From contig DYEU01000030.1 of NCBI GenBank assembly GCA_020725555.1, forward strand, positions 1-51,809: a stretch of 51,809 bases of DNA. The letters are read 5' to 3'. The notes beneath the pieces were generated by a model. The model had not been told where the DNA came from and did no database searches. It was given only the letters and a program-made list of their open reading frames with translations. The translations under genes and the position numbers were made by a program. Numbering within the stretch: position 1 is the first letter of the stretch; each line of letters opens with the position of its first letter. This stretch comes from Desulfatibacillum sp. (lineage in GTDB: Bacteria; Desulfobacterota; Desulfobacteria; Desulfobacterales; SpSt-501). Positions 1-51,809 of this stretch are shown piece by piece.

Positions 1-336
1 CGCATCGATCAGTTGCCCCACCATCTTCGCCGTCCACAGCGCAAAGGGAAACTTCAGCTGCAGCGGGTTCTTCTCGGTCACGGTGCGGTACACCCATCGA
101 ATGGCAGAACCATCCAGCTTGGGTTTTCGCCCCCCGCGTTTGCGGGCCTCCAGGGCTCCATATCCCCCGCTGCGGAAACGGGCCAACCAGCTGTATACCG
201 TGGCACGGCTGACCCCCAAGGCCGCCGCCACCACTTCCGGGCTGTTGCCTTCCTGAACACTGGCCACCCCGCGTTTGCGCAGCTTGGTGAGCATCCCATG
301 GCTGAGTTTTCTGGCGTCCATCGCTTTCGTTTTCAT
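1..336 (-). CDS. IS630-family transposase, N-terminal part (cut by window edge)
   Basis: An open frame of 112 codons begins at ATG 336 and runs off the left edge without a stop. The translation starts MKTKAMDARKLSHGMLTKLR and carries a helix-turn-helix of the type found at the start of IS630-family transposases: about residues 30-55 read SPEVVAAALGVSRATVYSWL, followed by the Arg/Gly-rich linker GGYGALEARKRGGRKP. The family uses this region to bind terminal repeats; the DDE catalytic domain would be outside the window. The flanking 337-418 should hold the element end, but I could not define an inverted repeat or TA duplication. The gene marks the left limit of the EPS locus. Family assignment is from motif recognition only. 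Confidence 0.7.
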   Translation of the reverse strand, partial: MKTKAMDARKLSHGMLTKLRKRGVASVQEGNSPEVVAAALGVSRATVYSWLARFRSGGYGALEARKRGGRKPKLDGSAIRWVYRTVTEKNPLQLKFPFALWTAKMVGQLIDA

Positions 337-418
337 GAACGCCTTAGTAGAAAATCAGCATAGAGAGGTAAAGATAATTTTGCAACAGTTAATAAAGCGG
401 CTTTTTCTGAATCTACGA

Positions 419-1789
419 TTATCGATGCCCCTGGGATCCCCCTGCCAGCTGCGTTGCGCCGACAGTCGCTACAGGCCGCTTTTGCAACGGTTTAGGAAGG
501 CTGTGAGATGAACCTGTCACCGGCAGCGAGGCAATCATGGCAAGAAGAGAGTACCAGTAGATTACCATTTGGTCGAAGTACGACACTCCAAAAAAGCTCA
601 CTACATGCGTGAACAAGGAGACTCCCAACCCCCAAAGCCAAAAAGCCTCACTCGGTTGAGCGCATTCCTTGACCTTTTCCCTCAACACAAGGCCTGCGCG
701 GCGGAAAGCGTAGGCCACTAGTACTATGAAGACCAACAGGGTGACAATTCCACCGTCCACCCCCTGGGCGATGAAATGATTGGTAATGTCCGCCTTATGG
801 TAAAGGCGGAGAGTATAAGGCATCCAGTGGGCCGTTTCGCTCGTCCCTGCAAGCCACCACTCGTCCCAGCGGCTGAGGAACTGATTGATCAACTCGGAGC
901 GGTGCCAGCCGGTGCCCCCAACGATTTCGCTCGCACGTCCAATGAGATACCACACGGAAGACTTCATGACGAGGTGCAACCCCATCACCGCCGCGAGGAT
1001 TCCCCATCTCACTGCGCGCATGTTCGCACGGATCTTCCAGCAGGCTAGCCCAATCCACGCCGCAGCAAAGGACAAAACCGGACCACCCGAGGCAGAGGCG
1101 TAAACTACAAACGTCGCCGCTGCTGTCGCCAAAGCGGTTTTCACCCTTTCCTTCCCCGATAGCCAAAGTCCAGCAAAAAGCGGGATCGTAACGGCACCAA
1201 AGGTTCCAGCCAGGATGGCATGTCGAAACGGCCCCTGACATCGCAGATGTCCATCTCTCAACACCGTGTATTCAGGTACCCCGCCGAAAAAGGAATAGAG
1301 GTTTCTCCCTGTTGCCTTCTCCAAAAGCATCATGGCCGCCAAGGGCAAAACAAGCAGGGCCATCGTCTTAAAAACCCTTCGGATATCCTCTTCATTTCGC
1401 ACGGTGAAACGGAACATGAAGTAAATCCCTAAGGCATTGTATGCAAACCCCAATCGATTGATGAAGGCCTCGGAGGTTCCTTCCCGAAGCGTAAAGAAAA
1501 ATACGTTTGCCACTGCATAAAAAATAAGCGCCTTGTCGATCTCGTTAATTCGGAGCCCCCGAAACTCTCCCCGGAGAATGACCCGCACCATGCCGAATAC
1601 TACCATGATGCGCATGATACTGAAATGCAAACCGGCAACGTACCAGATCTGCCCTAATGTCACGGTGACGCCGATGACCAGAAACGGAACAAAAGCATAC
1701 TTTCGGGACAAGATGACGGTCGCAAGGCCAAAGATGAGCGTTATCGATAGCCCTAAGGAATTGATGGTTGTCGCGTCTGCGGATTGCAT
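419..1789 (-). CDS. O-antigen polymerase/ligase-like membrane protein
   Basis: A 456-residue polytopic membrane protein with at least ten hydrophobic segments spread over its length and a larger polar loop near residues 280-325 (around SEIVGGTGWHRSELINQFLSR), the arrangement of Wzy/WaaL-type enzymes (Wzy_C-like). Members join or polymerise undecaprenol-linked repeat units on the periplasmic face of the inner membrane. The first segments, beginning near TTINSLGLSITLIFG, are typical of the EPS-cluster subgroup. ATG 1789 is preceded by a GGAG about 12 bases upstream, slightly far. It is the last gene of the EPS block before the IS630 fragment and is separated from the next gene by 342 bp. Whether it polymerises EPS or ligates a glycan to another acceptor cannot be told from sequence. 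Confidence 0.7.
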   Translation of the reverse strand: MQSADATTINSLGLSITLIFGLATVILSRKYAFVPFLVIGVTVTLGQIWYVAGLHFSIMRIMVVFGMVRVILRGEFRGLRINEIDKALIFYAVANVFFFTLREGTSEAFINRLGFAYNALGIYFMFRFTVRNEEDIRRVFKTMALLVLPLAAMMLLEKATGRNLYSFFGGVPEYTVLRDGHLRCQGPFRHAILAGTFGAVTIPLFAGLWLSGKERVKTALATAAATFVVYASASGGPVLSFAAAWIGLACWKIRANMRAVRWGILAAVMGLHLVMKSSVWYLIGRASEIVGGTGWHRSELINQFLSRWDEWWLAGTSETAHWMPYTLRLYHKADITNHFIAQGVDGGIVTLLVFIVLVAYAFRRAGLVLREKVKECAQPSEAFWLWGLGVSLFTHVVSFFGVSYFDQMVIYWYSLLAMIASLPVTGSSHSLPKPLQKRPVATVGATQLAGGSQGHR

Positions 1790-2131
1790 GTCGCTTCATT
1801 GCTCCTTCCCGCGATCCATCACGTTTGCTTTCTTACGTCTCCGTGACATCGGGTTGACATTTTGCGATAAAGTGCTACCCCACGGGTGCAGAGGACTCTG
1901 CCTTTAAAAGTGGCGCTCCCTGTTCGTAGTGCCACTATGATCTCTCCGGATCGTAGGTCTTCAACAGCGCCGATCGGTGCCACTTATTCCTTGGGTAGTG
2001 GATATCCTTGCCGCATGATGTCCGTATCCGTCCCTGCCTTCTTCTCACAACAACCCTTGGTTTACCCGTGGTTTCTTCAGTATACATATTTCTTCAAAAT
2101 ATGGGTCTTTGCGTGCAGTCTTTTGACCTCC
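1790..2131. other. Intergenic stretch, no supported gene
   Basis: These 342 bp separate the polymerase/ligase gene from the upstream glycosyltransferase. No frame on either strand gives a convincing protein. On the minus strand a reading with one internal stop (containing VAPIGAVEDLRSGEIIVALR) looks faintly protein-like, so this may be a decayed gene, but I cannot name a family. No sigma-54 type promoter and no clear terminator hairpin was seen. Confidence 0.35.
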
Positions 2132-3151
2132 TCAGTGGACGCCGGGACTGTTTTTAGGTTCGGCTAGATGTAGTGATCTCTCGGCCTCGTATTCGGGCAC
2201 AAGTGTGAACTTGAGGCAAGCAAGAGCGTTTCTCAGCTTCATGTAAGCTACCTTCCGTTTTCCGCGTAGAAGAAGCCATATGGCATACGTAAGTACCCGG
2301 AGGTGTCGAATGAAAATTACTCCTCTTAAAAGAGTGTGCCATGCCGGTCCATGGTGCTTTTGCCAATACTGTAGCTTGGCCTTCGTTTGAGCAACACCGG
2401 ATTCAACCGATATCGTTTCGGCGCTTTTTCCCCCATGATGTACGGCTTCCGTTTCTGGGTTGAAGCTGATCCTCCATCCTTCATCCAGAAACCTTTTGCA
2501 CCAGTCCACGTCTTCCGAATACATAAAAAATCTCTCGTCCAGAAGGCCCACCTTGTTTAGCGCGGAGCGCCGGACCACCAAGAAGCAGCCCGAAAGAGCC
2601 TCGACATCCCTTTCGGATCTATGGTCGAACCAGCTCATGAGTTCGTTGCTGGACCATTTCCTACCTGGGAACAATCGATGCAGCCCAAGTGCAAAACACA
2701 TGTTGTTCCGAAGACTGGGCAGCTCTCTGCAGGAATGTTGCAGCGTACCATCGGTGTTCAAAATTCGGGGACCGCATATCCCCACATCGGGGTTGTTGTC
2801 CATAAAACGACAAAGATTTCCGATGCAGTCATCACGGAACTCAACGTCGGGATTGACCAGAAAGAGATAATCCCCCCGGGCCTGCTTGATCCCCTGGTTG
2901 TTCGCTCGGGCAAAGCCTTTGTTTTCTTGATTGACGATCAGGCGCACCTCGGGGAAATGCTTTGCAACTTCCGACGGTGTGCCATCCGACGAAGCGTTAT
3001 CCAAAACGATCCATTCGACCTCCCGCATCCTCGTGTGGCTGAACATACTCTTCAGGCATTTTATCAGATATGCCCTGCAGTTCCAGCTGACTACGATAAC
3101 GGATGCCTTGACGGGATCGCGTGGTAAAACCGGTACATTTTGCTTTATCAT
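2132..3151 (-). CDS. GT2 family glycosyltransferase (rhamnosyltransferase-like)
   Basis: This 339-residue protein has the GT-A fold signatures of family 2: nucleotide-binding start ASVIVVSWNCRAYLIKCLKS, DNASSDGT near residue 52, the ENKGFARANNQGI loop, and the acidic metal site NPDVE near residue 100. The later motifs FLVVRRSALNKVGLLDERFF and YSEDVDWCKR are typical of WbbL-like rhamnosyltransferases, which add a sugar to a lipid-linked oligosaccharide at the cytoplasmic membrane. The C-terminal about 60 residues are basic and hydrophobic, suggesting membrane association. The donor and acceptor cannot be deduced. It follows the next GT2 gene by one base, so the two are likely cotranscribed. 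Confidence 0.85.
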   Translation of the reverse strand: MIKQNVPVLPRDPVKASVIVVSWNCRAYLIKCLKSMFSHTRMREVEWIVLDNASSDGTPSEVAKHFPEVRLIVNQENKGFARANNQGIKQARGDYLFLVNPDVEFRDDCIGNLCRFMDNNPDVGICGPRILNTDGTLQHSCRELPSLRNNMCFALGLHRLFPGRKWSSNELMSWFDHRSERDVEALSGCFLVVRRSALNKVGLLDERFFMYSEDVDWCKRFLDEGWRISFNPETEAVHHGGKSAETISVESGVAQTKAKLQYWQKHHGPAWHTLLRGVIFIRHLRVLTYAIWLLLRGKRKVAYMKLRNALACLKFTLVPEYEAERSLHLAEPKNSPGVH

Positions 3152-3152
3152 C

Positions 3153-4046
3153 TCAATTTTCCCGAGGGCTTACCTTTAAGGCCTCCCTTAAGCGCTTGCG
3201 CTGTTCCTGACGCAGATACCGGATAAAGTCCATCGAAACGTGTGGCTTTTCATCGTGGCACACCGCCCAGACATAGCCGCAGAGCCTGGCAATCCCCTGT
3301 AAAAAATAAGGCCGGCGCCCCATCCAACGGAGGCTTTTTAGAATCTCGAAAAGGGGGTCACTTCCCAAGCAGTAAAACATCGCCGCCTCGCGGAAACGCC
3401 CACGCAGCGCCGAACCCGTCTTTGAGCCCACCTTGTGATGGAATGCCGGTAAACCTTGAACGGATAGCGTCTTCCATCCCTTCATCCGCGCCGAAACTAC
3501 GGCTACGGTGTCTTCCCCCCCCCGGCGCAACCCCAAGTAGCCGCCAACCTGCTCGTAACACTCCCGCCGGAAAAATTGTACGGCCCCCGGTACGTAGCGT
3601 TCCTCGCTCAGGTAACGCCGTACGAATCGCCCGTTGATCGGCTCATATAGAACTCCGCCCGCAATCCCCAGTCCGGGGGTTTTGCTGAACTCGTGAAGCA
3701 AGATCTCAAAGTAATCAGCCGGGAAGGTGATGTCTGCGTCGAGATTGCCGATAAAGTCGTAAGACAGGCGATTGAACATGGCTTGGGCTAGTCGCAGAGA
3801 CTCGACCTTCCGCCTGAAATCAGCCTTCGAACTCGGATCGTTTCTGCGGAGATAGACCACGAAGCCTGCGTTCTTTTCGTATCCGCGAATGATCTCATCA
3901 GTTCCATCCGTCGAGCCGTCGCTGACGATGACCCATAGCCGTGGTTTCACTGTCTGCGACAACACCGCCTTGATGGTCCCCTCGATGTAGGCTGCCTCGT
4001 TGCGGGCGGCTGTCATCAAGACATAGTTTTCACCTGTCGATGTCAT
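3153..4046 (-). CDS. GT2 family glycosyltransferase
   Basis: A 297-residue GT2 enzyme. It opens with YVLMTAARNEAAYIEGTIKA, has VSDGSTDGTDEI near residue 45 and the metal-binding NLDADITFP near residue 105, with VGGYLGLRRGGEDT further on as the acceptor-side motif. Such enzymes transfer a sugar from a nucleotide donor to a growing chain on the cytoplasmic side. I chose ATG 4046 because it follows the stop of the FrhB-like gene (TGA 4049-4051) by two bases and has GGG five bases upstream; a longer frame from ATG 4190 would overlap that gene by 142 bp and encodes an Arg/Pro-rich stretch unlike the family. Specific sugar unknown. Confidence 0.82.
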   Translation of the reverse strand: MTSTGENYVLMTAARNEAAYIEGTIKAVLSQTVKPRLWVIVSDGSTDGTDEIIRGYEKNAGFVVYLRRNDPSSKADFRRKVESLRLAQAMFNRLSYDFIGNLDADITFPADYFEILLHEFSKTPGLGIAGGVLYEPINGRFVRRYLSEERYVPGAVQFFRRECYEQVGGYLGLRRGGEDTVAVVSARMKGWKTLSVQGLPAFHHKVGSKTGSALRGRFREAAMFYCLGSDPLFEILKSLRWMGRRPYFLQGIARLCGYVWAVCHDEKPHVSMDFIRYLRQEQRKRLREALKVSPREN

Positions 4047-4048
4047 CT

Positions 4049-5284
4049 TCACCCGGCACATCGATTGAGGTAACGGCGAACCACGGTCCTGCGCGCAGTA
4101 CCAAACACAATCCTCATTTTGCGGCGGAAAGGGATGTCGCGCCAAAGAACCGCCGAATCGAGACCCCGGTAGTCGGGCCGCGGCCAACATAAAAACCGCA
4201 AGGCGAGAAGGCGGCCATGGAGTTCCATCCTGCGCTTCTGCAGCCCCTGTCCGGATAAAACCCGCTCGGGTGATGACGCCTCCACGACAAGGTAACCGGC
4301 CTTCACGGCCCTCTCTAAGATTTCTTTCCCCCGGGGTGTGCGGACGAGCAGGACAGAGAGCCCGGGGTTTCCGTCTTCATTGTAGCGATGCCACGCATCG
4401 CCACAGGCGATATCGGCGAACTCCCCTGTACCGTCAGGGCAGAGATTGCACCTCAGGGGCCTTCGGTAGGCCGCAAGGCTCCCCCAGGACTCCCGGTAGG
4501 TCAACGATCGGTAAGCTCGGCCCCCGTCGTAATGGATCTGGAAATCCCCAGGCCAGCCGTTTCCTCTGTAGCGGATGGACGTCACGGATTCAGGCGCAAT
4601 CCCCTGGGAAGCCACGAGTTCCCGGGTTGCCCCACCGGGGGGTGGGCCTGCGCAAAAGAACGAAAGCATAAGCCCAAGGCGCTCGTGAAGATCAGTCCAC
4701 GAAGCGCGTAGGGTATGGACCGCTGCGACGTCGCAGGGCTTCCCCACAAACACGCAAGAAAGACTGCTTTGCGCAATGCGTCTAAGGGCTTCGCATGGCG
4801 AAGACGGCGCGTATCGTGACCCCGCATGCTCGAGCAACTCATGGCGATTCGAGCTCCTGACGGTCCGGTTTTGCCAGGGTTTTTCCGGATCCATGCCCGT
4901 GTGCAGGACGAAAGCCCTTTTCTCGTGCTCGAGGAAATAGAGAGACAAAGCGGAAATGGCACCACCGGAGGAACCGCGGTACCGGATCTCAGGGTCCACC
5001 GCGTATCCCTCATAGATCTCGAGCCAAGGCCCAAGCAGCGGGTGGTATTTCGCTGTATCCGCCTCGCGCAGCTTGCCGAAGTCAAGGACAGCCCCCGGAC
5101 AGAAGGCGAGACACTCGCGGCAATCGCCGCAGCCCTCTTCAAAAACGGGGTGAATGCCCTTCCTCTCGTCGTTGACGAGCGCGACCCCCCTTTTTTCGCA
5201 ATAGGCGGCGCAGGCGCCGCAGCCGATGCAGAGCTGGGCTTCGACCACGTCCCTCAGACTGCGCAGCTTTCTGCTCAGCATCAT
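4049..5284 (-). CDS. FrhB-like iron-sulfur protein of polysaccharide clusters
   Basis: 411 residues. The N-terminus holds two ferredoxin-like 4Fe-4S motifs, CIGCGACAAYC near residue 19 and CGDCRECLAFCP near residue 52. It is followed by the F420 hydrogenase/dehydrogenase beta-subunit domains, with RGSSGGAISAL, VFVGKPCDVAA, RCNLCPDGTGEFADIACGD and a conserved Cys in SFFCAG. The family includes F420- and flavin-dependent redox enzymes. Versions inside EPS clusters are common beside pyruvyl transferases, but their reaction is not established. It overlaps the upstream pyruvyl-transferase gene by 4 bp, and ATG 5284 is directly followed by a second ATG. A reductive step on a sugar or carrier lipid is only a guess. 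Confidence 0.75.
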   Translation of the reverse strand: MMLSRKLRSLRDVVEAQLCIGCGACAAYCEKRGVALVNDERKGIHPVFEEGCGDCRECLAFCPGAVLDFGKLREADTAKYHPLLGPWLEIYEGYAVDPEIRYRGSSGGAISALSLYFLEHEKRAFVLHTGMDPEKPWQNRTVRSSNRHELLEHAGSRYAPSSPCEALRRIAQSSLSCVFVGKPCDVAAVHTLRASWTDLHERLGLMLSFFCAGPPPGGATRELVASQGIAPESVTSIRYRGNGWPGDFQIHYDGGRAYRSLTYRESWGSLAAYRRPLRCNLCPDGTGEFADIACGDAWHRYNEDGNPGLSVLLVRTPRGKEILERAVKAGYLVVEASSPERVLSGQGLQKRRMELHGRLLALRFLCWPRPDYRGLDSAVLWRDIPFRRKMRIVFGTARRTVVRRYLNRCAG

Positions 5285-6579
5285 GATCCGCTACCCCTCA
5301 GCAACTTCCCGAACTCCTCGGAAAGAAGCACCCGCAGCCGCTCAGATTCGGCGGCTACGCGGGGCCGCAGCGCATCGGCCTGCCGGTAAAGCGAGAGCAG
5401 CTTTTCAAGCGCACCGTCCAAGGTCTCACGGCGGGCGTCAATGACCATGTGGCTTGCCCCGACCGAGTCGAAGACGCCCCGGAACTTGTCGCTGTAAGCG
5501 ACGCCCACGGCGGGGATGCCCTGGGAGAGGGCCGCGATGCAGGCGTGCATGCGCGAGCCGATGAAAAAAGAGCAGTGCCCGATCACATCTTTGAGAACCT
5601 GAGGGCCGTGCCTGCCTGTGAGACGGTGGACGCGACCCGGAAAGCCCTCAAGTGACTCGAACACCCTCCGGCAGGCGTAAGGGTCGCTTTCCACATCGTC
5701 ATCGGCCGCAAAGGTGTGGGGAATCAACAGAATGGCACATTCTGTCTCCTCCAACAGGCTCCTTGCGGCACGGAACACAAACTCGCGATAGTCCAAAGAA
5801 AGCCTGAACATGTTCTCGCGGCTGTAGCCCCCGCTATAGAGCAGGCCGCTCACGTTGAAGCCGACCAGAAGCCGCCCGCCAGAAAGATTGAGCCGCGGCT
5901 CGATGGCCGCCGGATCGCATGCCTCGGCCTCAAGCGCGAAGGCCACGTCGGGACAGAAACGGATCTCCCGGCCTTCAGCCCGTGTCCCGAGAAGCCCCCG
6001 CACGGCTTGCGGGCCCTCCGGGTCGCGGCACAACACCGGCTTTGCCCGCCCGATGACGGCACGGGCAATCGCGCGGGCAAGGCGGGAACGATAGGGCCCG
6101 TAGGTCTGGGGCAAAAGGCAAAAAGGCTTGCCGAGGAACAGAACGGTTAGGCTTGCTATAGCTCCCTCCACTACCCGCCTCAGGCCGTAGAGGTCACTGA
6201 AGCTGTCGCCTCCCCAGATATTTCCGACGAGGTCCTGCTGCGATAGCAAGGCAAGCTTCGGGTTCCAGCGCAGCATGGCCCGCCGCAGGAGTCCGCAAGG
6301 CGCCAGGCGGTAAAAGAGCGCCATGAGAAACATCCCCGCCAGGTGATTGCGGAAGCCCGTCCGGGGCGAAAGCCGATAGTTGATAACCTGGATTGCGACG
6401 TCGCGGCCGCCCACCCGTGCCGACTGGGGCTTATCCGAGCGCTCGGCGACGAAAGCGGAGATCTCGGCATCGGGTGCAGCATTCCGGATTAGCCGAACGA
6501 GAGATGTGCCCAAAGCCGTGACCCCCATGTTTCCGGTGGCCAGCGAAGCCCCCAGAATGCATACCTTGCGTGCTGTCAT
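5281..6579 (-). CDS. Polysaccharide pyruvyl transferase family protein
   Basis: 432 residues with the CsaB/WcaK/AmsJ-type layout: N-terminal KVCILGASLATGNMGVTALG, central LPQTYGPYRSRLARAIA, and the C-terminal SFFIGSRMHACIAALSQGIPAVGVAYSDKFRGVF. The last resembles the GT-B-like active-site region, with conserved Arg and His in SRMHA. The family moves a pyruvyl group from phosphoenolpyruvate to a sugar as a ketal, adding negative charge to EPS. It sits between a polysaccharide deacetylase (4-bp overlap upstream) and the FrhB-like gene (4-bp overlap downstream), so the three are almost certainly translated together. Acceptor sugar unknown. Confidence 0.85.
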   Translation of the reverse strand: MTARKVCILGASLATGNMGVTALGTSLVRLIRNAAPDAEISAFVAERSDKPQSARVGGRDVAIQVINYRLSPRTGFRNHLAGMFLMALFYRLAPCGLLRRAMLRWNPKLALLSQQDLVGNIWGGDSFSDLYGLRRVVEGAIASLTVLFLGKPFCLLPQTYGPYRSRLARAIARAVIGRAKPVLCRDPEGPQAVRGLLGTRAEGREIRFCPDVAFALEAEACDPAAIEPRLNLSGGRLLVGFNVSGLLYSGGYSRENMFRLSLDYREFVFRAARSLLEETECAILLIPHTFAADDDVESDPYACRRVFESLEGFPGRVHRLTGRHGPQVLKDVIGHCSFFIGSRMHACIAALSQGIPAVGVAYSDKFRGVFDSVGASHMVIDARRETLDGALEKLLSLYRQADALRPRVAAESERLRVLLSEEFGKLLRGSGS

Positions 6580-7523
6580 GTTCCGGTTTTCGATAAACCG
6601 ACCAGCCGCTTCTTGAGCCTCTGAGGCCAGGCGAGCCAGTCATATGCGCCTTCGAGCTTGGCGCGGAATAGCTTTATGTCGTCTCCTGAGTTCACAGGAA
6701 GGCGCTTCAATGTGTAAAGGTTGTCTCCGGGCTTCGCCCTGCCGATCATCGTGGTGACCACCGCCTTATAACCGGCGGAGCGGAACAGCTTTTCGCAGGA
6801 CCGAATAAAGGCCCGATCGTGTCCTGGAAAGGCATAAGCCCAGCCATAATGCCTTACGTGCCTTGCCAGTGCCTGCTCAATCCTCTCTTTAGAAGCCCTT
6901 ACCTCATGCTCCACATCAGCCCATTTCATCCCATAGAGCTGTTTGTGGTGAACCGTGTGCGCTCCAACCTCCACACCTTCGGCCGCCAGTTGCCGAGCCT
7001 CTCCCCAGGTGAGGCATTCTCGCCCGTTTAGCCTTTTTCTTGCATCGGAAATGAAACCTGCCGGAAGAAATACGGTGGCAGGAAGGTCGTACTTTTTGAG
7101 TATTGGCCACGCGGTGATGAAGAAGTCGCGGTAGCCGTCGTCAAAGGTGATCACGACTGCGCGCGGCGAAGGGGCAGCAGCAGAAATGCGGCCCGCATAA
7201 ACCCGATCGGCATCAGGAGCCTCTGAACCCTCAGCCTCGCTTTGAGATGCATGATTTTGTGATGAAAGAAGCTCTCGATCGCTTAGCAAGGATACCGCCT
7301 CGGAAAGAGAGATGATCTGGCAGCCGCTTTCAGCCAGGAACTTCATCTGCCTCTCGAAATCCTCCGGGCGGACGCTCATCTCATAATAGGGGTGGCGATT
7401 GCTTCCTCCATCATTCGAGACGCTGTGGTACATGAGGATGGGGATGGCGGACTTGCAAGCACCTCCAATTGCCTGCAGGGCCATACGCGTCACATATAGG
7501 GTTATAAACCTGTCAAGGCGCAT
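6576..7523 (-). CDS. Polysaccharide deacetylase (NodB fold)
   Basis: 315 residues. The NodB domain starts with PILMYHSVSNDG near residue 28, followed by the catalytic TFDDG (residues 126-130) and the metal-binding HTVHH (residues 189-193). These residues fit carbohydrate esterase family 4, which removes N- or O-acetyl groups from polysaccharides or peptidoglycan. No clear signal peptide is present; the first 25 residues are mildly hydrophobic and could act as a membrane anchor. An insert near residues 83-118, rich in Ser, Glu and Ala, between the fold start and the catalytic motif is not typical and may be a linker. It overlaps the pyruvyl transferase by 4 bp. Confidence 0.82.
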   Translation of the reverse strand: MRLDRFITLYVTRMALQAIGGACKSAIPILMYHSVSNDGGSNRHPYYEMSVRPEDFERQMKFLAESGCQIISLSEAVSLLSDRELLSSQNHASQSEAEGSEAPDADRVYAGRISAAAPSPRAVVITFDDGYRDFFITAWPILKKYDLPATVFLPAGFISDARKRLNGRECLTWGEARQLAAEGVEVGAHTVHHKQLYGMKWADVEHEVRASKERIEQALARHVRHYGWAYAFPGHDRAFIRSCEKLFRSAGYKAVVTTMIGRAKPGDNLYTLKRLPVNSGDDIKLFRAKLEGAYDWLAWPQRLKKRLVGLSKTGT

Positions 7524-7642
7524 AAGAAAAAAAGCATCAAAAAACAGGCATGCAATCTTCGCGCTTTCTCGTCTTAAAGATGTTGGCTCGTCTTATCCGG
7601 ATCAATGCAGGATTGGCAGCCCGGGTTTTGAAGCAAAGGGGA

Positions 7643-8326
7643 TCAGCTTTTTTTCGTGAGCATTCGAAGGCGGTCTTCGCTGAATTTTTCAAATACAAAA
7701 CGTTGACGAAAAAGAAACCATTTTTCTCTCCTGATGAGAAACGGGACGAAACCTTGTCCGACAGCCGTTTTCATTGATGGTTTATTTAACGGGTTGATAA
7801 ATGAAATAAACCTTTTTATCCCGTTCTCTTTTCGTTCCGTTTCCATGATTTTTTGTCGTGCCGCCTTATGAATCCCTTTTCCCCTGTATAAAGCAAGCGT
7901 CAAAGCGTGCTCTAAAATAGCTTCGCTTTCATTCAGCCTGGGGTATTCACCCTTAAAATAAGAAATTAATTTATCATTGTCCTTGCTATCGAATACCCAT
8001 TGAAAATGGCAGGGCACACTGTCTATAAAGCTGACGTAACACCTTCCAATTTCATGCCGAATCAATCTTTTTCTGTGTTCAAAATAGCCATTATCATCGC
8101 CCAATTTCTGCGCCATCCTTATAATAAAAAAAAGTTTTTCAGGAGGCAGATTTTCTGTTGTGCAAATATTACTATTTGAAGCGAAATTCTCTTCTGTATT
8201 GATTGTCTTCGACAAACCAAGACATAGCTCTTCGCTATAGATGCGAAATTTGATTAGAGAAAAAAGACCACCGGCATCGCCTGATTTTAGAATGCGAAGA
8301 AGAAATAAAAGCTTGTCGCGCTTCAT
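7643..8326 (-). CDS. Hypothetical protein, possibly GNAT-like
   Basis: I do not recognise this 227-residue protein with certainty. The segment around residues 90-165 (GRCYVSFIDSVPCHFQWVF, then NESEAILEHALTLALYRGKGIHKAARQKI) resembles the core of a GNAT acetyltransferase, where RGKGIHK would be the acetyl-CoA pyrophosphate loop. It starts at ATG 8326 inside the stop of the upstream FemAB-like gene (ATGA overlap), so the two probably work together. The gene is AT-rich and Lys/Asn-rich, unlike the GC-rich neighbours, which suggests recent transfer of the pair. A role in acylating a sugar or a glycan intermediate is inference. Confidence 0.5.
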   Translation of the reverse strand: MKRDKLLFLLRILKSGDAGGLFSLIKFRIYSEELCLGLSKTINTEENFASNSNICTTENLPPEKLFFIIRMAQKLGDDNGYFEHRKRLIRHEIGRCYVSFIDSVPCHFQWVFDSKDNDKLISYFKGEYPRLNESEAILEHALTLALYRGKGIHKAARQKIMETERKENGIKRFISFINPLNKPSMKTAVGQGFVPFLIRREKWFLFRQRFVFEKFSEDRLRMLTKKS

Positions 8327-9177
8327 TCGGTTATTCTGCTATAATGATATGGAAAGTCCGTTTTTCCTGCTATCTTATCATACCATTTCTTTTCGGTGAG
8401 CTTAATTGCCTTGAGAAGCACACAATTCATATGCAGGTATGAGGGAATCGACAAAATCTTTCCGCCACGAATCAGCTTCGACTCATCCAAACTTTGAATT
8501 CCTGAAAACGGGCCTATGTAAATAAACTTTATTTCTTCATAACGAGAGGCTTCCTCCCGGATTCTATGCCAAACGGCATCTGAACTTCCGAGCTTTAGCC
8601 CTTCGTTTGTCGAAAAGAACCCAGCAATAATAAGAATATCTTCCACCAGATAGGAAATGTTGATCGCAACCAGGATTCCGCCATGATAAACGCCGTGAAT
8701 TACAACTTTACCATGATTAAAAAGATGCTTCGCCCATTTATCGAATCCTTCCTTGCTCAGCCGTTCTCTCTTCCAAGGGTATTTCGTCCGTTCGTAGAAC
8801 GCGATATACACCCCGTGGGCTTGGCGACAAAAGAGAGAACGGTCATCGATCACTTCAACGGCCAGACGACTCAATGCCTTGCGAACAAACGATCTTTTTT
8901 TCCTTTTAAGGCACTCCAGCGAATAATGAGCAACCTCGTCGAAGACGATGACGTTCGTCCACGAATTTGCTCGTTTCGTGTCTGCAACACGGTGCTGCCA
9001 GCCGAAGGCGAGACCCGGATCATTCTTTCCGATATCGACTGTCTGAAAAGGGAACAGTGTCCGGTAGAAGAACGGCCTAACCCTCCGCCACCATACATCC
9101 CCCACCTTGTGCAAGGGCGTGCCGTTACCTTTTTCGTAGGCCGCGTATTCGTCGATCGTCATTTTCTGCCAGATCAT
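8323..9177 (-). CDS. FemAB/GNAT_6-like acyltransferase
   Basis: 284 residues with the double-GNAT look of FemAB-like proteins in polysaccharide clusters: FQTVDIGKNDPGLAFGWQH in the N-terminal half, a basic helix CLKRKKRSFVRKALSRLAVEVI, and then HGVYHGGILVAINISYLVEDILIIAGFFS and LKLGSSDAVWHRIREEASRYEEIKFI (two separate strands and helix). The pattern of a self-contained C-terminal acyl-CoA fold with GGILVAI fits family expectations. The protein is cytoplasmic, with no membrane segment. Base composition is AT-rich, like the gene overlapping its 3' end. The substrate (aminoacyl-tRNA, acyl-CoA or other) cannot be inferred. Confidence 0.6.
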   Translation of the reverse strand: MIWQKMTIDEYAAYEKGNGTPLHKVGDVWWRRVRPFFYRTLFPFQTVDIGKNDPGLAFGWQHRVADTKRANSWTNVIVFDEVAHYSLECLKRKKRSFVRKALSRLAVEVIDDRSLFCRQAHGVYIAFYERTKYPWKRERLSKEGFDKWAKHLFNHGKVVIHGVYHGGILVAINISYLVEDILIIAGFFSTNEGLKLGSSDAVWHRIREEASRYEEIKFIYIGPFSGIQSLDESKLIRGGKILSIPSYLHMNCVLLKAIKLTEKKWYDKIAGKTDFPYHYSRITE

Positions 9178-9503
9178 GCTGAACCCTATTTTCTTTGACT
9201 TTTTGCGTGCACCTTGCGATTTGCACCGCCATCACAAGAGGCGAACCGTGATCAAGCAATGGCGGATGTTTCCGCCGCGCGCTTGCCACAGCTTGCTCCG
9301 AGGGGTACTCTCTACAACGACAGCAAGACTGCACCAAGCGATTTGCAAGGATTCCGCGGCCGTCATCGGTTTGCCCCGCCTGGAACAATCTCTCCAGCAA
9401 CCGGCCGAAGAAGGATCCTCTCACGCCGTAATTGCTTAGATTCCCGGATGCCTGAGCCGGCCAGTATCAATCACCGAGAGACCCCAGCTCGCATAGGTCG
9501 CTC
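9178..9503. other. Intergenic stretch, no supported gene
   Basis: 326 bp between the GT4 gene and the AT-rich FemAB-like pair. Composition shifts here from GC-rich to AT-rich, so it probably marks the junction of a transferred block. Open frames on both strands are short and lack recognisable motifs. No promoter of the -24/-12 type, no terminator and no insertion-sequence end could be made out. Confidence 0.4.
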
Positions 9504-10718
9504 TCATCTGCACCCGGCCACGCGGTCTGTTAGCTGCAGGTAGGCTTTTTTCATTGCCTCCCATGAATTCTCTCGGACGAACTCCGCAGCCTTGTCTGAC
9601 AGCTCCTGGCGACGTCTTGGGTCGCCGATGAGTTCCCGCATCGCCTCGGCAAGGCTTCGCGCATCCCCCGGCTCGAAAAATCGGACCGTCGTATCGCTGA
9701 AGTAGTGGCTGTCAATCGTCGTGCGGGACACAATGACGGGCAAGCCCAGGGCCATAAACTCCAGGATCTTCGTGCTGAATGCCGTGTCGCCGAAGCCTTC
9801 GGCGCGCTTGGGTACCACGCCGATGTCTGCTTCGGCGATGACCGGGATGATCTCCTCTAAAGGAAGCAAGTCCCGGATGAACACCCGGTCGTCCAAGCCC
9901 AGCTCGACCACAAGGCGTTTCAAGGAGTCCTTCTCCGGCCCTTCGCCGTAGATGTGAAGTTCCGCCGCGGGCACCTCCTTCCGGATGAGACCGAAGGCCC
10001 GCACGGCGATGTCCACGCCCTGATGCCGGTTGAGCGTGCCGGGGTAAATCAGGCGGATTTTCCCGTCGTTTCGCCTGCGGGGATAGCGCCGAAAAAAGTG
10101 CGCCGCCGGGTAGTTGAGAAAAGTCGAGCACTTCTCCCGCGACACGGCCCGCCGCGTAAGGGTCTCCTCCCAGAGATGGTTCGCGATAATGACATGGTCG
10201 GCGAAAGAAGCCGAAACCTTTTCGGCGAGCAGGAGGGCCCGAAAAACCGCCGAGGAACGGCTGACGCCGAACTTTCCGGCGTAGAACTCCGGCATCAGGT
10301 CATGGATGTCGAGGATGATCCCAGCTCCTCGGAGTTTAGGGACAAAGGCCGCGAAGACCTCGAAATCCGGCACCGAGTGCACGTGAAGAAGATCATAGCG
10401 ACGGGAGGCGTCGCGGCTCCTCTGAGCCAAAAAAAGGGATGAAGCCGCAAAAAATCTGAGGATGCGGAGCAGGTACTTCGCCCGTCCTCTCTCGTTTACA
10501 ACGCGATCCTGGATGCGATGGACGTGGACTCCCTCGATGATGTCGTTTTCGCCCTGCCCCATCCTGCGAAGGGATACCACATCCACATGGTCTCCCCGAG
10601 CCGCCTGGGCCTCGGCGTACATGCGGACCCGGGTATCGGATTCGTAGAAAGCATAGGCGACGTGGCATACCCGAAGCGGACGCGAACCGGCTCTGGAAGA
10701 AAGTGCGGAACGGTTCAT
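9504..10718 (-). CDS. GT4 family glycosyltransferase
   Basis: 404 residues of the GT-B fold. The N-terminal domain has LRVCHVAYAFYESDTRVRMYAEAQAARG and LLHVHSVPDFEVFAAF; the C-terminal domain has KIRLIYPGTLNRHQGVDIAVRAF, ELHIYGEGPEKDSLKRLV and the E-x7-E-like donor site EGFGDTAFSTKILEFMALGLP. This is the retaining glycosyltransferase family 4, including WbuB-like and mannosyl/glucosyl transferases, which work on lipid-linked intermediates in the cytoplasm. ATG 10718 overlaps the stop of the upstream deacetylase gene (ATGA), so the two are coupled. The donor sugar is not predictable. Confidence 0.87.
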   Translation of the reverse strand: MNRSALSSRAGSRPLRVCHVAYAFYESDTRVRMYAEAQAARGDHVDVVSLRRMGQGENDIIEGVHVHRIQDRVVNERGRAKYLLRILRFFAASSLFLAQRSRDASRRYDLLHVHSVPDFEVFAAFVPKLRGAGIILDIHDLMPEFYAGKFGVSRSSAVFRALLLAEKVSASFADHVIIANHLWEETLTRRAVSREKCSTFLNYPAAHFFRRYPRRRNDGKIRLIYPGTLNRHQGVDIAVRAFGLIRKEVPAAELHIYGEGPEKDSLKRLVVELGLDDRVFIRDLLPLEEIIPVIAEADIGVVPKRAEGFGDTAFSTKILEFMALGLPVIVSRTTIDSHYFSDTTVRFFEPGDARSLAEAMRELIGDPRRRQELSDKAAEFVRENSWEAMKKAYLQLTDRVAGCR

Positions 10719-11674
10719 ACCGGTTTCGAAAAAGCTTGGCGCGCCGACCAGCGGGCCGCCTCACGCGGCAGGCCATGCCAGAACTGGTTTCCGTAGACGG
10801 ATCGGACGTGTTCCAGAAATTCCCGGTAATAGGCGGCAGGGTACTCCTCGATCCCGGGCCGTCCGCCGAAGGCCATGTAATCGGGGTGGACGTTCAAGAG
10901 CGCCATTCCGCCGTGATCTGAAACCCAGGCGAGCTTTCGCTTCCAGGTACCGATGCCGTCCTCGCGCAACAGCACGAACAGCGTAAAATCCTGAGGCAAG
11001 GTGTAGGGCAGCTCCACGTAAGGAGACCTCCCGTCCGCACGAGGTACGAGGAAAGGGAAAATCGTAGCCACGCCGTCTGCCTGCGGCTCGAAAGGATCCG
11101 TGTCGAAGGTCGAGGCGTCGTATTCGATGTCCAGATCCCCGATCCATTCCAGGTTGTGCAGCATGGAAGGGGCTCGAAAACCGACGGCGCCCCACTGCCG
11201 GAGATAGGCATTGATCTGTCGGGCTCTTTCGCAAAAAAGGCTGCGGGAGGTGAAATATCTCCCGTCGTGATACAGGCCGTGAACGCCGATCTCGAAGCCC
11301 TCCTCGGTGAGCCGCTCTCTGAGCGGCGCCGAGACGTTATAGCGCCGGGGCACGAAATTGAAAGAGGATCGGAAACCGAGGTCTTTTTCGATCTTTGCGA
11401 GATCAAGACAACGATCCTGCCCTCGCGCTGTATCCACGTCGTGGGTCAGCACCAAAGCGAAGCGCTTGCCCTCGGGCCATCCGGGCCAGCCTTCGGGAAC
11501 GGCGGCGGCACGCTCGTCGATCGGCCAGACCGCGGCGCACCGGCGTCGTTTCCAGACCACCGTTCGTCGCCGCAAGAGCAATTGCAGTGACCGGGGGATG
11601 AGAGGCTTGATGCTGTAGAAAAGGCGGTTCCGAGTGCGATCTAAACGAATCAACGTGTAGACCTCTAAAGCCAT
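10715..11674 (-). CDS. Polysaccharide deacetylase-like protein
   Basis: 319 residues. The carbohydrate esterase 4 signature is variant: LTHDVDTARG near residue 77 supplies the catalytic/metal Asp residues, and EIGVHGLYHDGRYF near residue 128 supplies the His residues. The later FRAPSMLHNLEWIGDLDIEYDAST fits motif 3 and the barrel. HDVD in place of TFDDG places it in the subgroup common in EPS and O-antigen loci, not among chitin deacetylases. The substrate is unknown. It overlaps the GT4 gene by 4 bp and lies 37 bp downstream of a FemAB gene. There is no signal peptide, so it may act on cytoplasmic lipid-linked glycan. Confidence 0.72.
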   Translation of the reverse strand: MALEVYTLIRLDRTRNRLFYSIKPLIPRSLQLLLRRRTVVWKRRRCAAVWPIDERAAAVPEGWPGWPEGKRFALVLTHDVDTARGQDRCLDLAKIEKDLGFRSSFNFVPRRYNVSAPLRERLTEEGFEIGVHGLYHDGRYFTSRSLFCERARQINAYLRQWGAVGFRAPSMLHNLEWIGDLDIEYDASTFDTDPFEPQADGVATIFPFLVPRADGRSPYVELPYTLPQDFTLFVLLREDGIGTWKRKLAWVSDHGGMALLNVHPDYMAFGGRPGIEEYPAAYYREFLEHVRSVYGNQFWHGLPREAARWSARQAFSKPV

Positions 11675-11711
11675 CCGGCATAAAGTGAGAATCGTCTTCG
11701 TTTTGGGTACG

Positions 11712-12830
11712 TCATCCGGCTTCGAGCCTGGATACCCAGCGGCTAAACCGCCTCCGAGTGAATGGATTTGAGGTCAGCAGTCGGTATCCGAGTGACAGCG
11801 CCTGGATGGGAAAATGGAGGGAAGCCTGCGGCATCAGGATCGGCGCGCCTCCGAACCCCAAATTGAACCAATCCAGGCTGCGTTGTTCTTTCCCCGTGAG
11901 CTCTTTGCCCGCAAGAAGACGCTCTGCGATGTGCCGGCTCATCGACCCCAAATTGCAGAACCGGTACCCGGAGGAGTGCGCCCAAACGAACGATTCATGA
12001 TAAAGGAGCTCAACGGGCCGTTTGGGAAGGTTCTCGGGCAGAGAGCCTTTTTTCCATAACTCCAAAGTTTCGCCGAAACCGATGCAGAAAAGGCCGGCGA
12101 TGGCCTTGCCGCCGTGTTCGGCGAAGGTAAGCCGGCAGCGAACACCTTTTCCCTCTGTTTTCCAGAGTGCTTTCAACGCCGCAGGATCGGCGGGGTTGGG
12201 CGCGACGCCCTGCCGTTTGCATGTCTCTAGCATCAAAGCGAAAAAGAGCTCAAGATCCTTCTCTCCCCCTTCCCGCACACAGACCTTGCCCCTGACGGCC
12301 CGGCGAAGATATTTCCTCGTGGTCTTGCGCATCCGCGCCTCAATCGCCGGCGCCCCACCCGTAACATCGATCATTAGGGTGGCAGTGATGATTTCGAGCA
12401 CACGGTTCGGAAGGAACAAGGGGGCTCGGAGACGGCCCGCCGTGAGCCAGCCGCGGTCAGGTGGCTGAACAACGATCGCCAAAAGACGGAGCCTTCGACC
12501 GCTGTTGGTGAGCTCGGAGACCAGCTCGTCCACCAGACGGGGATCTTCGTCCTGCGCGACCGGGCCTTTGCTGACGTAGCCGATTCTCCCAAAGCGTGTC
12601 GGCTTCCATAGAAGCTGAAAGCCCCCTCTGATTCTCCCTTCACGCCGGATCACATGGCGCAGGCAATTCCAGCCGCCGGTCTCTTTGAACTGAGCCCAAG
12701 TGCTGCTTTGGGGAAATTGGCCCAAGGGGTCGTCTTGCAAAAAGGAATCCCACTCGGCGTCTTGCACACCACGGACATGGATGGAGCACTCTTCGTCTCG
12801 TTTTTCTGTCTGTGTGGACCGGTTCGTCAT
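11712..12830 (-). CDS. FemAB-like transferase (peptidoglycan bridge/lipid II glycyltransferase family)
   Basis: 372 residues with two GNAT-like halves: PQSSTWAQFKETGGWNCLRHVI and GRIGYVSKGPVAQDED in the first, IEARMRKTTRKYLRRAVRGKV as the basic linking helix, and GGKAIAGLFCIGFGETLELWKKGSL in the second. The last part, SLDWFNLGFGGAPILMPQASL, is typical of these EPS-locus relatives. FemX/A/B enzymes move amino acids from tRNA to a peptide acceptor; the function of the EPS members is not established. I chose ATG 12830 because it overlaps the TGA (12827-12829) of the decayed upstream FemAB gene; a GTG at 12848 gives only six more codons. Its nearest paralogue is 13350-14483. Confidence 0.72.
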   Translation of the reverse strand: MTNRSTQTEKRDEECSIHVRGVQDAEWDSFLQDDPLGQFPQSSTWAQFKETGGWNCLRHVIRREGRIRGGFQLLWKPTRFGRIGYVSKGPVAQDEDPRLVDELVSELTNSGRRLRLLAIVVQPPDRGWLTAGRLRAPLFLPNRVLEIITATLMIDVTGGAPAIEARMRKTTRKYLRRAVRGKVCVREGGEKDLELFFALMLETCKRQGVAPNPADPAALKALWKTEGKGVRCRLTFAEHGGKAIAGLFCIGFGETLELWKKGSLPENLPKRPVELLYHESFVWAHSSGYRFCNLGSMSRHIAERLLAGKELTGKEQRSLDWFNLGFGGAPILMPQASLHFPIQALSLGYRLLTSNPFTRRRFSRWVSRLEAG

Positions 12831-13310
12831 CCCATATGCCAGCAGCACAATTCAGCGTTGATTTCATGGACAATATCAGGAGCACGCTGATAGACTGTCT
12901 TGGCCAAGCGCACGGTTACCTCCTCACCGCTTCCGGGAATGGCCTTCGGGGCTTTCGGCCAGAAATGCTGGGGCAGCTCTGTGACCTCTCTCTTCCTAAA
13001 GGTTTTAAGACGCATCAGCCCTTCGTTGCGGCTGTCGGTCCGTCCAAAATCGAATACCCTAAACCCACCATAAAAAGCCGCGTGAACGGAATTCCAAAAA
13101 CCTATCCTTGAACTTCAGCGCGAAAATCGCACCTACGGCTTTTTCATTATGCTCCGCCACCATGATCTCGCGCCGATCTAACGCAACGAATTCACGTAAC
13201 AGGGAGGGCGCCGATAAAGCCGCGGTGCGCGTTCCGTTTACCCTGAGCCTCATCCGGAGGGGCTGCGCCAAGCTGCAAAACCTGTGGACATTTCGATTGA
13301 ACCGGCCATA
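12827..13310 (-). pseudogene. Decayed FemAB-like gene
   Basis: Two minus-strand frames together spell a FemAB-like tail but are broken by a frameshift near 13060. The upstream frame (down to a TAG just past FLWWV) reads GRFNRNVHRFCSL, then REIMVAEHNEKAVGAIFALK. The downstream frame picks up with FRVFDFGRTDSRNEGLMRLK and ends at TGA 12827-12829. FGRTD.xNEGL.R.K is the same motif as LHFGRTDRENEGLARFK in the intact FemAB gene at 16217-17269, so this was probably a relative of that protein. The N-terminal half is missing and the rest has at least one internal frameshift, so I call it a remnant. Its stop overlaps the next FemAB start, showing it was once part of the operon. Confidence 0.68.
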
Positions 13311-13349
13311 GATCCTTTCCCGCGGCTCATCGGGAGGAAACTCGTGTTT

Positions 13350-14483
13350 TTAAATTCCAGAAAAGCGCTTGGCAACGGCCGATGTCAAAAAGCGCCTGCC
13401 GCAAGCCATAACCATGATCGACACAAGCGGGTTGCCGAACTTGCAGCAAGCTTCTGGAACGAAAAGTGTGCGCCCACCAAAGCCCGCCTTGAACTGTGTT
13501 TCACTGAATTCGGTCCCTTCCGGGGGCGGATCGTTTCGAAGGAAAGCCTCGGCCCATCTTCGGTTAGCCCCGACCAAATCCAAATTTTGAAAGCCTTTTT
13601 CTTTGGCCCACTCGATCGTGCGCCAATGCAAGAGTTCATTGGGGTAATGCCTCGGCATGGTGCCGTCCCATCCGGCTTTCCATAGCCTTACGGTATCACC
13701 GAAAGAAAACGCCAAAAGGCCGGCTATTGCCCGCTGGCCGAATTCCGCTAGAAAAATGTTGAGAATTCCATGTCGAGAAAATGCTCGCCAAAGGTGCTTG
13801 AAAAAATCCGGTTGCGGAGGCGTCGGGGCAACCCCTTTGCGGCGGCACAGTGCCTCCAGGAGACTTCTGAAAGTGTCGACGTCTTTTTCATCCCTTCCTT
13901 GCCTGACGATCAAACCCGCCCTCAATCCCTTCCGGATGTTTTTGCGTGTTGACCGGCGCATCCTGCCGAAAATCAAAGAAAGGTCATCGCGAAGATCCAC
14001 AAAAAACGTGGCTTGCATGAGCCCCGTGGGCGGAAGCCAATTCGGCTTTTCTTTAAAGCCGACCTCCTTCAATTGAGCGGCGACGTTCTGGTCAGGATAA
14101 CCGGGCACAACCACCAGGTAGGATAATCGCTCCTTGCGGGCCGCACGGTCTATCTGAAACGCAATATACCGCTTGAGCGTCACATCCTCACGGCCGATGG
14201 CGGGACCATGGGAAATGTACCCGATCCTGCCAACGTGGTGGAGCGACTTGCAAAGAATCTGGAAACCGCCGCAGATGCCGCCGTTTTCAAAAATGACATG
14301 CCGGATCGGAGACCAACCGTAGTTCGCCTTCACCTGCGCCCAGAGGCTGGTCTGCTCATGGTGCCCGCTGGGGCAGCGGGCAAGGAAATCGTCCCAGCGG
14401 GGATCGTGAAGACTTCGCGAGACTTCGACCCTGAAGGATGGTCCATCCACGACGGCCTGCCTTTGGGCCGGTTGGCAGTTCAC
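13350..14483 (-). CDS. FemAB-like transferase
   Basis: 377 residues, clearly a paralogue of 11712-12830. It shares HEQTSLWAQVKANYGWSPIRHVI, GRIGYISHGPAIGRED, the basic helix GRMRRSTRKNIRKGLRAGL, FGQRAIAGLLAFSFGDTVRLW, NELLHWRTIEWAKEKGFQNLDL and the C-terminal FKAGFGGRTLFVPEACCKFG. The two GNAT-like domains lie at about residues 20-165 and 185-350. It probably starts at GTG 14483, which overlaps the wbpA-like stop by 4 bp (GTGA), so translation is coupled to the sugar-nucleotide enzyme. Acceptor and donor are unknown; an aminoacyl or acyl modification of the EPS sugar is a reasonable guess. Confidence 0.74.
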   Translation of the reverse strand: MNCQPAQRQAVVDGPSFRVEVSRSLHDPRWDDFLARCPSGHHEQTSLWAQVKANYGWSPIRHVIFENGGICGGFQILCKSLHHVGRIGYISHGPAIGREDVTLKRYIAFQIDRAARKERLSYLVVVPGYPDQNVAAQLKEVGFKEKPNWLPPTGLMQATFFVDLRDDLSLIFGRMRRSTRKNIRKGLRAGLIVRQGRDEKDVDTFRSLLEALCRRKGVAPTPPQPDFFKHLWRAFSRHGILNIFLAEFGQRAIAGLLAFSFGDTVRLWKAGWDGTMPRHYPNELLHWRTIEWAKEKGFQNLDLVGANRRWAEAFLRNDPPPEGTEFSETQFKAGFGGRTLFVPEACCKFGNPLVSIMVMACGRRFLTSAVAKRFSGI

Positions 14484-16186
14484 CTGCCGCGTGTCCTGCG
14501 GCCGTTGGCGGCGGCGTTTCGCACCTCGTCCTTGATGCGCTTGACGTGGCCGCGGCCCAGGCCTTTCACCTCGCAGCCGAGCTCGAAGTAGCGCCGGATG
14601 CGGTCGTCATCGAGGATGCCGAAGCAGTCGACGACCGCACAGGGTTTCCCGGTCATGCGGACCACGGCGTCGGGGTCGAGCTTGAGGAAGGCGTCGTGGC
14701 GGACGGCGAGCACGACGGCGTCGGCACCCTGGAGGGCGGCCTCGAGCTTCTGCTGCGGGGAGAGATCCTTCAGGCGTTCCTGGTTGCGGAAAAAGCGGGC
14801 CAGCGAGAGCCCCGGAGCGGGGTAGGTGTCCTGCTTCTCGAACTCCCACCAATGCTTGAGGTAGGGGTCGTACACCATGACGTCGGCCCCCATCTCGGTC
14901 AGCTTGCGCACGATCACCTCGGAGCCCGAATAGCGGGTGTCCCCCACGTCCTCGCGGTAGGAGGCCCCCAGGACCGCGATCTTGGAGGCGGCGACGATTT
15001 TGCCCATGTTGCGCAGGGCGTCGCGCACAAGCTGGGCGGCGTGCATGCCGCGGGTGTCGTTGATGTCGATCGCGGACGGGGTGATCCGGAAGATGTCGTC
15101 GGTGAAGCCGAGAAGCGTGTGGTAGGACCAGAACCCCAACCCCCCGTCCTTCGGCAGGCAGTAGCCGCCGATCCCGGGGCCGGGGAACAGGATGTTGGAG
15201 TGGGTCGGCCGCACCTTGATCGCCTGAATCACCTTGATGAGGTCGACCCCGTTTCTCTCGGCGAACACGCTCCACTCGTGCATGAAGGCGAGGATCGCCG
15301 CGCGGTAGGAATTCTCGACGATCTTGCAGGTCTCGCTCTCGATCGGCCGGTCGAGCACCGTGAGCGGGAATTGCTCCACGTTCAGGATCTCGCTCAGGAA
15401 ACGAACGACCCGCCCGCGGGCCTCCTCGTTGATCCCGCTGCAGACACGCCAGAAGTCGCGGATCGAGGAAACGTAGTTCCGTCCGGGCATGACCCGCTCG
15501 AAGGAGTGGGCGAGCACGGGCTCCTTGCCGGAGAGGCCGCGCCTGTCGAACTCCTTTTTGAGGATCGGGTAGGCGATGTACTCGGTCGTCCCCGGAGGGA
15601 CCGTCGTCTCGATGAGCACCAGACAGTCGGGCCGGATCTTTTCGCCGATCACCTGGAGGCACTCCTCGAGCGCCCCGATTTCGGCCCGCCCCCGGCGCAC
15701 GTCCCCGAAGGCCTCCTTGCGGTAGTCGCACTGGACATCGACGATGACCACATCGGCCAGGGAGAGCGCCTCGTAGGAGAAGGTCGCGGTCAGGGTCTTC
15801 TTCGCGAGGACACAGCGCCGGATCATCTCCGGGACCTCCGGGTCCTCGGATTCGACGGGCGCCACCCCGCGATTCAAGTAGCCGATCTTCCAGAACGAGC
15901 GCGGGGAGGGCCGCTGCATGCCGATCACGAACTTGGAGGGCTTCCCCGTTCGGCGGTCGACGGCGTCGGCCACCACGGCGGCCATGACGGCGCCGACGAA
16001 ACCGACCCCCATGACGACAACGATCTCGCGGCCCTTTTTCTTCTCGGCCGCCGCAAGCCGCTTCAGGCGCAGGTTTTCCCGCCGGTAGTCCGCCGCGGTG
16101 GGCAGGGGGAACACCTCACCCCGCGGGCAGATGGAGACAGGCTTTTCCTGTGGCTGGGCTGTCTTTTTCGAGGTCCGTTCGGCCAC
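14480..16186 (-). CDS. wbpA: UDP-N-acetylglucosamine 6-dehydrogenase-type nucleotide sugar dehydrogenase
   Basis: 568 residues, longer than the usual 420-440. The NAD-binding motif GVGFVG is at 60-65 after a basic leader of about 50 residues. The substrate-binding ESETCKIVENSYRA has Lys288 and Asn292, and the catalytic Cys343 lies in GPGIGGYCLPKD, all as in the UDP-glucose/UDP-GlcNAc/GDP-mannose dehydrogenase family. The enzyme oxidises C6 of a UDP-HexNAc twice. The presence of WbpB-, WbpE- and WbpD-like genes next door makes UDP-GlcNAc the best guess. Extra length is an N-terminal leader, an insert near 80-120 and another near 470-500. GTG 16186 is preceded by AAAGGAG. The symbol is by pathway analogy. 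Confidence 0.8.
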   Translation of the reverse strand: MAERTSKKTAQPQEKPVSICPRGEVFPLPTAADYRRENLRLKRLAAAEKKKGREIVVVMGVGFVGAVMAAVVADAVDRRTGKPSKFVIGMQRPSPRSFWKIGYLNRGVAPVESEDPEVPEMIRRCVLAKKTLTATFSYEALSLADVVIVDVQCDYRKEAFGDVRRGRAEIGALEECLQVIGEKIRPDCLVLIETTVPPGTTEYIAYPILKKEFDRRGLSGKEPVLAHSFERVMPGRNYVSSIRDFWRVCSGINEEARGRVVRFLSEILNVEQFPLTVLDRPIESETCKIVENSYRAAILAFMHEWSVFAERNGVDLIKVIQAIKVRPTHSNILFPGPGIGGYCLPKDGGLGFWSYHTLLGFTDDIFRITPSAIDINDTRGMHAAQLVRDALRNMGKIVAASKIAVLGASYREDVGDTRYSGSEVIVRKLTEMGADVMVYDPYLKHWWEFEKQDTYPAPGLSLARFFRNQERLKDLSPQQKLEAALQGADAVVLAVRHDAFLKLDPDAVVRMTGKPCAVVDCFGILDDDRIRRYFELGCEVKGLGRGHVKRIKDEVRNAAANGRRTRGR

Positions 16187-16216
16187 GACCGCTTTCTCTC
16201 CTTTCGTTGGGGGTGG

Positions 16217-17269
16217 TTATCCGAGATGCCGATAGAGCAAGGCCCCGATCAGCCGGAGCACCGGGACGGGAAGCAGGCGGAAAACCCGGTAGGAGGTGCC
16301 GGGCCCCTTGCCGCCGTTGACGAATGAGCAGCTTTTGAGATCGAAGCGGTGGTAGAGGAGCAACCGCTCTTCTGCCCCCCAGCCTCTCTTGAACCGGGCA
16401 AGCCCCTCGTTTTCCCGGTCGGTGCGGCCGAAATGGAGGGTCTGGAACCCCTGGTCCCGAAAGCGGCGGATCGCCTCCCAGAAGAGCAGGTTGTTCGGCC
16501 GCAGCGGGAGGGCGTTTTCTTCCGAGGCCCCGAACTTGTAGAGCACCTGGTCGCGAAAGAAAAAAAAGACGGCCGCGGACACTGGGGTTCCCCGGTGGAG
16601 CGCCTCGGCGACGACACCGTGGCCGGGCGCGATCACCTGGCTGTGGATGGTTTCAAAAAAGCGCCAGGGCTGGGGCGGAAGGCCGTGGCCGCGCCTTGTC
16701 TTGCAGTGCAGGCGATAGAAGACCCTCATCGCCTCCGCCCCCGAGGCGAAGACCGCTTCGAGGCTCTCTTTTTGCGCCTTCAAGACGTTGCGGCGAGTCG
16801 CGGGGTGCAACCCTCGAAAAAGCTCCTTTTCCCCGCGATCGAGGGCGAGTTCGTGTTCGAGAAAGCCCGCAACGGAGGGCGTCCCCGGGGGAAGCGGCGC
16901 CCCCCGGAGCTCGATCCCCCGCCAGCCGCGCTCCCTGCCGAGGGCGATGGCTCCCCGGAAGAGCCGCTCGAAGGAGCCTTGATCCGGCGCGAGAACCGGG
17001 GCCTTGTCCGAAAAGGGAAGCGAAACCCCCCGCTTGCCGGTGAGCGCGCTTTTCACTTCCATGAGGGGCAACAGGCCGCACGGGGTTTCCCCCGACCGCA
17101 TCAGGAGATAGCAGGGGCGGTAGCCGTAGCTCCGGGAGAGCACCTCGGCCCAGGGCCGCCCGTGGAAGAAGGAGACCCCCGGTAGACGGCCGATCCACTC
17201 GTCCCAGCCGGGGGTCGCACAGGGGTCGAAGACCTCGACCCCGTTTTCCGGCGGGCCTGGGGAAGCCAT
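16217..17269 (-). CDS. FemAB family protein of exosortase/PEP-CTERM-type EPS loci
   Basis: 350 residues. Two GNAT-like domains: FFHGRPWAEVLSRSYGYRPCYLL and GLLPLMEVKSALTGKRGVSLPFSD in the first, LHPATRRNVLKAQKESLEAVF as the basic helix, and GTPVSAAVFFFFRDQVLYKFGAS with LRPNNLLFWEAIRRF in the second. The tail LHFGRTDRENEGLARFKRGWG is the signature of the FemAB subgroup linked to XrtA/PEP-CTERM loci. I placed the start at ATG 17269, 17 bp after the acetyltransferase stop; the open frame extends to 17467 but there overlaps the upstream gene. It lies inside the sugar-nucleotide operon, between wbpD- and wbpA-like genes, so a role in decorating the diaminouronic acid residue is possible. Confidence 0.75.
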   Translation of the reverse strand: MASPGPPENGVEVFDPCATPGWDEWIGRLPGVSFFHGRPWAEVLSRSYGYRPCYLLMRSGETPCGLLPLMEVKSALTGKRGVSLPFSDKAPVLAPDQGSFERLFRGAIALGRERGWRGIELRGAPLPPGTPSVAGFLEHELALDRGEKELFRGLHPATRRNVLKAQKESLEAVFASGAEAMRVFYRLHCKTRRGHGLPPQPWRFFETIHSQVIAPGHGVVAEALHRGTPVSAAVFFFFRDQVLYKFGASEENALPLRPNNLLFWEAIRRFRDQGFQTLHFGRTDRENEGLARFKRGWGAEERLLLYHRFDLKSCSFVNGGKGPGTSYRVFRLLPVPVLRLIGALLYRHLG

Positions 17270-17286
17270 GGGGAAGACCGTTGGGT

Positions 17287-17766
17287 TCAGAGAAAGCGCA
17301 GGATGCGGGCCGGGTTCCCGGCGACGACGGCGCGGGCGGGGACGTCCTTGGTGACGACACTCCCCGCCCCCACGATCGCCTCTTCGCCGACCGTGACCCC
17401 GCAGAGGATGGTCGCGTTGGAGCCGATCGAGGCCCTTTGCTTGACGAGCGTCGGGACGACCTCCCAATCGGCCTCGGTCTGAAGCGCCCCTTCGCCGGTC
17501 ACCGCGCGCGGGTAGGGGTCGTTGATGAACATGACGCCGTGTCCGATGAAGACGCCGTCCTCGAGGGTGACCCCCTCGCAGAGAAAGCTGTGGCTCTGGA
17601 TCTTGCAGTTCTTGCCCACCGTGCAGCCTTTCTGGATCTCGACGAAGGGGCCGATGCGCGTGTGATCGCCGATCGCGCAGCCGTAGAGGTTGACGAACTC
17701 CTGGACCACGACCTCGCGGCCGAGGGTGACGTCGGGGGCGATTTTGCGGTTTGGCGTTTTTTCCAT
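17287..17766 (-). CDS. wbpD: UDP-2-acetamido-3-amino-2,3-dideoxyglucuronate N-acetyltransferase (left-handed beta-helix)
   Basis: 159 residues made of imperfect hexapeptide repeats of the left-handed beta-helix acyltransferases, such as VTLGREVVVQEF, IGDHTRIGPFVEIQKG, VGKNCKIQSHSFLCEG and VGEEAIVGAGSVVTKDVP. The loop FIGHGVMFINDPYPRA resembles the active-site region of WbpD/WlbB, which use acetyl-CoA to acetylate the 3-amino group of UDP-GlcNAc3NA; the protein is normally a trimer. The start ATG 17766 sits one base from the wbpB-like stop. The assignment rests on the fold plus the neighbouring oxidoreductase and aminotransferase; a QdtC-like dTDP-sugar acetyltransferase is the alternative. 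Confidence 0.8.
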   Translation of the reverse strand: MEKTPNRKIAPDVTLGREVVVQEFVNLYGCAIGDHTRIGPFVEIQKGCTVGKNCKIQSHSFLCEGVTLEDGVFIGHGVMFINDPYPRAVTGEGALQTEADWEVVPTLVKQRASIGSNATILCGVTVGEEAIVGAGSVVTKDVPARAVVAGNPARILRFL

Positions 17767-17767
17767 G

Positions 17768-18772
17768 TCAGAGCTCGACCGGGGCGCCTTTCTGCCTGAG
17801 GGATGTTTCGGCGGCGACCAGGACCTTGACCACCTCGAGCCCCGCCCGTCCCCCGGTGACGGGCCTGGCCTTGCCCTCGATGCAGTCGGCGAAACTCTCG
17901 GCCTCGACGGCGAGCGCCTCGCGGTCGTCGAGCCGCGGGGCGTACATGTCGCCCACGCGGTACTGGACCTTGAGGTGGTAGAGCTCCTCGCGGCTCACGT
18001 TGACGTCGACCCCCTTGTCGTAGACCTTCACCTTTTCCGAGGGCTCGGTGTCGTCGTAGAGGATCATGCGCGAGGTGCCGCCGATCAGGGTGCGGCGGAT
18101 CTTGACCGGGCTCACCCAGCTCACGTTCACGTGGCCGACGACGTTTCCCTCCATGTAGATCGTGAGCAGGGACTTGGGGACGATGCCGTTGCCGTAGTAG
18201 TGGCAGCCCGTGGCCGAGACGGCGAGCTTGGGGAAGGGCATGAGGTGGTCCATGATCGAGAGATCGTGGGGTGCTAAATCCCAGAGAACGTTCACGTCCT
18301 GCTGGAAAAGCCCGAGGTTCACCCGTGTCGAGTCGTAATAGATGAGGTCCCCGAGCTGCCGCTGGTTGATCATCTCCTTCATCTTGCGCACGGCGCCGGT
18401 GTAGACGAAGGTGTGGTCGACGAGCAGCACGCGGCCTTTCTGCTCGGCAAGCTCGATCAGCCGCTCGGCCTCCGCGACGGTCTCGGTCATGGGCTTTTCG
18501 ATCCACACATGGCGGCCGCTCGCGAGCGCCCGCGCGGCAAGCTCGAAGTGGGTCGAAACCGGGGTGGCGACGGCGACGGCATCCAGGTCCTGCTTGAAGA
18601 ACTCCTCGGGGTCGGCGGTCAGCAGGGTTTGCGGGTAGAGCGCCGCCGCGCGCTTGAGCCGGCCCTCGGCCCGGTCGCAGACGGCGACCAGCCGGAAGCG
18701 GCCGTTGGCGTTCAGGTTTCTTGCGAGATTCGGGCCCCAGTAGCCGAAACCGATCAGCCCCACGCGGATCAT
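17768..18772 (-). CDS. wbpB: UDP-N-acetyl-2-amino-2-deoxyglucuronate 3-dehydrogenase (Gfo/Idh/MocA)
   Basis: 334 residues with the Rossmann start VGLIGFGYWGPNLARNL, VAVATPVSTHFELAARAL, the family motif HVWIEKPMTETVAEAERL and DLAPHDLSIMDHLM in the C-terminal domain. It belongs to the Gfo/Idh/MocA NAD-dependent oxidoreductases. In the WbpB/WlbA branch the enzyme oxidises C3 of UDP-GlcNAc uronic acid, with 2-oxoglutarate recycling the NADH, giving the keto sugar that the aminotransferase then uses. Its place between the aminotransferase (3 bp upstream) and the acetyltransferase (1 bp downstream) supports that role. Other Gfo/Idh/MocA substrates cannot be excluded by sequence alone. Confidence 0.8.
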   Translation of the reverse strand: MIRVGLIGFGYWGPNLARNLNANGRFRLVAVCDRAEGRLKRAAALYPQTLLTADPEEFFKQDLDAVAVATPVSTHFELAARALASGRHVWIEKPMTETVAEAERLIELAEQKGRVLLVDHTFVYTGAVRKMKEMINQRQLGDLIYYDSTRVNLGLFQQDVNVLWDLAPHDLSIMDHLMPFPKLAVSATGCHYYGNGIVPKSLLTIYMEGNVVGHVNVSWVSPVKIRRTLIGGTSRMILYDDTEPSEKVKVYDKGVDVNVSREELYHLKVQYRVGDMYAPRLDDREALAVEAESFADCIEGKARPVTGGRAGLEVVKVLVAAETSLRQKGAPVEL

Positions 18773-18775
18773 CGT

Positions 18776-19891
18776 TTAGGCCCTCCCTTCCTGGAAGCTG
18801 CGGATGCAGGAAACCACATAATCGATCTCCGCCGGGGAGATCTCGGGGTACATCGGAAGCGAAAGCAGCCGGTCGGCGAGATGCTCGCTCACCGGGAAAT
18901 CCCCGCGGCGATGGCCCATGCCGGCATAGGCGCGCTGCAGGTGAAGCGGGAGCGGGTAATGGAGACCGGTCCCGACCCCCGAGCGGGAGAGGTGCTCTTG
19001 GAGCCCCTCGCGGTCGTCGACGAAGACGACATAGAGGTGGTAGACGGGCTCGACGTCTTGATCGCCGTCGGGGATGACGGAGAGACCGGGGATGTCCGCG
19101 AGCCGCTCGTCGTAGCGCCGGGCGTTTTCGCGGCGGGCGCGGTTTCCCTCCTCGAGAAAGGCGAGCTTTAGGCGCAGCACCGCCGCCTGCAGGGCGTCCA
19201 GCCTTCCGGTGTAGCCCTCGGTGTCGTGGTAGTATTTGCGGCTCTGGCCGTGCTCGCGCAGCATGCGCGCGCGGCGGGCGATCTCGGGGTCGTCGGTGAC
19301 GAGGGCCCCGGCGTCGCCGAAGGCCCCCAGGTTCTTTCCCGGGTAGAAGCTGAAGCAGCCCGCCTGGCCCATGCTGCCGGCGCGCTTGCCCCGGTAGCGC
19401 GCCCCGTGCGCCTGGCAGGCGTCTTCGATCACGAGGAGATTGCGCCGGCCCGCAATCTCCAGAATCGGCGCCATGTCCGCCGGCCTGCCGTAAAGGTGAA
19501 CCGGGATGACGGCGCGCGTCCGCGGGGTGATCGCCTCCTCGAGACGCCCCGGGTCGAGGGTCGAGGTGGCGGGGTCGACGTCCACAAACACGGGCCGGGC
19601 GCCCGCCTGGGTGATGGCCTCGGTGGTGGCGATGAAGGTGTGCGGCACGGTGATCACCTCGTCGCCGGGGCCGATGCCGCAGGCAAGCAGGGCAAACCGC
19701 AGGGCGTCGGTGCCGGAGCTCACCCCCACGCAGTACTTCGTTTCGCAGAAAGCGGCGAACTCGGCCTCGAAGGCTTCGACCTCGGGTCCGCCGATAAAGG
19801 CCCCGGCGGCCATGATCTCCTCGAAGCGCGGTTTGAGGGCGGCCTCGATCCTGCGGTACTGGGGCTTGAGATCAAGGAAAGGAACCTTCAT
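18776..19891 (-). CDS. wbpE: DegT/DnrJ/EryC1/StrS sugar aminotransferase (WbpE-like)
   Basis: 371 residues. PLP-binding features: SSGTDALRFALLACGIGPGDEV near 58, Asp157 in VIEDACQAHGARYRGK and the Schiff-base Lys186 in SFYPGKNLGAFGDAG. The start KVPFLDLKPQY is typical of sugar aminotransferases. In a WbpA-B-E-D pathway it puts an amino group on C3 of the keto-sugar nucleotide, using glutamate. ATG 19891 was chosen over a TTG seven codons upstream because it fits the family start and has GGCAGG upstream. It is the first gene of the sugar-nucleotide block; the 262 bp before it (to 20153) hold no recognisable promoter. Confidence 0.85.
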   Translation of the reverse strand: MKVPFLDLKPQYRRIEAALKPRFEEIMAAGAFIGGPEVEAFEAEFAAFCETKYCVGVSSGTDALRFALLACGIGPGDEVITVPHTFIATTEAITQAGARPVFVDVDPATSTLDPGRLEEAITPRTRAVIPVHLYGRPADMAPILEIAGRRNLLVIEDACQAHGARYRGKRAGSMGQAGCFSFYPGKNLGAFGDAGALVTDDPEIARRARMLREHGQSRKYYHDTEGYTGRLDALQAAVLRLKLAFLEEGNRARRENARRYDERLADIPGLSVIPDGDQDVEPVYHLYVVFVDDREGLQEHLSRSGVGTGLHYPLPLHLQRAYAGMGHRRGDFPVSEHLADRLLSLPMYPEISPAEIDYVVSCIRSFQEGRA

Positions 19892-20153
19892 CGCCTGCCG
19901 TCCGCTCTCCAAAAAATTCGTTTAGGTTTCAACAGGTTTTCCAGGTAAGCGAAACCCTCAGGGTATAGCTCCGCCTGGTCGGTTACATCCGCCGCCAGTC
20001 GCTTCTTCCATCAGAGTGGGAAGGCCGACGGGAGGCGGAGATAACCTGCTCACGATGTTTCCGAGATTCGATTGCGCCGGGGCCTCGGAGCTCAGGCCGC
20101 CCGGCTCCGCTCAACTCCTGCTGCGGGTGAGGGCCGCCGCCCTGTCCCGTTCC

Positions 20154-21332
20154 TCAGCGTTTGCGGCCGTAGGAATAGTACCCATAGTAGCGGGCCGCCC
20201 TGCGCTCGATGCCGTTCATAAAGCAGCCGAGGAGTTTCTCTCCCTGAACCCGGGAGAGGAGATTCTGCATCTCCTCGCGCCGCGTTTTCCCGTGCCGGAT
20301 GACGACGAGGACCCCTTCCACCTGCCGGGCGAGAACCCCGCTCTCGGCGGCCACTGCGAGCGGCGGGGCGTCGACCACGATCAGCCGGTCCTTGTAGCGG
20401 TTGGCGACCTCATCGAGGAGCCCGGCCATGCGCTCGGAGGAAATGAGCTCCGAGGGGTTGTCGGGGGGGCGGCCCGCCGGGAGGAGCGTCAGCTTCTCGA
20501 CGGCGGTCTTCAAAAGAAACCGCGGCAGCGGGATCCCCTGCTCGAGGTAATCGGCCAGGCCGGGTGTTTCGCCGTAGCCGAAGCGGCGATGCTGGTCGGG
20601 CTTGCGCAGGTCGGCATCGATCAGCAGGACGTAGCGGTTGATGTTCATGGCGATGCTGACCGCGAGGTTGGCGGCGACGAAGCTCTTGCCGTCCCCGGGG
20701 GCGGCGCTCGTCACGAGAATCGTCCGCGGGGGGACGCCGCTTACAGGATAGAGAATGTTGGTGCGCAGGATTTTGAACTGCTCGGCCTCCTCCGACTGCG
20801 GCGCAAGCAGGGTGACGAGGGTCCGGTCGATCGCCTCAGGGTCGAAGGCGGGCCGCGCCGGGGTTCCCCGTTTGAACTCGGCAAGCGAGACCTCGGGTCC
20901 GCCGGCCGGCTCCTCCGGGGTGGAGGGCTTCACGGCTTGCGGCTTTTGCGCCGCATCCGCCGCCGGTCGGGCGCCCGCAGCGGGCGGGGTTTCCCTACGC
21001 TGCCGGAGCCGCTCGCGGTAGAGGCTCTTGATGCGCTCGGCTTCCGCGATCCCTTTGGGGGTGAGCTTCCCGCCGGGGTAAAGCAGCCCGTTCTGAATCA
21101 GCCGGTCGATCGTGCCGCTTTGCTTCAGTTTTTCCAGGGATGCGGCGTTTTTGGCATCGTCTTGGGGATCGAGCCGCAGAATGTGTTTGGAGAGGGAATC
21201 GTACCCGGCCAGTGCCGCGAAGTCGGAGGGCTCAAGCGCCGCCTCGGGCGCAAGCGGCGGGGGTTCCTGCTCTTTGGGCCGGTTGCGGCTCTCTTCCGTA
21301 AAGCGGCTCAAGGCCTCGGAGATTTTGCCCAT
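20154..21332 (-). CDS. BY-type tyrosine autokinase of EPS assembly
   Basis: 392 residues. The kinase core has Walker A SAAPGDGKSF (209-218), Walker A' VLLIDADLRKP (235-245) and Walker B LIVVDAPPLAV, and the C-terminal Tyr cluster YYGYYSYGRKR that these enzymes phosphorylate in trans. The N-terminus MGKISEALSRF and the polar 160-residue leader fit the exosortase-associated CpsD/CapB-like group. The enzyme works with a Wzz/BexD-like membrane activator to cycle phosphorylation and control polymer length and export; the Wzz-like protein is encoded directly upstream (74 bp gap). The start ATG 21332 is preceded by GGAAG. A SLEKLKQSGTIDRLIQNGLL segment in the leader may bind a partner. Confidence 0.87.
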   Translation of the reverse strand: MGKISEALSRFTEESRNRPKEQEPPPLAPEAALEPSDFAALAGYDSLSKHILRLDPQDDAKNAASLEKLKQSGTIDRLIQNGLLYPGGKLTPKGIAEAERIKSLYRERLRQRRETPPAAGARPAADAAQKPQAVKPSTPEEPAGGPEVSLAEFKRGTPARPAFDPEAIDRTLVTLLAPQSEEAEQFKILRTNILYPVSGVPPRTILVTSAAPGDGKSFVAANLAVSIAMNINRYVLLIDADLRKPDQHRRFGYGETPGLADYLEQGIPLPRFLLKTAVEKLTLLPAGRPPDNPSELISSERMAGLLDEVANRYKDRLIVVDAPPLAVAAESGVLARQVEGVLVVIRHGKTRREEMQNLLSRVQGEKLLGCFMNGIERRAARYYGYYSYGRKR

Positions 21333-21406
21333 GGGATCTTTTCTTCCGTATGCTTGTGGTTGTGTTCCGGTGATGAAACCCTAAAGCTCCTGCCCCGCCT
21401 TTGTGG

Positions 21407-23002
21407 CTATAGGCTGGCATGCCGCATCAGCGCCTCGATCGTGGGGTCGGGTGCCCCGAACACCAGCCAGGCAAACCCCGCCGTCAGCCCGGCGACGAGC
21501 AGGACCGAGCATGCGGTGGCGGCGTTGTGCAAGAGGCGGAGCGTGCGGTCGGCGGGCCCTTCAATCCAGTTCACAGCGGCTAGCACGGGTAGGTTGAATC
21601 GCTCCTCGGCCTCGCCCGGTCTGCGGATCGAGGTGTCGCTTCTCTCCACGAGGAAGACCAGGCCGCCGGCGAGAGCCAGGGCCGCCGCCAGCGTGATCGC
21701 AAAGACCCGCCGCAGGTCGGGGGCGGTCGGCTTCTCCGGCAGCCGCGCCGGATCGAGGATCTGGAACTGCTCGCCCTTCTGTTTGCGCTCCATGTTGACG
21801 GCGATATCGGCCTCCTGCTTGCGGTTCAAAAGCGAATTGTAGGAGGAGCGGATCAATTCATAATCGCGCTTGAGGGTGAGCAACTCCTGCTCGCGCCGCG
21901 GGGCGGCGTCCACCCGCGCCTGGTATTCGCGGATCTCACGGTGGATGCGGCCGATGTCGCCCTCGAGGTTGCGGATGACCCCCTCGAGGATGGCTTTCTG
22001 CCGCACCCGCTCGGCCTCGGCGGCGCTGAGCACCGGCGCGGGGGGGGGTGCGGCCGGGCCGGTCTCCGTCCCCTGGCCGGCCGCCTCGAGTTTGGCGATC
22101 CGGTTCTTCACGCGGACGACGTCGGGGTGGTTTTCGGTGTAGGAGGAAAGCAGCGCGGCAAGCCGCTCCCGCAACTGGGGCAGGCTCATCGTCTCCTCGG
22201 TCTCGCGGCCGGTCGGCGCCGGCTGGGCAGGGGAAACCACGACGGCCTGACGGGCGAGGTTCTCGGCCTCGATCAGCGCGGCCAGGTTCACCCGGGCGCT
22301 CCGCAGGCTCTGCTCCTTTTCGTTCAGCTGGGCGTTTAAGCGGTCGAGCACCCGCAGGTTGGCATCGAGCTGCTCGGGGAGCTCCCCCATGTGCCGGGAG
22401 CGGTAGTCCTTGAGTTCGTTTTCGATCTCTTCCAGGCGCTTGCGGGTCGATTCGAGCTCGGCTTCGAGAAAGTCGCTCGTCCCGATCGCCTGGGTTTCGC
22501 GCACCTTGAGGTTCTCGTCGATGAAATGGGTGGCAAGGCCGTTTGCGACCCGCATCGCGGTTTGGGGGTCGCGGTCACGGAAGCTGATGGTGAAGGCATC
22601 GGCCTCGCGGTCCCGCCGGCTGCGGCTCACCTCGACCTTGATGCGCTTGCGAAGGCTCTCGATCTTGTCGTCCAAGAGAACGTTCCTGAACTCCTCCCCG
22701 GCAAAGAGATTGTAACGCTCGATCATGCGCTCGAGGTTGCTCCGGCTCATGATCTGCTGGGAAATGGTGCTGATCCTGTTCTCTAAGTCGGAGGCGATGA
22801 CCGGCTGGACGTATTTTTCGGGGACGCGCTGGCGCTGGACGAGGATGAGGGTGCTCGCCTCGTAGAGCTTGGGCAGCGTCAAGGTGAGGACGATCCCCGT
22901 CACGACCGCGAGCGCGAAGGAGGCGATCATCCACCACCGGCGACGGGAGATCACCCGGAGAACGGTGACGAGGTCCCATTGGTTCCTGGGGTTTTCTTCC
23001 AT
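21407..23002 (-). CDS. Wzz-like EPS chain-length determinant
   Basis: 531 residues from ATG 23002. It has a first membrane segment at about 23-45 (MIASFALAVVTGIVLTLTLP), a periplasmic Wzz domain, and two coiled-coil stretches near 160-250 (FLEAELESTRKRLEEIENEL) and 320-400. Then come the family motif RDYELIRSSYNSLLNRKQEADIAVNMERK (split here: LKRDYELIRSSYNSLL, then RKQEADIAVNMERK), QFQILDPARLPEKPTAPDLR, and a second membrane segment near 430. A further hydrophobic segment lies at the C-terminus. This is the exosortase-associated Wzz form. I preferred ATG 23002 to GTG 23014, which would have no spacing to the GGAGG. It is first in its transcription unit, with a sigma-54 promoter 70 bp upstream. 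Confidence 0.87.
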   Translation of the reverse strand: MEENPRNQWDLVTVLRVISRRRWWMIASFALAVVTGIVLTLTLPKLYEASTLILVQRQRVPEKYVQPVIASDLENRISTISQQIMSRSNLERMIERYNLFAGEEFRNVLLDDKIESLRKRIKVEVSRSRRDREADAFTISFRDRDPQTAMRVANGLATHFIDENLKVRETQAIGTSDFLEAELESTRKRLEEIENELKDYRSRHMGELPEQLDANLRVLDRLNAQLNEKEQSLRSARVNLAALIEAENLARQAVVVSPAQPAPTGRETEETMSLPQLRERLAALLSSYTENHPDVVRVKNRIAKLEAAGQGTETGPAAPPPAPVLSAAEAERVRQKAILEGVIRNLEGDIGRIHREIREYQARVDAAPRREQELLTLKRDYELIRSSYNSLLNRKQEADIAVNMERKQKGEQFQILDPARLPEKPTAPDLRRVFAITLAAALALAGGLVFLVERSDTSIRRPGEAEERFNLPVLAAVNWIEGPADRTLRLLHNAATACSVLLVAGLTAGFAWLVFGAPDPTIEALMRHASL

Positions 23003-23071
23003 ACGGTTTGCCACCCTCCAAGGGCTTTTGCGTTGCTACCGCGGCCGGTCGGCCATGAACGCAAATAGAAA

Positions 23072-23087
23072 AGCAATTAACATGCCA
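23072..23087 (-). promoter_or_regulatory. Sigma-54 (-24/-12) promoter for wzz-like/BY-kinase operon
   Basis: On the minus strand the sequence TGGCATGTTAATTGCT matches the sigma-54 consensus TGGCAC-N5-TTGCW with exact GG-to-GC spacing. Transcription would begin near 23060, about 60 bases before the Wzz-like ATG at 23002. Two further sites of the same form occur at 32311-32326 and 44506-44521. The promoter needs an activator; the receiver-less enhancer-binding protein at 32503-33522 is the nearest candidate. Confidence 0.78.
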
Positions 23088-23302
23088 CACGATCTCTATG
23101 CCGCGTGGGTCTCGGCCGCCGTCGCGCGGCTGGGCCGGGAAATCATCTTTTTGAATCGTTACCGGTAGATGGCAGAAAAGAGGGGCTTCCGGCCTCATGA
23201 CCTGCGCGCCGCATCGAACGCTGCGCCTGGGAATTTTTCTTCCTTAATATGGGAATAAATGTAAAGTCCCCGTTTGTAACGCAGCGCGACTCGAAGCCGC
23301 CG

Positions 23303-23674
23303 TTAGCGCGTGCCCAGGAGATCCGTAATGTGACGGTCCAGATCGATGAGCTCGAAAGGCTTGTCGAGGACGAGGTCGGCTTCGGCCTCGGTGGCGAGCG
23401 CGCCGGGGTGCTCCCCCCAGCCGGTGATCGCGATCACCGGCGTGCCGGGGTATTTCTTTTTGATGATGGAAATGACCCCCACCCCGCTGATCTCCGGCAT
23501 GACGAGATCGGTGATGACCAGATCGACCTTGCCCTGGCTGGACTCGAAGACCTTCAGCCCGTCGAGGCCGTTATAGGCCGTGAGCACTTCGTACTTCTGG
23601 CTGAGGAAGCTCTTCAGGCCGGCGACCGTTTCCTTGCTGTCGTCGATGACGAGCAGCCGCTTCTTTTTTTTCAT
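23303..23674 (-). CDS. Single-domain response regulator (CheY-like)
   Basis: 123 residues consisting only of a receiver domain. The acidic pocket is VIDDSKE near residue 9, the phospho-acceptor Asp lies in LVITDLVMPEISG near 55, Thr/Ser in VIAITGWGEH near 83 and the Lys in LVLDKPFEL near 106. There is no output domain. It probably takes phosphate from one of the two hybrid histidine kinases upstream in the operon (27289-29310 and 29326-31956), or acts as a phosphate shuttle or sink. GAGG lies eight bases before ATG 23674. A gap of 176 bp separates it from the coiled-coil gene; a weak -24/-12-like site in this gap lacks the GG and is not annotated. Confidence 0.87.
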   Translation of the reverse strand: MKKKKRLLVIDDSKETVAGLKSFLSQKYEVLTAYNGLDGLKVFESSQGKVDLVITDLVMPEISGVGVISIIKKKYPGTPVIAITGWGEHPGALATEAEADLVLDKPFELIDLDRHITDLLGTR

Positions 23675-23850
23675 CGAGGCACCTCACCAACGGGTTGGCT
23701 CCCTGCGTCTTTCAGCGAGTCTCGGAGCAAGAAACGTATCACAACCCTTCCCCGGTATCAAAAACATTGCCCGAGAATCATGGATCAAACAAATTTTCAG
23801 CCCCTCGCGGTTGGGAAGCATGAAACCAGGAATACCGCCTGCAATTCGAA

Positions 23851-24999
23851 TTACAAGCTTGCCAGGAATTCGAGTTCGCGTTCCTGGGTGTTTTTGGTCC
23901 CGATCGCGAGCACCTCGATGCGGCGGTCGGGACCGCGCCGGAAATAGAGCCTCCCTTTGTAGGCGAAGACCACCTCGAGCACGGTCTCGCGGTTTTTCTT
24001 GCCGAAGACCTTGCGCTTGACGCTGACGAGGTCGGGGGCGGCGTTCAGCTGGTGGATCACCTCCTCGGCCTTGAGGCGCAGATCCTCGTTCAGCTCGGCC
24101 ATGCCCTGGACGGCGCGCTCGTTCACCGTCAAATTCTTGTAGAGGGTGGCAAGGCGGCGCCGGATCGCCTCCTCGGCCTTGATGCGCACCTTTTCCTCGC
24201 GGCGCTGCTCCCGGTCGAGGCCGGCAAGCGTTTCCCGCAAGGACTCGATTTCCTCCCGCTGCTTTTCCTGCCGCGCCAGATGCTCGGCGAGCTTCGCTTC
24301 CAGTTCCTCGATCTCGCGGATGAAATCATCCTCGTTCCGCGCGGCCCGCAGCCGCTCGCTCCTCACCCGCTCCTCGAGCGCCCGGGTTTCGGCGGCGAGG
24401 GCCTCGCGTTCGCGCTCCACCGCGGCGAGCCGCGCACTCGTCTCGGCCTGGAGCGCGGCAAGCCGCTCCGTCTCGCGGCGCCGCTCATCCTCCTCGCTGC
24501 GGCTCTTGCGCACCGCCCGGCGGTAATGCCCGAAGAGGACGGAAAGCGCGGCGGCGACATAGAGGGCGAGAACGGCATTGGAAAGCGGCCGGTTGTGCTC
24601 GAGCCGGACCTCGGCTTCGACAACGAGGCCCTCCTCGAGCAGCCGGAAATTCTCCCGGGCGACCGCCAGCGGGTCCGGCCCCTGCCCCGGGCCCCGCTCC
24701 TCTTCGATGAAAACGGGGTAAAGCGGTTTTCCGCCCACCGTCCTGACGCGCGCGCGCACGGCGATCCCGGCGCGCCTGAGGGGCGACCGCTCGAGGTAGC
24801 GCTCCACGTTCGCCTGCAGCGCCGCCTGCAACCGGAGGCTCCCCTCGAGAAGCGGCCGGGTGTCCCCGATCAGGTTTTCTTCCAGGCCGCGGCGGGTCTC
24901 CCGGGCGAGGAAGAGCTCGAGGGCGGCCACCGTCCCCAGGTAGAGGATCGGCGGCAGCAGGATGCAGCAGGCGAGGATGCGGATCGATACGTGGCGCAT
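23851..24999 (-). CDS. Membrane protein with long cytoplasmic coiled coil, unknown function
   Basis: I do not recognise a named family. The 382-residue protein has a membrane segment at about 8-30, a roughly 110-residue periplasmic region, a second segment at about 141-158, then a long charged coiled coil (about 165-320, heptads rich in Glu, Arg, Leu and Ala). A compact C-terminal domain of about 55 residues (VFGKKNRETVLEVVFAYKG, then RLYFRRGPDRRIEVLAIG) has a beta-rich look slightly like RelE-type folds. The periplasmic part could sense a signal and the coiled coil pass it inward. It lies 10 bp after the PrsT-like gene, in the same operon as two histidine kinases and a receiver, so a signalling or scaffold role is likely. 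Confidence 0.6.
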   Translation of the reverse strand: MRHVSIRILACCILLPPILYLGTVAALELFLARETRRGLEENLIGDTRPLLEGSLRLQAALQANVERYLERSPLRRAGIAVRARVRTVGGKPLYPVFIEEERGPGQGPDPLAVARENFRLLEEGLVVEAEVRLEHNRPLSNAVLALYVAAALSVLFGHYRRAVRKSRSEEDERRRETERLAALQAETSARLAAVEREREALAAETRALEERVRSERLRAARNEDDFIREIEELEAKLAEHLARQEKQREEIESLRETLAGLDREQRREEKVRIKAEEAIRRRLATLYKNLTVNERAVQGMAELNEDLRLKAEEVIHQLNAAPDLVSVKRKVFGKKNRETVLEVVFAYKGRLYFRRGPDRRIEVLAIGTKNTQERELEFLASL

Positions 25000-25009
25000 G
25001 CCGCCCGCT

Positions 25010-27292
25010 TCAGCGGATCTCGGCCAGGAGCCGCCGGGCCTCCTCCGCCTCCGGGAAGTCCTTTCCCAGCCGCAGCGCGCGCTCGAGCTCGGCGCGGGCC
25101 TTGCCCGCTTCCCCCCGCTTGAGGTGGGCGAGCGCGAGGTGGTAGGCGACCGTGGGGTTCTCCGGCGCCTTGGCCGCCGCGTCGCGCAGCTCGAGGACCG
25201 CGGAGTCGTAAAGCCCCTTGCGGTAGTAGACCCAGCCCAGGGTGTCGAGGATGCTCGGCTCCTCGGGCATCTCCTCCTTGGCGATCTTCGCCCACTTCAG
25301 CGCCTCGTCCAGGTCGCGGTTCGCCTCGGCGAGGAGGTAGGCGAGGTTGTTCGCGGCCGGGGCAAAGCGCGGGTCGATCTCGAGCGCCCGGCGGTAGTGC
25401 GGCTCGGAGAGCTCGTGCCGCCCCTGGGTGTCGTAGATCACGCCGATCAGCATGTGCGGGGTGGCCTGCCCGGGGTTCTGGGAAAGAGCGGCCTCGAAAT
25501 TGGCGATCGCCTTGTCGGCCTGTTTCTCCCGGAGGTAGAGCCCGGCAAGGGCGTAGTAAGGCGAGAGAAACCGGGGGTTCTTTTCCACCGCCTTCTTCCA
25601 GGCCTCTTCGGCGCGGCGCGGTTCTCCGGCGGCGAGGTGGAGATTCCCTTGGATATGGTAGATCGCGGCCTCGGCGGCCGCGTCGCCGGCGATGGCCGCC
25701 AGATGCCGCTCGCAGCGGGCAAGCGCCTTGGCCGGCTCTTTCAGCGCGAGGTGCGCGGCCGCAAGCCCGGAAAGGGCCTCGAGCATCCGGGGCTCGGCCT
25801 GGAGCGCCTTTTCGAAGCGCTCGATCGCCTCGCGCTCTTTGCCCTCGGCGCGGGCGAGCCGTCCGAGCTGCAGCCAGGCGCTCGGGTTGCGCGGTTCGCG
25901 CTGCAGGATCTCCTCGAAGGCCTTTTTCGCCTCCGCGTTTTTCTGTTGCAGGGCGAGCGCGTTTCCGAGCAGGAGCTTCGCGGGCACGCTGCCGGGCTCG
26001 ATCTTGAGGGCGGCCTCGGCCTCCTTCTGGGCGCGGCCGTAATCGCGCTCGGCAAGGGCCACCTCCGCGAGCAGAAGGCGCGTCCTCAGGTTCGCCGGCT
26101 CGAGCTCGGCGGCACGGGCGAGCGCCGCCGAGGCGAGGCGGATCTCGCCGCGGCCGAAGAGGGCAAGCCCGTTGAAATAATGCAGCCGCGCCGAGTTGGG
26201 CTCATCGCGCAAAAGCTGCGCCAGGAGATCCCCCGCCGCGGCGAACTGCCTCCGCGCGACCAGGATCTCGGCCTTGAGCTGGCGCATCGGGAAGGAATTC
26301 GGGTTTTTCTCGAGCACCCGGAGCACCTCGGCCTCGGCCCCCGCGAGATCCCCGCGGCCAAGGAGATAGCGCGCCCGCGCCTGGGGGATGGCCGGGTTTT
26401 CCGGCTCGCGGGCGGCCGCCTCGTCGTAGAGCGAAAGCGCCCGCTCGTGCTTTCCGTGGGCCCCGTAGAAGGAGGCCGCGGCCAGGGGCACCCGCGCCGA
26501 TTTCGCGTCTGCGGCAAGCGCCCGCTGAAAGGCATCCTCGGCCTCGGCCGGCCGGTTGCGGCCGGCGTAAAACTGCGCCATGGCGATCAAGAGATCGGCG
26601 TTCTGCGGGTTCTCGGCCGTGAGGGAACGGATCTCGCGCTCGGCCTCCTCGGACTTCCCGGCGGCGGCGTGCAGGGAAAAAAGGGCCATGCGGACGTTCA
26701 GCGCATCCGGGGCCACGGCCGCGGCCCGGCGCAGCACCGCCTCGGCCTCTTCGGGTTTTCCCTGCTGGACCAGCAGCCGCGCAAGCCCCAGGTGGGCACG
26801 CGTCTCCCGGCCGTCGATCTCGATCACGCGGCGGAAGCTCGCCGCGGCATCGGTCGGCTTTCCCTCCTGGGCCTGAAGCGTCGCCAGCAGAAGAAGCGCC
26901 TCGGTGCTTTGCGGCTCGCGGGCGAGCACCTCGTCGAGCCGCGCCCGCGCCTCGGCGAATTTCTGCCCCAGGGCGAGAAAGGTGGCGAGCTTGAGCTTGG
27001 CCTCCATGTTCGCGGGGTCGATCTCGGCCACGGCGGAGTACGAGCGGAAGGCCGTCTGGGCATCCCCCAGCTTGAGGCTCGTTTCGGCGAGCAGCAGATG
27101 CGCCTGGACGAAGCGGGGGTCGATCTTGACCGCGTTTTTGAGCTCGATCAGGGCCGACTTGTGCTCCCCCTTCTCCGCGTACGCTTTCGCCTTCGCGAAA
27201 TGGGCCTGTTTTTTCTGTTCATCCGAAGAGCAGCCGGACGCCGCAACGATCAGGGCGAGCGGCACAACCCACAGGATCTTCCAACCCTTCAT
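25010..27292 (-). CDS. prsT: TPR-repeat lipoprotein of exosortase-type EPS systems (PrsT-like)
   Basis: 760 residues. A lipoprotein signal ends at the lipobox IVAASGC (Cys21). The rest is an almost unbroken array of about 20 tetratricopeptide repeats, for example ALIELKNAVKIDPRFVQAHL, AEAVLRRAAAVAPDALNVRM, AITFE-like helices and YYRKGLYDSAVLELRDAAAK near the end. Length, lipidation and repeat number match PrsT of PEP-CTERM/exosortase loci, a periplasmic or outer-membrane-linked protein that accompanies the PrsK/PrsR regulators; its exact function is not settled. It overlaps the upstream hybrid kinase by 4 bp (ATGA), so kinase and lipoprotein are made together. The symbol is by analogy. Confidence 0.8.
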   Translation of the reverse strand: MKGWKILWVVPLALIVAASGCSSDEQKKQAHFAKAKAYAEKGEHKSALIELKNAVKIDPRFVQAHLLLAETSLKLGDAQTAFRSYSAVAEIDPANMEAKLKLATFLALGQKFAEARARLDEVLAREPQSTEALLLLATLQAQEGKPTDAAASFRRVIEIDGRETRAHLGLARLLVQQGKPEEAEAVLRRAAAVAPDALNVRMALFSLHAAAGKSEEAEREIRSLTAENPQNADLLIAMAQFYAGRNRPAEAEDAFQRALAADAKSARVPLAAASFYGAHGKHERALSLYDEAAAREPENPAIPQARARYLLGRGDLAGAEAEVLRVLEKNPNSFPMRQLKAEILVARRQFAAAGDLLAQLLRDEPNSARLHYFNGLALFGRGEIRLASAALARAAELEPANLRTRLLLAEVALAERDYGRAQKEAEAALKIEPGSVPAKLLLGNALALQQKNAEAKKAFEEILQREPRNPSAWLQLGRLARAEGKEREAIERFEKALQAEPRMLEALSGLAAAHLALKEPAKALARCERHLAAIAGDAAAEAAIYHIQGNLHLAAGEPRRAEEAWKKAVEKNPRFLSPYYALAGLYLREKQADKAIANFEAALSQNPGQATPHMLIGVIYDTQGRHELSEPHYRRALEIDPRFAPAANNLAYLLAEANRDLDEALKWAKIAKEEMPEEPSILDTLGWVYYRKGLYDSAVLELRDAAAKAPENPTVAYHLALAHLKRGEAGKARAELERALRLGKDFPEAEEARRLLAEIR

Positions 27293-29310
27293 GAAACCTC
27301 CCTTTTGCTCACGAAACGTGCACGGGCCCCTTCCGGACTCAGGCCCGGTGCCGCCTCGCCCTCGCCCCTGGGGGGTTGCGCGGGAAGCGCGGAAGCCGCC
27401 TCTCCCGCGGGTTTTTGCCGGTAGAGCACCGCGGCGAGGACTTCGCTCAGCTCCTTGAGATCGGCCGGCTTGGTGAGGGTGCCCCGGGCGATCCCCCGGC
27501 CGAACGCATCGCCGGCCTGCTGCGGGTCGAGATCACAGCCGGTGAAGAGGACGATCCGCGCCTCGGGGTCGATCTCGAGCATCCGCCGGCCGCACTCGAT
27601 CCCGCCCATGCCCGGCATGTTGACGTCGAGCAGCACGAGATCGGGCTTGCGCAAACGGTAGAGCCGGATGGCCTCCTCGGGACTCGAGGTGCAAAGCGGC
27701 CGGTAGTTCAGCATCCGGAGCAACCCCTCCATGGCGCGCAGGATTTCGCCCTCGTCGTCCACGAACAACACCGTCTCTCCCCGGCCGCGGGCGAGCGCCC
27801 CGGGCTTTGCCCCCTGCCCCGTCCCGGCCGCCGCGACGCAGGGGAGATGGATGCGGAACACGGTGCCGCCGCCGGGGCGGGATTCGACCTGGATTCGGCC
27901 GTCGTGGCTCTTGATGATGCCGTAGGCGGTCGAAAGGCCGAGCCCCGTACCCTGGCCCACGGGCTTGGTCGTGAAGAAGGGGTCAAAGCATTTCTCGAGC
28001 GTCTCGGCGTCCATGCCGCAGCCCGTGTCGGAGATCACGAGCAGGACGGCGCCGCCCTCCTCCCGGGCCTCGACCCGGAGCACCCCCCCGCCGGGCATGG
28101 CGTCGCGGGCGTTGGTGAAGAGGTTCATCAGGACCTGGCTCAAGCCCGTCGCATCGCCCAGCACCCAGAGCGTTTCGGGCACCTGCGCCTCGATGCGGAT
28201 TTGGGAACCGAAGGAGCCCTCGGCGACGGCGAGCGCCTCGCGGATCACCGGGACAAGGTCGACGGCTTGGAACTCGCGGCGGATCTCCTTGCGCGAAAAG
28301 TGGAGCAAGCCGTCCACGAGCCGCGCCCCGCGCTTCACCGAGGAGTGGATGCGGGCGGCGATCTCCTGCAGCTCGGGTTGATCCTTGTGGTTGAGCTGGA
28401 TCAGCTGGCTGTTCACCAGGATCTCGGTCAGGGTGTTGCGGAAATTGTGGGCGACCCCGGCGGCAATCGTGCCGAGGGCCTCCATCTTCTGGATGTGCTG
28501 GATCTGGATCTCCAGGCGGCGGCGCTCGGTCACGTCGGTGATCATCCAGATGGCGGTCGCCTCGTCCCCCTTGACCGGAAGCCTCTTCACCAGGAGCTCG
28601 CGGCCGTGCACCTCGAGCGGCCGATCGGGCTCGGTCTCGGAGGGACGCTCGGCCGGGAGCCGGGCGAGCGCCTCGATCCGCCCCCGGACCTCCCCGGGGA
28701 AGAGGTCAACCGGCGAGGCCGTGAGCATCTTGCGGACCGGAAGGCCGAGCATCTGGACCGCGGCCGCGTTCGCGTAGACGACTTTTCCCGAATAGACCTC
28801 GAGGATCCCCTCGGACATGCTCTCGAGGATGGTTTCGAGGTGGCGGTTGCGCGAGAGAAGCTCGCGGGTGAGCTGGCGCGAATAGACGTGCTCGAGCCCC
28901 AAAACGGGCTTCCGGGGCTCCACCGGGTGCGGGGCGTCGGCGGCGCGCACGGCGGCGAGGAAATTCTCGGCCATGGCGCTGAAGGGGCCCTTGGCGACGT
29001 AGTAGTCCGCCCCCGTCTCGCCGAAGTTGAAATCCGTCTCGGCGACCGCCGCGGAGACGATCACGAGAAAGCACTTCTCGAGGCGCGGCATGCTGCGCAC
29101 GATCTGGATCAGCTTGTCGCCGTCGATCTTGGGCATGATGAGGTCGAAGAAGATGATGTCCGGCGTGTAGGCGGCGAGGATGTTCAACGCCTCGAAGCCG
29201 TCCCCCGCCGTCTTCACCTCATGGCCCCGGGAGGAGAGCAGGCGCTCGGCGAAGGTGAGGATCACGCGGTCGTCGTCCACGACGAGAATCTTTTTGGTGG
29301 CCTCCGCCAT
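27289..29310 (-). CDS. Hybrid histidine kinase (REC-PAS-HisKA-HATPase-REC), soluble
   Basis: 673 residues without membrane segments. Domains in order: receiver (about 8-125, ILVVDDDRV and IIFFDLIMPKIDG), PAS (about 155-265, LETILESMSEGILEVYSGK), HisKA with His in GTIAAGVAHNFRNTLTEIL near 288, HATPase with N-box LMNLFTNARDAMPGGG, G1 ISDTGCGM and G2 VGQGTGLGLSTAYGIIKSH, and a second receiver (about 510-625, VLFVDDEGEI, LVLLDVNMPGMGG). In the His box the usual H-E/D-F-N-N is HNFRNT, so the residue after His is Asn instead of Glu/Asp, which is unusual and may change catalysis. It overlaps the PrsT-like gene by 4 bp. Confidence 0.85.
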   Translation of the reverse strand: MAEATKKILVVDDDRVILTFAERLLSSRGHEVKTAGDGFEALNILAAYTPDIIFFDLIMPKIDGDKLIQIVRSMPRLEKCFLVIVSAAVAETDFNFGETGADYYVAKGPFSAMAENFLAAVRAADAPHPVEPRKPVLGLEHVYSRQLTRELLSRNRHLETILESMSEGILEVYSGKVVYANAAAVQMLGLPVRKMLTASPVDLFPGEVRGRIEALARLPAERPSETEPDRPLEVHGRELLVKRLPVKGDEATAIWMITDVTERRRLEIQIQHIQKMEALGTIAAGVAHNFRNTLTEILVNSQLIQLNHKDQPELQEIAARIHSSVKRGARLVDGLLHFSRKEIRREFQAVDLVPVIREALAVAEGSFGSQIRIEAQVPETLWVLGDATGLSQVLMNLFTNARDAMPGGGVLRVEAREEGGAVLLVISDTGCGMDAETLEKCFDPFFTTKPVGQGTGLGLSTAYGIIKSHDGRIQVESRPGGGTVFRIHLPCVAAAGTGQGAKPGALARGRGETVLFVDDEGEILRAMEGLLRMLNYRPLCTSSPEEAIRLYRLRKPDLVLLDVNMPGMGGIECGRRMLEIDPEARIVLFTGCDLDPQQAGDAFGRGIARGTLTKPADLKELSEVLAAVLYRQKPAGEAASALPAQPPRGEGEAAPGLSPEGARARFVSKREVS

Positions 29311-29325
29311 CGACCCCGCCCGCCC

Positions 29326-31956
29326 TCAGTTCGTTTTCGCGCCCTCGCGGAGCATGCCCCGCAGGCGCCGATCGAGAAGGAGCATATCCCGCTCGAGCTC
29401 CGCGATCAACGGAGCCGCCCCGGAAAGCGCGCCCTGCTCGGCCTCCCGCTCCAGGCGCTCGGCCTTTTCGGCCCCCGGCTCGAAGCGGAACCCCCGGAGC
29501 ATCCCCTTGAGCGAATGCGCCGCGCGGCGGAAGGCCGCGGCGTCGCCCTGCTCCGCGGCCCGGCGCAGAAGCTCGATCTGCCGGGGATGGTCGTTTAAGA
29601 AGACCTCGACCACCTCCCGGAAGAATTCCCGGTCGCCGCCGAACCCCTCGAGAAGCGAGCGCTCTTCGGGCAGCCGGGAGGGCTCCACCCGGGGGCGGGC
29701 CGCCGGCACCCGGGCCTCGAGGATGCGCTTGAGCGCCGCGGCGTCGATCGGCTTGGGGAGGTAATCGTCCATCCCCGCGGCAAGGCAGCGCTCGCGGTCG
29801 CCCTGCACCGCGTGCGCCGTCATGGCGATGATCGGCGTGCGCGGCCGTCCTGTCTGCGCCTCGAGCTTGCGGATTGCGGCCGCGGCCTCGAGCCCGTCCA
29901 TCTCCGGCATCTGGACATCCATCAGGACGGCATCGAAGGGCTCCTCGGCAAAACGGGCGAGCGCCTCCCGGCCGTCGGCCGCAAGCACGGCCGAGAGCCC
30001 CCAGCGCTCGAGCAGCCGCAGGATGAATTTCTGGTTGAACGGCGTGTCCTCGGCGACGAGCAGCCGCAGCGAAGGCATCGTCTCCTTGGCCGGCGGGGGG
30101 GCCGCAGCCGGCCTCTCCGGTTCCGGTCGTCTCCCGGCTCCGGCGGCCGCCTCGGAAAGGGCGTGCACCAGGCCGGTAAACCCGTAGGGTTTGACGATCG
30201 CGGCCTCGACGCCCAGCGCGTCGCACTCCGGCTTGCGCTTGAGGTTCTTGAACGTCAGCAGCATGACGATCGGGCCGGCGAACCCCCGCTCGCGGCGAAG
30301 CCAGGCGGCGAGCGCAAAGCCGTCCTCGCCCGGCAGGTCGGAATCGAGGATCACGGCATCCGGCACGCCGGGGCCGGAGAGCAGCCGCTTCGCCTCACCG
30401 GCGTCGGCCGCGGCGAGATGGCCGATCCCGGCCCGCGCCAGGATTTCCCCCGTGATGCGGCGGGCGGCCTCGTTGTCCTCCACGAGAAGGACGCGGCGCA
30501 GGGCGGGCGGGGCGGAAAGCGGCGTTTCCGCGGCCGCCCCCGGCCCGGGGATGCCCAGGCGGGCCGTGAAGGCAAAGAGGCTTCCCTTGCCGGGCTCGCT
30601 TTTGACACCGATCCGGCCGCCCATGAGGCCGACCAGCCGCGCCGAAACCGCCAGACCGAGCCCCGTCCCGCCGTAGCGGCGCGACACCGCGGGGTCCCCC
30701 TGGTCGTAGGCTTTGAAGATCCGCTTCTGCCGCTCGGGGGGGATGCCGATCCCGCTGTCGCGCACCGCGAAGTGCATCAGGGCACGGCCGGCCGCGATTT
30801 CGCGCACGCCGACCCGGACGACCACCTCGCCCCGCTCGGTGAACTTGACGGCGTTGTCGACGAGATTGAGCAGCACCTGCCGCAGGCGGTCGGGATCGCC
30901 GAGCAGCCGTTGGGGAACGGCGGGGTCGATGCGGAAAGCGAGCTCGATTCCCTTGTTGTGGGCCTTGACGGCCGCGATCTTGACCGTCTCTTCGACGAAG
31001 CGCTCCGGCTCGAAGGGGATCTCCTGCAGCTCAAGCTTTCCCGCCTCGATCTTCGAGAAATCGAGCAGGTTGTTGATGAGGGAGAGCAGGGCGTAGGCCG
31101 AGGCGCGCACGACGTCCAGGTCCTCGCGCTGCTCGGGCCGGAGATCGGTTTTGACGAGAAGGTCGACCAGGCCGACAATGGCGTTCAGGGGGGTGCGGAT
31201 CTCGTGGCTCATGCTCGCCAGGAACTCGCCCTTGGTGCGGTTTGCGGCCTCGGCCGCAAGCTTCGCCCTAAGGAGCTCCTCGGCACGCCGGCGCTCGGTC
31301 ACGTCGCGGAAGAAGACGCTCAGGCCGACGGGTCTTCCGCGATCGTCGCGCTGGATGGCGATCGAGGACTCCGCAAAGCGCCGCTTCCCGTCGGCCCGCA
31401 AAAGGACCCATTCCACGTTCCGCGCGGTCTCACCGGCGGCGAGCACGCGGTCAAACTGCCCCTCGAGAAGAGCCCGGCTTTCGCCGCCGGCGAGCTCCTG
31501 CAGGCGCATGCCCGCAAGCCGCTCCCGGGAGTAGCCGAGGATCGCGCAGGCCTCATCGTTGGCGAAGGTAACCCAGCCGTTCGGTTCCAGCTCGCAGTAG
31601 CCGACCGGCGCGTTTTCGACGATGCCGCGGAAGCGCTCCTCGCTCTCGCGCAGGGCCTTCTCGGCGAGCTTGCGCTGGTTGATCGTGTACTGCGCGTGGG
31701 AACCGAAGATGGCAAAGAGGCAAAGCACGGTGACCCGGCCGTAGAGAGCGCCGGGGCCCGCGCCGAAGAGGCGCTGCATGAAATCGACGTTGACGTCCAG
31801 GAAAATGGAGAGAAGCGACTCGAAGAGCGTGTAGAAGAGGGCCAGGCCGACGCCGATCAGGACCATTTGGTCCCAGAAGCGGACGCGGATCGTGGGGGGG
31901 CTCTCGGGTGTTCCTCCCCGGGATGCCGCAGCCGGCCTGGTCGCGCGTGGAGTCAT
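29326..31956 (-). CDS. Membrane hybrid histidine kinase (TM-PAS-HisKA-HATPase-REC-REC-HPt)
   Basis: 876 residues from ATG 31956. Two N-terminal membrane segments (MVLIGVGLALFYTLFESLLS and LYGRVTVLCLFAIFGSHAQY) frame a short periplasmic part. Then come PAS (ENAPVGYCELEPNGWVTFAN), HisKA with FLASMSHEIRTPLNAIVG, HATPase (LLNLVDNAVKFTERGEVVV, RDSGIGIPPERQ, YGGTGLGLAVSARLV), a degenerate receiver (VLLVEDNEAARRI), a full receiver (LRLLVAEDTPFNQKF, AVLMDVQMPEMDG), and a C-terminal HPt domain with RRAAHSLKGMLRGFR. This BarA/ArcB-like layout suits a multi-step phosphorelay. A GTG at 32016 would add 20 residues. Its N-terminal module is shared with 48569-50344. Confidence 0.85.
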   Translation of the reverse strand: MTPRATRPAAASRGGTPESPPTIRVRFWDQMVLIGVGLALFYTLFESLLSIFLDVNVDFMQRLFGAGPGALYGRVTVLCLFAIFGSHAQYTINQRKLAEKALRESEERFRGIVENAPVGYCELEPNGWVTFANDEACAILGYSRERLAGMRLQELAGGESRALLEGQFDRVLAAGETARNVEWVLLRADGKRRFAESSIAIQRDDRGRPVGLSVFFRDVTERRRAEELLRAKLAAEAANRTKGEFLASMSHEIRTPLNAIVGLVDLLVKTDLRPEQREDLDVVRASAYALLSLINNLLDFSKIEAGKLELQEIPFEPERFVEETVKIAAVKAHNKGIELAFRIDPAVPQRLLGDPDRLRQVLLNLVDNAVKFTERGEVVVRVGVREIAAGRALMHFAVRDSGIGIPPERQKRIFKAYDQGDPAVSRRYGGTGLGLAVSARLVGLMGGRIGVKSEPGKGSLFAFTARLGIPGPGAAAETPLSAPPALRRVLLVEDNEAARRITGEILARAGIGHLAAADAGEAKRLLSGPGVPDAVILDSDLPGEDGFALAAWLRRERGFAGPIVMLLTFKNLKRKPECDALGVEAAIVKPYGFTGLVHALSEAAAGAGRRPEPERPAAAPPPAKETMPSLRLLVAEDTPFNQKFILRLLERWGLSAVLAADGREALARFAEEPFDAVLMDVQMPEMDGLEAAAAIRKLEAQTGRPRTPIIAMTAHAVQGDRERCLAAGMDDYLPKPIDAAALKRILEARVPAARPRVEPSRLPEERSLLEGFGGDREFFREVVEVFLNDHPRQIELLRRAAEQGDAAAFRRAAHSLKGMLRGFRFEPGAEKAERLEREAEQGALSGAAPLIAELERDMLLLDRRLRGMLREGAKTN

Positions 31957-32049
31957 GGGCGTCAGCAAGCAATCCGCCGCCGTTTCGGCGGCGCTGACGG
32001 GAACGAAAAGGCCCACCGCCTGCAGCGCCGCCCGGGGGAGCGCGGTGGA

Positions 32050-32265
32050 TCAGTCGAGGGCATCCTCGCGGGGTTTCGCTCGCGGCGCTTGCCTGCGGTC
32101 GCCCGGCTGGCGGCGCTCGTTGCCGCTCCGCCGCTCGGGGATGCAGCAGGTGTACCGGAAGCGCCGCCGCTCGGGGATTCGTCTTCGCCCTCCCTTGTCG
32201 GGCAAAAATTCACTTTCCCCCCGCAAGGGGTCCTGACCGGCTGGGGCGTTTTCGGCCATCGGCAT
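32050..32265 (-). CDS. Small Arg-rich protein with ERRSG-type repeats
   Basis: A 71-residue protein starting at ATG 32265 with GAGG five bases upstream. After a polar start (PMAENAPAGQDPLRGESEF) it has a run of basic motifs: RRRIPERRRFRY, CCIPERRSGNERR and QPGDRRQAPR. I recall similar short proteins with ERRSG.DRR motifs next to sensory genes in Deltaproteobacteria, but I cannot name a function. It is the first gene after the sigma-54 promoter at 32311-32326 and is 94 bp upstream of the membrane kinase ATG, so it is probably cotranscribed with it. The alternative is that the ORF is spurious in GC-rich leader DNA. Confidence 0.5.
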   Translation of the reverse strand: MPMAENAPAGQDPLRGESEFLPDKGGRRRIPERRRFRYTCCIPERRSGNERRQPGDRRQAPRAKPREDALD

Positions 32266-32310
32266 GAGGTCCTCAAACCCGATCGGGTGAAGGTTCAAGC
32301 ACAGCAGACA

Positions 32311-32326
32311 AGCATTTCGCGTGCCA
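32311..32326 (-). promoter_or_regulatory. Sigma-54 (-24/-12) promoter for kinase/PrsT operon
   Basis: On the minus strand TGGCACGCGAAATGCT gives a full -24 box TGGCACG and a -12 box ATGCT with exact spacing. Transcription would start near 32299, ahead of the small protein (ATG 32265) and the membrane kinase. It is the best of the three sites found. The activator gene 32503-33522 lies just upstream on the same strand, with a candidate enhancer (32458-32486) in between. Confidence 0.8.
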
Positions 32327-32457
32327 GCTCGTCGGACCTTGGGCTCAGCATGCCGGCGAGAGGGATACGGTCGATTTTATAAACAGGATCAAGTTGTTGT
32401 GCCTTAAGTAAAAAAAATGCCGCCTGCTAGATGAAACCCGCATCATGAAAGAAGTGA

Positions 32458-32486
32458 CCCACATCTGGTGATGCAATTTCCCACAT
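32458..32486 (-). promoter_or_regulatory. Candidate enhancer site for sigma-54 activator
   Basis: On the minus strand the 7-mer ATGTGGG occurs twice, starting 22 bp apart (two helical turns), at 32480-32486 and 32458-32464. They lie about 130-175 bp upstream of the -24/-12 promoter, the usual distance for activator binding. The 7-mers are short, so chance is possible. I did not see the same repeat before the other two sigma-54 promoters. Confidence 0.3.
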
Positions 32487-32502
32487 GAAGGCCGGTTGCG
32501 CC

Positions 32503-33522
32503 TCAGTCGAACACATCCGGGGGGGGCTCGATGCCGAGATCCTTGATTTTGTATAAAAGCGTCTTGTAGCTGATCTTGAGGATGCGGGTCGCCTTGCTGC
32601 GGTTCCAGGCGGTCTTGTTCAGCACGTAGGAGATGACCTCGCGCTCGACCCGGTCGGCCGCCCTTTTGCGCATCTCCTTGAGCGATAGGTTGGCGAGATT
32701 GGCCAGTTCGCGCGGGTCGAAAAGCGGGCTTGTTGCCTCGGGGCGGCCCTGGCCGTCCTCGACGCGGGACTCGGGCGTCCTGAGCAGGTTGTCCAGAGTT
32801 TCGTCGTCATCCCCCAGGATCATGATCCGCTTGATCATGTTCTGGAGTTCGCGGACGTTTCCCGGCCAGGAATAGCTGCGCAGTCGCTCGATTGTTTTTT
32901 TGCGCGGCGCGGTGAAACGCTTGCCCTGGAATTCTTCGGAATATTTTTTGATGTAGTAGTTGATGAGGTGCGGGATGTCCTCGGGCCGCCTTCGCAGCGG
33001 CTCGATCGTGATCCGGATCGCGCTCAGCCGGAAGTAGAGGTCTTCGCGGAACTTGCCCTCGATCAGGTCGCGCTCGAGATCGTGGTTGGTGGCGGCGATC
33101 ACCCAGGCGTCGGTCTTGACCGCTTTTTCGGAACCGAGCGGCGTGAAATCCCCGCCCTGCAGGACATGGAGCAGCTTGGACTGCAGCGGGAGCGACATGT
33201 CGCCGATTTCGTCGAGGAAGAGGACGCCGCCGTTGGCTTGCTCGAATTTTCCCCGCCGGCGTTTGTCGGCGCCGGTGAAGGCCCCGGGCTCGTAGCCGAA
33301 CATCTCGCTCTCGAGGAGCGTGTCGGGGAGGGCGGCGCAGTTCACCTTGACGAAAGGCTTGCCGAAGCGGTTGGACCGCCGGTAGAGGTGCTGCACCACC
33401 AGTTCCTTGCCCACACCGGTTTCCCCGCAGACCACGACGTTGAGCGAGGTGTCGGCCACGCGCTCGATGATGTCGCGGATCCGCTGGATGTTGTTGCTGA
33501 CCCCGATCAGCTCGGCTTCCAT
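32503..33522 (-). CDS. Sigma-54-dependent transcriptional activator without receiver domain (PrsR-like)
   Basis: 339 residues. AAA+ core: Walker A GETGVGKELV near 33, ESEMFGYEPGAFTGADKRRR with the sigma-54-contacting GAFTGA loop near 80, Walker B GGVLFLDEIGDM, and the Arg-finger region FREDLYFRLSAI. The C-terminal Fis-type helix-turn-helix is NRSKATRILKISYKTLLYKI. The N-terminal receiver seen in PrsR is missing; only about 30 residues precede Walker A. I favour ATG 33522 because GGAG lies five bases upstream; ATG 33603 would add 27 residues but has no ribosome site. The position beside two matching promoters makes it a candidate master activator of the EPS and kinase operons. How it is controlled without a receiver is open. 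Confidence 0.85.
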   Translation of the reverse strand: MEAELIGVSNNIQRIRDIIERVADTSLNVVVCGETGVGKELVVQHLYRRSNRFGKPFVKVNCAALPDTLLESEMFGYEPGAFTGADKRRRGKFEQANGGVLFLDEIGDMSLPLQSKLLHVLQGGDFTPLGSEKAVKTDAWVIAATNHDLERDLIEGKFREDLYFRLSAIRITIEPLRRRPEDIPHLINYYIKKYSEEFQGKRFTAPRKKTIERLRSYSWPGNVRELQNMIKRIMILGDDDETLDNLLRTPESRVEDGQGRPEATSPLFDPRELANLANLSLKEMRKRAADRVEREVISYVLNKTAWNRSKATRILKISYKTLLYKIKDLGIEPPPDVFD

Positions 33523-33664
33523 CTCGCTCCAGCGCGTTTCAAAAGAGGCGATCGTCCTTCCGGGGGCTGGGAAAAAAACTTCATAAATTATTGTAGCGGC
33601 CATCCCGCGGTTTGACAATAGCGAAAACGACCGCCCCCGGCCTCTGGCAGGGGCCGCCCCCGCC

Positions 33665-33694
33665 TTGACTTGGCGGTTGATTCGTGAGTTAATT
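33665..33694 (+). promoter_or_regulatory. Putative sigma-70 promoter for pilus-like operon
   Basis: TTGACT at 33665-33670 and TTAATT at 33689-33694 are separated by 18 bp, giving a plausible -35/-10 pair about 45 bp ahead of the preferred start of the PilM-PilN gene. The region is divergent from the sigma-54 activator gene. Fair matches only. Confidence 0.35.
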
Positions 33695-33746
33695 TTTATG
33701 GTTGCTTGCGAAATTTCGGACCGATGCCCGCAGGCGGAGAGATCCC

Positions 33747-35678
33747 TTGGCCAAGAAGGATGAGCTTTCCTCGACCGAACGCCTCCTTGAACTGATCCGC
33801 AGCGAAAGCCCGCCCGCCGCCGAGCCGCAGCCCCGCCTGGAGGATACCGGCCGCCGCGTCAAAGGAACCCTTCTCCATGGCCTCCCCTTCGGCCGCGGCA
33901 CGATCGCCGCCGGCGTCGACCTCGGGCACGAGGACCTCAAGCTCGTCAAGGTGAGCCGGGCCTCCGAGAAACGGGTCGATCTGCTCGACTGGGCGCGCAT
34001 CCCCTTCGACCCGGACATCCCGCGCAGCCACCCCGACTTCCCCAGGTTTCTGCGCCAGAGCCTGCTTCGCTTTCTGGGCCCCCATCGGGCGCTGGAGCTC
34101 TGGGCCACGATCCCCTCGGCCCAGGTGGAGACGCGCTACCTCAAGGTACCGCGGGTTCCGGCGAAGCATCTCGCGAACACCGTCTACTGGACCTACCGCA
34201 AACAGAACGCCTTCGACGAAAAGGAGACGGTCTTCGACTTCCATGTCCTCGGCGAGGCCGAGGAGGCCGGGGCCCGCCGGATCGCCGTCATGGCCTGTGT
34301 CGCCCCGAAGAGCGAGATCGAGGAGACGCGCCAGCTCTTCGCCCGGGCGGGGTTCCCGCTCGCGGGCGTCTCGATCGTCCCCTTCGCCGTCCAGACCCTG
34401 ATGCTCGCCGGCCGCATCCCGACCTACGGCGGGGCCGTGGCCGGCCTCTACATCGGCCGCGACTGGTCGCGGATCGACATCTTCGCCGGCAACCGCCTCG
34501 TCCTCTCGCGCGGCGTCAAGGCCGGCATCCGCACCATGATCGAGGCCCTGCAGCACGAGATCGAGCAGAACTGGCTCGAGCTTTCGCTGGCCAAAGCCCC
34601 CACCTCGGACCCGGGCCGCATCCGGGCGATCAAGGCCCGCCTGCGGCAGGAGGTGGAGGCGGCCCAGGCCCTCTTCTTCCCCCCCGTCCACGGCGGGCCC
34701 GCCGCGGCCGAAGGCGCAAGCGAAGCGGGAACCGAAAAACCACCCTCCGTGCGCGAGGAGCGCATTTTCCGCATGATCCTTCCCGCGCTCGAGCGGCTGG
34801 TCCGCCAGATGGAGCGCACCTTCAGGAATTTCGCGCTCCATTTCGACAACGCCCGCGTGGAGAAGGTGTACGTCTCAAGCGGCGTCCGGCCCCATTCGAG
34901 CCTCATCGAGTACATCGGCGACGAGCTCGGGCTGCCGGTCGAGCTGCTCAACCCCTTCCGCGGGGAAGAAGGGCTCCGCTGCCTCAAGCCGCCGCCCGGC
35001 TCCCCGGAGGAGCAGAGCGCCTTCGCCCCGGCCCTCGGCATGGCGCTCGCGAGCAACGCGGTCACCCCGAACTTTCTCTACACCTACAAGGACCGGGAGC
35101 GCGAGACCCGCGTGCGCAGGTTGAACCGTGCGGTCTTCGCGGCCTTCTTTGCGCTCGTGCTCGGCGGGGCGGCCCTCGCCTTCTGGCAGGACAACCGGCT
35201 GCGCGAAAAGGAGATCGAGCGGCTGCGGCTGCAAAACCAGCTCGCCTCCTTCGACGTGCGCGTGGACAAAAATCTCATCCTGAACCTCGCAAGCAAGATC
35301 CGCGCCCGGCAGCAGGGCCTCGAGGGGGCGGGCGCCCATTTCCTGGGTCTCGCCGTCCTGGGCGAGCTGGCGAACACGACCCCGCCGCAGGTCCGGCTCG
35401 TCGGGGTGAACGCGAAGTGGGAAACACCTCCGGCCAAGCCCGCCTCCCCCGGACAAAAAGCCGGGGCTTCCGCCGAAAAGCCCGCCCCCAAAAAGATCCT
35501 CGTGGTGGAGGGCATCGTGCGCGGCGAGCGCGGCGACCTCGAGGCCGAGCTCGCCTCCTACCTCATGGCGCTCAAGAACTCACCCCTCTTCCGGCAGCCC
35601 ACGATCAGCCGCAAGGCGCTCGACGTGGTGGACAACCAGCCGGTCCTGCGCTTCACGGCGCAGCTGGAGGTCGTGTAG
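33747..35678 (+). CDS. PilM-PilN fusion protein of a type IV pilus-like machine
   Basis: 643 residues from TTG 33747 (GGAG seven bases upstream; a TTG at 33702 would add 15 residues but lacks a site). The first 430 residues have the actin-like PilM fold: GVDLGHEDLKLVKVSRA, LWATIPSAQVETRYLKVPRV, GAVAGLYIGRDWSRIDIFAG, VEKVYVSSGVRPHSSLIEYI and APALGMALASNAVTPNFLY. It continues into a membrane segment, AVFAAFFALVLGGAALAFW, and a periplasmic PilN-like domain with a helical stalk. PilM and PilN normally are separate proteins that form the inner-membrane alignment complex with PilO/PilP. Here they are one chain. The first gene of a plus-strand operon of seven machine parts. Confidence 0.78.
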   Translation: MAKKDELSSTERLLELIRSESPPAAEPQPRLEDTGRRVKGTLLHGLPFGRGTIAAGVDLGHEDLKLVKVSRASEKRVDLLDWARIPFDPDIPRSHPDFPRFLRQSLLRFLGPHRALELWATIPSAQVETRYLKVPRVPAKHLANTVYWTYRKQNAFDEKETVFDFHVLGEAEEAGARRIAVMACVAPKSEIEETRQLFARAGFPLAGVSIVPFAVQTLMLAGRIPTYGGAVAGLYIGRDWSRIDIFAGNRLVLSRGVKAGIRTMIEALQHEIEQNWLELSLAKAPTSDPGRIRAIKARLRQEVEAAQALFFPPVHGGPAAAEGASEAGTEKPPSVREERIFRMILPALERLVRQMERTFRNFALHFDNARVEKVYVSSGVRPHSSLIEYIGDELGLPVELLNPFRGEEGLRCLKPPPGSPEEQSAFAPALGMALASNAVTPNFLYTYKDRERETRVRRLNRAVFAAFFALVLGGAALAFWQDNRLREKEIERLRLQNQLASFDVRVDKNLILNLASKIRARQQGLEGAGAHFLGLAVLGELANTTPPQVRLVGVNAKWETPPAKPASPGQKAGASAEKPAPKKILVVEGIVRGERGDLEAELASYLMALKNSPLFRQPTISRKALDVVDNQPVLRFTAQLEVV

Positions 35679-35681
35679 CGC

Positions 35682-36221
35682 ATGAAACGCGGCCGCCCCG
35701 GCTTCCTGTTGCCCACCTCGACGCTCATCCTGCTGCTTCTGTGCGCGGCGGGGGTTCTGGTCTTTGCGCTTATCGTCATCCTGCCGGCAAGGCAGCTCGA
35801 GGCCGAGCTCGAGGCCGACATCGCGGGCCTCAAGGCGCGGCTCGAGGAGCAGCGCGTGCTCCACCCGGTCTTTCTGAACCTGCTCGAAAAATCGAAGGCC
35901 CCGGCCGACCCGCGCCTCAACCCCGCGGCGCGGGTGCGCCTTGCGCGCGGGGAAATCGCGGCGCTGCCGCGAACGCTCGCCGAGATCGCCGCCGCGCACG
36001 GGCTGACGGTGCGCGAGATCGCCCCCGACGTGAACACGCTGACCGACGCCTCGCACCGCTTTCTCGTGCGGGTGAGCCTGAGCGGCCGGTTTCTCGACTT
36101 CCGGGGCTTTCTTCTGGCCGCCGCCTCGCTCGGGTATTTCGAGGGCTTCGAAGAGATCGAGGTGCGCGCGTCCGAGGGGGGCGAGGAGCTCAACATTAAA
36201 ATGTGGCTCGCGAGAGAATAG
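35682..36221 (+). CDS. PilO-like inner-membrane alignment protein
   Basis: 179 residues: a short basic N-terminus, one membrane segment (about 8-35, LLPTSTLILLLLCAAGVLVF), a coiled coil with LEAELEADIAGLKARLEEQR, and a small alpha-beta periplasmic domain ending SEGGEELNIKMWLARE. This is the PilO/GspM layout and fits the position after PilM-PilN and before PilP. Its job is to tie the inner-membrane platform to the PilP-secretin complex. Spacing to the preceding stop is 3 bp, and the next gene starts 2 bp after its stop. Low sequence conservation makes the call depend on structure and context. Confidence 0.7.
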   Translation: MKRGRPGFLLPTSTLILLLLCAAGVLVFALIVILPARQLEAELEADIAGLKARLEEQRVLHPVFLNLLEKSKAPADPRLNPAARVRLARGEIAALPRTLAEIAAAHGLTVREIAPDVNTLTDASHRFLVRVSLSGRFLDFRGFLLAAASLGYFEGFEEIEVRASEGGEELNIKMWLARE

Positions 36222-36223
36222 CC

Positions 36224-36718
36224 ATGACCCCGCGCGAGAAGATCATCGTCGGCCTGATGGTCCTCACCGTGGGCTACGGCGCGGTGGAGTTGCTGTTGCC
36301 GCGCTCCAAGGCCGCAAGCCTCCCCGCGGCGGCCGCCCCGGCGGGAGAGCCGCTCAACGTCTTCATCACCAAGGTGGCCGACGCCGTCCGCGCCGGCGGC
36401 CCCGGCGGCGACCTCCTGTTGCAGCGGGCCGAAGCCCCATGGGCCCGCAACCCCTTTCTCGAGATCCGCGGCAAAGCGGGCGGCGCGGGCGAAGAAAAAA
36501 CGGCGGCCGGCCGCACGGCGGCGCCTTCCCCGCCCCTGCTCTACAGCGGCTTCATCGAGGCGGGCGGCCGCCGCATCGCCATCATCAACGGCATGGAATA
36601 CGAACCCGGCGACCGCCTGGCCGCTGGCGGCTTCGTCGTGAAGGCGGTGCGCCCGAACCAGGTGATCGTGGCCTCCCCGCAGGGCGAGGTCGTCATCCCC
36701 CTCAAGGAAACCGAGTAG
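36224..36718 (+). CDS. PilP-like periplasmic protein
   Basis: 164 residues: N-terminal membrane segment (TPREKIIVGLMVLTVGYGAV), a low-complexity Ala/Gly/Pro region, then a compact C-terminal domain at about 100-160, beginning LLYSGFIEAGGRRIAIINGM and including GDRLAAGGFVVKAVRPNQVI. That domain resembles the homology region of GspC/PilP, which binds the N-terminal domains of the secretin. I chose ATG 36224; a GTG at 36203 lies inside the PilO-like gene. No lipobox is present, unlike many PilP proteins, so it is held by the membrane segment. The secretin gene follows after 11 bp. Confidence 0.68.
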   Translation: MTPREKIIVGLMVLTVGYGAVELLLPRSKAASLPAAAAPAGEPLNVFITKVADAVRAGGPGGDLLLQRAEAPWARNPFLEIRGKAGGAGEEKTAAGRTAAPSPPLLYSGFIEAGGRRIAIINGMEYEPGDRLAAGGFVVKAVRPNQVIVASPQGEVVIPLKETE

Positions 36719-36729
36719 GATACCGGCCC

Positions 36730-38229
36730 ATGAGACGCCTTCTGCCCAACGTCCGATCGGCTGCCGCCTGGGCGCTTGTGATGCTCCTCGCCTGGGGCTG
36801 CGCCCCGCCCAAGAAACCCGAGGCCGAAAACCCGTTCCTCGAGAAGTGGAAGGCGCTGGCCCTCGAATCCCAGGGCCACTCGCCGGCGGCGCCGGAGCCC
36901 ATCCGCGAGCGGGTGCCCGAAAAGGTCGCCCCGCCGGGGGAGCCTTCCGGCGAGAAGGAAAAACCGCTTCCCACCCGGCGCGTCAGCCTCAAGATGAGCA
37001 ACGTCGACGTCGCCACCCTGCTTCGCGCGCTCGCGCGGGCGGCCGACGTGAACCTGATCCTCAACGACAAGGTCACCGGCCGGGCGAGCATCAACATCAC
37101 CCAGGCGCCCTGGGACCAGGTGTTCTTAGGGATCCTGCGCACCCACAACCTGAGCTACGCCTGGCAGGGGGACATCATCCGCATCATGACCGCGGACGAC
37201 CTCGAGGAGGACCTGCGCAAGGAAAGCCGCCGGCGCGAGCTCTCGCTGGTCGAGACCCCGGTCACGCGCATCGTCCCGGTCAAGTTCGCCGAGGCCGCAA
37301 AACTCCAGGAAAACCTGAAGGCCTTCCTCACGACGGACAAGGCGAACAAGCCGATCGGCTCGATCCTCGTCGATGCGCACACGAACTCGATCATCGTGAA
37401 CGCCCTGCCGCGGGATCTGAACGTCATCCTCGCGGTGCTCGAGAAGCTCGACCGGCCCACGCCCCAGGTGCTGATCGAGGCCTTCATCGTCGAGGCGAAC
37501 AAGGACGTCGCCCGGGATCTCGGCATCCAATGGGGCGGGGCCTACCAGCTGAGCGGGGGGGACCGGCGCGGCTTCCTCACCGGCCGCGACAACAACGCGC
37601 TCGGCTCCGGGGTCGGCACCGCGGTCGATCCCACGACCGGCAACGTGATCGACCTCCCCGTCACCGCGGCGGGGGCCTCGAGCTTCGGCTTCATCTTCCA
37701 GAACGTCGGCAAATCGCTGCTCGCCGCCCAGTTGACCGCGCTGCAGAAAGAGGGCAAGCTGAACATCCTCTCCAGCCCCTCGATCACGACCCTCGACAAC
37801 CAGACCGCGCTCATCGAAAGCGGCCGAGACATCCCCTTCCAGAGCGTCGAGGACGGGGAGGTGAACATCCAGTACAAGAAGGCCGTCCTCAGCCTGAAGG
37901 TGACCCCGCACGTGATCGACAACCGCACCCTCAAGCTCGCCGTGCGCGTGAACAAGGACGAGGTCGATTTCACCCGCCAGGTGCTCGGCAACCCGACGAT
38001 CGTCACCAAGAACGCCGAAACGAACGTCATCCAGGCCGACGGCCAGACGCTGGTGATCGGGGGCCTGAACAAGGAAAGCACAACCGACGAGGAGACCGGG
38101 GTGCCCGGCCTGACCGACGTCCCCCTTCTCAGCTGGCTCTTCAAGAAACAGGGCAAGGGGAGCTCCAAGGAGGACCTGCTGATCTTCATCACGCCGACGA
38201 TCCTCAAGCCCTTCCCGGCGGGGGGCTGA
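36730..38229 (+). CDS. Outer-membrane secretin lipoprotein (PilQ/MshL-like)
   Basis: 499 residues. Lipoprotein signal with LLAWGC (Cys24). The N1-type domain VSLKMSNVDVATLLRALARA is at about 80-150, then a secretin N-domain near 190-250 containing DAHTNSIIVNALPRDLN. The C-terminal secretin barrel includes LIEAFIVEANKDVARDLGIQ, NILSSPSITTLDNQTALIES and the closing VPGLTDVPLLSWLFKKQ. The multimer forms the outer-membrane gate through which the pilus or pseudopilus passes. The STN-like plus secretin layout and lipidation are close to MshL and lipidated PilQ. A pilotin is not encoded nearby. It follows the PilP-like gene by 11 bp. Confidence 0.87.
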   Translation: MRRLLPNVRSAAAWALVMLLAWGCAPPKKPEAENPFLEKWKALALESQGHSPAAPEPIRERVPEKVAPPGEPSGEKEKPLPTRRVSLKMSNVDVATLLRALARAADVNLILNDKVTGRASINITQAPWDQVFLGILRTHNLSYAWQGDIIRIMTADDLEEDLRKESRRRELSLVETPVTRIVPVKFAEAAKLQENLKAFLTTDKANKPIGSILVDAHTNSIIVNALPRDLNVILAVLEKLDRPTPQVLIEAFIVEANKDVARDLGIQWGGAYQLSGGDRRGFLTGRDNNALGSGVGTAVDPTTGNVIDLPVTAAGASSFGFIFQNVGKSLLAAQLTALQKEGKLNILSSPSITTLDNQTALIESGRDIPFQSVEDGEVNIQYKKAVLSLKVTPHVIDNRTLKLAVRVNKDEVDFTRQVLGNPTIVTKNAETNVIQADGQTLVIGGLNKESTTDEETGVPGLTDVPLLSWLFKKQGKGSSKEDLLIFITPTILKPFPAGG

Positions 38230-38345
38230 AACGGACGCAGGCCCGAGGGGCAAGGCCCGGCCGGGTCGGGCCGCGCCCCGGCCGGGACCGGCAACGTCGT
38301 GCGCCGCCGGGTGCGCGTTGGCCGCCGCTTCGGGCCGGATCCGCC

Positions 38346-40043
38346 ATGGATTATTTTTCCATTCTCAACCTTGAGCGCGAGCCGTTCTCCAACTCGCCGG
38401 ACCCCGACTTCTTCTACCAGTCCCGACAGCACCTCGACTGCCTGCAGAAGATCGAGCTCGCCCTCCACCTGCGGCGCGGCCTGAACGTCGTCCTGGGCGA
38501 AGTCGGCACCGGCAAGACGACCCTCTGCCGCCAGCTCATCCGGCGCTTCGCCCGGCGGCCGGAGGTCGAAACCCACCTCATCCTCGACCCCTCCTTCCGG
38601 GACGGCGCCGATTTCCTGGCGACCGTGGTGCGGCTGCTCAGCGGCAAGCGCCTGCCGGCCGAGGCTTCGGAGTGGCAGGCGAAGGAGGCGATCAAGCAGA
38701 TCCTCTTTCAAAAAGGGGTCGAGCAGAACCGCAACGTCGTGCTCATCATCGACGAGGGGCAGAAGATCCCCCCCTTCTGCCTCGAGCTCTTGCGCGAGTT
38801 TTTGAACTACGAGACCAACGACCGCAAGCTCCTCCAGATCGTGATCTTCGCCCAACGCGAGTTCGAGGAGACTTTGCGGCGGCACCCCAACTTCGGCGAC
38901 CGCATCAATCTCCTGCACCGGCTGAAGCCCCTCGACTTCGGCGACACCCGGCGCATGATCCGCTTCCGCCTGGAAAAATCGAGCGCCTCGCAGACCCCGC
39001 TCGACCTCTTCACCCTCCCCGCCCTCTGGGCCGTTCACCGCGCAAGCGGAGGCTATCCGCGGAAGATCATCAACCTCTGCCACCAGTGCATCCTGGCGAT
39101 GATCATCCAGAACGCACGGCGCGTCACCCGCGCGACCGTGCGGCGCTGCGCCTCGCGGGTCGTGACCGCGCGGGAACCCGCCGGAGCCGGACGCCGCCGC
39201 GCCGCCGCGTGGGGGACGGCCGGGGCGGCGCTTGCGGCCGCGGCACTCTGGGCGCTCTCCGCGGAGGCCCCGCGTTCCTTCCTCCACGAGCGGCTCAAGG
39301 CCACGGACCCGCAGCGGGCCGCGGTCAGCCGCGATCTGCCTCTGCCCCCAGCCGACAAGGCGACGGAGCCGAATGCGCCCCCCCCGGCGCCGGAGGAACC
39401 CCCGCCGTCCGCCGCGGCCGAAGGCGGGGAGCCGGCGCGGCCGGCGGCAGCCTGGCCGGCCGATCCGGGGCCGCCCGCCTCTTCGCCTATCGCGCCGGCA
39501 GGAGCAAGCGAAGCCCTCGCCGGCCGCGAAAACACCCTCAATCCGCTACGTTCCGGCCCTCCTGCCATCCTGGGCGAGGTTCGGCTGCGCCGGGGCGAGA
39601 CCCTCTCCGGGCTCATTCACCGCGTCTACGGGAATTACTCCAACCGCCACTTCCGGGCGGTCATCCTCGCCAACCCGGCGATCGACGACCCCGACCGCAT
39701 CGAGGCGGGGCGGGCGATCCGGCTGCCGGCGATCGCGGCAACCGTGAACTCGTTGAACAAAAAGGCCTGGTGGGTTAAGATAGGGGAGACGGAAACCCTC
39801 GAGGAGGCGCTCGCGGCGTTGAGGAGCCTGCCGGAGTCCGCGCCCGCGGCGCGGCTCATCCCGCGCTGGGACGCAGGGAAGGGGCTTCGTTTTCTGCTCG
39901 TCCTGAGGCAGGTGTTCTCCGACCCCGAAACGGCGCGGCTCCAGATGGCCCTTCTGCCGCCGCCCGCGGCGGAGGGGGCCGAGCTGATCGACTCCTGGCA
40001 GGGGGCCCTTCTCTTCGCGGACCCGCATCCTGCGGAACGCTGA
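38346..40043 (+). CDS. ExeA/GspA-like AAA ATPase with periplasmic LysM domain
   Basis: 565 residues. The N-terminal ATPase starts MDYFSILNLEREPFSNSPDP; Walker A is GEVGTGKTTLCRQL near 50 and Walker B VVLIIDEGQKIP near 135, as in ExeA/GspA. A membrane segment near 285-300 (AAAWGTAGAALAAAALWAL) is followed by a Pro/Ala-rich spacer and a LysM-like domain near 420-465 (GETLSGLIHRVYGNYSNRHF). The C-terminus near 490-560 resembles a small SPOR-like fold. ExeA with ExeB helps set the secretin in the peptidoglycan. The LysM would bind the cell wall. 115 bp precede it with no clear signal. Confidence 0.78.
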   Translation: MDYFSILNLEREPFSNSPDPDFFYQSRQHLDCLQKIELALHLRRGLNVVLGEVGTGKTTLCRQLIRRFARRPEVETHLILDPSFRDGADFLATVVRLLSGKRLPAEASEWQAKEAIKQILFQKGVEQNRNVVLIIDEGQKIPPFCLELLREFLNYETNDRKLLQIVIFAQREFEETLRRHPNFGDRINLLHRLKPLDFGDTRRMIRFRLEKSSASQTPLDLFTLPALWAVHRASGGYPRKIINLCHQCILAMIIQNARRVTRATVRRCASRVVTAREPAGAGRRRAAAWGTAGAALAAAALWALSAEAPRSFLHERLKATDPQRAAVSRDLPLPPADKATEPNAPPPAPEEPPPSAAAEGGEPARPAAAWPADPGPPASSPIAPAGASEALAGRENTLNPLRSGPPAILGEVRLRRGETLSGLIHRVYGNYSNRHFRAVILANPAIDDPDRIEAGRAIRLPAIAATVNSLNKKAWWVKIGETETLEEALAALRSLPESAPAARLIPRWDAGKGLRFLLVLRQVFSDPETARLQMALLPPPAAEGAELIDSWQGALLFADPHPAER

Positions 40044-40078
40044 GGGGCGCGGTCCTTTCGGGCAAGGGAGGGCGGGGG

Positions 40079-41821
40079 ATGGCCTGGGACGCAAACACCA
40101 CCGGCGGCAGGACCTTTGCAAACATGGGAAAAAAGCTTGGAGAAATGCTCGTCGAGGCGGGGCTGATCAGCCGCCGGAAACTCGAGGAAATCCTGCCGCT
40201 TCAAAAGAAAAGCGGCCTGAAACTCGGCCAGTACCTCGTGCGCGAGGGGATCCTGAGCGAAACCCAGATCGTGGATGTGATCTGCAACCAGCTCAAGATC
40301 GATAAGTACCGGCCCGACCGCCACATTCTCGACATGGAGCTGAGCAAGCTCATCCCGGCCGAGATCGCCCACAAGTACTCGGTTGCGCCGCTCTCCAAAA
40401 ACGGGATGCTCCTCACGATCGCCATGACCGACCCCCTCGACATCCACACCCTCGACGCCATCGAGGTCTTCACCAACCTCGAGGTCGAGGCCGTGATCTG
40501 CACCGAGCAGCAGTTGAACCAGTTGCACACGACCCTCTACGGGACCTACGCCGGGGTCGGCAGCGTGCTCGAGGACCTCGAGGACGTGCAGATCGACAAG
40601 CAGGTCGAAAAGACGACCACTCTCGACGACGTGGAGGTGAGCTCGCTTCAGGGCATGGCCCAGGAAGCCCCCGTGGTGCGGCTCGTCAACTCGATCCTCT
40701 CCCAGGGCGTGCGCGAGGGCGCAAGCGACATCCACATCAGCCCCGAGAAGGACCACGTCCAGATCCGCTTCCGGGTGGACGGCAAACTCCACGAGGTCCC
40801 CGCCCCGCCCAAGGGCATGTTCCTGCCGATCATCTCGCGGCTCAAAATCCTCGCCAACATGGACATCGCCGTGTCGCGCGTGCCGCAGGACGGCCGCTTC
40901 ACGGTGAAGATGAAAAACAAGGACATCAACATCCGCGCCTCGACCATCCCCTCGATCTACGGGGAAAACATGGTGCTGCGGCTGCTCGACACGAGCGCCG
41001 ATATCTACGCCCTCGATCTCCTCGGCATGAGCGACGCCGACCGCGAGCGCCTCGAGAAGGAGATCGTCAAGCCCTACGGCATGATCCTCAGCACCGGCCC
41101 CACGGGGAGCGGGAAAAGCACGGCCCTCTACGCGATCCTCAAGCGCATCAACAAGGTCGACATCAACATCATCACCGTCGAGGACCCGGTCGAGTACCGG
41201 ATCGAGAAGATCCGCCAGGTGCAGTTGAACCGCAAGGCCGGGATGACCTTCGCCAGCGGGCTGCGCTCCATCCTGCGGCAGGACCCCGACGTGATCATGG
41301 TGGGTGAGATCCGCGACCGGGAAACGGCCGAGATCGCCGTCCAGGCGGCCCTGACCGGCCACCGGGTGTTGAGCACGCTGCACACGAACGACGCCGCCGG
41401 GGCGATGACGCGCCTTATGGACATGGGGATCGAGCCCTACCTCGTCTCCTCGGTGATGCTCGTCTCCTTCGCCCAGCGCCTGGTGCGCAAGATCTGCCCC
41501 AACTGCCGCACCCCGCGGCCGCCCTCGGCCGAGGAGATCCGCTACTGGAACCTCGATGGGATCGACACGAGCGGATTCGCCGCCGGCCAGGGCTGCTTCA
41601 ACTGCATGCACACCGGCTACAAGGGACGGACCGGGATCTTCGAGGTGCTCGTCATCGACCCCATGATCCAGGAGATGATCCTCCAGCGCCGGCCCGCCCA
41701 CGAGATGGCGCGCGCCGCTGTGCAGGCGGGCACCTTCCGCACCCTGCGTGACAGCGCCCTCGACAAGGTGATCCAGGGGATCACGACGCTCGAGGAGGCG
41801 GCCTCCGCCGTCCTCCTCTGA
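40079..41821 (+). CDS. PilB/GspE-type assembly ATPase
   Basis: 580 residues. The N-terminal domain (about 16-160, KLGEMLVEAGLISRRKLEEI) is the MshE-N/GspE-N type. The ATPase part has Walker A GPTGSGKSTAL near 340, the Asp box NIITVEDPVEYRIEKI, Walker B DPDVIMVGEIRDRETAE and the His box LSTLHTNDAAG. A zinc knuckle is formed by CPNCR near 472 and CFNCMHTGYKGRTG near 505. This is the extension ATPase of type IV pili and type II secretion. ATG 40079 has a strong GGGAGGG upstream; the family start KLGEML begins 15 residues later, so the first residues are an extension. MshE-N domains often bind c-di-GMP; whether this one does is unknown. Confidence 0.9.
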   Translation: MAWDANTTGGRTFANMGKKLGEMLVEAGLISRRKLEEILPLQKKSGLKLGQYLVREGILSETQIVDVICNQLKIDKYRPDRHILDMELSKLIPAEIAHKYSVAPLSKNGMLLTIAMTDPLDIHTLDAIEVFTNLEVEAVICTEQQLNQLHTTLYGTYAGVGSVLEDLEDVQIDKQVEKTTTLDDVEVSSLQGMAQEAPVVRLVNSILSQGVREGASDIHISPEKDHVQIRFRVDGKLHEVPAPPKGMFLPIISRLKILANMDIAVSRVPQDGRFTVKMKNKDINIRASTIPSIYGENMVLRLLDTSADIYALDLLGMSDADRERLEKEIVKPYGMILSTGPTGSGKSTALYAILKRINKVDINIITVEDPVEYRIEKIRQVQLNRKAGMTFASGLRSILRQDPDVIMVGEIRDRETAEIAVQAALTGHRVLSTLHTNDAAGAMTRLMDMGIEPYLVSSVMLVSFAQRLVRKICPNCRTPRPPSAEEIRYWNLDGIDTSGFAAGQGCFNCMHTGYKGRTGIFEVLVIDPMIQEMILQRRPAHEMARAAVQAGTFRTLRDSALDKVIQGITTLEEAASAVLL

Positions 41822-41834
41822 AACGGAACGGCCC

Positions 41835-43046
41835 ATGGCGCGATTCAGCTACCAGGCGCTCACCGACGCCGGCGAAACCGCAAAGGGCGAAATCGAGGCC
41901 GACTCGGCCGAGGCCGCGGCGGCCCAGATCGCCGGCCGCGGGCTCATCCCCACGAGCGTCAAGCCGCTCGCGGGGGCCGGGGGCGCGGTGGGTCTCGGCT
42001 TCCTTCGCCCGCGGGTCAAGGCCCCGGACCTCATCCTGTTCACCAAGCAGTTCAAGACGCTCATCCGGGCCGGCGTGCCCATGCTCACGATCCTGCAGGT
42101 CCTCGAGGACCAGACCGAAAACCGGTCCCTGCGGGAGGCGCTGGGGAACATCCACCGCGCGATCCGCGAGGGGGCGAGCCTCTACGAGGCCTTCCGGCGG
42201 CAGCCGAAGATCTTCTCCCCTCTCTACTGCAGCATGCTGCGCGCGGGCGAATCCTCGGGGGCGCTGCCCGAGATCCTCGACCGCCTGGTCTACGTGATCG
42301 AGCACGAGCACAAGGTCAAATCCGACGTCAAGTCCGCGCTCACCTACCCGGTGATCGTCATTCTCTTTCTGGGGGTCGCCTTTTTCATCCTGCTCGTCGG
42401 CGTGATCCCGAAGTTCGTGAACGTCTTCCAGGCAAGCGGGCTCACGCTCCCCCTGCCGACACGGATCTGCCTTGCGCTCTACGAGCTGATCGTGGGCCAC
42501 TGGGCGCTTCTCGTCCTCGGTGTCGCAGGGCTCGCCGCCGCCGCCGTGCTCTACAGCCGCACCGCCTCCGGGAGGCTGCTCCGCGACAGCCTGATTCTTC
42601 GGATCCCGCTTGTCGGCCGGCTCTTCCAGAAGGCGGCCGTTTCGCGCTTTGCGAGCATCTTCTCGATTCTGCAGTCGAGCGGGGTCGACATCCTCGATGC
42701 CATGGACATCCTCTCCGGCACGATCGGCAACGAGGCGATCGCCCGGCAGCTCGAGGGGATCAAGGACCGGCTGCGCGAGGGCCGCGGCATCTCCGGGCCG
42801 CTCCGGCAGGCGCGCTATTTCCCGCCCATGCTGATCAACATGATCGCCGTCGGCGAGGAGTCCGGAAATCTCGACACGCTGCTCCGGGACGTCGCCCTGC
42901 ACTACGACACCGAGGTCGAGTACGCGACGAAAAAGCTCTCCGACGCCATCGCCCCGGTGCTCACGATCAGCCTCGCCGCGGTGGTCGGCTTCTTTGCGCT
43001 GGCGATCTTTCTGCCCATGTGGGACATCTCCCTCAAGGTGAAATGA
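41835..43046 (+). CDS. PilC/GspF-type inner-membrane platform protein
   Basis: 403 residues with the standard PilC/GspF start FSYQALTDAGETAKGEIEAD. Two T2SSF domains follow (about 70-190 and 270-395), with FTKQFKTLIRAGVPMLTILQ and FASIFSILQSSGVDILDAMD, and membrane segments at about 170-195, 215-235 and 375-398. ARYFPPMLINMIAVGEESGN is the conserved cytoplasmic motif. The protein is the inner-membrane platform that the PilB ATPase turns. It starts 13 bp after the ATPase stop and ends in an ATGA overlap with the membrane-bound activator gene. Confidence 0.9.
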   Translation: MARFSYQALTDAGETAKGEIEADSAEAAAAQIAGRGLIPTSVKPLAGAGGAVGLGFLRPRVKAPDLILFTKQFKTLIRAGVPMLTILQVLEDQTENRSLREALGNIHRAIREGASLYEAFRRQPKIFSPLYCSMLRAGESSGALPEILDRLVYVIEHEHKVKSDVKSALTYPVIVILFLGVAFFILLVGVIPKFVNVFQASGLTLPLPTRICLALYELIVGHWALLVLGVAGLAAAAVLYSRTASGRLLRDSLILRIPLVGRLFQKAAVSRFASIFSILQSSGVDILDAMDILSGTIGNEAIARQLEGIKDRLREGRGISGPLRQARYFPPMLINMIAVGEESGNLDTLLRDVALHYDTEVEYATKKLSDAIAPVLTISLAAVVGFFALAIFLPMWDISLKVK

Positions 43047-44386
43047 AGCAGGAGCGGTTCCACATCAGCCTATACGTCATCATCCCCTTCATCTTCGCGG
43101 GGTTTGCGATCTTTTCGGCGCTTCTGGCCTACCGCGTCACGCGCTACGGGATCGAGGCCAAAAGCGACCCCGCCACCTGGGTCTTCTGGCTGATCATCGC
43201 CATCAGCCTGCTCGCCTTCGGGACCGGGCTCGCCCTCGTGCGCTTTCTTCTGCGGCCGGTCGAGGAGTTCGTCCGCAAGGCAAGCGAGCTCCCGGCCCTC
43301 AAGGCGGCGGGCGAGGGGCAAAAGAAAGGCGGCGACAAGCTCGCCCAGTTTGCCAGCGTCTTCGACCGCGTGACCACGGTGCTGAGCCGGATCGACGCCC
43401 GCCATTTCTTCCCCGAGATCGTCGGCGAAAGCGTCGCCATCCGCGGGATCTTCAGCCTGATCATGAAGGTCGCCCCGAGCGACACGACCGTGCTCATCCT
43501 GGGGGAGAGCGGGACGGGTAAGGAGCTCGTCGCCACCAGCCTCCACGCCCACAGCCACCGGAAAGACAAGCCCTTTGTCAAGCTGAACTGCGCCGCCATC
43601 CCCCGCGAGCTTCTCGAGAGCGAGCTCTTCGGGCACGAAAAAGGGGCCTTCACGGGGGCGAGCGCCTTCAAGCCCGGGAAATTCGATCTCGCAGCCGGCG
43701 GCACGATTTTTCTCGATGAAATCGGGGATATGCCCCTTGAGCTGCAGGCGAAGATCCTGCGCGTGCTCCAGGAAAAGGAGTTCTACCGGGTGGGCGGGAC
43801 GCGCACCGTCAAGGTCGACGTGCGCTTCATCGCCTCGACCAACAAGAACTTGGAAAAGCTCGTCGAGGAGGGGGCCTTCCGGGAGGATCTCTACTACCGG
43901 CTGAGCGCTTTCAGCCTGCATCTGCCGCCGCTTCGCGAACGCAAGGAGGACATTCCCCTCCTGGTCGACCATTTCCTGCAAAAGGCGCCGAAAAAAATCG
44001 ATATTTCTTCGGTTGCGCTGCAGATGCTCATGGCCTACCCCTGGCCCGGGAACATTCGCGAGCTGAAAAACGTGATCGAGGCCGCGGCCCTGATCGCCGA
44101 GGGGGGGCATATCGAGCCGGCCCAGCTCCCGGAAAAGATCACGCGCATCTTCGATGAGCTGCCGCCGGATTCGGAGATCCGGCTTCCGGCAACCATGAGC
44201 CTCGATGAAAAACTAAACGAGATCGAAAGAAACCTGATCATCGAAGCCCTGATCAAGACGGGCGGGGTCCAATCCCGGGCGACCGAGCTCCTCGGGATCA
44301 ACCAGAGAAGCCTCTGGCATAGGATCCGCAAGCTCGGAATCGACGTGAAAAGCATCAAAAAATATGAATCCAGGGTTTCAGCTTGA
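43043..44386 (+). CDS. Membrane-anchored sigma-54 transcriptional activator
   Basis: 447 residues. Two membrane segments (about 9-30 and 46-69) precede a short HAMP-like linker (RPVEEFVRKASELP). The AAA+ activator domain has Walker A GESGTGKE (154-161), GAFTGA at 201-206, GGTIFLDEIGDM and FREDLYYRLSAFSL. The C-terminus has a Fis-type helix-turn-helix (VQSRATELLGINQRSLWHRI). Most enhancer-binding proteins are soluble; a membrane-held form suggests sensing of the envelope or of the pilus platform, with which it is co-translated (ATGA with the PilC-like stop; SD AAGGTG). It directly precedes a sigma-54 promoter for prepilins, the likely target. ATG 43043 was chosen over 43019, which lies inside the PilC-like gene. 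Confidence 0.85.
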   Translation: MKQERFHISLYVIIPFIFAGFAIFSALLAYRVTRYGIEAKSDPATWVFWLIIAISLLAFGTGLALVRFLLRPVEEFVRKASELPALKAAGEGQKKGGDKLAQFASVFDRVTTVLSRIDARHFFPEIVGESVAIRGIFSLIMKVAPSDTTVLILGESGTGKELVATSLHAHSHRKDKPFVKLNCAAIPRELLESELFGHEKGAFTGASAFKPGKFDLAAGGTIFLDEIGDMPLELQAKILRVLQEKEFYRVGGTRTVKVDVRFIASTNKNLEKLVEEGAFREDLYYRLSAFSLHLPPLRERKEDIPLLVDHFLQKAPKKIDISSVALQMLMAYPWPGNIRELKNVIEAAALIAEGGHIEPAQLPEKITRIFDELPPDSEIRLPATMSLDEKLNEIERNLIIEALIKTGGVQSRATELLGINQRSLWHRIRKLGIDVKSIKKYESRVSA

Positions 44387-44410
44387 TTCAAAAATCTACA
44401 TATTTTGAAT
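44386..44410 (+). promoter_or_regulatory. Candidate enhancer palindrome upstream of prepilin promoter
   Basis: ATTCAAAA (44386-44393) and TTTTGAAT (44403-44410) form an inverted repeat with a 9-bp spacer, and a further half-site TTTGAATC lies at 44460-44467. The palindrome is about 100 bp upstream of the sigma-54 promoter, a normal place for activator binding. There is no T-tract, so a terminator is less likely. Confidence 0.4.
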
Positions 44411-44505
44411 GAAGCAGGTACCGCTCGAAAGCGGGGAAGTTGCCAGAAAATTACAACTATTTGAATCGATTTCTAATATTTTATTTTCGGGCTTGCCAGA
44501 TATTA

Positions 44506-44521
44506 TGGCATGAATTATGCT
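44506..44521 (+). promoter_or_regulatory. Sigma-54 (-24/-12) promoter for prepilin-like genes
   Basis: TGGCATGAATTATGCT has the -24 TGGCATG and -12 ATGCT boxes with exact spacing. Transcription should begin near 44533, 40 bases before the first prepilin ATG (44573). The adjacent membrane-bound activator gene ends at 44386. Confidence 0.8.
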
Positions 44522-44572
44522 AAGCCTCATGAGCGCCGCAGACCCGAAAACGCCTCGTGAGGAGAAGATAGA

Positions 44573-44998
44573 ATGAACGCCAAGAAGATCATCAAGAGTG
44601 AATCTGGGTTCACCCTGGTCGAAATCATCGCCGTCCTCATCATCCTCGGCATCCTGGCCGCCGTGGCCGTGCCGCGGTACATCGACCTTGAAACCAACGC
44701 CAAAAACAGGGCGATCGACGCCGCCATATCGGAGTTGAACGGCCGCGAAAGCCTTGCGTGGGCGAATGCGAAGATTTCCAATGTGACTTATGCCGATGAT
44801 GATGCGATCGATGCGGCTATTCGCGCCACTCCAGAGATTTATAACCTGAACCCTACCGGGTCCACGGACTATACGTGGGAGACTGGTGGCCCGACGGCCA
44901 CGGGTGGGAGCCTGAGATTCAAGGGCGGCGCTCCGATCAGCCTGACCAGGGATAAAGCAACGCTTTCGCAACCTGGCTCCTGGCGCCGATCCTCATGA
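44573..44998 (+). CDS. Type IV prepilin-like protein
   Basis: 141 residues. A basic 12-residue leader MNAKKIIKSESG is followed by the prepilin cleavage site G/FTLVE with Glu at mature position 5 and a hydrophobic helix (FTLVEIIAVLIILGILAAVA), the universal class of type IV pilins and pseudopilins processed by PilD. The globular part is short (about 100 residues) with NGRESLAWANAKI, and the end reads GGSLRFKGGAPISLTRD and GSWRRSS. There is no disulfide pair. GAGGAGA lies seven bases upstream of ATG 44573. A paired gene at 45050 has the same leader class, NGRE motif and WRR end, so both are probably subunits of one fibre. Confidence 0.85.
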   Translation: MNAKKIIKSESGFTLVEIIAVLIILGILAAVAVPRYIDLETNAKNRAIDAAISELNGRESLAWANAKISNVTYADDDAIDAAIRATPEIYNLNPTGSTDYTWETGGPTATGGSLRFKGGAPISLTRDKATLSQPGSWRRSS

Positions 44999-45049
44999 GT
45001 TTGGGGTTAAAGACGAAGCGAGATCCACTCGATCCTTCCAGGGAAGCCG

Positions 45050-45496
45050 ATGAACCGATCTTCCAATAGGTGTCGTGCAGGGGTTGGGATCACTTCCATG
45101 AACAACTGCAAGGGGTTCACCCTGATCGAGCTGATCGCCACCCTGGTGATCTTCAGCGTGCTGGCGGCGATCCTCATCCCCCGGTACATGGATGCGGAAA
45201 CCGCCTCCAAGTACCGCGCGATCGACATGGGCGTCTCCGAAATGAACGGCCGCGAAACCCTTTCCTGGGCGCTGGTCAAGCTATCCAACGAGGGCTACCG
45301 CGACGACGACCAGGTCTGGGCCCAGCTTCTCGCCGGACCGGGGATCAACCTCGGGCCGGATTATGACTGGGAGCTCGACACCCCGGGGCCGGGCAACAAG
45401 AAGGGAACGCTCCGCTTCAAGCGCGATGTGTTTTCGCCCTTGAACCGCAACCTCTCCACGATCGAGACCCCGGCGCGCTGGCGGCGGAACTTGTAG
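45050..45496 (+). CDS. Type IV prepilin-like protein (paired)
   Basis: 148 residues. The prepilin motif KG/FTLIELIATLVIFSVL is preceded by 22 residues if ATG 45050 is used (AGGGA five bases upstream), or by only 6 (MNNCKG) from ATG 45098, where a weaker GGGA is eight bases upstream. Both leader lengths are known. The globular part holds SEMNGRETLSWALVKLSNEG, YDWELDTPGPGNKKGTLRFK and the closing PARWRRNL. It aligns with the first prepilin in the NGRE(S/T)L(A/S)WA and LRFK...WRR regions and probably arose by duplication. A strong terminator follows 25 bp after its stop. Confidence 0.83.
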   Translation: MNRSSNRCRAGVGITSMNNCKGFTLIELIATLVIFSVLAAILIPRYMDAETASKYRAIDMGVSEMNGRETLSWALVKLSNEGYRDDDQVWAQLLAGPGINLGPDYDWELDTPGPGNKKGTLRFKRDVFSPLNRNLSTIETPARWRRNL

Positions 45497-45520
45497 GCCA
45501 ACCCTTCTCGAACCCCCTTG

Positions 45521-45553
45521 CGGGGCGGGCTGAAGGGCCCGCCCCGTTTTTTT
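45521..45553 (+). terminator. Rho-independent terminator after prepilin genes
   Basis: A perfect 10-bp stem (CGGGGCGGGC and GCCCGCCCCG) with a 6-base loop TGAAGG is followed at once by seven T residues. It closes the pilus operon. Confidence 0.85.
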
Positions 45554-45627
45554 GCCTTCGGCCCCGCCCTGCGCTATATTCGCAGGCGGGTGGTTTTCGC
45601 CACAACCCGAGATATGGCGAGGATGGG

Positions 45628-46389
45628 ATGAAAATCGCGGTCAGCGGAAAAGGCGGGGTGGGCAAAACGACGTTCGCCGCCCTCCTTGTCCGCACGCTTG
45701 ACGAGCAAGGGAAAAAGGTGCTCGCGATCGACGCCGACCCGGACGCGAACCTCGCTTCCGGGATCGGCATCCCGGGGGCCGAGGCGATCGTCCCCATCTC
45801 CGAGATGAAGGAGCTGGTGTTCGAGCGCACCGGCGCGCAGCCGGGCTCGATCGGCGGCTACTTCAAGCTCAACCCGCGCGTCGACGATCTCCCGGATGCG
45901 CTCTCGGCGAAGATGGGGAACATCAAGCTCATGCGCCTGGGGGGCGTGAAAAAAGGCGGGGCGGGCTGCATCTGCCCGGAGAGCGCGCTTCTGCGCGCGC
46001 TCGTCATGCACATCGTGCTCCGGCGCGACGAGGTCGTGGTGATGGACATGGAGGCGGGGATCGAGCACCTGGGGCGCGCGACGGCCAAGGCCGTGGACAA
46101 GCTCATCGTCGTCGTCGAGCCGGGCAGGCGGAGCATCGACACCGCGGTTCACATCCGCAGGCTGGCCTCCGAGATCAACCTCCGGCGCATCGCGATCGTC
46201 GGCAACAAGGTCCGCAACGCGGGCGACGAGGGCTTTCTCAAAGAAAACCTCCCCGATTTCGAGTTCCTGGGCTTCATCCCGCACGACGACCGTTTGATCG
46301 AGGCCGACCTCAAGGGCCTCTCCCCGTATGACGCCGGCGGCCCCGCGCGCGACCGCGTCGCCGCCATCGCCACCCTCCTCCTCCAATAG
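45628..46389 (+). CDS. cooC: CooC/AcsF-type nickel-insertion ATPase
   Basis: 253 residues of the MinD/SIMIBI class: deviant Walker A KGGVGKTT (8-15), switch IDADPDANLASGIG near 34 and VVMDMEAGIEHLGR near 142. The CXC motif Cys114-Ile-Cys116 in GGAGCICPESALLRAL is the metal-binding mark of CooC and AcsF, which use ATP to load nickel into CO dehydrogenase or acetyl-CoA synthase. That implies such an enzyme in the genome, though none is in the window. Its stop TAG (46387-46389) lies inside the left arm of the repeat 46386-46483. The region 45554-45627 shows no promoter I trust. Confidence 0.8.
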   Translation: MKIAVSGKGGVGKTTFAALLVRTLDEQGKKVLAIDADPDANLASGIGIPGAEAIVPISEMKELVFERTGAQPGSIGGYFKLNPRVDDLPDALSAKMGNIKLMRLGGVKKGGAGCICPESALLRALVMHIVLRRDEVVVMDMEAGIEHLGRATAKAVDKLIVVVEPGRRSIDTAVHIRRLASEINLRRIAIVGNKVRNAGDEGFLKENLPDFEFLGFIPHDDRLIEADLKGLSPYDAGGPARDRVAAIATLLLQ

Positions 46390-46483
46390 GGGACGTCCAT
46401 TCACATATCACTATCCAAGATGGGACGTCCATTGCTAGATCATCTTGCTTCAATATAATGATATGTGAATGGACGTCCCCTAT
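46386..46483. repeat. REPIN-like element: 25-bp perfect inverted repeat
   Basis: The left arm (46386-46410) and right arm (46459-46483) are exact reverse complements over 25 bp, each holding the palindromic core GGACGTCC. The 48-bp spacer contains a third partial copy (GGGACGTCCATTG at 46422-46434). The element fills the space between the cooC stop and the helicase start exactly. Arms match the repeats flanking the RAYT transposase gene (50345-50369, 51583-51608, 51635-51662), so it is probably mobilised by that enzyme. Confidence 0.85.
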
Positions 46484-48574
46484 ATGGCGATGAGAAGATA
46501 CCCTTCGAGAAGACGTGCGGGGCCGCAGGCGGCGGGGGGGCGGTTTTCGCCTGCCGCCGACCCGGCGCTGAAGCGGGTCTTCGCCGAGATCGGGGTTCCG
46601 GAAGAAACGCCCTTCTCCCCCGACCCCTTCCAACTCGAGGCGCTCGCGGCGGTCGGGAAAGCCGATTGCCTCGTCACCGCACCAACCGGGGCCGGCAAGA
46701 CCTGGATCGCCGAGCAGGCGATCCGCCGCGTTCTCGCCGCTGGCGGGCGCGCCTGGTACGCCTGCCCCCTCAAGGCGCTGAGCAACGCCAAGTTCGCCGA
46801 TTTCGGGCGCCTCTTCGGCCCGGAGCAGGTCGGCATCCTCACCGGCGACCGCAAGGAAAACCCCGATGCCGCGGTGATCGTCGGCACAACCGAGATCCTG
46901 CGCAACCAGCTCTACGACGCCATGCACCGCGGGGAGTCGCTCGGCTTCGATTTCGTCGTCCTTGACGAGGCCCACTTCCTGGGCGACCGCGAGCGGGGGG
47001 TCGTCTGGGAGGAGGTGATGATCTACCTCCCCTCGCGCATCCCCCTGCTTCTCCTCTCGGCCACGATCGGCAACGCCCCCGAGATCGCGGCCTGGCTCTC
47101 CTCGGTCCGCGGCCGCCCCTGCCGCGTCGTCGAGGAGACGCGCAGGCCGGTGCCGCTCTTTCCCCTGTTCCTCAACCCGGCCGGGCTGCTGCTTCCCTTC
47201 TGCCGGCTCTCCCGCCGGGGCACGGCGACAGGCGGGCTGCACGAGAAGGTGCTGCGCTTCGTGCGCTCCAAACGCAGCCCCTGGGCCAACCGGCCGCCCT
47301 CCTTCGGCCGGATCATCGAGGTCCTGCGGCGCTTCGATCTCCTGCCCGCCATCTTCTTTCTCAAGTCCCGCGCCGAATGCGACCAGGCCCTCTCCGCCTG
47401 CCTCGGAAACCAGCCCGAAGACGGCGGCAAGCTCGCCAGAAGAGAGGCGCTCGTGCGGGACTTTTCGGCCTTGAGCGAGCGCGTCGGCCGCCACCGGCAG
47501 CTCTATCATCTCCGCGAGCTCGCGGTCGCCTCCCACCACGCGGGCCAGCTGCCGATTTGGAAACTCCTTGTCGAGCGGCTCATGACCGAGGGGCTTCTCG
47601 ATGCCGTCTTCGCCACCTCGACGGTCGCGGCCGGGGTCAATTTCCCGGCGCGCACGATCGTTCTCCTCTACTCCGACCGCTTCAACGGAAGCGAGTTCCT
47701 GCCGCTCGACCCGACCGAGTTTCACCAGATGACCGGCCGCGCCGGCCGCCGGGGCATGGACCGCATCGGCTTCGTCCTCACGGTCCCCAACCGCTTCATG
47801 GACCTCCTGCACGTGGCGGCGCTGCTCAACGCCGAGCCCTCCGACGTGGAAAGCCGGATCCACATCAATTTCTCGATGGTCCTGAACCTCCTGCTGTCGC
47901 ACACCCCGCCCCAGGTCGAGGACTTGCTCAAGCGCTCCTTCGCCGCCTTCCGCAGGGCGAAGGCCGTCCGCCGCGGGGGCGCCGGGCGTCTTGAGGCCGC
48001 AGAGCGCCTGTGGCGCGAGTTCGAGCACCACCTCGCCTTCCTGCGCGACCACGGCTACGTGAATCCCGAAAACGCCCTCACCGAGGACGGCCTCTGGGCC
48101 TCGCGGCTGCGCGTGGACCGGCCGCTCCTCATCGCCGAGGGCTTCCGCCGGGCGGCCTTCCCGCAAAAGGACCCCGCGCTGCTCGCCGGGCTGATCGCCC
48201 CCTTCGTCTTCGAAAAGGAGATCGAGGAGCGGCTCTCGGAGCGGCAGATCCCGCGGCCGCTCGCCTCCGCCTACCGGAAGCTTGCGCTCGCGCTGTCGCC
48301 CTTCATGGGGGAGATGCTGGATGCGGGCTTCGAGGCCCGGCCGCTTTCGATCCGGCCGGCCGCGGCGCTCTACGCCTGGGCGAGGGGGGAGAGCTGGGAG
48401 CGAACGCTTCACATCAGCGAGCTTGAGGAGGGGGATCTCGCCGTCCTGATTTTGCGCACGGCGGACAACCTGCGGCACGTCGCCTCCCTGGCCGAGGTCT
48501 TCCCCGAGGCGGCAGCCGCGGCGGCCGAGGCCGTCGCCGCGATCCTGAGAGACCCGGTCGTGGACGCGCTATAG
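46484..48574 (+). CDS. Ski2-like DEAD/DEAH-box helicase
   Basis: About 696 residues. Motif I APTGAGKTWIAEQ, motif II VLDEAHF, motif III LLSATIG, motif IV FFLKSRAECDQAL, motif V FATSTVAAGVNFPARTI and motif VI QMTGRAGRRGMDRIG are all present, and a DSHCT-like helical C-terminus follows. The SF2 Ski2/Mtr4-like proteins unwind RNA or DNA 3' to 5'. Bacterial members are usually of unknown role. ATG 46484 was taken because the upstream ATG 46469 comes from the repeat arm (MDVPY); ATG 46490 is a further option. No Shine-Dalgarno sequence is visible. The TAG stop shares the palindrome CTATAG with the stop of the convergent kinase gene. Confidence 0.85.
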   Translation: MAMRRYPSRRRAGPQAAGGRFSPAADPALKRVFAEIGVPEETPFSPDPFQLEALAAVGKADCLVTAPTGAGKTWIAEQAIRRVLAAGGRAWYACPLKALSNAKFADFGRLFGPEQVGILTGDRKENPDAAVIVGTTEILRNQLYDAMHRGESLGFDFVVLDEAHFLGDRERGVVWEEVMIYLPSRIPLLLLSATIGNAPEIAAWLSSVRGRPCRVVEETRRPVPLFPLFLNPAGLLLPFCRLSRRGTATGGLHEKVLRFVRSKRSPWANRPPSFGRIIEVLRRFDLLPAIFFLKSRAECDQALSACLGNQPEDGGKLARREALVRDFSALSERVGRHRQLYHLRELAVASHHAGQLPIWKLLVERLMTEGLLDAVFATSTVAAGVNFPARTIVLLYSDRFNGSEFLPLDPTEFHQMTGRAGRRGMDRIGFVLTVPNRFMDLLHVAALLNAEPSDVESRIHINFSMVLNLLLSHTPPQVEDLLKRSFAAFRRAKAVRRGGAGRLEAAERLWREFEHHLAFLRDHGYVNPENALTEDGLWASRLRVDRPLLIAEGFRRAAFPQKDPALLAGLIAPFVFEKEIEERLSERQIPRPLASAYRKLALALSPFMGEMLDAGFEARPLSIRPAAALYAWARGESWERTLHISELEEGDLAVLILRTADNLRHVASLAEVFPEAAAAAAEAVAAILRDPVVDAL

Positions 48575-50344
48575 CCCCCTGCCGCAGGCGCCCGGCGCAG
48601 AAACGATCTCGCTGAGCTTCTGCGAGAGTTGCTCGAGATTGAAAGGTTTCTGGATGAACCCCCGACAGCCGCGGGCGAGAATCTCGCCGGCCTGGCCGTT
48701 CAGGCTGAAACCGCTGGCGAGCAGCACCTTCACCCCCGGGTCGATCGCCCGCAGCCGCTCAAAAACCTCCCCGCCGCTCATGCCGGGCATGACCATGTCC
48801 AGCACGACCGCGGCGATTTCCTTCGAGCGGCCGGCGAAGGCCGCGATCGCCTCGGCCCCGCTGCGGGCGGCGATCACCGTGTAGCCGAGCTCGCGCAACA
48901 TCTCGCCTGCGATCTGGAGGATCGACTCCTCGTCGTCGACCAGGAGCACCGTTCCGGACCCGCGCCGGATGTCGGGCCCCCGGGGCGGTTTTCCCCGCTC
49001 GGCCGCCTGCGAGGAGGCCGGCAGGTAGAAGTTGAAGGTCGTCCCCCGGCCGACCTCGCTGTAAACGTTGATGTGGCCGCCGTGCCCCTTGATGATCCCG
49101 TAGGCCGAGGCGAGGCCCAAGCCGGTCCCGCGGCCCATTTCCTTCGTCGTAAAAAAAGGCTCGAAGATGCGCCCCAAGTTCTTCTTCTCGATCCCGACCC
49201 CGGTGTCCGTGACCGAGACCTTGACGTAGCGGCCGGGCTTGACCTGGTAGGGCTTGGAGTAGGTTTCATCCAGGGTCATGGGCTCGGTCGCCAGCGTGAG
49301 GTCCCCCCCCTCCGGCATGGCCTGGACGGCGTTCACGCAGAGGTTCATCAGGACCTGCTCGATCTGTCCCCGGTCCGCCTCGACCGCCGGCAGATCGGGG
49401 CTTAGCCGAACGTGGACGCGGATGTCCTTGCGGGTCCGCGCGAAGAGCCCGGCCGTCTTTTCGATCACCGCGTTCAAATCCGTTGCGCGCACGTCGACGC
49501 GGCCGCGGCGGGCAAACCCCAAAAGCTGGCGCGAGAGCTCGGTCCCGCTCTCCACGTAGGCCTCGATGTTCTTCACCTTCTCGAGGCCGGGGTGGCCCTC
49601 GGGAAGCCGCATTTCGAGGAGCGAGGCGTTTCCCTGGATGCCCATGAGGATGTTGTTGAAGTCGTGGGCGATCCCGCCGGCGAGCGTCCCGATCGCCTCC
49701 ATCTTCTGCGCGGCCTGAAGCTGGACCTCGAGTTTCTTTCGCTCCTCCTCGGCGAAAAGCCGCTCGGTCACATCGCGTACGACCCCGCGGAAGCCCGTGG
49801 CTTGTCCCTCCTCGCCCGCGATCAGCGACAAGGACAGCTCGAGCCGCCGCTCGCTTCCTTCCGTTCGATGGACGACGCAGTCGGCAAGGCTCTGCGGCTC
49901 CCCCGAAGCCCGCAACCGGCCGAAGGCTTCCCGCAGGCGCTCCCCCGACTCGGGCGCCATGAGCTCGGCCGCGTGTCGCTCCAAAAGCTCCGGGGTTCCG
50001 CGCCCCAGCATGCGGGCGAGCGGGCCGCTCACGAAGGTGAGCCGTCCCCCGAGATCGGTTTCGAAATAGCCTTCCTCGATGCTTTCCAAAATCGAGCGGT
50101 ATCGCGCGGCGCTTTTTTTCAGCGCCTCGTCGGATTGCTGCTCGCGCCGCAGGGTGTAGTGGATGTGCGAGCCGAAGATGGCAAAGAGGCACAGGACGAG
50201 CAGCCGGGTCAGCGTGTTGAAGCGGTCGGGGCCGAGGAGGTGCTGGATGAAGTTCGCCTCCGGGGCGAGAAAGAAGAACATGAAGGATTCGCAGACCCAA
50301 TAGATGAAAGAGATCGCAACCGTGCTGATCAGGATGGAGCGCAT
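48569..50344 (-). CDS. Membrane hybrid histidine kinase (TM-PAS-HisKA-HATPase-REC)
   Basis: 591 residues. The first 70 residues have two membrane segments (MRSILISTVAISFIYWVCES, then RLLVLCLFAIFGSHIHYTLR) and match the N-terminus of the kinase at 29326-31956. Next come PAS (YRSILESIEEGYFETDLGG), HisKA with His in GTLAGGIAHDFNNILMGI, HATPase (NQLV-type N-box LMNLCVNAVQAMPEGG, TDTGVGIEKKNLG, GRGTGLGLASAYGIIKGHGG), and a receiver (VLLVDDEESILQ, VVLDMVMPGMSGG, IQKPFNLEQL). ATG 50344 is preferred; ATG 50359 is supplied by the repeat arm (MDVPY) just upstream. The signal and target are unknown. It is convergent with the helicase. Confidence 0.85.
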   Translation of the reverse strand: MRSILISTVAISFIYWVCESFMFFFLAPEANFIQHLLGPDRFNTLTRLLVLCLFAIFGSHIHYTLRREQQSDEALKKSAARYRSILESIEEGYFETDLGGRLTFVSGPLARMLGRGTPELLERHAAELMAPESGERLREAFGRLRASGEPQSLADCVVHRTEGSERRLELSLSLIAGEEGQATGFRGVVRDVTERLFAEEERKKLEVQLQAAQKMEAIGTLAGGIAHDFNNILMGIQGNASLLEMRLPEGHPGLEKVKNIEAYVESGTELSRQLLGFARRGRVDVRATDLNAVIEKTAGLFARTRKDIRVHVRLSPDLPAVEADRGQIEQVLMNLCVNAVQAMPEGGDLTLATEPMTLDETYSKPYQVKPGRYVKVSVTDTGVGIEKKNLGRIFEPFFTTKEMGRGTGLGLASAYGIIKGHGGHINVYSEVGRGTTFNFYLPASSQAAERGKPPRGPDIRRGSGTVLLVDDEESILQIAGEMLRELGYTVIAARSGAEAIAAFAGRSKEIAAVVLDMVMPGMSGGEVFERLRAIDPGVKVLLASGFSLNGQAGEILARGCRGFIQKPFNLEQLSQKLSEIVSAPGACGRGL

Positions 50345-50369
50345 ATAGGGGACGTCCATTCAGATATCA
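50345..50369 (-). repeat. REP-like repeat arm, left flank of RAYT
   Basis: This 25-bp sequence differs from the left arm of 46386-46483 at one base (CAG for CAC). It lies between the RAYT stop (50372) and the kinase start (50344) and forms an inverted pair with the arms at 51583-51662, bounding the transposase gene. Confidence 0.8.
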
Positions 50370-50371
50370 CT

Positions 50372-51379
50372 TTACGGCGGCAGAATCGCGAGCCCCTTTT
50401 CCTTCACGATCTTTTCCCCGCGGGCGATGGACTGGGAGACGGTCGGCTGGGCGAGATCGAGCCTGCGGCCGAGATCGACGGTGCTCATCCCCAGCTCGCG
50501 GTTCGCCCAAAAGCAAAGGACGCTGCGGGCGAGCACGGTGCGCGGGTAGCGCCCCTTCCGCAGGACCTCCTCCACGGGCATGGAAAAGAGCTCGGCCACG
50601 CGCCCGGCGAGCCGCTCGAAGGTGAAGCCCAGGGCCTCGAGCCGGCTTCGCCGCCCGATCCGCTCCTCGGCCGATTTGAGGACCTGCTCCACGAACTCCG
50701 CGTCTCCCAGAATCCGCTCGTCGCCGCAAAGTTTCTGCCCGGCGCCGCGCAGCGTTTTGACGGCCTGCCAGCCCCCCAGGCTGCGCACCAGGCCGCCCCC
50801 CACGAGCTCGGGCCGCTTGCCCTGATCGACCCCCTTGGCCACGAAGTCCCGGTAGCGCTCGCGCGCCTTGGCGGGGCTCACCCCGAAGCGCTCGAGAATT
50901 TCCTTCACCGCCTGCCAGTCGTTTCGGTGGGTCCCCACAATGACCCCGTGGCCGCAGAAGGGATAGGTCTCAAGCTCCTTCAGGTTGGCGACAACGCCGG
51001 CGCGCAGGGGGTTGAGATGGATATAGCGCACCAGCTCCAGGAAATAGGGCTCCTCCTGGCAGAGGATCGAACGGTAGCGGTTCTGAAAGAGATGCCCGCT
51101 GCGGTCGTTTCTCAGGTTGAAGCGCACGGCGTATCCCGTGAGCAGGCGCCGCATGAAGTCGGCAAGCGGTCGATCGCCCGTGCGCAAAAGAAGATGGAAA
51201 TGGTTGGGAAGAAGCGCCCACGCATAGCAGCGAAGGCCCATCTCGATCAAAAGCGTCCCAAGCCTTTCGAGGAAATCCTCCCGATCCTGGTCATCGCGGA
51301 AGATCTTGCGGCGCTCCAGCCCACGCACGATCACGTGGTGAAGCACCCCGGGGGCGTCCAGCCTGGCCCTGCGCGGCAT
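50372..51379 (-). CDS. REP-associated tyrosine transposase (RAYT, Y1_Tnp) with DnaA-like C-terminus
   Basis: 335 residues. The N-terminal Y1 transposase domain (about 1-150) has the HUH motif His60-Phe-His62 in LLPNHFHLLLR and the catalytic Tyr119 in YIHLNPLRAG. GHLFQNRYRSIL is the conserved RAYT box. The second half has a DnaA domain IV-like helix-turn-helix (LGRRLDLAQPTVSQSIARGE near 300-325), which could read repeat DNA. RAYTs are domesticated IS200/IS605 relatives that cut and copy short palindromic REP sequences. Inverted copies of one such repeat flank the gene, and a full inverted pair is present at 46386-46483. Confidence 0.88.
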   Translation of the reverse strand: MPRRARLDAPGVLHHVIVRGLERRKIFRDDQDREDFLERLGTLLIEMGLRCYAWALLPNHFHLLLRTGDRPLADFMRRLLTGYAVRFNLRNDRSGHLFQNRYRSILCQEEPYFLELVRYIHLNPLRAGVVANLKELETYPFCGHGVIVGTHRNDWQAVKEILERFGVSPAKARERYRDFVAKGVDQGKRPELVGGGLVRSLGGWQAVKTLRGAGQKLCGDERILGDAEFVEQVLKSAEERIGRRSRLEALGFTFERLAGRVAELFSMPVEEVLRKGRYPRTVLARSVLCFWANRELGMSTVDLGRRLDLAQPTVSQSIARGEKIVKEKGLAILPP

Positions 51380-51582
51380 AGGCGATCCTCTCTCTGCAGG
51401 CTGCGGGCAAACAACGTTTTTTCGGGGGTGATCTAATGTTTCCAGCGAGCGACGAAGCGTCTTCTATCGTCTTTGCCTCGCCTGCGCTTTGACGTGATTT
51501 CGCTTTCCCGATGGCCGCGGGCTCCTTGGCGATCGGCCATGGCCCTGCCTGGCCGCAGCCGCCTGGGTTCTCTGTCAAAGCA

Positions 51583-51608
51583 AGTGATAAAACAATGAAC
51601 GTCCCTAT
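51583..51608 (+). repeat. Diverged REP-like repeat arm, right flank of RAYT
   Basis: AAGTGATAAAACAATGAACG continues to TCCCTAT and corresponds to the right arm of 46459-46483 with several changes, including loss of one C (GTCCCTA instead of GTCCCCTA). It is inverted relative to 50345-50369. Confidence 0.6.
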
Positions 51609-51634
51609 TTTAGCGGAGATGGGGAACGGCGGTC

Positions 51635-51662
51635 AAGTGATAAATGAATGGACGTCCCTAGG
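51635..51662 (+). repeat. REP-like repeat arm, outer right flank of RAYT
   Basis: AAGTGATAAATGAATGGACG then TCCCTAGG is closer to the right arm of 46459-46483 than the copy at 51583. A further fragment, CTACGTCCCTAG, follows at 51664-51673. With 50345-50369 these bound the transposase unit. Confidence 0.7.
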
Positions 51663-51673
51663 CTACGTCCCTA

Positions 51674-51784
51674 GCAGGCTGTGGATAAAGTCGCCAAGAG
51701 TGTTTTTTGGCCTTGCCTCCGAAGAGTTATCATGCTAGGTATTTTTCGAGGAGCAATACCAAGCGACGGAGGAAGCACCCGCTC
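51674..51784 (+). mobile_element. Probable left end of an insertion sequence
   Basis: GCAGGCTGTGGATAAAGTCG resembles the terminal repeat CAGGCTGTTGAAAAAG seen at many DDE-type insertion sequences. It is followed 110 bp later by a ribosome site and an ORF start typical of a transposase. The other end is outside the window. Confidence 0.4.
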
Positions 51785-51809
51785 ATGGCCCTTGGGCGAC
51801 GCCGCAGTA
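51785..51809 (+). CDS. Start of a transposase (cut by window edge)
   Basis: ATG 51785 follows GGAGGAAG by about nine bases and begins MALGRRRS before the window ends. Several DDE transposases of the IS1182-like kind start MALGRRK or MSLGRR, so a transposase is plausible, but eight residues cannot prove it. Confidence 0.35.

Follow-up and report, generated by a model that had tools for sequence, protein, structure and literature searches.

A TIRYT-like Y1 transposase with its own dispersed repeat arms and a DnaA domain IV-like tail as their probable reader

Which sequence is recognised by a Y1 transposase that carries a DnaA-like domain behind its catalytic core, and which part of the enzyme reads it? 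The question is raised by a contig of Desulfatibacillum sp. (DYEU01000030.1), of which a stretch of 51,809 nucleotides, here called the window, was analysed. It holds a gene for a Y1 (HUH) transposase of 335 aa (50372..51379, minus strand), which combines a Y1 core with a DnaA domain IV-like C-terminus. The original prediction, made from the letters of the window, had this gene bounded by inverted copies of one repeat, and their positions hold: one arm lies 3’ of the gene on the plus strand with its tip outward (50349..50375), and two lie 5’ of it, both on the minus strand, i.e. an inner arm carrying the GGGACGTTC variant (51579..51605) and an outer arm (51632..51658) with another tip just beyond it. 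Likewise confirmed was a perfect 25-bp inverted pair with a 48-bp spacer (46386-46410/46459-46483). Its left arm (46390..46416, plus strand) is preceded by a TAG that is the stop codon of a ParA-like gene (45628-46389), its right arm occupies 46453..46479 on the minus strand, and the pair (46386-46483) folds as a single long stem (-30 kcal/mol, z -9.4). Within the spacer lies a third copy (46422..46448, plus strand), whose inner half is degenerate and which had been overlooked; in the same-genus genome G003 this middle copy has the opposite orientation.

A genome search for the arm, as the original prediction had proposed, returned 55 copies of the 12-nt arm core GGGACGTYCATT in the 3.59-Mb genome (31 on the plus and 24 on the minus strand), hence the arm is not absent elsewhere. 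The reversed-pattern control gave 0 matches, and the repeat family is not due to chance. Positions 13-24, which the search had left unfixed, are partly conserved (A18 in 54/55 and T19 in 53/55 copies, 13-15 being free), and the consensus in this genome reads TAG-GGGACGTCCATTnnnATATYRnTW. Genome G003 contains 43 core matches (reversed control: 1), and five other searched genomes of the genus contain 0, 0, 1, 0 and 0. Among the 55 copies, all 11 pairs of opposite-orientation neighbours within 400 bp have their tips outward, inverted pairs of the other type number 0, and direct neighbours 4. Short arm copies, single or in tips-outward pairs, are mostly found at gene borders. The TAG that usually stands directly before the tip in this genome coincides exactly with the stop codon of the gene upstream in 9/55 copies, and in 11/43 copies of G003, as counted with a simple ORF caller; this occurs because TAG is part of the conserved lead (30/55 and 25/43 copies, respectively) and arms lie at gene ends, and no targeting of stop codons is claimed. 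Co-occurrence of arm and enzyme clade was also observed: of 62 genomes that encode a close enzyme, 17 had at least two distinct arm-like sites, compared with 0 of 84 others, the line for a close enzyme (E <= 1e-60) having been drawn once the data had been seen.

The Y1 catalytic core of the transposase (residues 14-121; 51017..51340, minus strand) matches Pfam Y1_Tnp (E 1.2e-8) and, structurally, TnpA_REP 4er8 (Z 14.8, 3.0 A, 152 aligned residues); the motifs NHFH and YIHLNP are located at residues 59-62 and 119-124. Structure, profile and the partial Mantel tests described below support a DnaA domain IV-like domain at residues 255-325 (50405..50617, minus strand). Pfam Bac_DnaA_C matches weakly (4.1e-4), under its curated cut-off, while a profile of the C-terminal domain matches DnaA of T. 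maritima (2z4r, E 4.2e-6); this profile was needed, as phmmer with the whole transposase found no match in the PDB at E 0.001. Residues 252-335 resemble 1j1v, i.e. DnaA domain IV with a DnaA box (VIA match: Z 10.7, 2.4 A, 84 aligned), a score below the value of about 13 under which the structure tool warns of a possibly just common arrangement of helical folds. The structure model is reliable in parts only, with a mean pLDDT of 62.6 and values of about 77-93 across residues 251-330. The putative recognition helix spans residues 311-328 (Q311, P312, T313, Q316; 50396..50449, minus strand), according to a helix at these residues in the model and to covariation. Comparison with the same-genus orthologue (dN/dS 0.10, 333 codons) indicates that the transposase is under purifying selection in the two compared genomes of the genus.

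The original prediction had recognised the signature of a REPIN/RAYT system. What stands is a Y1 enzyme of the RAYT type accompanied by a dispersed repeat family of its own, including REPIN-like inverted pairs with a spacer (11 tips-outward pairs); the strict reading as REPIN/RAYT is not supported, as the arm consensus lacks the GT[AG]G tag of REPs and REPINs and single arms lack the hairpin. NCBIfam REP_Tyr_transpos scores 66.8 bits on the transposase, below its cut-off of 80. Low copy number, vertical inheritance and purifying selection, which characterise RAYTs, are found here; the relative in genome G054, however, is multi-copy. The system also differs from IS200/IS605 in that single arms do not fold and the 335-aa protein has an extra domain. 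The motifs NH[YFV]H and Y[IV]HLNP of subclass 2.1 (2.1.2), as given in Table 1 of PMC6006769, both occur, the Bac_DnaA_C/HTH extension of this subclass is recognisable by fold, profile and the sub-cut-off Pfam match, and the arms on either side of the gene correspond to the terminal inverted repeats (TIRs) of TIRYTs. The TIRYT motif GGGGWSAS is absent, GGGGACGT deviating at the last two positions; it is not required, because both sources limit it to part of the TIRs (“some” in PMC3733652, the “majority” in PMC6006769). Judged from motifs, tail and inverted repeats, TIRYT / TnpA_Y1 subclass 2.1 would be the better name for the system.

TIRYTs or TIRtrons are described as a RAYT-like Y1 gene between terminal inverted repeats, part of them with a GGGG-starting motif, and some of these TIRs make up dispersed families that include dimers and clusters (Di Nocera et al. 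2013, PMC3733652). The system in the window is alike in its Y1 gene, terminal inverted repeats and dispersed repeat family; the internal direct half-sites seen here and the proposed repeat reader do not figure in that account of TIRYTs. Subclass 2.1, defined by NH[YF]H, Y[IV]HLNP and a Bac_DnaA_C-like tail, probably equals TIRYT (Quentin et al. 2018, PMC6006769). The DnaA_C tail itself is therefore not new, having been described in both papers, while its role had stayed open: in the treatment of subclass 2.1 by Quentin et al., REP-like sequences were not found near the genes, and the tail may lack a role in target recognition or may have a new target.

To characterize the arms, two non-overlapping sets of 53 elements each were employed, which also served in the coevolution tests. 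Left out for want of an anchored arm pair were 28 of 88 parsed records of set 1 and 24 of 81 genes of set 2; the former include genes fetched in duplicate and, twice, the window itself, where the arms are located farther from the gene. In most relatives, the distance from the gene to the start of the 5’ arm is 51-65 bp. Arms are 90% identical within an element and 60% between elements, and in 43 of 53 cases no arm matched better than the element’s own 3’ arm. The common tip is GGGACG. Its constancy in the tested arms is built in, because these were chosen by GGGAC[AG]; when inverted repeats were chosen independently of the tip, 68 of the 81 set-2 genes had one scoring at least 12, and 65 of these 68 contained GGGAC, either within the arm or in the preceding 6 nt (GGGACG in 64). 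The tip is followed by a few adjoining bases and then by the inner half of the arm, which comprises two direct half-sites 8 bp apart, at positions 10-13 and 18-21. Identity at this offset was higher within than between arms in set 1 (0.551 vs 0.390, z 10.2, n=53) as well as in set 2 (0.575 vs 0.395, z 11.1, n=53), and only at this offset (next-best z 3.5); 3’ arms gave z 15.6. With 8 bp between them, the half-sites lie on different faces of B-DNA, which we count against the explanation favoured below.

The palindromic core noted in the original prediction, GGACGTCC, is indeed present in this genome, but relatives have GGGACGCCC, GGGACGGGC, GGGACGTTC or GGGACGCTC instead. As GGGACG is kept in relatives and the palindrome is not, the latter was ruled out as recognition feature, and by this comparison the palindromic core is incidental. 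A hairpin reading of single arms was ruled out by folding five of them, which yielded 0 (three arms), -0.1 and -0.2 kcal/mol; a long stem needs two paired arms.

Does arm sequence follow the enzyme, and if so, which part of it? In partial Mantel tests, divergence of the arm inner half correlated with that of the DnaA-like domain (residues 255-325) in both sets (r 0.375 and 0.288, both p 0.001) and not with that of the Y1 core (r 0.067, p 0.13 and r 0.036, p 0.30, respectively). The middle segment (residues 151-254) gave r 0.131 (p 0.006) in set 2 and 0.0 in set 1. When arm swaps were restricted to N-terminal clusters cut at 0.40 or 0.35, p was still 0.001; with tight clusters (62 from 106 elements) it was 0.049. 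Arm divergence follows the DnaA-like domain and not the Y1 core. The idea that the C-terminus is the repeat-reading module, raised in the original prediction as a possibility, is well supported by coevolution in both sets.

Among 334 columns, Q311 and Q316 were the two top covarying ones and R277 ranked 8th; V18, E238 and 213-219, outside the C-terminal domain, were also among the top pairs. By hand transfer, Q311, Q316 and R277 align to H434, H439 and R399 of DnaA (E. coli numbering), which are named base contacts (PMC7561715), the coincidence of covarying columns with base-contact positions having p 5e-5; residue 277 falls on the minor-groove arginine of DnaA. The first base of either half-site varies with residue 311, A accompanying Q and mostly T the other residues, and the third base varies with residue 316, G accompanying R and mostly T accompanying Q. 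Ten residue-base pairs had been fixed before set 2 was examined, among them Q311 with position 10 (z 8.4 in set 2) and with position 18 (z 7.1); A319-20 and P312-18 failed in set 2, and three of the ten reached just the 93rd-97th percentile. The rule that Q311 predicts A and any other residue T, which was worded after the half-site tables of both sets were known, is correct in set 2 for 48/53 elements at position 10 (baseline 32) and for 50/53 at position 18 (baseline 34). In 13 phylogenetically independent Q/non-Q pairs, each of the two positions differs in 10, all 10 as predicted, and 3 are without difference; for R316 and G at position 12, 3 of 4 informative independent pairs have the predicted direction. 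Position 10 is not A in 4/31 and 3/35 of the Q311 elements of the two sets.

We consider it highly likely that the system is a TIRYT/subclass 2.1 Y1 transposase with its own dispersed arms, whose half-sites are read by the DnaA-like tail. The DnaA domain IV-like domain would read the half-sites as double-stranded DNA, the Y1 core would then presumably nick one strand at or near the GGGACG tip, and the arms may have been spread by the window transposase. Classical REPIN/RAYT, with the arms as REPs, i.e. single-strand hairpins read by the Y1 core, and a tail that is merely regulatory, appears improbable to us: the arms lack the GT[AG]G tag, the five single ones folded reach no better than -0.2 kcal/mol and arm divergence follows the C-terminal domain instead of the Y1 core, even though the Y1 fold is nearest TnpA_REP, the gene is vertically kept under purifying selection, and the dispersed copies include 11/11 outward-pointing opposite neighbours, one such pair folding as one long stem. 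Covariation might alternatively reflect shared ancestry of arms and C-terminal domains without direct contact, given that the elements are related and the tight restricted permutation reaches only p 0.049. However, the Y1 core has the same ancestry and shows no correlation, the 10 informative pairs at each of the two positions all behave as predicted, and the covarying residues lie on the DnaA base-contact positions; we therefore regard this explanation as very improbable indeed.

Besides its possible role in transposition, the arm family marks sites of gene gain and loss in the two compared genomes of the genus. The transposase is found at the same syntenic place in genomes G000 and G003, with one copy of this enzyme type each, and of 15 repeat groups that could be compared between two species of the genus, 13 are kept, in a sample biased to shared repeats. 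Gene content breaks in 9 of 22 spaces with repeats vs 2 of 47 others. The enzyme might cause these breaks; RecA-type recombination, or spaces already unstable, with the transposase uninvolved, has in our estimate an even chance of being the explanation. Such recombination would suit cases in which one of the two genomes has a lone repeat where its counterpart carries two in direct orientation, separated by 2.75 or 14.5 kb, the more so as the copies in the 14.5-kb case are similar past the arm, over about 70 bp in total; yet one break (C30) begins exactly at the tip of a pair, with the tip doubled. A comparison of G000 and G003 for an unoccupied site of a single arm yielded none that could be read cleanly: at C2:22446 of G003, the G000 counterpart without arm has near-equal length (155 vs 158 bp), so that there is no readable insertion boundary. 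In G054, a relative of the transposase resides in a multi-copy element of about 1.1 kb with terminal inverted repeats, whose boundaries were taken solely from near-identical G054 copies and are blurred at the exact end by G runs; there the system would behave as an insertion sequence. Composite transposons between arms were considered and are unsupported, as none of 9 genes between or beside repeats had a transposase Pfam match; 6 matched other families (methyltransferase, SprT-like/DUF2786, EamA, DUF4382, esterase and Dus) and 3 none.

Rolling-circle replication initiators combine an HUH nuclease with iteron-like direct repeats and a nick site. The system described here would be analogous in having an HUH enzyme and direct repeats near a nick-like sequence, but the helicase is missing. 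A further reading, tentative and in our view rather doubtful, is that this HUH family has rebuilt the replication-initiator layout, with duplex-read tandem half-sites, a two-residue code, and scattered arms acting as enzyme-dependent joints; the code would often be re-tuned, and each enzyme would therefore have a private arm set. DnaA domain IV is alike in fold (1j1v), whereas the proposed target here is two 8-bp-spaced half-sites of varying sequence instead of a 9-mer DnaA box. With TnpA_REP/RAYT (E. coli 4er8; PMC8266576) the system has the Y1 fold and an own dispersed repeat family in common, but REPs are GTAG-tagged hairpins read single-stranded (PMC8266576), and the arms have neither tag nor own hairpin. 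In contrast to subclass 2.1 as published (PMC6006769), the tail here tracks arm sequence.

New are the GGGACG tip, the half-sites 8 bp apart, the covariation of arm and tail and the base code of residues 311/316; half-sites or a residue code for the DnaA_C tail are not described in the portions of the open-access papers PMC6006769, PMC3733652 and PMC8266576 that concern these systems. Y1 transposases are known for hairpin reading on single strands, and this clade seems to use a domain of duplex-binding type instead, so the covariation bears on the question, left open in print, of the DnaA_C tail as repeat reader. The code predicts testable residue-base swaps, about a hundred natural DnaA-fold domains with differing targets provide a resource for the specificity of this fold, and the arms would be a route for gene-block turnover if the breaks are enzyme-dependent. 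Two further full-length homologues, 51% and 43% identical to the window transposase, are encoded in this genome and could act on arms too, though one of them, C6:173253 (residues P and K), is associated with a different arm, (G/A)GGACGATGGTGA, as are its relatives within the set.

The Y1 transposase gene (50372-51379, minus strand) encodes a protein of 335 aa, which combines a Y1_Tnp core with a weak Bac_DnaA_C match, and is surrounded by inverted copies of a single repeat, the arm. A perfect 25-bp inverted pair of arms lies 4 kb from the gene and contains a third arm copy within its spacer. At distances of 226 and 279 bp, the 5' arms of the gene lie further from its start than those of most relatives (51–65 bp), and the blastn alignment of a second genome of the genus (G003) to the window stops at 51387, i.e. 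at the border of the region between gene and 5' arm (51387-51579). Thirteen of 14 named loci with the transposase gene are found in Desulfobacterales and other deltaproteobacterial MAGs. Y1 transposases associated with families of terminal inverted repeats, the TIRYTs, have been described (Di Nocera et al. 2013, PMC3733652), and most of them were placed in subclass 2.1, for which a Bac_DnaA_C tail was noted (Quentin et al. 2018, PMC6006769). Thus, the system in the window is of a known kind. The latter study leaves open whether the tail reads the repeat, and neither an arm with 8-bp direct half-sites nor a residue-base code was met in the available portions of the open-access literature found by name. 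In the window, the longest ORFs of a DEAD/DSHCT helicase (46469) and of a sensor kinase (50359) begin at an ATG within an arm (ATGGACGTCCCC, Met-Asp-Val-Pro), but are probably longer than the true genes because further ATGs follow immediately. Two small ORFs (44573-44998 and 45050-45496) carry, as judged by eye, type IV pilin-like N-terminal methylation signals (GFTLVEI and GFTLIEL, respectively).

According to the original prediction, the 25-bp arm should recur across the genome. Indeed, the pattern GGGACGTYCATT was detected at 55 sites in the genome containing the window (G000; 3.59 Mb, 35 contigs), while the reversed pattern was detected at none. Inspection of all 55 sites in their surrounding sequence yielded the consensus TAG-GGGACGTCCATTnnnATATYRnTW, in which positions 1–12 were set by the search pattern and later positions were free; at least two copies (C25:46422 and C28:42632; contig:position) are degenerate in the latter. 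Inverted pairs and intergenic placement, both proposed as checks, were likewise observed. Neighbors in opposite orientation within 400 bp always have their tips, i.e. the outer GGGACG ends, pointing outward (11 pairs in G000, 8 in G003); neighbors in direct orientation within this distance number 4 and 3, respectively. A simple ORF caller placed 9 of the 55 copies within genes and the others between genes or at gene ends. In G000, 10/55 copies are preceded within 25 nt by another tip, which resembles a duplication of flank plus tip, as compared to 0/43 copies in G003. The duplicated unit, by eye ~10–19 nt, lies on the outer side of the tip and comprises flank and GGGGAC(G) in phase with TAG-GGGAC, e.g. 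at C6:152062 (L039), C23:8204 (L052), C30:49772 (L055) and C28:42427 (L054) in G000. At C6:152062, a 13-nt duplication in G000 is missing from G003 and was therefore gained or lost in place. These tandem duplications may represent footprints of nicking and re-joining.

Co-occurrence of arm and enzyme, also part of the original prediction, was supported. G003, whose enzyme is 86% identical to that of the window, contains 43 copies of the arm. The five other members of the genus yielded 0, 0, 1, 0 and 0 matches to GGGACGTYCATT, and their enzymes are at most 61% identical among the matches listed, short fragments aside. When 146 genomes were surveyed with the more general pattern AGGGGACGNNCATN{3,7}TAT, at least two distinct sites were found in 17/62 genomes possessing a close enzyme vs. 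0/84 others (Fisher p 1e-7), and at least one site in 25/62 vs. 8/84 (Fisher p 2e-5), with closeness defined as E ≤ 1e-60, a limit picked after the data had been seen, and the classes counted by hand among the matches listed. Several relatives have arm flavors of their own (G009, G056, G063, G071, G088).

Arm anatomy was analyzed in two sets of elements. Set 1 consisted of hand-picked places among the matches listed plus the named loci (88 parsed records, 60 anchored arm pairs), with the arms of the window added by hand and 53 elements left after dropping those at least 90% identical. Set 2 was drawn from genomes of the same order not included in the 146 above; 82 loci gave 81 parsed genes, 57 of them anchored, and 53 elements remained that were less than 90% identical to one another and to those of set 1. 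Arms were anchored by GGGAC[AG]. Without this anchoring, no strong inverted repeat was found around 13 of the 81 set-2 genes, and 65 of the 68 strong inverted repeats contain GGGAC within the arm or just before it. The two arms of an element are 90% identical vs. 60% between elements. Within arms, positions p and p+8 agree above chance (z 10.2 in set 1, 11.1 in set 2); this offset is the only one agreeing clearly, the next best reaching z 3.5. The 4-mers at positions 10–13 and 18–21 are identical in 36/106 arms, whereas 7.2 are expected. Therefore, each arm contains two direct half-sites.

Although an AlphaFold2 model based on six sequences reached a pLDDT of only 62.6 overall, its C-terminal domain was of good quality. 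In VIA-align, residues 252–335 matched box-bound DnaA domain IV (1j1v; Z 10.7, 2.4 Å, 84 aligned), followed by M. tuberculosis DnaA (3pvp, Z 10.2), and the N-terminus matched TnpA_REP (4er8; Z 14.8, 3.0 Å, 152 aligned). In a profile alignment to T. maritima DnaA, residues Q311, P312, Q316 and R277 correspond to E. coli H434, T435, H439 and R399, the numbering having been transferred by hand from T. maritima to E. coli. The equivalents of the specific-contact residues of DnaA, R399, P423, D433, H434, T435 and H439 (PMC7561715), of which R399 sits in the minor groove (PMC9638019), covary with the arm above other columns as a group (p 5e-5), ranking 8, 32, 31, 1, 18 and 2 out of 334, respectively.

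Following removal of the rest of the protein, divergence of the DnaA-like domain correlated with that of the inner half of the arm (r 0.375 in set 1, 0.288 in set 2); no such correlation was detectable for the Y1 core in either set. Residues 255–330, representing 23% of the columns, contributed 19 and 15 of the top 30 covarying pairs in sets 1 and 2, respectively. Ten residue-base pairs from set 1 had been recorded before set 2 was retrieved and used to test them. Five exceeded the 99th percentile in set 2 (Q311-10, Q311-18, P279-18, Q316-20, T313-20), three reached the 93rd–97th (R277-16, R277-15, P312-19), and A319-20 and P312-18 failed. Q311 goes along with A at position 10 (27/31 in set 1, 32/35 in set 2) and at position 18 (29/31, 33/35), other residues at 311 with T at position 10 (14/22, 16/18), and R316 with G at position 12 (7/10, 11/12). 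A tree of residues 1–254 shows at least 13 changes between Q and non-Q at residue 311; among 13 independent Q/non-Q pairs, 10 have different bases at position 10 and 10 at position 18, in every case as predicted. A paralogue in G000 (C6:173253) carries P and K and has the arm (G/A)GGACGATGGTGA; GGACGATGGTGA is present at 10 sites in this genome, five of which adjoin the paralogue gene on C6. The paralogue agrees with the code, yet provides no independent test because its relatives L144, L152 and L168, which share this residue/arm type, were already in the set. Residues 213–219 (50723-50743, minus strand) covary with arm positions 7–9 beside the tip (G219-7, z 6.0; A213-7; K216-7; C218-9) and may form a second element reading the bases between tip and half-sites; the middle segment of the enzyme correlated weakly with the arms in set 2. 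Binding, cleavage and mobility are inferred.

The enzyme gene is syntenic in G000 and G003 (dN/dS 0.10). Both flanks of 15 of the 40 G000 repeat groups could be anchored in the G003 stretches compared, where 13 have an exact arm; conversely, 15 of 16 anchorable groups among the 32 in G003 have one in G000, a sharing favored because the compared stretches were selected for holding repeats. At C28:28153 and C6:152062 the arm is kept, while the inter-arm spacer has diverged past alignment, which suggests constraint or homogenization, subject to the same repeat-selected sampling. Breaks in size or content, i.e. gaps between aligned blocks and hence only approximately assignable to intergenic spaces, affected 9/22 repeat-bearing spaces vs. 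2/47 others (16 syntenic pairs, Fisher p 3e-4); at C23:6407, which is among the nine, the two genomes are equally long but align poorly, and a 10-kb difference at C1:26.3-36.6 kb was left out for lack of anchoring. This is an association only, given that the stretches were picked for their repeats and that G000 and G003 are both draft assemblies. At two sites a single repeat in G000 corresponds to two direct repeats in G003, 2.75 kb or 14.5 kb apart, the copies in the latter case being alike beyond the arm (~70 bp in all). Segments of ~1.7 kb in L052 (G000, C23 8263-9967) and ~1.9 kb in L116 (G003, C19), each bounded by two conserved repeat pairs, do not align at the DNA level; the gene in the former has no Pfam match.

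In the relative G054 (two contigs), six stretches contained 11 copies, query included, of a 1.1-kb element (at least 97.9% identity over at least 1,051 bp), whose ends exhibit the same arm architecture. Therefore, the clade of the enzyme contains truly multi-copy elements. In L104 and L105 (G054, C1 3848000-3888000), many near-identical copies are crowded in one orientation, some beside doubled tips, a pattern suggestive of an active element that hops locally.
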